Below are positions 1 through 34,168 of a DNA stretch of 34,168 bases, in pieces. Under the pieces are notes generated by a model. It ran no database searches and was not told where the DNA came from. It was given only the letters and a program-made list of their open reading frames with translations. The DNA is from an uncultured Bacilli bacterium. Lineage in GTDB: Bacteria > Bacillota_I > Bacilli_A > RFN20 > CAG-826. Position 1 is the stretch's first letter. Each line of letters begins with the position of its first letter. The stretch is taken from contig CAJOML010000007.1 of the NCBI GenBank assembly GCA_905235705.1, positions 1 to 34,168 of the forward strand, in the 5' to 3' direction. Both the position numbers and the translations under genes were made by a program.

Positions 1-654
1 GAGGAAGACGGCATCGACATCAGAACCGATCGAGGCAAGGGCGGCTGAGATTTCGCTTGCCGCGGTGATGGTTTTTCTTTCGTGAAGAACGTGATGGGCA
101 TCCATCCATTCTTCGGCGATTTCGGCTTGATAGACCGAATTGACTTCGGTTGAGGTATAGAAGGAGACGACTTTCTCAATTCCTTCGAACATCGTCAAAA
201 TCTCTAATTCTTTGGCGATGGGACCTAAATCGAGGATACCCGTGCAATTGCCTTCTGGTTCATCTAGATTCTTCACTAAGTTGGCCCCGACCGCGTTGGT
301 AACGGCGGAGAAGAGAACCGGGGTATCGGCCCCCAAAGAAGCGACCGCGTTTTTTAAGGCCGAAGCCGAAGGGGTGGCAATGCCATAGACGAGGTCTTTG
401 CTTGAAGCAAGGGTGGAAGCCATGGAAGTGTTGGTTGCGCTTTCGGCATTTGCGTTTTTGATGTCGATTTCTACTTTCGAGGCAATCTCGGAAGCGTTAA
501 TCGTGTCGACGAAGCCATCTTTGGCTTTGATGAGGGCTTCGAATCCACCGAATTGGAGAATCCCAATCTGCGTTTTGCTTTCACCTCCGCCACCACAGCC
601 AGCAAGGGCGAGGGCGGTAAGCCCCAAAAAGAATAAACTTGGTTTTAATTTCAT
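1..654 (-). CDS. ABC transporter substrate-binding lipoprotein, TrpX-type (ABC_sub_bind family), C-terminus beyond window
   Basis: Minus strand reads MKLKPSLFFLGLTALALAGCGGGGESKTQIGILQFGGFEALIKAKDGFVDTINAS...; lipobox LAGC, TrpX-like motifs (GIATPSA, LFSAVTNAVGANLVKNLDEPEGNCTGI); SD AGGAGGAG upstream of ATG at 654. Not in ORF track because truncated by the window edge. Confidence 0.88.
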   Translation of the reverse strand, partial: MKLKPSLFFLGLTALALAGCGGGGESKTQIGILQFGGFEALIKAKDGFVDTINASEIASKVEIDIKNANAESATNTSMASTLASSKDLVYGIATPSASALKNAVASLGADTPVLFSAVTNAVGANLVKNLDEPEGNCTGILDLGPIAKELEILTMFEGIEKVVSFYTSTEVNSVYQAEIAEEWMDAHHVLHERKTITAASEISAALASIGSDVDAVFL

Positions 655-671
655 TTTTGCTCCTCCTGTTG

Positions 672-706
672 AAATAAAACCTCCGGGCAAGGAGAACATC
701 CGGAGG
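672..706 (-). terminator. Intrinsic terminator of a leader-peptide attenuator
   Basis: Minus strand CCTCCGG-ATGTTCTCCTTGC-CCGGAGG (700-706 with 680-686) followed by TTTTATTT (672-679), just upstream of the SD of the substrate-binding protein gene. Confidence 0.75.
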
Positions 707-730
707 CAAGAAGAAGCATTTTGACTTACG

Positions 731-758
731 CGGATGTTCGATTCACTCTCCCATCCGG
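731..758 (-). promoter_or_regulatory. Attenuator pause/antiterminator arms
   Basis: Minus CGGATG (752-757) pairs with CATCCG (731-736). Minus GAACATCCG (731-739) is also a perfect 9-bp complement of CGGATGTTC (694-702), which lies inside the terminator. Confidence 0.65.
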
Positions 759-780
759 AACCTGACCCAATAGGAAAGAA

Positions 781-855
781 TTACCTAAAGTAATAGCCAG
801 GATAATAATAAAAGCCAGTGTGGTTAGCAATGATTTTGATTCTACGTTGAGCCAT
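781..855 (-). CDS. Tyr/Phe-rich leader peptide MAQRRIKIIANHTGFYYYPGYYFR
   Basis: 24 codons with strong SD (AGGAGG) upstream, Tyr-Tyr-Tyr and Tyr-Tyr runs near the C-terminus, followed by attenuator-like hairpins. Too short for the ORF track. Confidence 0.72.
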   Translation of the reverse strand: MAQRRIKIIANHTGFYYYPGYYFR

Positions 856-880
856 AGCGCTAAGCCTCCTGACGAAAAGA

Positions 881-908
881 AATCTATACCTAGGCGAAAA
901 CCTGTCAA
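881..908 (-). promoter_or_regulatory. Sigma-A-type promoter for leader peptide/ABC operon
   Basis: Minus TTGACA (903-908) with -10 candidates TAGATT (881-886, 16-bp spacer) or TATAGA (883-888, 14-bp spacer). Confidence 0.6.
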
Positions 909-995
909 GCGTTTTTGACATCGTTCCACCGCTTTTTGCGTGACTTTTTCCCTCTATGGTATAAATTATTCCCGTTTCACCGAAAGGAGTTACTC

Positions 996-2399
996 ATGAT
1001 CAGCAACTCGTTGGCGTTAGAAATCCTCAATGCCGCCTTAGCCACCGGCGGGGATTATGCCGAAATCTATTTGGAACAAAACGACACCGAGGGGGTGCTT
1101 CTTGACGGAGGGAAAGTCGAAAATGTCTCCGCCAGGCAATCCTATGGTGCCGGTATCCGTATCTTACAAGGATTCCGTTCCGTTTATGGCTATACATCCG
1201 ATTTATCGAAAAAGAGCCTTCTTGAACTCGCTTCTAAATTAGCCGCTTCGTTTGAAGGGCAAAGGCAAATCGAGGTCAAATCCATCCAAAAAGGGAAATA
1301 TAAGACCATTAACCCCATCAAAACCCATTTGATGGATGTGCCGGTTGAAAAACGCATTTCTTATTTAAAAGAATGTTCCAAAGCCTCTTATGAGGTCGAT
1401 CCGCGCATCATCCGTGTCCAAGACGCCATGAATTTCTGGCACAAGAGCATCCGTATTTATAACGCGGAAGGAGAGGTCGGCAAGCGTTTCGATACCGAAG
1501 AAGAACGTGGCCGCCTCATCATGGTCGCGATGGCGGGAGAAGAAAACAAAATCGAAACCGCATTCGAAGGACCTGGTGCATCAAATGGCTGGGAATTCTT
1601 CGAATCCCTCGACTATATTGGCAAAGCCAAAGAAGTCGCCCAAAAAGCCATCGCCACCTTATCGGCGAAAGAATGCCCATCTGGCCAATATACGGTTGTT
1701 ATCACCAACGGTTGGGGCGGGGTTTTATTCCACGAAGCCTGCGGACACCCCCTTGAAGCCAGTGCGACTTCAAAAGGCTTATCCGTTTTCTCCAATTCGA
1801 TTGGTAAGCAAATCGCTTCGCCACTGGTCTCGGCCTGGGACGATGGCACGATTACCAACGAATGGGGTTCGAATAACATCGACACCGAAGGCGTACCAAC
1901 GAAAAAGAACGAATTGATTCGCGATGGCATCTGCGTCGGCTTTATGGTCGATCGCCTCAATGGACGTCGCCTTGGGATGGAGCCTAATGGCACCGCTAGA
2001 CGGGAATCATATCGTTACGCCCCCACTTCAAGGATGTCCAATACCTATATTGCCGCCGGCAAACAAACACCCGAAGAAATCATCGCCGATACAAAATTAG
2101 GCATATATGTCGCCAATTTCGGCGGCGGTTCGGTTGAACCCACAACGGGTCAATTTAATTTCTCCGCCTCGGAAGCCTATATCATCCGTGACGGCAAAAT
2201 CGCCGAGCAAGTCAAAGGTTGCACCTTAATCGGAACCGGGCAAGAAGTCTTAATGAATATCGATGCCGTCGGAAACGACCTCGCTTTAGGCCAGGGTAAC
2301 TGCGGCGCCGCTTCAGGATCTATCCCGGTTGACGTCGGTCAGCCCACCATCCGTTTAAGCAAAATCACCGTCGGCGGAAGAGGAGGTCAATTAAAATGA
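996..2399 (+). CDS. tldD: TldD-type metallopeptidase
   Basis: HEACGHPLEA motif (HExxxH of TldD), GTARRESYRYAPTSRMSNTYI, C-terminal PVDVGQPTIRLSKITVGGRGG; start at 996 chosen over 915 because of SD AAAGGAG at 984-990. Confidence 0.93.
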   Translation: MISNSLALEILNAALATGGDYAEIYLEQNDTEGVLLDGGKVENVSARQSYGAGIRILQGFRSVYGYTSDLSKKSLLELASKLAASFEGQRQIEVKSIQKGKYKTINPIKTHLMDVPVEKRISYLKECSKASYEVDPRIIRVQDAMNFWHKSIRIYNAEGEVGKRFDTEEERGRLIMVAMAGEENKIETAFEGPGASNGWEFFESLDYIGKAKEVAQKAIATLSAKECPSGQYTVVITNGWGGVLFHEACGHPLEASATSKGLSVFSNSIGKQIASPLVSAWDDGTITNEWGSNNIDTEGVPTKKNELIRDGICVGFMVDRLNGRRLGMEPNGTARRESYRYAPTSRMSNTYIAAGKQTPEEIIADTKLGIYVANFGGGSVEPTTGQFNFSASEAYIIRDGKIAEQVKGCTLIGTGQEVLMNIDAVGNDLALGQGNCGAASGSIPVDVGQPTIRLSKITVGGRGGQLK

Positions 2400-3718
2400 A
2401 CTTCAATAAATTCTTCGCTCTTGCCAAAGAAGCGGGCATCGACGCGTCCCAAATCCAAATCGGACGTTCCAAATCCACTTCCATCTCCTTATTCCGTCAC
2501 GAGATCGATAACTATACCGTAGCCGAAACCCAATCGGTTATCGCCTGCGGTATCTATCAAGGAAAAATGGGCACAGGCAGAACCGAAAAGCTTGGTCCCG
2601 ATACTTTTAAATATCTCATCAAAAGCATCATCGATTCCGCTTCTTATAATGAAAAAGAAGGGGAAGCCGACTTATTCAAAGGAAGCGAAAAATACCGCAA
2701 AAAGAATGTTTTTAATGCCGAATTAGCGGGAATTCCCATTGAAAAGAAGCTTGCTGATTTGAAAGCTTTCGAAGACGCCATCTACGCCGAAGATAAACGT
2801 GTCGAAGAAGTTGAGGTGGAATTCTCCGAACTTGAATCCGAAGCCGAATTCTATAATTCCTTTGGTCTTAAGTTAAAACAAAAACGGAATTATTATTATT
2901 TCTCCGGCTATGCCACGACTCGCGATGGCGAAGAAACCAAAACCAATTCCGATATCATCCTTGATTCCGATTACAGCAAAGCGGCCGAACTTCCCTCCCT
3001 TGCCAAGAAGATCGTCAAAGGAGCCGTCGATAAATATGGCGGGGAGCCTTGCGAAAGCAAAAAATATCCGACCGTGTTGAAAAACGAAATCGCAGCCGCT
3101 TTCATCGGGGCCTTCTTGTCCTCGGCCATCGCCGAAGAAGTCCAAAAGCATTCTTCTTTATTAGAAGGGAAGCTGCAGACCAAGGTCGCTTCTAGCAAAC
3201 TCACGATTGAAGAACGGCCACTAGAGAAAAACGTCTTCTTCTCCTATTTCGATGACGAAGGTGTCGCCACCAAAAATAAGGTCGTTGTCAAAAACGGTGT
3301 CTTAAAAACATATTTCTATAACCGCGAAACCGCGAAAAAAGACGGCGTCGAATCTACCGGAAACGGGGCCTGGGCGGGCGGAAAGATGGATACCTCGTTT
3401 GGTAATGTCTTTGTTAAGCCCGGCAAAGCGAGCTTCGAGGAACTTATCGCCCCCATTAAAGATGGCGTTTATATCACCGAAATCATGGGGCTTGGAACAG
3501 GTATGAACACACGTTCCGGTGATTTCTCTTGCCAGGCCGAAGGATATCGCATCGTTGACGGAAAGCTCGGCGAGCCGCTAAACCTTATCACCTTAAGCGG
3601 CAATTTACTGAAGATGTTCAAAGACTTAAAAGGGTTCGATGATAACGCCAAGATGACCCTTGGTTCCATCTCTATCGCAGACGCCTATATTAAATCGATG
3701 AATATCGGCGGCAAATAA
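2396..3718 (+). CDS. pmbA: TldE/PmbA-family metalloprotease partner
   Basis: Overlaps tldD stop by ATGA; PmbA-like GNGAWAGGKMDTSFGNVFVKPG and MGLGTGMNTRSGDFSCQAEGYRI. Confidence 0.9.
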   Translation: MNFNKFFALAKEAGIDASQIQIGRSKSTSISLFRHEIDNYTVAETQSVIACGIYQGKMGTGRTEKLGPDTFKYLIKSIIDSASYNEKEGEADLFKGSEKYRKKNVFNAELAGIPIEKKLADLKAFEDAIYAEDKRVEEVEVEFSELESEAEFYNSFGLKLKQKRNYYYFSGYATTRDGEETKTNSDIILDSDYSKAAELPSLAKKIVKGAVDKYGGEPCESKKYPTVLKNEIAAAFIGAFLSSAIAEEVQKHSSLLEGKLQTKVASSKLTIEERPLEKNVFFSYFDDEGVATKNKVVVKNGVLKTYFYNRETAKKDGVESTGNGAWAGGKMDTSFGNVFVKPGKASFEELIAPIKDGVYITEIMGLGTGMNTRSGDFSCQAEGYRIVDGKLGEPLNLITLSGNLLKMFKDLKGFDDNAKMTLGSISIADAYIKSMNIGGK

Positions 3719-3731
3719 ACCTTCCCAAAAG

Positions 3732-3761
3732 CCAACCTTGGAAACCGAGGTTGGTTTTTTT
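3732..3761 (+). terminator. Intrinsic terminator after tldD-pmbA
   Basis: CCAACCT...AGGTTGG followed by TTTTTTT. Confidence 0.8.
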
Positions 3762-3858
3762 GCTTCATTTTTCTTGAAAAATGGCGTAATGGGTCTATAT
3801 TTGTCTAATTCGCATTCATCACGAAGCGAATAAACATTATCGAAAGGAAACAAAAAAG

Positions 3859-4287
3859 ATGAAATCAATGTCCCGTCTCGCCTTGGGTCTTGCTGCCATC
3901 ACCCTTCTTGCTTCTTGCGGCGCCAAAACCATCACCGCCGACGAAGCCGTCAAAATCTCTGAAGGTTGGTCCGCCGTCAGCGTCGCCGATACCGGCTACA
4001 CCAAAGTCGTGACCGAAGTTAACGGTGAAAAAGACGAAGTCACCGGCGCTATCGCCGTCAGCACCGTCGCCGCCACCGTCGTTACCACCAACAAAGCCGT
4101 TGTCTCCGCTGCCGCTAGCAGCTCCGACGTCGTCTTCAAAAGCAACGGAAAGGATCTTGAACTCTTCTATTCCGACAAAGATGGAAAAGCCGAATACAAA
4201 ATCAACGATTATGGCTTAACCACCTGGTCCAAGGTCACCGACGCCGATGGCAAGGTCACCGAAACCAAAATTACCTGGTCCAAGTAA
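3859..4287 (+). CDS. Small predicted lipoprotein, unknown function
   Basis: MKSMSRLALGLAAITLLASCG lipobox; SD AAAGGAAA upstream; terminator downstream. Confidence 0.8.
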   Translation: MKSMSRLALGLAAITLLASCGAKTITADEAVKISEGWSAVSVADTGYTKVVTEVNGEKDEVTGAIAVSTVAATVVTTNKAVVSAAASSSDVVFKSNGKDLELFYSDKDGKAEYKINDYGLTTWSKVTDADGKVTETKITWSK

Positions 4288-4302
4288 TCTAACTAAGTTA
4301 GC

Positions 4303-4335
4303 AAAAAGGTCACCCGTCGTTAGGTGACCTTTTTT
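4303..4335. terminator. Bidirectional intrinsic terminator
   Basis: AAAAAGGTCACC-CGTCGTTA-GGTGACCTTTTTT between convergent genes. Confidence 0.85.
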
Positions 4336-4340
4336 GTTGC

Positions 4341-5543
4341 TTATTTTTCTTCTTCGTCTTCGGTTTCTTCGGTTTCTTCTTCCTCTTCTTCAGGTAGCTT
4401 AGGCTGTTCTTCCCAAGGAAGGGGATAGACGTCCCAAGAAATATGTTCGGAACGGATTTCTTTTACTTCGGCATCGATGAGAGCCTTTTCATATTCAAGT
4501 AGCTCGGAGGCGCATCCACGCAAGACGCGTTCGGTCTTATCGAGGGCGTAATTGCATTCGTTTTCGCTATTTTCGATAAAGGCGGAGATTAAGACGTAGC
4601 ATCTTAAGGCGGCGGGAGAAGAGAGGTTTGCGATATAACGACGTTCATCATCATCTAAACCTTCATAATATTCTTTCCCTGCTTTTTTGTCTTTCCGTTC
4701 TAACAGAAGGGCAAGCTTATAAGCCATGGCTTCGCCATAGGTCGTAGAGGTGACTTTGGTCTCGGGGTCTAAGGTTTTATTTAAGATAGCTTCCGCTTCT
4801 TTGCTCTTACCTTCGACTTGCATCTTGGCGGCTTGCACCAAATTTAAGAAGGCCGTGAAATCGGAAATCTCATCATAAATGACGGGGGCGGGAACCTCTA
4901 AACCGTTTTCTTTGGCATATTCTTCTAGAAGCATGTTGTTATAGGCATAACGGTTGGCGGGTTTGGAAGTAAGGGTTAACAAGAAGCCATCGGTGACGCT
5001 ATCGATACGGACGGGGAAGATATCATAAACGAAGATCATGATGCCGACGGCAAGGAAGGTTAAGGAAAAGACCTGTAACCAAGCCATCGTGGCCCCGCCT
5101 CTTTGGGCAACGGTCTTTAAGACCATCATGACTATGACTTCAACGATAAAGCCAAGAATGGGTAAGAAAATCATGCCCGAGAAGGTTGAGGTCTTGGGAT
5201 CTTGGGGAATGACTTTGGTTTCGCCGGTTAAGCCATTATAAGAATGGAAGCCGATTTTCTTTTTGCCATCAACCCTTTTCCAGCCAAAACCAAAGACGGC
5301 AAAGGCGATGACGGTCATTTTCCCCATCCTTGCGCCAAGGCGGTGGCCGTATTCAAGTAGCAAGGCATTAAAGAGGATGCCGGCAACAAGCGACAAAATA
5401 ACGAGCATGATGGTGTTAATCTGCCCATTGATGGTCTGACCGAATTCGTCAATGACGGGTTTAATTGCCAAAAGGCCCATTAAAATGGCCACAGCAAACA
5501 TCGCCACATATGCGATGACGGTTGCAAAGTCGTTTTTCTTCAT
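4341..5543 (-). CDS. Multipass membrane protein, M50 site-2-protease-like with degenerate active site, acidic C-terminal tail
   Basis: LLLEYGHRLGARMG where M50 proteins have HExGHxxxA, followed by FAVFGFGWKR..DGKKKIGFHSYNGLTGE and DIFPVRIDSVTDG (NxxPxxxxxxDG-like). Confidence 0.6.
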   Translation of the reverse strand: MKKNDFATVIAYVAMFAVAILMGLLAIKPVIDEFGQTINGQINTIMLVILSLVAGILFNALLLEYGHRLGARMGKMTVIAFAVFGFGWKRVDGKKKIGFHSYNGLTGETKVIPQDPKTSTFSGMIFLPILGFIVEVIVMMVLKTVAQRGGATMAWLQVFSLTFLAVGIMIFVYDIFPVRIDSVTDGFLLTLTSKPANRYAYNNMLLEEYAKENGLEVPAPVIYDEISDFTAFLNLVQAAKMQVEGKSKEAEAILNKTLDPETKVTSTTYGEAMAYKLALLLERKDKKAGKEYYEGLDDDERRYIANLSSPAALRCYVLISAFIENSENECNYALDKTERVLRGCASELLEYEKALIDAEVKEIRSEHISWDVYPLPWEEQPKLPEEEEEETEETEDEEEK

Positions 5544-5620
5544 GGTGTTCCCTCCTATTTGGGATCGATTGGGGCAAGGCCAATCTAACGTGTGTCTTGC
5601 TCACTTGGAGGGGGGTCGGC

Positions 5621-5651
5621 CCTTAAGAACTCTTAAGGCGCGGTTATTATA
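5621..5651 (-). promoter_or_regulatory. -10 element and adjacent operator-like palindrome
   Basis: TATAAT (5646-5651, minus) followed by CCTTAAGA-AC-TCTTAAGG (5621-5638) on plus, directly downstream in the 5' leader. Confidence 0.5.
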
Positions 5652-5682
5652 CCCTCCTTCTCATAACTATGCTCGATAATCT

Positions 5683-6234
5683 TTATTCGTCGCGGCACAT
5701 ATCGATAATCGCGGGGATAATATGCTTAACAATGGAAGTGATGATGGGGTTGATTTTACGGACGAATTTTTCCAAATTGATTTTGGGGTCACGGAAGCAA
5801 TACCCGAATTCCATGGCCGAGAAATTCGCGACACGTCTTGCCGCTTTTAGGGCTTGGCTTCTTTTTAGTCCGACTTCGGAATCGGGTTGGTTCCAAAGTA
5901 AGAACAATTTCGAATTTAATTTTCCGAACAAGAAGTCTTCGGTTAAGTCGCGTGCTGCCGAATTGTAGCAAGCGATGATGAAGTCGAAATTGTGTTTGAC
6001 GTAATCCAATAGACCTTGGATAGCCGATTTTGCATCGGTTGCCTTATCTAATTTCTTTAGTTCTTCCGTTAGGAAGATGGTATCAAGAAGATCGTAGATA
6101 TCTTGATAATGGTAATAGAAGGTTTGACGGTGAAGGCCACATCTACGGCAAAGTTCGGTAACGTTGATTTCCGATAAAGGGAGGGTCTTCATCATCTCCT
6201 TAAGAGTGACTTTGATTTTTTCGCTAGATAGCAT
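5683..6234 (-). CDS. TetR/AcrR-family transcriptional regulator (DhaS-like)
   Basis: N-terminal HTH: KIKVTLKEMMKTLPLSEINVTELCRRCGLHRQTFYYHYQDIYDLLD. Confidence 0.85.
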   Translation of the reverse strand: MLSSEKIKVTLKEMMKTLPLSEINVTELCRRCGLHRQTFYYHYQDIYDLLDTIFLTEELKKLDKATDAKSAIQGLLDYVKHNFDFIIACYNSAARDLTEDFLFGKLNSKLFLLWNQPDSEVGLKRSQALKAARRVANFSAMEFGYCFRDPKINLEKFVRKINPIITSIVKHIIPAIIDMCRDE

Positions 6235-7144
6235 GCCCTTCCCTCCTCTTTTCCGCTAAGGCGGATGCGATCTTGGCTCCTAATTTGGCATTATTCAGAA
6301 CAAGATGGATATTTGTATCCAACGAAGCGCCTCCGCTAAGTTCAGTGATGCGGCGGAGCAAGAAGGGGGTGGAATCTTTTCCTCTAATCCCTTTCTTTTC
6401 GGCTTCTTTAACCGCTTCTTCAACGATTTTATCGATATAGGAATGGTCTAAGGCATATTCTTCGGGAACGGGATTGGAAATCAAGATACCGCCAGGCAAA
6501 TCCAATTGTTTTTTCGCATAGATGATGTCGGATGCTTCTTCGGGGGTCTCGAATACATAATCGACGGGGTCGGAAGAAGAGACGCTGTAGAAATTGGCAA
6601 ACGTTTTTGCCTTGTTCGATAAAATGGTCACGCCTTCGGTCTCTAAGACTTCAAGGGTCTTAGGGATATCTAAGATGGCTTTTGCCCCAGAGCAAACCAC
6701 CGCCACATCGACCGATCCTAATTCTTTGAGGTCACGGGAGATATCGAAAGTCGTTTCGGCGCCGCGATGAACGCCGCCAATGCCACCGGTAACAAAGACA
6801 TCGATGCCTGCTTTATGGGCCGAAATCATCGTTGCCGAGACGGTGGTCGCGCCCCAAAGCTTCTTCCCAACAACAATCGGGAGGTCGCGCTTAGAAACTT
6901 TGACAATGCCCTGTCGCTTGCCAAATTCTTCGATTTCTTCAGAGGACATGCCAACGACGATTTCCCCATCGATGATACCGATGGTGGCTGGGATGGCGCC
7001 GTTTTCACGAACCGTTTTTTCAACCGATAAGGCAGTTTCGACGTTTCTAGGATAAGGCATGCCATGGGAAATGATGGTGGATTCAAGGGCCACCACCGCT
7101 TTCCCTTCTTTTAACGCGGTTTGAACTTCGTTTGAGATTCTCAT
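6224..7144 (-). CDS. psuG: Pseudouridine-5'-phosphate glycosidase
   Basis: VALESTIISHGMPYPRNVETA, FVTGGIGGVHRGAETTFDISRDL, GGILISNPVPEEYALD; start 7144 (ATGA overlap with upstream TGA, SD GGAGG) preferred over 7159. Confidence 0.93.
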   Translation of the reverse strand: MRISNEVQTALKEGKAVVALESTIISHGMPYPRNVETALSVEKTVRENGAIPATIGIIDGEIVVGMSSEEIEEFGKRQGIVKVSKRDLPIVVGKKLWGATTVSATMISAHKAGIDVFVTGGIGGVHRGAETTFDISRDLKELGSVDVAVVCSGAKAILDIPKTLEVLETEGVTILSNKAKTFANFYSVSSSDPVDYVFETPEEASDIIYAKKQLDLPGGILISNPVPEEYALDHSYIDKIVEEAVKEAEKKGIRGKDSTPFLLRRITELSGGASLDTNIHLVLNNAKLGAKIASALAEKRREGHAI

Positions 7145-9630
7145 TTCTTTTTCCTCCATTGACGGAAATGCCCGCCGATTCGATCAAATAAGACATATAA
7201 CCCGATTCCGATAATGGCAGAACCGATGATGACCAAATAGAAACTATGGGCGTAATTTTCCCAATAAATCGCTAATAGACGTCCCCGCAAGAAATAATCG
7301 GTGAGGAGAATGGAAACGGAGAAGACGGTGGCTCCAACGAAGATAGTCGAACGATAAGAATCAAAGGGGTAGCATGTCCTAGCCAAAACGGCGAGGGAGG
7401 TAAAGGAGAAGACCATTACCGATAAGGCATGGGAAATAAGATATACCTGGTTTGGATCTCCTGGGTTAGCGGCAATTGCCTGTGGCCAAAGCGAGGCGAA
7501 GACAAAAGGCCCTAAAGCGGCTACGACCTGCGTAAACCCGGATGGCACAGCCACGGTAAGCATATTGTTTAAGAAGGAGCCTTCTAAACGTTCGTGAGAG
7601 GGCTGTAGCGCAAGGAAGAAAGCGGGGACGCCGATGCTAAAGACTTCCCAAATCAATAGATTGGAGGTCGAATAAGGATAAGCGATGGGGGCGCTTGTCC
7701 CGGGCCGCTTCATAAAGAAGGACAAAAGCAAGAAAACGAAGGTAATGACCATCGCAAAGAGGGTCTTTGTATTGTTGATGACGCGTCTTCCTTCGGCAAC
7801 GACGTCAGGCAATTTGGAGAAGTCGTTATTTAAGCTAACAAGGTGAGCGACGTTTTTCGCCGCGTCAGCACCCGAAGCCATGGCAATCGAGCAATCGGCC
7901 ACCTTTAAGGCAAGGACATCATTTACCCCATCCCCAGTCATCGCGACTTTATGGCCGCGGTTCTTTAATTCGGAAATGAGGGTCGCCTTTTGTTCGGGGG
8001 AGACCCTGCCAAAGACGGAATAAGAATCTAGCAAGGCGGGAAGTTCTTCGTTATTCATCCCGGCCAAAGAAATAAAAGAAGAGGCCCCATTGACGCCAGC
8101 TTTCTCGGCGATTTGGGAAACGGTTAAGGGGTCGTCGCCTGAAATGACATAGACTTTTACATCGTTTGCCTGGAACCAGGCAATATTGTCTTTGGCGTCG
8201 CTTTTGAGGTGATCGGAAATGATGATAATCGCGCAAATGTCCATATTTTTTGGCAAAACCCCGTTATCTGCCATCTTTTCCGAAGAAGCCAAAACAAGGC
8301 AACGCATCCCTTTTTCGGCATAGCTTGTAATGGTTTTTTCAACCCCGCTATCTTTTTTCACAGGCAAAAAATCATAGGCGCCGATAGCATAGGTAAAGCC
8401 GTTTTGTAAGCTGACATAAGAACGTTTCGTTTCCGAATCGAAGGCTCCAATTGAATAAGCAAGTTCAGAACAAGTATCACCGAATTTCTTCCTTAATGCC
8501 AAAGCGGTTGGGTTGTGGTCGCCGGTGAAATGAAGGATAGAAGAAACGGCATATCCGATTTCATTTAAGGTGTTCTGATTAAGCGGGATAACCGATTCGA
8601 CTTCCATTGTGCCATCGGTTAAAGTGCCGGTTTTATCAAAGCAGATGGTATCGACCCTAGCGAGGCTTTCAATCGATTGCATCTCTTGTACTAGGATGCG
8701 GCGTTTCGCTAATTGAATGACGCCAACCGCCAAAGTTAACGAGGTCAGCAAGAACATCCCAGCCGGAAGCATGGCGACGACCGACCCGGCCGCGGATTCG
8801 ACGAAATCGACGACATATGGCTCTGACCGATCAAATAATTGAGCTAAGGAATGGCCATCACCAAGTCCATGGGATAGATAGACGATGAAATTAACAAGGG
8901 AAAAGATCAAAGCCACGACCCCACAGAAAACCATCACTCGCCAAGTGACCGATTGGATTTCCGAGGCAGGACGAGAATATCCTGAAGCCTTGGATTGAAT
9001 CTTTTCGGCGTAATTTGCCAGTCCAACCTTGGTGACAACGGCTTTGCAACTTCCCGAAACGATATATGTCCCCGAGAAAAGAGAGTCATATTGGTTTTTG
9101 CTAATCCGTTCGGCTTCCCCGGTTAGCATCGATTCATCGACACGGACGCTACCTTCAAGGACGCGGCAATCGGCAGGAATTTGGTCACCCATTCCCAAAA
9201 CCAAAACATCAGAAAGGACAATCTCTGCGGCATCGATTGTTTTTTCTTCGCCATCGCGGATTACTTTTGCTTTGGGGTCGGAAATAATCCTAAGTTTGTC
9301 GGTAAGCCTTCTTGCATGGATATCTTGAATCAAACCGATGATGATGTTTGAAAACAATATCACCATGAAGAAATAATGGGTCAGGGATAGACCTACTAGA
9401 AGCATCGCGATGAAAGCAAGGAAAAGGATAACGTTCATGAAATTGAAGACATTATCAAAAACGATGCGGGCATAAGTTTTGGACACGTGCTTTCTCGTTT
9501 TGTTAACGAGTTTTGATTCGATCCGGGAATTAATTTGGTCTTGGCTTAATCCTTTTTCGGGAGAGACGTCGAAAACATCCGCCTCGGCGATTAAAACATC
9601 AATATGTTTGCCACGGGATGACTTTTTCAT
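7141..9630 (-). CDS. Cation-transporting P-type ATPase (CtpE-like)
   Basis: DKTGTLTDG phosphorylation motif, TGEAERISK, AMTGDGVNDVLALKVADCSIAM; organisation MLPAGMFLLTSLTLAVGVIQLAKRRILVQEMQSIESLARVDTICFDKTGTLT. Confidence 0.9.
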   Translation of the reverse strand: MKKSSRGKHIDVLIAEADVFDVSPEKGLSQDQINSRIESKLVNKTRKHVSKTYARIVFDNVFNFMNVILFLAFIAMLLVGLSLTHYFFMVILFSNIIIGLIQDIHARRLTDKLRIISDPKAKVIRDGEEKTIDAAEIVLSDVLVLGMGDQIPADCRVLEGSVRVDESMLTGEAERISKNQYDSLFSGTYIVSGSCKAVVTKVGLANYAEKIQSKASGYSRPASEIQSVTWRVMVFCGVVALIFSLVNFIVYLSHGLGDGHSLAQLFDRSEPYVVDFVESAAGSVVAMLPAGMFLLTSLTLAVGVIQLAKRRILVQEMQSIESLARVDTICFDKTGTLTDGTMEVESVIPLNQNTLNEIGYAVSSILHFTGDHNPTALALRKKFGDTCSELAYSIGAFDSETKRSYVSLQNGFTYAIGAYDFLPVKKDSGVEKTITSYAEKGMRCLVLASSEKMADNGVLPKNMDICAIIIISDHLKSDAKDNIAWFQANDVKVYVISGDDPLTVSQIAEKAGVNGASSFISLAGMNNEELPALLDSYSVFGRVSPEQKATLISELKNRGHKVAMTGDGVNDVLALKVADCSIAMASGADAAKNVAHLVSLNNDFSKLPDVVAEGRRVINNTKTLFAMVITFVFLLLSFFMKRPGTSAPIAYPYSTSNLLIWEVFSIGVPAFFLALQPSHERLEGSFLNNMLTVAVPSGFTQVVAALGPFVFASLWPQAIAANPGDPNQVYLISHALSVMVFSFTSLAVLARTCYPFDSYRSTIFVGATVFSVSILLTDYFLRGRLLAIYWENYAHSFYLVIIGSAIIGIGLYVLFDRIGGHFRQWRKKK

Positions 9631-9633
9631 CGT

Positions 9634-12537
9634 TTATTCGGTCCTTAAGCAGGTGACGGGGTCTTTATTGGCGGCGATACGGGAGGGAATGAAGCCGGAA
9701 ACGAAAGCCAAAGCGACGGATAAGACAATCAAGGAAATCGCGGCAATCGGGTTAAGCGCGGCAATGTTGCCTAGACCTCTGCCCGGGAAAATGTGGTCCA
9801 AAATCAAATTGATGGGGATACATGCCAAATAAGTGAAGGCAATGCCGATAATCCCGGCGGTAAAGCCAACGATGACGCATTCGGCTTCGAATAAGCGACC
9901 AACGTCACGTTTACGTCCGCCGCAAGCGCGTAAGACACCGATTTCCTTCGTTCGTTCAACGACGGAGACATAGGTGATAATTGCCGTCATGACGGAAGAG
10001 ACGACAAGGGAAATCGAAGCGAAGACGATCAAAACGGCCGAGATGACATTAATCATCGTTCCAAGGGACTCGGTTAAATCCGCCATGATGTCGCTATAGG
10101 AGATTTCGTTATCGGGATGGGTTTTATTCCAATCATCCAAATAAGCCTTCAAGGCATCTTTGGTCGTTAATGACGATGGGAAGATTAAGATCGAAGTGAC
10201 CAATCCATATGAATTTGAGGCGGCGACTAGATTCATAATCGAACTGTCTCCAGGCTTGAATAAGTCCGCAAAAGTCGTTGTTCCGGTAAATAAATCGGTA
10301 AGGAAATTCTCAATGTCAACTTTCGGGAAAGTCGCCCCTAAATTACGGCAATTGGCCAAATAAGAGGAGATGGAGGTGTAATAATATCCTTTCCCCGTAA
10401 CCGTATATTCGCGGAAAGCTTTGGGAAGTTGGTTGGTAAGCAAAGAGGAAATCGTTCCTAGGGTAGTTGAGGAGATGTTCTCGTAGGAAGATTCGTTGAT
10501 TTCTTCGCCACCTAAATCGGTAAAGACTTTGGCAAGTTCGTTGGCGAAATTTTGCACGATTGTTTTGCCATCTTGGTCAGGGTCGCTGCTATAAGGAATA
10601 ACCCAGTTGTCACGTAAGATGGAACCAAGTTTTTGGGTGCTAGTCCCTTGGGCATAATCATCTGCCATGATCTTGCTTAATTTTGGGGTATAAGCCAAAG
10701 ATGGCGGCATAAGGGTCAAAGGCGAGGTTTCGGTTGGACGGAGGACGCCGACGATTTTGCAATCGATGCCTTGGCGTGAGGTGTCGTTATAAATATCCGT
10801 ATCGGAATCGACATCGATATAAGAAATGGTTTGTTTTCCGACCTCTCCGGTGACGGTAGCCTCATATTTATCGCCGACTTGGTTGAATTTCAAATCGAGA
10901 TTTGGATAGCAATCCACTTCATAGGTGTGAATCATCGAATCCAAATCGGCAGGATTTGAAGGAAGCTTGTAATATTGGGAATTGGTAAAGCATTTGTAGG
11001 TGCGATAGGCGGTGTCGCCTTCGCCTTCATAAAGAATATCCGCGAAATCGAATTTCAAATTCCCGGCGATGCGTTCGGTTTCGAAATTGGTGGAAGAACT
11101 ATAAAAACCAAGGTTCTTCATCGTCGAAAAATCGATACGGTTGCTCGAAGTTAAGATAATGGCTAATTCGTCTTCTTTCTCCGGGAATTTGCCATAAATG
11201 GTGTCATACATCGAAGAGAGACCTTTTTGATCGCCGATTAATTCGTGCATGATAGTAGTCGGAAGGGCGGTGACCGAAGAGATGGCGCTGCCAAGAAGAC
11301 CGGCAGAGGAATATTGGTTAATCGAACGGATCTTATTTGAATTGCCATCGTTAGTGAGGAAGTGGAAATTCAAATCTTTACGATTATAAAGAACCGACAT
11401 GGCATCACCATAAACGGGGCATTTGGGGTCGTTTGTGATACGGTCGATATAATCAAAATATTCTTGGCTGAAATCGTTATATACAACCGTCGTCAACGAG
11501 GCTGAAGGATTATAGACGGTAAGGCTTGGGTCGGATGGATAAAGCTGGATGTCTTCTTCGACCGTTGTTGCCACGCGGGTGGAAACGGGGGTGATGGAAA
11601 TCGGAACCGATGAGGCAATCGAGGATTCGACGTTGCTCACATATTGGGAGAAACCGTTATTGGTAGCTAAAACCAAAGCCACCCCGATAATCCCAAAAGA
11701 ACAGGCGATAGCCGTCATGATTGTGCGGCCTTTTTTGGTTAAGACGTTATTTAAGGAAGAATGAAGGGCGGTCAAAAAAGACATCGACGTGTGTTTGTTT
11801 TTTTCTTTGCCAATCACTTCTTGTTCGCCGGCGATCAAAGGTTTGGAATCGGAGATGACTTCCCCGTCTTTCATATGGATGATGCGGTCGGCATAAGCCT
11901 CTGCCAATTCGCGGTTATGGGTAACCATAATGACGCAGCATTCTTTGCCGACTTCTTTGACAAGATCCATAACCTGGACGGATGTCGTTGAATCCAAAGC
12001 CCCGGTGGGTTCGTCGGCTAAGATGATGTCGGGGTCATTGACTAAGGCCCTAGCGATCGCGACACGTTGCATTTGACCGCCGGAAAGTTGGTTTGGTTTT
12101 TTCTTCAAATATTCGCCTAAGCCGACTTTTTCAAGGACTTCGGTCGCTTTCTTGGTTCTATTTTTGGCCGAGACGCCACCGAGTTGAAGGGAAAGTTCGA
12201 CGTTTTGCAGGATGGTGAGGTGAGGGATGAGGTTATAGGATTGGAAAACGAAGCCGACGCGGCGATTACGATAAGAATCCCAATCCGAATCTTTAAAGTC
12301 TTTGGTGGATTTACCTTCGATGAGCAAATCCCCATCGGTGTAATGGTCTAAACCGCCGATGATATTCAAAAGGGTGGTTTTCCCCGAACCGGAATGGCCT
12401 AAGATGGCAACAAATCCTTTTCGTGGAAAACTGACGGAGAGGTCTTTGATCGCGGTGAATGGTTTTTTGTCGACGTAGTAGTCCTTCTTGATGTGGGATA
12501 GTTCAAGAAGGATCTCGTTGGATGGATCCTTTTCCAT
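9634..12537 (-). CDS. ABC transporter, fused ATP-binding and FtsX/MacB-type permease
   Basis: Walker A GHSGSGKTT, signature LSGGQMQR, Walker B DIILADEPTGALD; C-terminal FtsX region VVERTKEIGVLRACGGRKRDV; large extracytoplasmic region between. Confidence 0.9.
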   Translation of the reverse strand: MEKDPSNEILLELSHIKKDYYVDKKPFTAIKDLSVSFPRKGFVAILGHSGSGKTTLLNIIGGLDHYTDGDLLIEGKSTKDFKDSDWDSYRNRRVGFVFQSYNLIPHLTILQNVELSLQLGGVSAKNRTKKATEVLEKVGLGEYLKKKPNQLSGGQMQRVAIARALVNDPDIILADEPTGALDSTTSVQVMDLVKEVGKECCVIMVTHNRELAEAYADRIIHMKDGEVISDSKPLIAGEQEVIGKEKNKHTSMSFLTALHSSLNNVLTKKGRTIMTAIACSFGIIGVALVLATNNGFSQYVSNVESSIASSVPISITPVSTRVATTVEEDIQLYPSDPSLTVYNPSASLTTVVYNDFSQEYFDYIDRITNDPKCPVYGDAMSVLYNRKDLNFHFLTNDGNSNKIRSINQYSSAGLLGSAISSVTALPTTIMHELIGDQKGLSSMYDTIYGKFPEKEDELAIILTSSNRIDFSTMKNLGFYSSSTNFETERIAGNLKFDFADILYEGEGDTAYRTYKCFTNSQYYKLPSNPADLDSMIHTYEVDCYPNLDLKFNQVGDKYEATVTGEVGKQTISYIDVDSDTDIYNDTSRQGIDCKIVGVLRPTETSPLTLMPPSLAYTPKLSKIMADDYAQGTSTQKLGSILRDNWVIPYSSDPDQDGKTIVQNFANELAKVFTDLGGEEINESSYENISSTTLGTISSLLTNQLPKAFREYTVTGKGYYYTSISSYLANCRNLGATFPKVDIENFLTDLFTGTTTFADLFKPGDSSIMNLVAASNSYGLVTSILIFPSSLTTKDALKAYLDDWNKTHPDNEISYSDIMADLTESLGTMINVISAVLIVFASISLVVSSVMTAIITYVSVVERTKEIGVLRACGGRKRDVGRLFEAECVIVGFTAGIIGIAFTYLACIPINLILDHIFPGRGLGNIAALNPIAAISLIVLSVALAFVSGFIPSRIAANKDPVTCLRTE

Positions 12538-12628
12538 AAGGAAAACCTCCTGCTTCGTTGCATACTATATCATTAAAGCAAAGAGAATAAAGGCAAAATT
12601 GAAACTTTTTTAGACAATGTCAAAAAGT

Positions 12629-13072
12629 TTACCCGCGCCTAGAAGCGAAGAATTCCTTCAAAACGGCTTGGCATTCGTTTTCAAGCAAGCCAAAGCTAAC
12701 TAGAGGGGCATCTTTGATTTGGTCGAAAACATGATAGGAGCTGACCACCGCTCCTTCCTTTTCGTCTTTTGCCCCAAAGCAAAGATAGGAAAGGCGTGAT
12801 TGCAAAATCGCCCCGCCGCACATCAAGCAAGGTTCCAACGTAACATATAGGGAACAACCTTCTAAAGTCCATGTCCCTAATTTCTTGGCGGCTTCTTGAA
12901 GGGCCTTAATTTCGGCATGCCCGGAGATATCCAAATCCTTTTCCCTCGTATTATGGGCTAAGGCGATGACTTTTCCTTCTTTCACCACGACCGCCCCAAC
13001 GGGAACTTCGTTTTCTTTGGCGGCCAACCTAGCTTGGCCAAGGGCAAGTTTCATGAATTCGATATCTTCCAT
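12629..13072 (-). CDS. tadA: tRNA-specific adenosine deaminase
   Basis: HAEIKAL and PCLMCGGAILQSRLSYLCFGAKDEKEGAV deaminase motifs. Confidence 0.93.
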   Translation of the reverse strand: MEDIEFMKLALGQARLAAKENEVPVGAVVVKEGKVIALAHNTREKDLDISGHAEIKALQEAAKKLGTWTLEGCSLYVTLEPCLMCGGAILQSRLSYLCFGAKDEKEGAVVSSYHVFDQIKDAPLVSFGLLENECQAVLKEFFASRRG

Positions 13073-13088
13073 GGCAAAATTTTAATAC

Positions 13089-13173
13089 AAAAACCACCGC
13101 ACAAGGATCCCCGGTTTAAGGCTGCTTGGTTCCCCACCTGACCTGGTTCATCGAGTCACCTTCGCGATGGCGG
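13089..13173 (-). ncRNA. ffs: Small bacterial SRP RNA (4.5S/scRNA)
   Basis: Minus strand CCGCCATCGCGAAGG...GAACCAGGTCAGGTGGGGAACCAAGCAGCCTTAAACCGG...CCTTGTGCGGTGGTTTTT: SRP apical hairpin (GGTCAGG..AAGCAGCC) plus closing stem and U-tract; next to tadA as in other Firmicutes; TATAAT at 13178-13183 upstream. Ends approximate. Confidence 0.85.
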
Positions 13174-13379
13174 ATACATTATACACATTTTTAGCAAAAA
13201 GAATCTTTCTTTGTTTCCGACTTTTCGGAAGCGGAAATAGAAAGCACGTGCTATCCTTATTTCTAGGAATTCCACTTCTGGTTGAGGGATTTTTCTACTT
13301 CCAGTTGCCTTTAACAACCAAGGAGTGTTAGGAAAAACGGTGATAAAGACCAAGAATATGGTTGTAGGAGGCAAAAGCC

Positions 13380-13892
13380 ATGAATCAAAAATTCGCCGAA
13401 AAACTTCAAAGTCTAAGAAAAGAAAAAGGACTCACCCAAGCCGAGCTTGCCGAGAAGGTCTCGGTTTCTCCCCAAGCCGTATCCAAATGGGAAAAAGGTG
13501 AATCCCTCCCCGATATTTCCACCTTAATGTTGTTAGCCGATTTCTTCGATGTCACCGTTGATGAACTTCTTGGCAAGGAGGTCAAGAAAACCCCTGTTGT
13601 CGAAGTCGTCGAACCGCCCAAAGGAGATTATTCTTCTTATTTCTTACGTGTGGTCGCCGAGTCTTCCGATGGGGATAAGGCGCGCATCAACTTACCCTTA
13701 TCGATCGTGAAGATCATGTTTTCCGCCAAATCGGAAATCAAAATCGGAAGCATCAATTTAACCGAGGCGGACTTTGCAAAAATCATCGAAATGGTCGAAG
13801 CTGGGGCCGTTGGGGAATTAATCACAGCCGAAAGCAAAGACGGGGATTTTGCAAAGATTTACGTGGAAAAATTGAATGAAGATAAAGATTAA
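13380..13892 (+). CDS. XRE-family HTH regulator with C-terminal SHOCT/DUF2089-like domain
   Basis: MNQKFAEKLQSLRKEKGLTQAELAEKVSVSPQAVSKWEKGESLPDISTLMLLADFFDVTVDELLG; SD TAGGAGG upstream. Confidence 0.88.
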   Translation: MNQKFAEKLQSLRKEKGLTQAELAEKVSVSPQAVSKWEKGESLPDISTLMLLADFFDVTVDELLGKEVKKTPVVEVVEPPKGDYSSYFLRVVAESSDGDKARINLPLSIVKIMFSAKSEIKIGSINLTEADFAKIIEMVEAGAVGELITAESKDGDFAKIYVEKLNEDKD

Positions 13893-14100
13893 GTCAAATC
13901 ATCATTTTCCTTTCACGTTTCACTTCCCCCTCTTTGTTTTGAAGTGGAAATGGCTTAGTCGCATCGCCACCAGCAAAGGGGTGGACATCGACTTAAAAGC
14001 TCTTTACCAGGAAATAAAGAAAGCAAAACGCCGCCACGGAAGCTTCGTCCTCGTTGAGGCGATTAGCCATGACGGCGATAAGGTCAAAATAATCGTTTGA
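13876..14100 (+). CDS. Short ORF homologous to the C-terminal domain of the preceding regulator (second copy, shifted frame)
   Basis: FHFPLFVLKWKWLSRIATSKGVDIDLKALYQEIKKAKRRHGSFVLVEAISHDGDKVKIIV aligns with INLPLSIVKIMFSAKSEIKIGSINLTEADFAKIIEMVEAGAVGELITAESKDGDFAKIYV. Confidence 0.55.
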   Translation: MKIKIKSNHHFPFTFHFPLFVLKWKWLSRIATSKGVDIDLKALYQEIKKAKRRHGSFVLVEAISHDGDKVKIIV

Positions 14101-15375
14101 TTACTTCTTTATGGGTTTGATGACTTCGAGTCCACCCATGAACTTACGTAAAGGTTCTGGGATGACGACAGAGCCATCGGCTTGCTGATTTTGTTCAAGT
14201 AAAGCCGGGAAGACACGCGAAGTGGCTAAGCCGGAACCGTTTAAGGTATGGCAGAATTTGACTTTGCCATCCTGGTCACGGTAACGGATCATGCCACGGC
14301 GGGCTTGATAATCGCGGGCATTGGAAACGGAAGAGACTTCCTTATAAATGCCCATGGAAGGAATCCAGACTTCGATGTCATAGGTCCTCGCCATTGAGTG
14401 GGAGCAATCCCCAGCCGCTAATTTATCGAGTTGATAGACAAGGCCAAGCCCTTCGAGGAGGCGCTTGGCTTTTTCAACCATTTCCTCGAAGGCCGCATCG
14501 GAGCCTTCTTCGGTGGTGTATTGGACCATCTCGACTTTATTGAACTGATAGCCACGGATCATACCGCGTTCTTCGGTACGATAAGAACCGGCTTCTTTAC
14601 GGTAGCAAGGGGTATAAGCGAAGAATTTCTTCGGGAGTTCGCTAGAAGGCAAGATTTCATTACGGTAGATATTCACCAAAGCGGTCTCGGCGGTCGGGAG
14701 GATGAATTTATCCATTCCTTCAAGCCAGAAGACATCTTCTTTGAATTTGGGGAATTGCCCAGCGGTATAACCGGATTCGTAATTTAGGATATGGGGAGGG
14801 AGAATCATCTCATAGCCATCGGCAATGTGGGTTTCGATGAAATAATTAAGCAAGGCCCATTCTAAACGTGCCCCGAGATTGGTATAAATCCAGGTACCGG
14901 AACCAGAGATTTTGGCAGCACGGTCATAATCGATTAAACCTAAGCTCTTGGCGAGTTCGACATGGTCTTTAATGGGGAAGCCGAAATCACGTTCTTCGCC
15001 AAAATGAGAAATCGGGGTGTTGTTTTCTTTGCCTCCGGCAAGTAGGTCATCGTCGGGAAGATTGGGTAAGACTTCGAGTTCGGCTTTGATTTTGGCTTCG
15101 ACCTCGGCAAGTTCATCTTCCTTGGCTTTGTTTTCGGCGGCGAGGGCTTTTACCTTAGCGAAAATCGCAGTCACGTCTCCGCCTTCTTTTTTCACTTGAG
15201 GGACGGAAGAAGAAAGGACTTTTTGTTCGTGTTTGCAGTTTTCGACTTCTTGGATTAAGGCTAGACGCCTTTGGGAAAGCTCTTGAAGGGGTTTGGGATC
15301 GAAAGCCCAGTTCTTTTTGGCGAGGGAGGCGACCACATAGTCGGGCTTTTCAAGGATTAATTTGATATCAATCAT
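14101..15375 (-). CDS. serS: Seryl-tRNA synthetase
   Basis: MIDIKLILEKPDYV N-terminus; TAETALVNIYRNEIL, CYRKEAGSYRTEERGMIRGYQFNKVEMV, HTLNGSGLATSRVFPALLEQNQ. Confidence 0.96.
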   Translation of the reverse strand: MIDIKLILEKPDYVVASLAKKNWAFDPKPLQELSQRRLALIQEVENCKHEQKVLSSSVPQVKKEGGDVTAIFAKVKALAAENKAKEDELAEVEAKIKAELEVLPNLPDDDLLAGGKENNTPISHFGEERDFGFPIKDHVELAKSLGLIDYDRAAKISGSGTWIYTNLGARLEWALLNYFIETHIADGYEMILPPHILNYESGYTAGQFPKFKEDVFWLEGMDKFILPTAETALVNIYRNEILPSSELPKKFFAYTPCYRKEAGSYRTEERGMIRGYQFNKVEMVQYTTEEGSDAAFEEMVEKAKRLLEGLGLVYQLDKLAAGDCSHSMARTYDIEVWIPSMGIYKEVSSVSNARDYQARRGMIRYRDQDGKVKFCHTLNGSGLATSRVFPALLEQNQQADGSVVIPEPLRKFMGGLEVIKPIKK

Positions 15376-16393
15376 AAGATTTCTCCTTTGTTTCGGAATT
15401 GATTAAAGATGAATATATCGAATGCAGGTCTTTCCCTAAATTGAGAAGGGATCTGCCTTTCGCCACATCATACGCGCCCATTATAGTGAGTTTCGCTTTG
15501 TTTTCGTATAAAGAAGCAAGATAGGACGCAAGTTCTTTTGCGTTTTTAAACAAACGGCAAGTCTCCCCATCGATTAATAAGGGGTTATTCTTCACCGGTC
15601 CGATACCGACGACTTGGCAACGCGAAGCAAACGCTTCAAGTAAGGCAATCGAATCCATTTTCGAAGAACGGCTTTCGATATAGGCGATGGAAGAAATCAT
15701 CGCACTGCGATAAATGTCGTCTTGGACAAGTGAGCAGAAATGCAAATTGCTGCTTTTTCCGATGGCACGTGCCGCCTTAATTAAATTAAAGGGATCGGCA
15801 TTTGAGCTTGAGCCAAAGAAATAAAACTCAATCTCTGGGCACATAATCGCGAGCTCTTTTAGGAGATTGACCGACTTCTTATCGTAATAAGAGCCGGTGG
15901 CGACAACCGTCTTGGTGCCATCATGAATCCGGAAATAACGAGGGAAAATTTCGTTGTCAACCGAATCGAGAGCGAAACGTTTTAAATTCACGGCCGGCTC
16001 AACGATTTCGATTCTTGTGTTGATGCCTGATTTTTTCAGAATCTCTTTGGTCGCAACCGAAGGGACGAGAACGACATCGCTTGCAACGAGGATCTTCTTT
16101 GCTTTGAATTTCAGACGTAACGAACCATCGATATATTCCTCGAAAAAGGATGCACGTGGTTCGCTTTCGGCATAGCCGCAGGAGACAACGCAAGGTGTCC
16201 CTTCGTTTTTCTTTTGGATGAGCAAAGGATAATCGAAGGGGGAGATAAAGTGGGCGACGTCCGCGCTTAAAGAGGGGAAGTCGACCCACTCGATATCCAC
16301 GAGTTCGCAGGCTCCTTTGATGGTTTTCCGTAAACGGGTTCCTTCAAAGAAGTCCTGCTTATGTTTTGGGGCATAGTGGATAAATACCCGCAT
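15368..16393 (-). CDS. Glycosyltransferase, GT-B/GT4-like
   Basis: VVATGSYYDKKSVNLLKELAIMCPEIEFYFFG...YIESRSSKMDSIALLEAFASRCQVVG resembles the group 1 C-terminal domain; overlaps serS start. Confidence 0.65.
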   Translation of the reverse strand: MRVFIHYAPKHKQDFFEGTRLRKTIKGACELVDIEWVDFPSLSADVAHFISPFDYPLLIQKKNEGTPCVVSCGYAESEPRASFFEEYIDGSLRLKFKAKKILVASDVVLVPSVATKEILKKSGINTRIEIVEPAVNLKRFALDSVDNEIFPRYFRIHDGTKTVVATGSYYDKKSVNLLKELAIMCPEIEFYFFGSSSNADPFNLIKAARAIGKSSNLHFCSLVQDDIYRSAMISSIAYIESRSSKMDSIALLEAFASRCQVVGIGPVKNNPLLIDGETCRLFKNAKELASYLASLYENKAKLTIMGAYDVAKGRSLLNLGKDLHSIYSSLINSETKEKSYD

Positions 16394-16402
16394 ATTTTAC
16401 TC

Positions 16403-19111
16403 CTATTCGTCGAGGTTATCCGGGGTGACGGGAGCTTCGCTAGTTTGCTCTAAAGCTTCTTCGCCTTCGCCTTCATCACCATCATCGCCTTCTTCGACGT
16501 CATCATGGGGGATGATGGCAACAGAGGCAACGCGGGACTTATCGTCGATATTGATAATCTTGACGCCTTGGGTGTTACGTCCGGCGATCTTGATTTCGGA
16601 AATCGGGGTGCGGATAACGATGCCTCCTTGGGTGACGACAAGGAGGTCTTCATCACCGTTGACGTTCCTAACGGCGCAAAGTTTGCCGTTTTTGGGTGTG
16701 AGGTTCATGGTAATGACGCCTTTTGAGCCACGATGGGTCAACCGATACCCGTCATAATGACGGATGGAACCGTCTTCTTGCTCGATATCGGTATCGGCAG
16801 CATAGGAAATCTTGCCATATCCTCTGGTGGAAAGGACGAGGATCTTTTGCCCTTCGAAGGAACCGGTGACACCGACGATTTCGGAGCCATCTTTAAGATC
16901 CATACCGGTGACGCCGGCGGCAGTACGGCCCATTGGACGGACTTCGTTTTCGTAGAAGGAAACGAGTTTGCCGTTGCTTGAAGCAAGGGAGATGATGGAA
17001 TTGCCATCGGTTAATTTGACATCGAAGAGGTCATCGCCTTCACGCAAGCCGACGGCGATTTTGCCGTTGGAGTGGATGGAAGCGAATTCTTTAAGGGAGG
17101 TTCTCTTGACGATGCCTTGTTTAGAGGTGAAGAAGAGGTAATTGTCTTCTTTATATTCATCGCAAGGAACGATGGCGACGATCTTTTCCTCTTTGTCGAG
17201 GTTAAGGAAGTTTTGGGCGGGAACGCCTTTACCGATACGTCCGGAATCGGGAATTTGATATCCACGTAAGCGATAAACTTTACCCAAAGTGGAGAAGAAG
17301 AGGATGTCGGTATGGGTTTTGGTGTGCTTGAGCAACTTGACCGTGTCGCCAGCAGTCATCTTCATGCCGGTGATGCCACGTCCGCCACGATGTTGGGCGG
17401 AGAAGGTATTGTCATCGACACGCTTAATATAGCCGTTACGGGTTAAGGCGACGATGATTTGCTTCTGCGGGATGAGGTCTTCGTTTTCGATATCGGCAGC
17501 CGCGTCGGAGATTTCAGTCAAACGGGCATCGCCGAATTTGTTCTTGATAACGGTGAGCTCTTCCACCATGAGGTCGACGATATTGTCACGAGAGGAGAGC
17601 AAGCGGTTATATTCGGCGATATTGGCTTCGAGTTCGGCTTTCTCTTTGAGAAGTTTATCTTGCTCGATGCCTTGCAAGCGACGAAGGGTCATGGCCAAGA
17701 TGGCGTCGCATTGTTCGGAAGAGAGTCCGAAACGTTCGTTTAAGCGGCCTTTGGATTCTTCGTCGTTCTTGGAATCGCGGATGATATGAATGACTTCATC
17801 GATGTTGTCGTGGGCCAAAATCAAACCTTCGACAATATGGAGACGATCGCTGTCTTTCTTTAAAAGGAAGGTGGTTCTGCGGGTTAAAACGCTGACCTGG
17901 AACTCAATATAGTCCTTAAGTAAGGCATCAATCGGAAGGATTTTCGGAGCCCCATCTTCAAGGCAAAGATTGATAATGCCGAAGTTGGTTTGAAGTTGGG
18001 TATGCTTAAGAAGGTTATTGGCAACGACTTCGGGAATGGTGTCTTTACGGATTTCGATAACGACACGGATTCCTTCTTTGTTGGATTCATCACGGACATC
18101 GGTGATACCATCGATGATCTTGTCGCGGACGAGTTGGGCGATGTTTTCGATCATCGCGGACTTATTGACCTGATAAGGAATCTCGGTGACGATGATGCGG
18201 GATTTGCCGTTCTCCATCTCTTCGATGTGATATTTGGAACGGATGGTGATAGAACCGGAACCGGTGGTATAAGCATCAAGGATGCCTTGGCGTCCTAAGA
18301 TGATGCCGCCAGAGGGGAAGTCAGGCCCAAAGAGATAATTTTGCATAATCTCGACAGGGGTAAGTTCGGGGTTCTTTGCAACGGCGATGACGGCATCGAT
18401 GGTCTCGGAAAGGTTATGTGGGGCCATGTTGGTAGCCATTCCAACGGCGATACCTTGGCTTCCGTTAACGATGAGGTTGGGGAAACGGGAAGGAAGGACT
18501 TCCGGTTCGATTTCGGTGCCGTCGTAGTTAGGAACGAAATCGACGGTGTCGCAGTCAATATCGCGAACCATCTCCAAGGAGAGGCGGTTCATCCTGGCTT
18601 CGGTATAACGCATAGCGGCTGCTTCGTCGCCATCGATTGAACCGAAGTTACCGTGTCCGTCAACTAAGGTATAACGGAGGGAGAAGGGTTGGGCCAAACG
18701 GACCAAGGTGCCATACAAAGCGGCATCGCCATGAGGGTGATATTTACCCATGACGTCACCAACGATACGGGCACATTTTTTATAGGGTTTATTCGGCTGC
18801 ATGCCGGATTCGTTCATGCCGTAGATGATACGACGTTGAACCGGCTTGAAGCCGTCACGGACATCAGGGATGGCACGTGAAACGATAACCGACATCGAAT
18901 AATCGAGGAAGGCGGTACGGACTTCGGCGGTTAAATCGCGGTCGATAAGGCCGGGGATGATTCCGCTGACGGCAGCATCATGACCGAACATGGCGTCTTC
19001 GGATTGGGCGCCTTCATGGTTGAATTTGGGGGTGAAACCTTCTTCTTCGACTTCTTCGTCTTTTTCTTCTTCGATTTCACCGTCTTGGATTTTCTTTTCT
19101 TCGTTTTCCAT
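16403..19111 (-). CDS. gyrA: DNA gyrase subunit A
   Basis: SMSVIVSRAIPDVRDGFKPVQRRI, KKCARIVGDVMGKYHPHGDAALYGTLVRLAQ; C-terminal beta-pinwheel repeats. Confidence 0.97.
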   Translation of the reverse strand: MENEEKKIQDGEIEEEKDEEVEEEGFTPKFNHEGAQSEDAMFGHDAAVSGIIPGLIDRDLTAEVRTAFLDYSMSVIVSRAIPDVRDGFKPVQRRIIYGMNESGMQPNKPYKKCARIVGDVMGKYHPHGDAALYGTLVRLAQPFSLRYTLVDGHGNFGSIDGDEAAAMRYTEARMNRLSLEMVRDIDCDTVDFVPNYDGTEIEPEVLPSRFPNLIVNGSQGIAVGMATNMAPHNLSETIDAVIAVAKNPELTPVEIMQNYLFGPDFPSGGIILGRQGILDAYTTGSGSITIRSKYHIEEMENGKSRIIVTEIPYQVNKSAMIENIAQLVRDKIIDGITDVRDESNKEGIRVVIEIRKDTIPEVVANNLLKHTQLQTNFGIINLCLEDGAPKILPIDALLKDYIEFQVSVLTRRTTFLLKKDSDRLHIVEGLILAHDNIDEVIHIIRDSKNDEESKGRLNERFGLSSEQCDAILAMTLRRLQGIEQDKLLKEKAELEANIAEYNRLLSSRDNIVDLMVEELTVIKNKFGDARLTEISDAAADIENEDLIPQKQIIVALTRNGYIKRVDDNTFSAQHRGGRGITGMKMTAGDTVKLLKHTKTHTDILFFSTLGKVYRLRGYQIPDSGRIGKGVPAQNFLNLDKEEKIVAIVPCDEYKEDNYLFFTSKQGIVKRTSLKEFASIHSNGKIAVGLREGDDLFDVKLTDGNSIISLASSNGKLVSFYENEVRPMGRTAAGVTGMDLKDGSEIVGVTGSFEGQKILVLSTRGYGKISYAADTDIEQEDGSIRHYDGYRLTHRGSKGVITMNLTPKNGKLCAVRNVNGDEDLLVVTQGGIVIRTPISEIKIAGRNTQGVKIINIDDKSRVASVAIIPHDDVEEGDDGDEGEGEEALEQTSEAPVTPDNLDE

Positions 19112-19126
19112 GGTGTGCCTCCTTCA

Positions 19127-22234
<3,108 letters not shown>

Positions 22235-22238
<4 letters not shown>

Positions 22239-22453
22239 GCCGTTATCCGATAGGTTTTGCCAAGGACCAATATCTCGTCGCCAGGACGGAGTTTGCGACC
22301 CCTTCTTTGGTCTTGCTCGCCGTTAATGTAAACGGGGGTTTCGGCCAAGAAAGATTTGGCCGCCCCGCCGCTATCGATGATGCGGGCGAGTTTGAGGAAT
22401 TGCCCCAAGGCGATATATTCCCCGACGATTTTGATTTCCTTTGGTGAAGCCAT
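22235..22453 (-). CDS. yaaA: S4-domain RNA-binding protein, YaaA-like
   Basis: ALGQFLKLARIIDSGGAAKSFLAETPVYINGEQDQRRGRKLRPGDEI; dnaN-recF intervening position. Confidence 0.88.
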
Positions 22454-22641
22454 AAAATAAAGCGGTTTTTCCGCAAAATAAGTTTACTACTATGTAGTAA
22501 AGAAAGATAGTGATTTCTTGCGATTTTTGAAACTTTTTATTCTAAAAAGGGTCTAGCAGGCGTTTAAACGCCCCTTGGAGACGTTTTCGAGGCTGGGGCA
22601 AGGTCTTCCCCGAGGGATAAAGAGCATTCGCGAGATAGACG

Positions 22642-22666
22642 AAAAAAGCGAGGTGCTAGCCTCGCT
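22642..22666 (-). terminator. Intrinsic terminator after dnaN
   Basis: AGCGAGG-CTAGCA-CCTCGCT with TTTTTT on the minus strand. Confidence 0.75.
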
Positions 22667-22685
22667 GTAGATTTCGCTTTTTCTT

Positions 22686-23807
22686 TTAGTAGGTGCGCAT
22701 CGGGGTGATGAGTTCGATGGAGGTCGGATCCTTTGGGTTCTTGGCGACGAAAGGTTTCATCTCGGCTTGGAACTGGAGGATGACGTCTTCCGACTTCAGG
22801 GCACGGACGGCATCGATGACGAAGAGGGAATTGAAGGAGACGCTCAACCTTTCCCCGGTGTAGGAGAAGATGTGGAGATGCTCGGAAGCGCTGCCGGCGG
22901 ATTCGGACTTGGCGGAGATTTCGACATCATCGCTTTGCATCGTTAATTTGACGACGAATTCCTTTTCGGCGGAGATGAGGGAAACGCGGCTCATCGCGGA
23001 GAGGAGTTCTTGGGCGTTGACTTCAAGATAGTAATTGAAGGTCTGCGGGATGATGGCCTTGGTGACGGGGTAATCGCCAGAAACTAGACGCGAAGCGACG
23101 ACCGTATTGCCGAAAACGAAGAGGATGCGGTTTTCGCTGACGGAAAGGGTCAATCTCTCGTCGGGTCCAAATAGGCGGATAACATCGCTGGCGATCTTGG
23201 CTGGTATATTGCAGCGGAAGCGTTCTTCCGAATCGATGGCGAGGGTCTTTTGCGCCAAACGAGCCGAGTCGGTGGCGGTTGCGACGAGGCTACCGTTGCC
23301 CGCTTCAAGATTTAAAGCGGTCAAGACGGGGCGCTGCTCCTTGGTCGAGGCGGCAAAGGCGCTTTGTTCGACGAGGGTAATAAAGTCGGCGCAAGGGAGG
23401 TCAAGGGCAACGCCGGTTGGCTCGAGGTCGATATCGGGATATTCGTCGGCTTTGGCACAGTTGAGTTTGAAGGAAGAACGGCCATCGTCGATTTTGGCAA
23501 TGGATTCGTCAATGACATCAAGGGAGATTTCGGTTCCTTCCATGCGTCTGACGACTTCGGTGAGGAGGTGAGCGTTAATAAGGGTGGCGCCATAACCTGG
23601 GGAACGGATGATTTCGCGTTCGCCAAGGCGGTAAGGGACGGTGGCCCTGATTGTCATATCGGCATTCGACCCGGTGATTTCAACACCACGTTCATTTAAT
23701 TCCAATTTGAGGTTGGACATGATGGGATTTGGTGTTTTGGAGGCAATCGCATGACCGGCTGCCGAGATCGCTTTAAGGAATTGTTCTTTATCAACGGTAA
23801 GGCGCAT
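22686..23807 (-). CDS. dnaN: DNA polymerase III beta subunit (sliding clamp)
   Basis: MRLTVDKEQFLKAISAAGHAIASKTPNPIMSNLKLEL; C-terminal ITPMRTY; adjacent to dnaA. Confidence 0.96.
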   Translation of the reverse strand: MRLTVDKEQFLKAISAAGHAIASKTPNPIMSNLKLELNERGVEITGSNADMTIRATVPYRLGEREIIRSPGYGATLINAHLLTEVVRRMEGTEISLDVIDESIAKIDDGRSSFKLNCAKADEYPDIDLEPTGVALDLPCADFITLVEQSAFAASTKEQRPVLTALNLEAGNGSLVATATDSARLAQKTLAIDSEERFRCNIPAKIASDVIRLFGPDERLTLSVSENRILFVFGNTVVASRLVSGDYPVTKAIIPQTFNYYLEVNAQELLSAMSRVSLISAEKEFVVKLTMQSDDVEISAKSESAGSASEHLHIFSYTGERLSVSFNSLFVIDAVRALKSEDVILQFQAEMKPFVAKNPKDPTSIELITPMRTY

Positions 23808-23844
23808 ATATTTAACTCCTTCTATTTCTTTAAATTATTTATTC

Positions 23845-23950
23845 ATATTAATAAGGGGTGTGCGTAATGTGGATAACCCTGATTTTCGTTTGGGCTAAGT
23901 AATTGTATCACGGTGCCCCGCAAGTTGCATCCTTATTATATTAATAAGGG
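23845..23950. promoter_or_regulatory. dnaA-dnaN origin subregion: DnaA box and AT-rich repeats
   Basis: Perfect DnaA box TTATCCACA (minus, 23868-23876); 13-mer ATATTAATAAGGG at 23845-23857 and 23938-23950; inverted repeat CCTTATTA-TAT-TAATAAGG at 23931-23949. Confidence 0.65.
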
Positions 23951-23951
23951 A

Positions 23952-25316
23952 TTAACGATTTAGCTTGGCTTTTAGGTCCTTAACGGCCTTTTGCATATCG
24001 GGGTCGGTTTTGAGTGAGTTTTCCACTTTTTCGACACCGCGCATAACGGTGACGTGGTCTTTCCCGCCGAAGGTTTGACCGATTTTGGTGAAGGGGGTTC
24101 CAAGCAACGCCTTGTCTAGATACATGGCGATATGCCTTGCCATGGCGATTTGGGCAACCCTGATTTTGCCGGTGATTTGAGACGGGGTCAGGTTGTAATA
24201 ATCGGCGACGACGGCGATGATACGGCTCTCGGTAAGTTTGCTCCCCGGTTCGGAGGAGACGTCTAACCCGGAAACCGCTTGGGCGGCGATTTCGGCGGTG
24301 ATACGTCCCGAATGCTTCAAATCGATGGTGGTGAAGATAAGCTTATTTAACGCCCCTTCAAGTTCCCTGACGTTGCGAGAAAAACGCCTGGCAACAGTAG
24401 AAATAACCTCGGGATCAAAGTCATCGACGGACATTCCCGAAGCGACGATTTTTCTCCGCAAAATCTCTTCGGAAGTTTGCAAATCCGGCTTTTCTAGCGA
24501 TAAAACCAAGCCTTGGGAGAACCTTGTTTTTAGCCTTTCGTCCATCCCGTCTAATAAATTTGGATGGGTGTCGGAAGTGATGACGATTTGCTTGTCTTTG
24601 GAAATCAAATCGGCGAAGACGACGAAGAACATCTCCATCGTCTTTTTGCCCCTGGTTAGAAGTTGGATATCGTCGACGAGGAAGACATCGACTTCGCTTT
24701 TGAACCAACGGCTCATCGTCTGGTTTTCTTTATAGCCGGTCGCGAATTTGATGTATTCGTCAACGAATTCGGCGGCGGAGACGCATAGGACTTTTAAAGA
24801 AGGCTTTTCGCTGACGATGGCGTTACCGATGGCATGAAGCAAATGGGTTTTGCCAAGCCCCGAATCGCTATATAGAAGCAAAGGGTTAAACATCTTTCCC
24901 GGGTTGCGGGCGATCATCAAGGCCGCTTGGTAGGCTTGGCGGTTAGAATCCCCGACGACGAAATTCTCAAACGATAATCTCGGATTTAGCTTGGCATCAG
25001 GGAAAAACGGTTGCTTTGTTTCGGCTTGGTCCTTGGCTTTATTTAGACCGGCTTGGTCAACGGAGGAAAAGGAAGGGGTGAAATCGGTGCCGGTTACTTC
25101 AAGCAAAGCTTGGGAGATGAGCTCTTGGTATTTGCTTTTTAAAATCATCGAGGCAATCGAAGTGGATGCGACGACATGAACGGTCTTTCCTTCGATGCGG
25201 TCGATGTAGGATTTGTCAAAGATGGATTCGTAGACTTTGGCGTCATTGACGCGGATACGACAACGATCTAGGACTAGGTCCCAGAGCTTTGTGATTTCGG
25301 ATACGGTTTCACTCAT
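23952..25316 (-). CDS. dnaA: Chromosomal replication initiator DnaA
   Basis: LNPRLSFENFVVGDSNRQAYQAAL, LLYSDSGLGKTHLLHAIGN, VFLVDDIQLL, GGKDHVTVMRGVEKVE; start 25316 (MSETVSEITKLWDLVLDRC) with SD GAGGAA preferred over 25427. Confidence 0.96.
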   Translation of the reverse strand: MSETVSEITKLWDLVLDRCRIRVNDAKVYESIFDKSYIDRIEGKTVHVVASTSIASMILKSKYQELISQALLEVTGTDFTPSFSSVDQAGLNKAKDQAETKQPFFPDAKLNPRLSFENFVVGDSNRQAYQAALMIARNPGKMFNPLLLYSDSGLGKTHLLHAIGNAIVSEKPSLKVLCVSAAEFVDEYIKFATGYKENQTMSRWFKSEVDVFLVDDIQLLTRGKKTMEMFFVVFADLISKDKQIVITSDTHPNLLDGMDERLKTRFSQGLVLSLEKPDLQTSEEILRRKIVASGMSVDDFDPEVISTVARRFSRNVRELEGALNKLIFTTIDLKHSGRITAEIAAQAVSGLDVSSEPGSKLTESRIIAVVADYYNLTPSQITGKIRVAQIAMARHIAMYLDKALLGTPFTKIGQTFGGKDHVTVMRGVEKVENSLKTDPDMQKAVKDLKAKLNR

Positions 25317-25389
25317 AAACGGGTTCCTCGCGAGGAAAATTATAGCGAGAGGGCGTGCGTTTTCTATCAATTTTTCGTCACCTTTTAAT

Positions 25390-25627
25390 TTATTCACATT
25401 TTCCACCTTGAAAAAGCCCGAAATCATCGCTTTTTGGAAAGTTATTCACTTTTGCACATTGTGGAAAAGTTGTGAAGAAAAACCGAACTCGTTCGATTTT
25501 GTGGAAAACCTAGGTTTGAAAGCCTTTTCAGCACGTCTGCATTTTCGAATAAAAATGTGATAGCGTCGGGTGTTTTTGGCGTTTTTCCCAAAAATGTGAG
25601 AAATCCATTCACTTGGTATGTGGAAAA
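25390..25627. promoter_or_regulatory. dnaA-rpmH origin subregion: DnaA-box cluster
   Basis: TTATTCACA 25390-25398, TTTTCCACC 25399-25407, TTATTCACT 25442-25450, TGTGGAAAA 25460-25468, 25500-25508, 25619-25627, in AT-rich intergenic DNA at the strand switch. Confidence 0.7.
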
Positions 25628-25670
25628 ATCAAAAATCATCACTTTCCTGCATGGGTGCGTGTAAATGTGG

Positions 25671-25699
25671 TTGCCTACGAGGGTGTTGCCCCCTATAAT
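25671..25699 (+). promoter_or_regulatory. rpmH promoter
   Basis: TTGCCT (25671-25676), 17-bp spacer, TATAAT (25694-25699). Confidence 0.7.
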
Positions 25700-25731
25700 T
25701 ACGCTTGCTAAAAGCAAAGGAGAACCTCGTT

Positions 25732-25869
25732 ATGGCAAAAAAGACCTATCAACCTTCCAAGAAACAACACAGCAACCGTTGCGGATTCCGTGCCAGGATG
25801 GCCACCGCTTCCGGACGCAAAGTCTTAGCCGCAAGACGTGCTAAAGGCCGCGCTCGCATCGCCGACTAA
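25732..25869 (+). CDS. rpmH: 50S ribosomal protein L34
   Basis: [45 protein letters not shown] (45 aa, below ORF-track cutoff); SD AAAGGAG. Confidence 0.95.
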
Positions 25870-25884
25870 TTTTTTGGTGACGCC

Positions 25885-26226
25885 ATGACAAAAGAAAGAA
25901 CCGTTAAAAAACGTTCCGACTTCGACCGCGTCATCAATAAAGGCACCCGCATCCCGACTGCTTCTTACCGTATCTTTTTTCTCCCCAATGAAGTTGGGCA
26001 TACCCGCTTTGGCATTGGGGTGGGGAAGAAAAACGGCAACGCCGTCGTCCGCAACCGTCTGAAACGGCAAGTCCGTGCGATGGTCGCTAAGCGCAATGAC
26101 TATTCCCTTCCCTTGGATGTCATCATTCTGATTCGCCCTTCTTATTCATCTGAAAAATTCGACGAAAACGAAGCGGAATTACTCAATGCGTTACTCGAAT
26201 TGAGGATTAACCACATTGAAAACTAG
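25885..26226 (+). CDS. rnpA: Ribonuclease P protein component
   Basis: KKRSDFDRVINKG..., RFGIGVGKKNGNAVVRNRLKRQVRAM; rpmH-rnpA order. Confidence 0.93.
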   Translation: MTKERTVKKRSDFDRVINKGTRIPTASYRIFFLPNEVGHTRFGIGVGKKNGNAVVRNRLKRQVRAMVAKRNDYSLPLDVIILIRPSYSSEKFDENEAELLNALLELRINHIEN

Positions 26227-28021
26227 CAAACTCAAAAAAGCGATGGGATTCGCCGCAATCGGCCTCGGTGTCGTTTTGCTGACCTCCTGCACGGCGAATT
26301 TCTGCTCTCAGCAAGATTTTGCTTCCATCGCCTACCCCTACGATCAGGGCGTGACCGTCTATTTGAGCAAACAGGAGTTCGATGATCTTGCCTCCGGGGC
26401 CGTCGACCCCGACAACGGTTTCACTAAGGCCGTCATCCGACAAGAGATGGAATGGTCTGATGAAGCCGAATTTTATTATGGCCTCCCCCGTATTGCCGGG
26501 CAGGCTTATGAAGACAACGATCAAATCTACAAATACATCCCCTACATCCCTACCGCCATTGTCGAAAGCGAGGGGAGCGTCAACATCCAAGCGCAATATT
26601 TTGTGAATTTCACCTCTCACAAAACCGATGGTGTTCTCAGAAGCGTTATTACCTCGGCAAAGACTTCCAATTATCGTATCCCTTCCGTTTATTATTTCGG
26701 ACTCGTCGATGATTTCGTCTTACGTGAGGCTACCGCCAAGGCTTTTGGCCGTTCTAGCTTTGAGGAAGTTGCATCCAGCGACATCGCCTCTATCAAAATC
26801 GGCTCCGAAGCTGATTTAGGCTCTTCCTGGACGGTCAACCCCTATACCATGTCCGACCCCACCACCGACGATATCGTTAATGGCAACGCCAAAGAAATCC
26901 CCGCCACCGGAGAAGGTGCCAAATCCATTCTCCGTCGTTATGGCTATTGGAAATTCGACGGCATTGACGCCGATGGCAAATCCAAAATGTGGGGCAACTA
27001 CGATAAAGTCAACGAAGCCATTATGGGCATGACCGATACCGGTTTCGAACAACTCGGCACCTATCAAGTCCCGGGCAGCGACTTCATCAATTATTACAAA
27101 ACCCAAGTCAATACCAAAGTCTCCAATATCCGTTCCTGCATCGCCACACGTGAAGGCTATTTCGGCCACTATGGCGCCGATGGTGACTGGCGTGTTGCCA
27201 TGGAAGCCAAAGACTGGGGCTATGCCTGGAGCAAAGGCTTCCTCGAAGGTTTGCTTGTCTATCCCGTCTCTTGGTTACTCGATACCTTCGCTTATGGCAT
27301 GGATCCGAGTTTATCCGGCATGGGACAGATTTGGGCCCTTGTCTTCGTCACTTTAATCGTCCGCGGATTATTGCTTTTGATTTCCTTCCGTTCGACGATG
27401 GACAACCAAAAGATGCAAAACATCCAGCCCGAAATTGCCAAACTCCAAGCCAAATACCCCAATTCCAACTCCAACCCGACCGAACGTCAGCGTCTAAGCC
27501 AAGAACAGATGGCTTTATATCGCCGCAACGGCATTCACCCGATGCGCCAGATGCTATTGCTCATCGTTCAATTCCCGGTCTTCATCTGCGTGTGGTCAGG
27601 GTTACAAGGCGCTTCGACGCTAGCGACCGGCGAAGTTCTCAATATGAGGCTTTCCGATACCATCCAATCTATTTTGTTTAATACAAAAGGACTCCCCGCC
27701 AATACATATGGCTGGTGGACTGCCTTAGTGTTATTCATCCTTATGGCCATCGTTCAGATCTTCGCGATGATTCTCCCCCGCATCATTGCCAAGGCGAACC
27801 AAAAGAAGCTTGGCGGCAAATTAACCGCCAATCCCGCCCAAGACCAGCAAGGCAGAACCATGAAATGGGTCTCCTACGGTATGATGATCTTCACTATCAT
27901 CATGGGCTTCTTGCTTCCCTCGGCCATGGGTGTCTACTGGTTGATCGGTGGTTTGATCTCCATTGCCCAAACCCTTATCACCCAAATCGTCCTTAAAAAA
28001 GCCAAGAAAAGGAAAAAATAA
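26216..28021 (+). CDS. yidC: Membrane protein insertase YidC, lipoprotein with long N-terminal extracytoplasmic region
   Basis: TTG start overlapping rnpA by 11 bp; lipobox LLTSC; C-terminal YidC core (RSTMDNQKMQNIQPEIAKLQAKYP, LYRRNGIHPMRQMLLLIVQFPVF). Confidence 0.9.
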   Translation: MKTSKLKKAMGFAAIGLGVVLLTSCTANFCSQQDFASIAYPYDQGVTVYLSKQEFDDLASGAVDPDNGFTKAVIRQEMEWSDEAEFYYGLPRIAGQAYEDNDQIYKYIPYIPTAIVESEGSVNIQAQYFVNFTSHKTDGVLRSVITSAKTSNYRIPSVYYFGLVDDFVLREATAKAFGRSSFEEVASSDIASIKIGSEADLGSSWTVNPYTMSDPTTDDIVNGNAKEIPATGEGAKSILRRYGYWKFDGIDADGKSKMWGNYDKVNEAIMGMTDTGFEQLGTYQVPGSDFINYYKTQVNTKVSNIRSCIATREGYFGHYGADGDWRVAMEAKDWGYAWSKGFLEGLLVYPVSWLLDTFAYGMDPSLSGMGQIWALVFVTLIVRGLLLLISFRSTMDNQKMQNIQPEIAKLQAKYPNSNSNPTERQRLSQEQMALYRRNGIHPMRQMLLLIVQFPVFICVWSGLQGASTLATGEVLNMRLSDTIQSILFNTKGLPANTYGWWTALVLFILMAIVQIFAMILPRIIAKANQKKLGGKLTANPAQDQQGRTMKWVSYGMMIFTIIMGFLLPSAMGVYWLIGGLISIAQTLITQIVLKKAKKRKK

Positions 28022-28023
28022 CC

Positions 28024-28623
28024 ATGAAAACTTTCACTGCGAAAACCGTTGATGATGCCGTCAAGGCCGCCATGGCCGAACTCGGTGTCGACGAAGCCCA
28101 TCTCATCTTCGAGGTGACGGAAGAGAAAAAAGGCGTCTTCAAAAAGAGCGTGACCATCGCCGTCTATGACAAAGAAGACGCTAAGGAATATGCGCAAGAA
28201 TATATTCGCAAATCCCTTCTCGCCTTAGGCGTTTCCGCCTCCACTGAGTGCGTTGAAGAAGACGATATCTTCAAGATCACCATCGATTCCGACCGCAACC
28301 CCGTCATCATCGGCAAATCGGGCAAAACCTTGCAAGCCCTCAACGAATTGACCAAATTAGCCGTCAGCAATAAGTTCCGTCATCGTTATCGCATCCTCCT
28401 TGATGTCGGCGGATATAAAGAAGATAAATATGACCGCATTGCCCGCATCGCCAAACGGTGCGCCAATCAGGTCTTACGTAATCACTTCACCGTCGACCTC
28501 GATCCGATGTCCCCCGATGAAAGAAGGGTCGTCCACAACACCCTTTCCGGATGGGAACACATCAAAACCGAGTCTTCCGGGGAAGGGGCAAACCGCGCCG
28601 TCTCCATCATCTACGTCGAATAG
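28024..28623 (+). CDS. jag: Jag/KhpB-type KH-R3H RNA-binding protein
   Basis: Jag_N MKTFTAKTVDDAVKAAMAELGVDEAHL; KH PVIIGKSGKTLQALNELTKLAV; R3H DPMSPDERRVVHNTLSGWEHIKTESSGEGANR. Confidence 0.93.
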   Translation: MKTFTAKTVDDAVKAAMAELGVDEAHLIFEVTEEKKGVFKKSVTIAVYDKEDAKEYAQEYIRKSLLALGVSASTECVEEDDIFKITIDSDRNPVIIGKSGKTLQALNELTKLAVSNKFRHRYRILLDVGGYKEDKYDRIARIAKRCANQVLRNHFTVDLDPMSPDERRVVHNTLSGWEHIKTESSGEGANRAVSIIYVE

Positions 28624-28627
28624 AATC

Positions 28628-28650
28628 AACCACCTTCGGGTGGTTTTCTT
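28628..28650 (+). terminator. Intrinsic terminator after jag
   Basis: AACCACC-TTCG-GGTGGTT followed by TTCTT. Confidence 0.65.
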
Positions 28651-28683
28651 TCGCTTTGAAGGAATTACCTTTATAATCTCATC

Positions 28684-30003
28684 GTGTTTCCGATTATCGC
28701 CCTCGCCACTCCACCATTTACTTCCGCTCTCGCTCTTATCCGCTTAAGCGGCGACGAGGTGATTTTGATGTTAGAAAGGGCGTTAGGGAAAAAGATAGAC
28801 CACCGAGGCAAACGGCAAATCATCCATGGGACCATTTCCTATCAAGGCAAAGATATCGATGACGTGATGGCTTTTATTTATCCCGCCCCACATACCGTCA
28901 CAGGTGAGGATATGGTGGAGATTTCTTGCCATGGCTCAATGGTTATCGCAAATGAAATCATCGCCGCATTCTTAGGCTTAGGATGCCGTTATGCCACGAA
29001 TGGGGAATTCTCCTCACGGGCTTTCTATAATGGCAAAATCGACCTCATCCAAGCCGAGGCGATCAACGATATGATTAATGCCACCACGGTCGAATCGAAA
29101 AACGTGGCCTTATTATCTTTAGAAGGGAAAACGAGCAAAATCGTGCTTCCTTTAAAACAAGGTATCGCCGATATTTTGGCCCTTTTAGAAGTGGGTATCG
29201 ATTATCCCGAATATGACGAAGAAGAATCGATCACCCACGACTTGTTGATTGAAAAAGCGACCTTATTAAGAGAAAGCATCGCCGAGATGATTGCCTCTGG
29301 GCAAAAAGGGAAAATCGTCCGTCATGGCTTAGATGTGGCAATCGTTGGCGAGCCTAACGTCGGTAAATCGTCTTTATTAAATGCCTTATTAGAAGAAGAC
29401 AAGGCCATCGTGTCGCCAATCCCTGGCACCACCAGAGATATCGTTGAAGGAAGCGTGTCCTTAAAAGGGATTCCCCTTCGTTTCCTTGATACGGCTGGAA
29501 TCCATCAAACCGAGGATGTCGTTGAAAAGATCGGGGTTGACCGTTCTTATCAATCCATCGAAAAAGCCGACCTTGTGATTCTTGTTTATGATGGGACTGA
29601 CCCCGTCGTCGATCCCGAATTGGAGAATCTTGTTAAAGGAAAAAAGACAATTCGCGTATATAACAAAGCCGATTTAAGCAAAGAAAAAGAAGATGAAAAA
29701 CTTTACATCTCCGCGATAAATGGGGAAATCGAACCTCTTAAAGAAGAGATATTCAAAGTTTTATCAATCGATGAAAAAACATACCATACCCCTTCTTTAT
29801 CCAATGAGCGTGAACTCGGTTTGCTACGGCAAATCGACGGGGATTTAGAGCAAGCGATTAACGAAGCCAAGAACAAAGCCGGTTTTGATGTTCTTTCGCT
29901 ATACTTACAAAAGGCGTATCGCGAAGTACGTGAACTTCTCGGGGAAGAAGCGAGCCAAGATTTAAGCGATGAGATCTTCTCTCGTTTCTGCGTAGGTAAA
30001 TAA
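28684..30003 (+). CDS. mnmE: tRNA modification GTPase MnmE
   Basis: GTG start; MFPIIALATPPFTSALALIRLSG, GEPNVGKSSLLNALL, DTAGIHQTEDVVEKIGVDRS, C-terminal FSRFCVGK. Confidence 0.95.
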   Translation: MFPIIALATPPFTSALALIRLSGDEVILMLERALGKKIDHRGKRQIIHGTISYQGKDIDDVMAFIYPAPHTVTGEDMVEISCHGSMVIANEIIAAFLGLGCRYATNGEFSSRAFYNGKIDLIQAEAINDMINATTVESKNVALLSLEGKTSKIVLPLKQGIADILALLEVGIDYPEYDEEESITHDLLIEKATLLRESIAEMIASGQKGKIVRHGLDVAIVGEPNVGKSSLLNALLEEDKAIVSPIPGTTRDIVEGSVSLKGIPLRFLDTAGIHQTEDVVEKIGVDRSYQSIEKADLVILVYDGTDPVVDPELENLVKGKKTIRVYNKADLSKEKEDEKLYISAINGEIEPLKEEIFKVLSIDEKTYHTPSLSNERELGLLRQIDGDLEQAINEAKNKAGFDVLSLYLQKAYREVRELLGEEASQDLSDEIFSRFCVGK

Positions 30004-30004
30004 G

Positions 30005-30778
30005 ATGAATCTATTTGATTCCCATTGCCATTTGAACGATGAAGCTTTCGGCGAAGATATCGCCGAAGTCCTCGCTAGGGCCAAAACGGCCGGATTAACC
30101 CGTATCCTTTGCCTTGGCTATGATATTCCATCTTCGAAAAAAGCGATTGAGCTCGCTTCTAAATATGACATCGTCTATGCCGCGGTTGGTTTTCATCCGG
30201 AAAACCTCGAAGGATATACTTTGGAAGATATTCGGGAAATCGAAAAACTCGCCCATAGCCCCAAAGTCATTGCCATCGGCGAAGTGGGACTTGATTATCA
30301 TTACGAGAAAAAAGAAGAGACAGGTGAAAAGCAAAAAGCCTTCTTAATTGCCCAAATCGAACTCGCCAATCGCTTACATTTACCTTTATCCATACATGCG
30401 CGAGACGCCTCTGAAGACATGTATGAAGTCTTATCCGCCAGCCCTCCTCGATTTGGGGCGGTCTTGCATTGCTATTCGGGTTCGGTTGAAATGATGAAGC
30501 GGTTCGCTAAATTGGATTTATATTTTGGTTTCGATGGTCCAATTACTTATAAAAACGCGGTCGTGCCTAAAGAATGCGTGGCGGCTTGCCCAAGCGATCG
30601 CCTACTAATCGAAACCGACTCCCCCTACCTCTCTCCCGTTCCGTTAAGAGGAAAAAGAAACGAACCGGCGAACGTCGTTCATATCTTTGATATGGCAAGA
30701 GCCCTTCGTGGCATAGAAACGGAAGAGATGGAAAAACAACTCAACGAAAACTTTGAAAGATTGTTCCACGTGAAATGA
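30005..30778 (+). CDS. tatD: TatD-family DNase
   Basis: MNLFDSHCHLND, GEVGLDYHYEK, LPLSIHARDA, LLIETDSPYLSP. Confidence 0.93.
   Translation: MNLFDSHCHLNDEAFGEDIAEVLARAKTAGLTRILCLGYDIPSSKKAIELASKYDIVYAAVGFHPENLEGYTLEDIREIEKLAHSPKVIAIGEVGLDYHYEKKEETGEKQKAFLIAQIELANRLHLPLSIHARDASEDMYEVLSASPPRFGAVLHCYSGSVEMMKRFAKLDLYFGFDGPITYKNAVVPKECVAACPSDRLLIETDSPYLSPVPLRGKRNEPANVVHIFDMARALRGIETEEMEKQLNENFERLFHVK
30762..30777. promoter_or_regulatory. parS: parS-like ParB site (14/16)
   Basis: TGTTCCACGTGAAATG versus TGTTCCACGTGAAACA, at the tatD stop/rnmV start junction. Confidence 0.5.
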
Positions 30779-31317
30779 ATACTAAAACTCCCTATGACGC
30801 CGTAATTGTGGTCGAAGGCACCTCCGACATGGCTTTATTGAGCTCTTTTTTGGATTGTGACATTGTCATCACCAACGGTTCAGATGTTCCACGTGAAACA
30901 ATCGATTATCTTAAAACCCTTTCTTCGACCCGTCAAATCGTCGTCCTCACCGACCCCGATTCCCCGGGGAAAAGAATTAGGGATATCTTAGATGAGAATA
31001 TCCCTGGTTTATATCACGCCTATATCCCAAAAGAAAAATGCATCAAGCATCATAAAGTCGGCATTGCCGAAAGCTCCAAGGACGATATTTTGGAGGCTTT
31101 ATCGCATCTTCAACCACCTGTTTCTAAAGAAAGAGGCAATCTCACCTATGCGGATTTATTTGAACTAGGGCTAGTTGGGGCGCATAATTCTTCCTACCTA
31201 AGGGAAGAACTTGGGAAAAAGCTCCATCTTGGTCAATGTAACGCGAAAACCATCCTCAAACGTCTTAACGCCTTAAACCTTAGCAAAGAAAACATTCGGG
31301 AAACCATTTATGGATGA
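30775..31317 (+). CDS. rnmV: Ribonuclease M5 (5S rRNA maturation, Toprim)
   Basis: YDAVIVVEGTSDMALL, IVVLTDPDSPGKRIRDIL, VGIAESSKDDILEAL; between tatD and rsmA as in Bacilli. Confidence 0.9.
   Translation: MNTKTPYDAVIVVEGTSDMALLSSFLDCDIVITNGSDVPRETIDYLKTLSSTRQIVVLTDPDSPGKRIRDILDENIPGLYHAYIPKEKCIKHHKVGIAESSKDDILEALSHLQPPVSKERGNLTYADLFELGLVGAHNSSYLREELGKKLHLGQCNAKTILKRLNALNLSKENIRETIYG
30885..30900. promoter_or_regulatory. parS: parS ParB-binding site (16/16)
   Basis: TGTTCCACGTGAAACA, identical to a canonical B. subtilis Spo0J/ParB site, inside rnmV. Confidence 0.85.
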
Positions 31318-32125
31318 AGCTGCCTATTTCGAAAATATCGCTTCCTATAAACTTCTAGCCAAAAAAGAAGTCGGCCAGAATTTTCTTGTCGATTCGCGTG
31401 TTGCGGGTTCTATCGTCGCTTCATTAGAAGCAAAAGAAGGCGAGAAGGTATTGGAAATCGGCTGCGGAACAGGGGCTTTGACCTATTTCCTTGAGCAATC
31501 TAAAGCTAGTGTCGATGCGATTGATATCGACGAGGCAATGCTAGCTAAAACGGGTAACGATTTCGCTTCATCTGACCATCTTAAGGTTTTTTATGGCAAT
31601 GCCTGCGATTACGATTATTCGTCTTATCAAAAGATCGTTGGCAATCTTCCCTATTACATCACTTCGTTAATTTTAGAGAAGGTTCTTTTGGGCGCGAAAA
31701 AAGCATCACGCCTTGTCTTTATGGTCCAAAAAGAAGCGGGTGAACGCATTTTGGCTAAGCCAAGCACGAAAGATTATGGACCTTTGAATATCTTGCTTGA
31801 TCTGCTTTATCAAAAGAAAAAGATCCTAACCGTGTCACGGAATAGCTTTGTGCCTGCTCCCCATGTTGAATCCTGCGTCTATCAATTTGACCGCAAGGAA
31901 ACACCTATCCCCTATGGCGAAAAAGTCTACCGCTTGGCTTTGGAGATGTTTAAGTTCCGCCGCAAAACGATTTATAACAACCTTAAAACCTATTTGGGGG
32001 ATGGCGAGATTGCCAAAGCCATTCTTAGCGAGGTTCACCTAAACGAAAACCTTCGTCCCGAGAATCTTTCGCCTAGCCAATATGAATCCTTGTTTCAATC
32101 CGTTTCAAAACGGAAAGGAGAGTGA
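31310..32125 (+). CDS. rsmA: 16S rRNA dimethyladenosine transferase RsmA/KsgA
   Basis: KKEVGQNFLVDSRVAGSIV, VLEIGCGTGALT, IVGNLPYYITSLIL, FKFRRKTIYNNL. Confidence 0.95.
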   Translation: MDEAAYFENIASYKLLAKKEVGQNFLVDSRVAGSIVASLEAKEGEKVLEIGCGTGALTYFLEQSKASVDAIDIDEAMLAKTGNDFASSDHLKVFYGNACDYDYSSYQKIVGNLPYYITSLILEKVLLGAKKASRLVFMVQKEAGERILAKPSTKDYGPLNILLDLLYQKKKILTVSRNSFVPAPHVESCVYQFDRKETPIPYGEKVYRLALEMFKFRRKTIYNNLKTYLGDGEIAKAILSEVHLNENLRPENLSPSQYESLFQSVSKRKGE

Positions 32126-32982
32126 ATATGCTCTGTAAATCCTACGCAAAAATCAATTTATCTTTGCAAAACAAAGGAAAAAGGGAAGATGGATATCATG
32201 AATTAGACATGATTAATCTTCCGCTAGAACTTCACGATGTCGTGGAATTTGATTATTCGCCCCTTTACCGCGAAACTTATATCACCTGCGATGATGTCGG
32301 TCTTCTTGGAACCCATTCGAATATTTGCAAAAAAGCCGTCGATGCGATGCGCAAGGATCACCCCTTCAAAGAGCATTTCACAATCCACATCCATAAAGAA
32401 ATCCCCTTTGCCGCCGGGCTTGGAGGCGGAAGTTCAAACGCGGCCGTCACCTTATTGTTTTTAAATAAATTCTGCAAACTCAATCTTCCTTTGGATGAGC
32501 TATGTCGCATCGGTGCCACAATTGGCTCCGATGTGCCTTATTTCTTAACCAATAAACCCGCCCGTGTGAGAGGTTTAGGGGAAATCGTAACCCCCATCTC
32601 GGCCCCGATTTCATACCATTGCTTGCTGATTAAGCCAGAACAAGGCTTATCCACAAGCGACGTTTATGCCATCTGCGATAAATTCGAGCATGTCGGTATC
32701 GATAACGATAAAGTCGAATTAGGCATCCGTAACGAAGACGAAGAATTGATTTCGAAAAGCATGGGCAATGATTTACTCCGTCCGGCGAACTCTTTATGCC
32801 CCGAAGTTGGCTCTATTTTGTCTTCTCTTCAACTGATGGGTTTCCCCATTTCCGGGATGTCTGGATCAGGATCAACCGTGTTCGCTTTATCCACAGACGC
32901 TAAAAAGATTAAAGAAGCCGCGTTAAAATATGAAAAGAAGGGGTATGAAGTCATTGTGACAAAGACCCATACATCTAGATGA
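32122..32982 (+). CDS. ispE: 4-diphosphocytidyl-2-C-methyl-D-erythritol kinase
   Basis: SYAKINLSLQNKGKREDGYHELDMINLPLEL; IPFAAGLGGGSSNAAVTLL; GMSGSGSTVFAL. Confidence 0.94.
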   Translation: MNMLCKSYAKINLSLQNKGKREDGYHELDMINLPLELHDVVEFDYSPLYRETYITCDDVGLLGTHSNICKKAVDAMRKDHPFKEHFTIHIHKEIPFAAGLGGGSSNAAVTLLFLNKFCKLNLPLDELCRIGATIGSDVPYFLTNKPARVRGLGEIVTPISAPISYHCLLIKPEQGLSTSDVYAICDKFEHVGIDNDKVELGIRNEDEELISKSMGNDLLRPANSLCPEVGSILSSLQLMGFPISGMSGSGSTVFALSTDAKKIKEAALKYEKKGYEVIVTKTHTSR

Positions 32983-33815
32983 AATTCCCGAAAACCCCAT
33001 TTAAAATCCTAGGTGAAGAATCGGCTCGTTTTACGCGTTCCCGTCGTCCTAAGAAAATCGCCGATACGGTTTTGGTTAAGCAATATAACATCAATGAAAA
33101 ATGGATGAAGCGAGGCGTGATTTTAATCGACCCCACCACGATTTATATCGGACCTGATGTCGTTTTAGAAAAAGGAACCATCATCGAACCGGGATGCTAT
33201 CTTTATGGAAAGACGCACATTGGTCCGAATAACCATATCGGCCCTTCTTCTTATTTGGAAAACGTCATCGTTGGGGAAGATAACGAAATCGCCTTTTCCC
33301 ACCTTGTCGACACCGTCGTTGGTAACCATAATCAAATCGGCCCCTATTTTAGAAGCCGGGGGAATACGAAAATCGGTAACGATACCAAAGTCGGGAATTT
33401 CGTCGAATTTAAGAACGTCGAATTTGGCGACGGTTCTAAATCCGCCCACTTAACTTATTTGGGGGATGCCGATATCGGCGAAAACGTAAATGTCGGTTGC
33501 GGTGTCATCACCGCCAATTACGATGGCAAGGAAAAACATCATACCAAAATCGGAAACGATGCCTTTGTTGGTTCCAATTCAACCTTAATCGCTCCGGTTG
33601 AAGTCGGCGCAAACGCCCTTGTCGCCGCCGGGTCTACCATTAATGAAGACGTTCCTGCAAATGCCTTAGGCATTGCAAGAGAAAGGCAAACCAATAAGGA
33701 AGGTTACCGTAAACCCCTAGCAACCAAAGAAGCTACGCCCGAAGAAATCCAAGAAAATAAAATGGAAGAAATTCCGCAGAAACCCCAAGAAAATAGCGAA
33801 GACGAGGCTGAATAA
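32979..33815 (+). CDS. GlmU-like left-handed beta-helix acyltransferase half, no uridylyltransferase domain
   Basis: GVILIDPTTIYIGPDVVLEKGTIIEPGCYLYGKTHIG, GPYFRSRGNTKIGNDTKVGNFVEFKNVEFGDGSKSAHLTYLGDADIGENVNVGCGVITANYDGKEKHHTKIGNDAFVGSNSTLIAPV. Confidence 0.88.
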   Translation: MKFPKTPFKILGEESARFTRSRRPKKIADTVLVKQYNINEKWMKRGVILIDPTTIYIGPDVVLEKGTIIEPGCYLYGKTHIGPNNHIGPSSYLENVIVGEDNEIAFSHLVDTVVGNHNQIGPYFRSRGNTKIGNDTKVGNFVEFKNVEFGDGSKSAHLTYLGDADIGENVNVGCGVITANYDGKEKHHTKIGNDAFVGSNSTLIAPVEVGANALVAAGSTINEDVPANALGIARERQTNKEGYRKPLATKEATPEEIQENKMEEIPQKPQENSEDEAE

Positions 33816-33841
33816 TCCTCGTTTTCTTTTTTATTTGCGAC

Positions 33842-33871
33842 AAAAAAGCAGCGATCCGAAGACCGCTGCTT
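33842..33871 (-). terminator. Intrinsic terminator after ppdK
   Basis: Minus AAGCAGCG-GTCTTCGGAT-CGCTGCTT followed by TTTTG. Confidence 0.75.
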
Positions 33872-33892
33872 AATGGTTAAACCGTTAAGGGT

Positions 33893-34168
33893 TTATTTTT
33901 TGGCTTCTTTTTCTCTTTCGTGGATGATGTTGGCCTGAGCCGCGGCAAGGCGGGCAAGCGGGACACGGAAGGGAGAGCAGGAGACGTAGTCGAGACCGAC
34001 TTTGTCATAGAACATGATCGAAGCGGGATCGCCACCGGTTTCACCGCAGACACCGACAACTAAGTTCGGGTTGGTCGCACGGCCTCTTTCGAAGGCAATC
34101 TTGACCAATTCGCCGACACCTTCTTTATTGAAATAGTACAGCGTCCCCTTCTTGCCGACCTTCTTCTT
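33893..34168 (-). CDS. ppdK: Pyruvate, phosphate dikinase, C-terminal fragment (N-terminus beyond window)
   Basis: [61 protein letters not shown]; truncated at window edge. Confidence 0.93.

Follow-up and report, generated by a model that had tools for sequence, protein, structure and literature searches.

The window analysed here is the whole of contig C7 (34,168 bp), which belongs to a Bacilli MAG with a bin of 1.26 Mb in 88 contigs (76.6% complete). Family relatives of this host include uncultured Erysipelotrichaceae and Candidatus Alloenteromonas entries. The relatives found through RnmV were Bacilli MAGs, many of them from rumen or gut, filed under Erysipelotrichaceae, Bacillales, Mollicutes or Candidatus Alloenteromonas. 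The genes are arranged in the order dnaN and dnaA (minus strand), a cluster of DnaA boxes, rnpA, yidC, jag, mnmE, tatD, rnmV, ksgA and a GHMP kinase gene, which is probably ispE. The origin region is marked by dnaA (23952..25427, minus strand; PF00308, PF08299). We detected ten matches to TTWTNCACA in the window, where 2.1 were expected, and five of the ten fall at 25390-25627, just upstream of dnaA, one of them within the dnaA start. This cluster of DnaA-box-like sites is the likely oriC. Elsewhere in the window, a gene at 9634-12537 (minus strand) encodes a 967-aa protein with an ABC ATPase domain and an FtsX-like permease domain; an ABC ATPase motif is also present in ORFs of G017, a complete relative, that are 685-938 aa long.

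The genes of interest lie on the plus strand: tatD (30005..30778), encoding a TatD-family DNase (PF01026, E 2e-84; TIGR00010), rnmV (30775..31317), encoding ribonuclease M5 (TIGR00334, E 8.5e-40, over cut-off; PF13331, PF01751), and their downstream neighbour ksgA, also called rsmA (31310..32125; PF00398). Two 16-bp sites of the palindromic parS consensus type, both on the plus strand, occupy the tatD-rnmV junction and the rnmV gene. The first, parS-2 (30885..30900; TGTTCCACGTGAAACA), matches the consensus TGTTNCACGTGAAACA at 16/16 positions. It begins with the last letter of a GAT codon and continues through GTT, CCA, CGT, GAA and ACA, so that it is embedded in the D-V-P-R-E-T codons of rnmV. 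The second, parS-1 (30762..30777; TGTTCCACGTGAAATG), lies 123 bp upstream of parS-2 and matches at 14/16 positions. It spans the final codons of tatD (stop TGA, 30776-30778) and the start codon of rnmV (ATG, 30775-30777), and its two mismatches are its last two letters, the TG of that ATG. The affinity of parS-1 may be low, since both mismatches are at the edge of the site.

Both sites are 5.3-5.5 kb from the 5' end of dnaA; the distance to its 3' end is about 6.9 kb. In relatives carrying both on one contig, dnaA was likewise close, no more than about 8 kb from the site or from rnmV. At up to three mismatches on both strands, the two sites gave four matches, compared with 0.81 on average and at most 3 in 100 dinucleotide shuffles; from base composition, the expected number of exact matches is 7e-5 for the window and 0.003 for the whole bin. 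A chance origin was ruled out by the shuffles, the base composition and the conservation described below. A sequence-only reading of this DNA had reported the 16/16 and 14/16 matches, their reading frames, a distance of about 5-7 kb to dnaA, the improbability of a chance 16-mer and the lack of parAB nearby. The measurements above agree with it on the first four, and a scan of all large ORFs in the window for parA and parB, which found neither, agrees on the last. Its suggestion that other parS sites cluster around the origin did not hold: at up to two mismatches, we found no further parS-like site in the bin, and the tatD-rnmV pair is the sole locus in G017.

ParB and its genomic context

Profile searches identified an rsmG-parA-parB operon on contig C10 of the same bin, in keeping with the earlier prediction of a ParB/Spo0J homologue elsewhere in the genome. 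The parB gene (L003:1045-1920) is the only gene in the bin that matches PF02195. Its product scored 89.7 bits on TIGR00180 (cut-off, 58.45) and exceeded the cut-offs of PF17762 and PF02195; its operon partners are rsmG (TIGR00138) and a Walker ParA gene (PF13614). Because the closest ParBs were those of the same-genus genomes G096 and G110 (56-58% identity), we ruled out that this parB is a binning stray.

In family relatives with both on the same contig, parB was located 139 kb (G083, measured from rnmV), 199 kb (G047), 219 kb (G078), 250 kb (G041) and 490 kb (G019) from parS. In four genomes from other families of the order, parB lay 20-40 kb from rnmV. The parAB genes have thus been relocated away from parS in this family. 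Within about 1.5 kb of parB in the loci scanned, no parS was found beyond one weak match with two mismatches (L086) and a site with one mismatch at the parA 5' end in G004 (L157:2807) and G038 (L156:982). The parA-end sites are perhaps autoregulatory.

The predicted DNA interface of the C10 ParB consists of S172, R173, N178, T179, G201 and R204 (Caulobacter numbering). R173 and G201, found here in SHQSRSQIAN and GILSYGHAR, specify parS, and Noc has Q173 and R201 at these positions (PMC7383237). Three otherwise conserved DNA contacts are altered in the alignment (Q162V, G170H and K171Q). The CTP motifs GERRxRA and ENxQRxxL are replaced by GRKRLYGA and ADNRDQRES, and this rewriting extends over the family: GERRxRA appears as GRKR, rarely GRRR, and ENxQR as variants around ADxRDxR. 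The glutamate of GERR is replaced in every aligned family member, G77 and R80 being kept and E78 and R79 not; among other members of the order, 7/11 retain GERR. The ParBs at loci L063-L092 and L168-L186 carry the rewritten CTP-pocket motifs, yet nearly all of them have R173 and G201. B. subtilis ParB is impaired in spreading and in loading Smc by the substitutions N112S, G77S and R80A (PMC4442127). With its CTP pocket altered in this way (GRKR in place of GERR; ADNRDQR in place of ENxQR), the ParB described here may use a different clamp mechanism, and we treat the rewritten motifs as a lead.

A separate observation concerns G112, in which both sites (L044, positions 1483 and 1605) share the altered core TGTTCCATATGAAACA. 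The recognition region of its ParB reads SHSSRPQVTN, in which Q is replaced by S and S by P. Reader and site may have co-evolved here.

The two sites could be genuine ParB sites that serve chiefly for loading Smc-ScpAB at the origin, the situation in Bacillus subtilis, rather than for ParA-driven movement. For both B. subtilis and S. pneumoniae, it is established that ParB recruits Smc at origin-proximal parS (PMC7333895; PMC4442127). Against this, we found no ScpA (PF02616) and no SMC over the cut-off in this bin (77% complete), and a motif search of G017 (100% complete, 94% of it readable, with 68 kb of its contig C1 masked as N) gave no SMC- or ScpA-like ORF. On contig C7 of G017 (L285:2126-7683), the gene order is recG-rnc-ftsY-ylxM-ffh, with rnc followed directly by ftsY and no smc between them. 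In Bacillus, smc normally lies between rnc and ftsY. One incomplete bin and one relative amount to a lead, not to proof, that Smc-ScpAB is absent from the family. Smc loading by ParB-parS may not apply here, because Smc-ScpAB was not found, and we consider it improbable as the main function of the sites.

It is far less probable that the sites bind a Noc-type nucleoid-occlusion protein, a ParB descendant, instead of ParB. The ParB of the bin does score 111.7 bits on the Noc model TIGR04285, and its best PDB match is 7nfu, a Noc structure. However, this score is far under the Noc cut-off of 315, and the Noc residues Q173, K179, K184 and R201 are replaced by R, T, S and G, so that positions 173 and 201 are of the parS type. 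The sites themselves carry parS letters, from which the NBS differs at positions 1 and 6 (PMC7383237), and the sole PF02195 gene of the bin sits after parA and rsmG. We rejected Noc and NBS on the site letters, the ParB residues and the model score.

Conservation of the sites within and without codons

The codons of parS-2 were compared among 23 same-genus rnmV genes that had been found by an RnmV search, and also after the addition of 17 family members. Since the 17 were obtained partly by searching for the site itself, the genus set is the unbiased one. In this set, the Val codon was GTT in 23/23 genes, the Arg codon CGT in 20/20 and the Glu codon GAA in 21/21, and the Thr codon was mostly ACA. 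The remaining synonymous positions of rnmV were close to the codon-usage expectation, that is, saturated (mean excess, 0.066; sd, 0.153). The parS codons showed an excess of 0.20 to 0.71 (Mann-Whitney p 7e-5 against the rest of the gene). In the genus set, no six-codon window ranked above that of parS, and in the genus-plus-family set the two parS sites took the first two places among non-overlapping windows. At parS position 5, which is N in the consensus, C and T alternate, giving CCA or TCA and therefore Pro or Ser. The synonymous letters are frozen while Pro and Ser switch, indicating that the DNA is held and the protein is free to change. Selection acts on the DNA rather than on the encoded peptide.

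The site also persists where there is no rnmV to encode. In genus g9, rnmV was not found in any of the five genomes, and four loci lack it between tatD and ksgA (L151, L153-L155). In the two g9 loci that were read completely, ksgA comes next after tatD, and the gap between them carries parS as non-coding DNA. An alignment of four g9 species displayed GTTCCACGTGAAACAT as an unbroken, invariant 16-letter block between the two genes. In genus g29, a second parS lies inside ksgA (L143:1816, L140:651), where it again encodes V-P-R-E-T in an unrelated protein. The retention in g9 and the site in ksgA in g29 together remove the coding explanation.

Relatives have a counterpart of parS-1 at the matching place, mostly with 0-1 mismatch within the genus, and the spacing of the pair is 121-123 bp in most same-genus genomes. 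Because 121, 122 and 123 bp all occur, it is probably the coding frame, rather than helical phase, that fixes this distance.

We counted the site, at up to two mismatches at the tatD-rnmV place, in 81 genomes of the family that have an rnmV locus. Of the 50 that carry parB, 43 had the site, against 1 of the 31 that lack it (Fisher p 2e-14, a value that overstates independence because the genomes share ancestry). Genera g1, g8 and g30 each include genomes with both the site and parB and genomes with neither; G044 (97% complete), unlike the rest of g1, has neither. The single genome with a site and no parB is G080, and other members of its genus have parB. Seven genomes with parB (G012, G049, G031, G055, G062, G079 and G092) had no site at this place within two mismatches. 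The sequence-only reading had tied the sites to parB and had named free variation at synonymous positions as contrary evidence. The co-occurrence upholds the tie, and synonymous variation was not free in the relatives, as the invariant GTT, CGT and GAA codons attest.

These results bear on the possibility that RnmV needs V-P-R-E-T and that its commonest codons happen to spell parS. Although this stretch falls within the Toprim domain and the family commonly has the peptide, such a coincidence has a negligible probability: the synonymous letters are fixed and the N of parS still switches between Pro and Ser, RnmV of the Bacillus type and that of other families in the order differ in their residues at this place, the site outlives rnmV in g9, the same peptide-coding DNA recurs in KsgA, and the site vanishes along with parB. 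We rejected it on the synonymous test and on the sites kept without rnmV.

A probable chromosomal centromere and its relation to known systems

On the sites, their conservation, their loss together with parB, their retention without rnmV and the presence of both parA and parB, we consider it almost certain that the two sites constitute a chromosomal parS centromere, which would be bound by the ParB of the rsmG-parA-parB operon and moved by ParA. Binding, spreading and ParA-driven movement are modelled on the ParABS literature (PMC7333895). ParB dimers would load on both palindromes and then spread over adjacent DNA, and ParA would move the ParB-DNA complex. Lying only about 5 kb away, the sites would belong to the origin region that is copied first, so this region would also be the first to separate. 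The sites would be read as DNA, their codon setting being incidental to function, and would in turn constrain the peptide V-[P/S]-R-E-T and the choice of codons.

A broader proposal, to which we give somewhat less than even weight, is that the family runs ParABS without Smc-ScpAB, with rewritten ParB CTP motifs and with one two-site centromere far from parAB. ParB-parS would then be selected purely for ParA-driven movement of the origin, and the nucleotide switch may have changed. Should both the lack of Smc and the altered CTP motifs be borne out, the family would offer a natural way to tell which functions of ParB-parS depend on Smc loading and which on the canonical CTP switch. The locus is a clean comparative case of a centromere that is selected in place within codons, outlasts the surrounding gene and is lost with its reader.

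The location of the sites may predate the family, because the rnmV-type site pattern was also matched in three genomes from f3, a family of this order. A literature search for parS together with rnmV found no mention, which says little, as most subscription papers were outside the search.

parS is a well-known element, and the tatD-rnmV sites are of its chromosomal kind. It is usual for parS sites to lie inside genes. Noc/NBS resembles the present case in having a ParB-related reader and a similar palindrome layout, but both the site letters and the residues here are of the parS type. Ectobacillus panaciterrae shares the neighbourhood: an exact parS is located between its metS and tatD genes, at a distance of 2.9 kb upstream from rnmV. 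The metS-tatD parS of Bacillaceae thus lies before tatD, whereas the sites described here lie at the tatD/rnmV junction and in rnmV. One B. subtilis parS, presumably located in metS, is the site at +4 degrees. This position is given for one of the nine parS sites of that species (PMC12322038). The present sites resemble those of B. subtilis Spo0J in the TGTTNCACGTGAAACA 16-bp palindrome, in the proximity to dnaA and in the rsmG-parA-parB operon in the genome. What sets the present case apart is its ParB and Smc context: the CTP motifs of ParB are rewritten and Smc-ScpAB was not found, unlike in B. subtilis. The layout differs as well, with one two-site locus here against nine sites there, and with parAB 139-490 kb away in relatives against a position beside the origin in B. 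subtilis.
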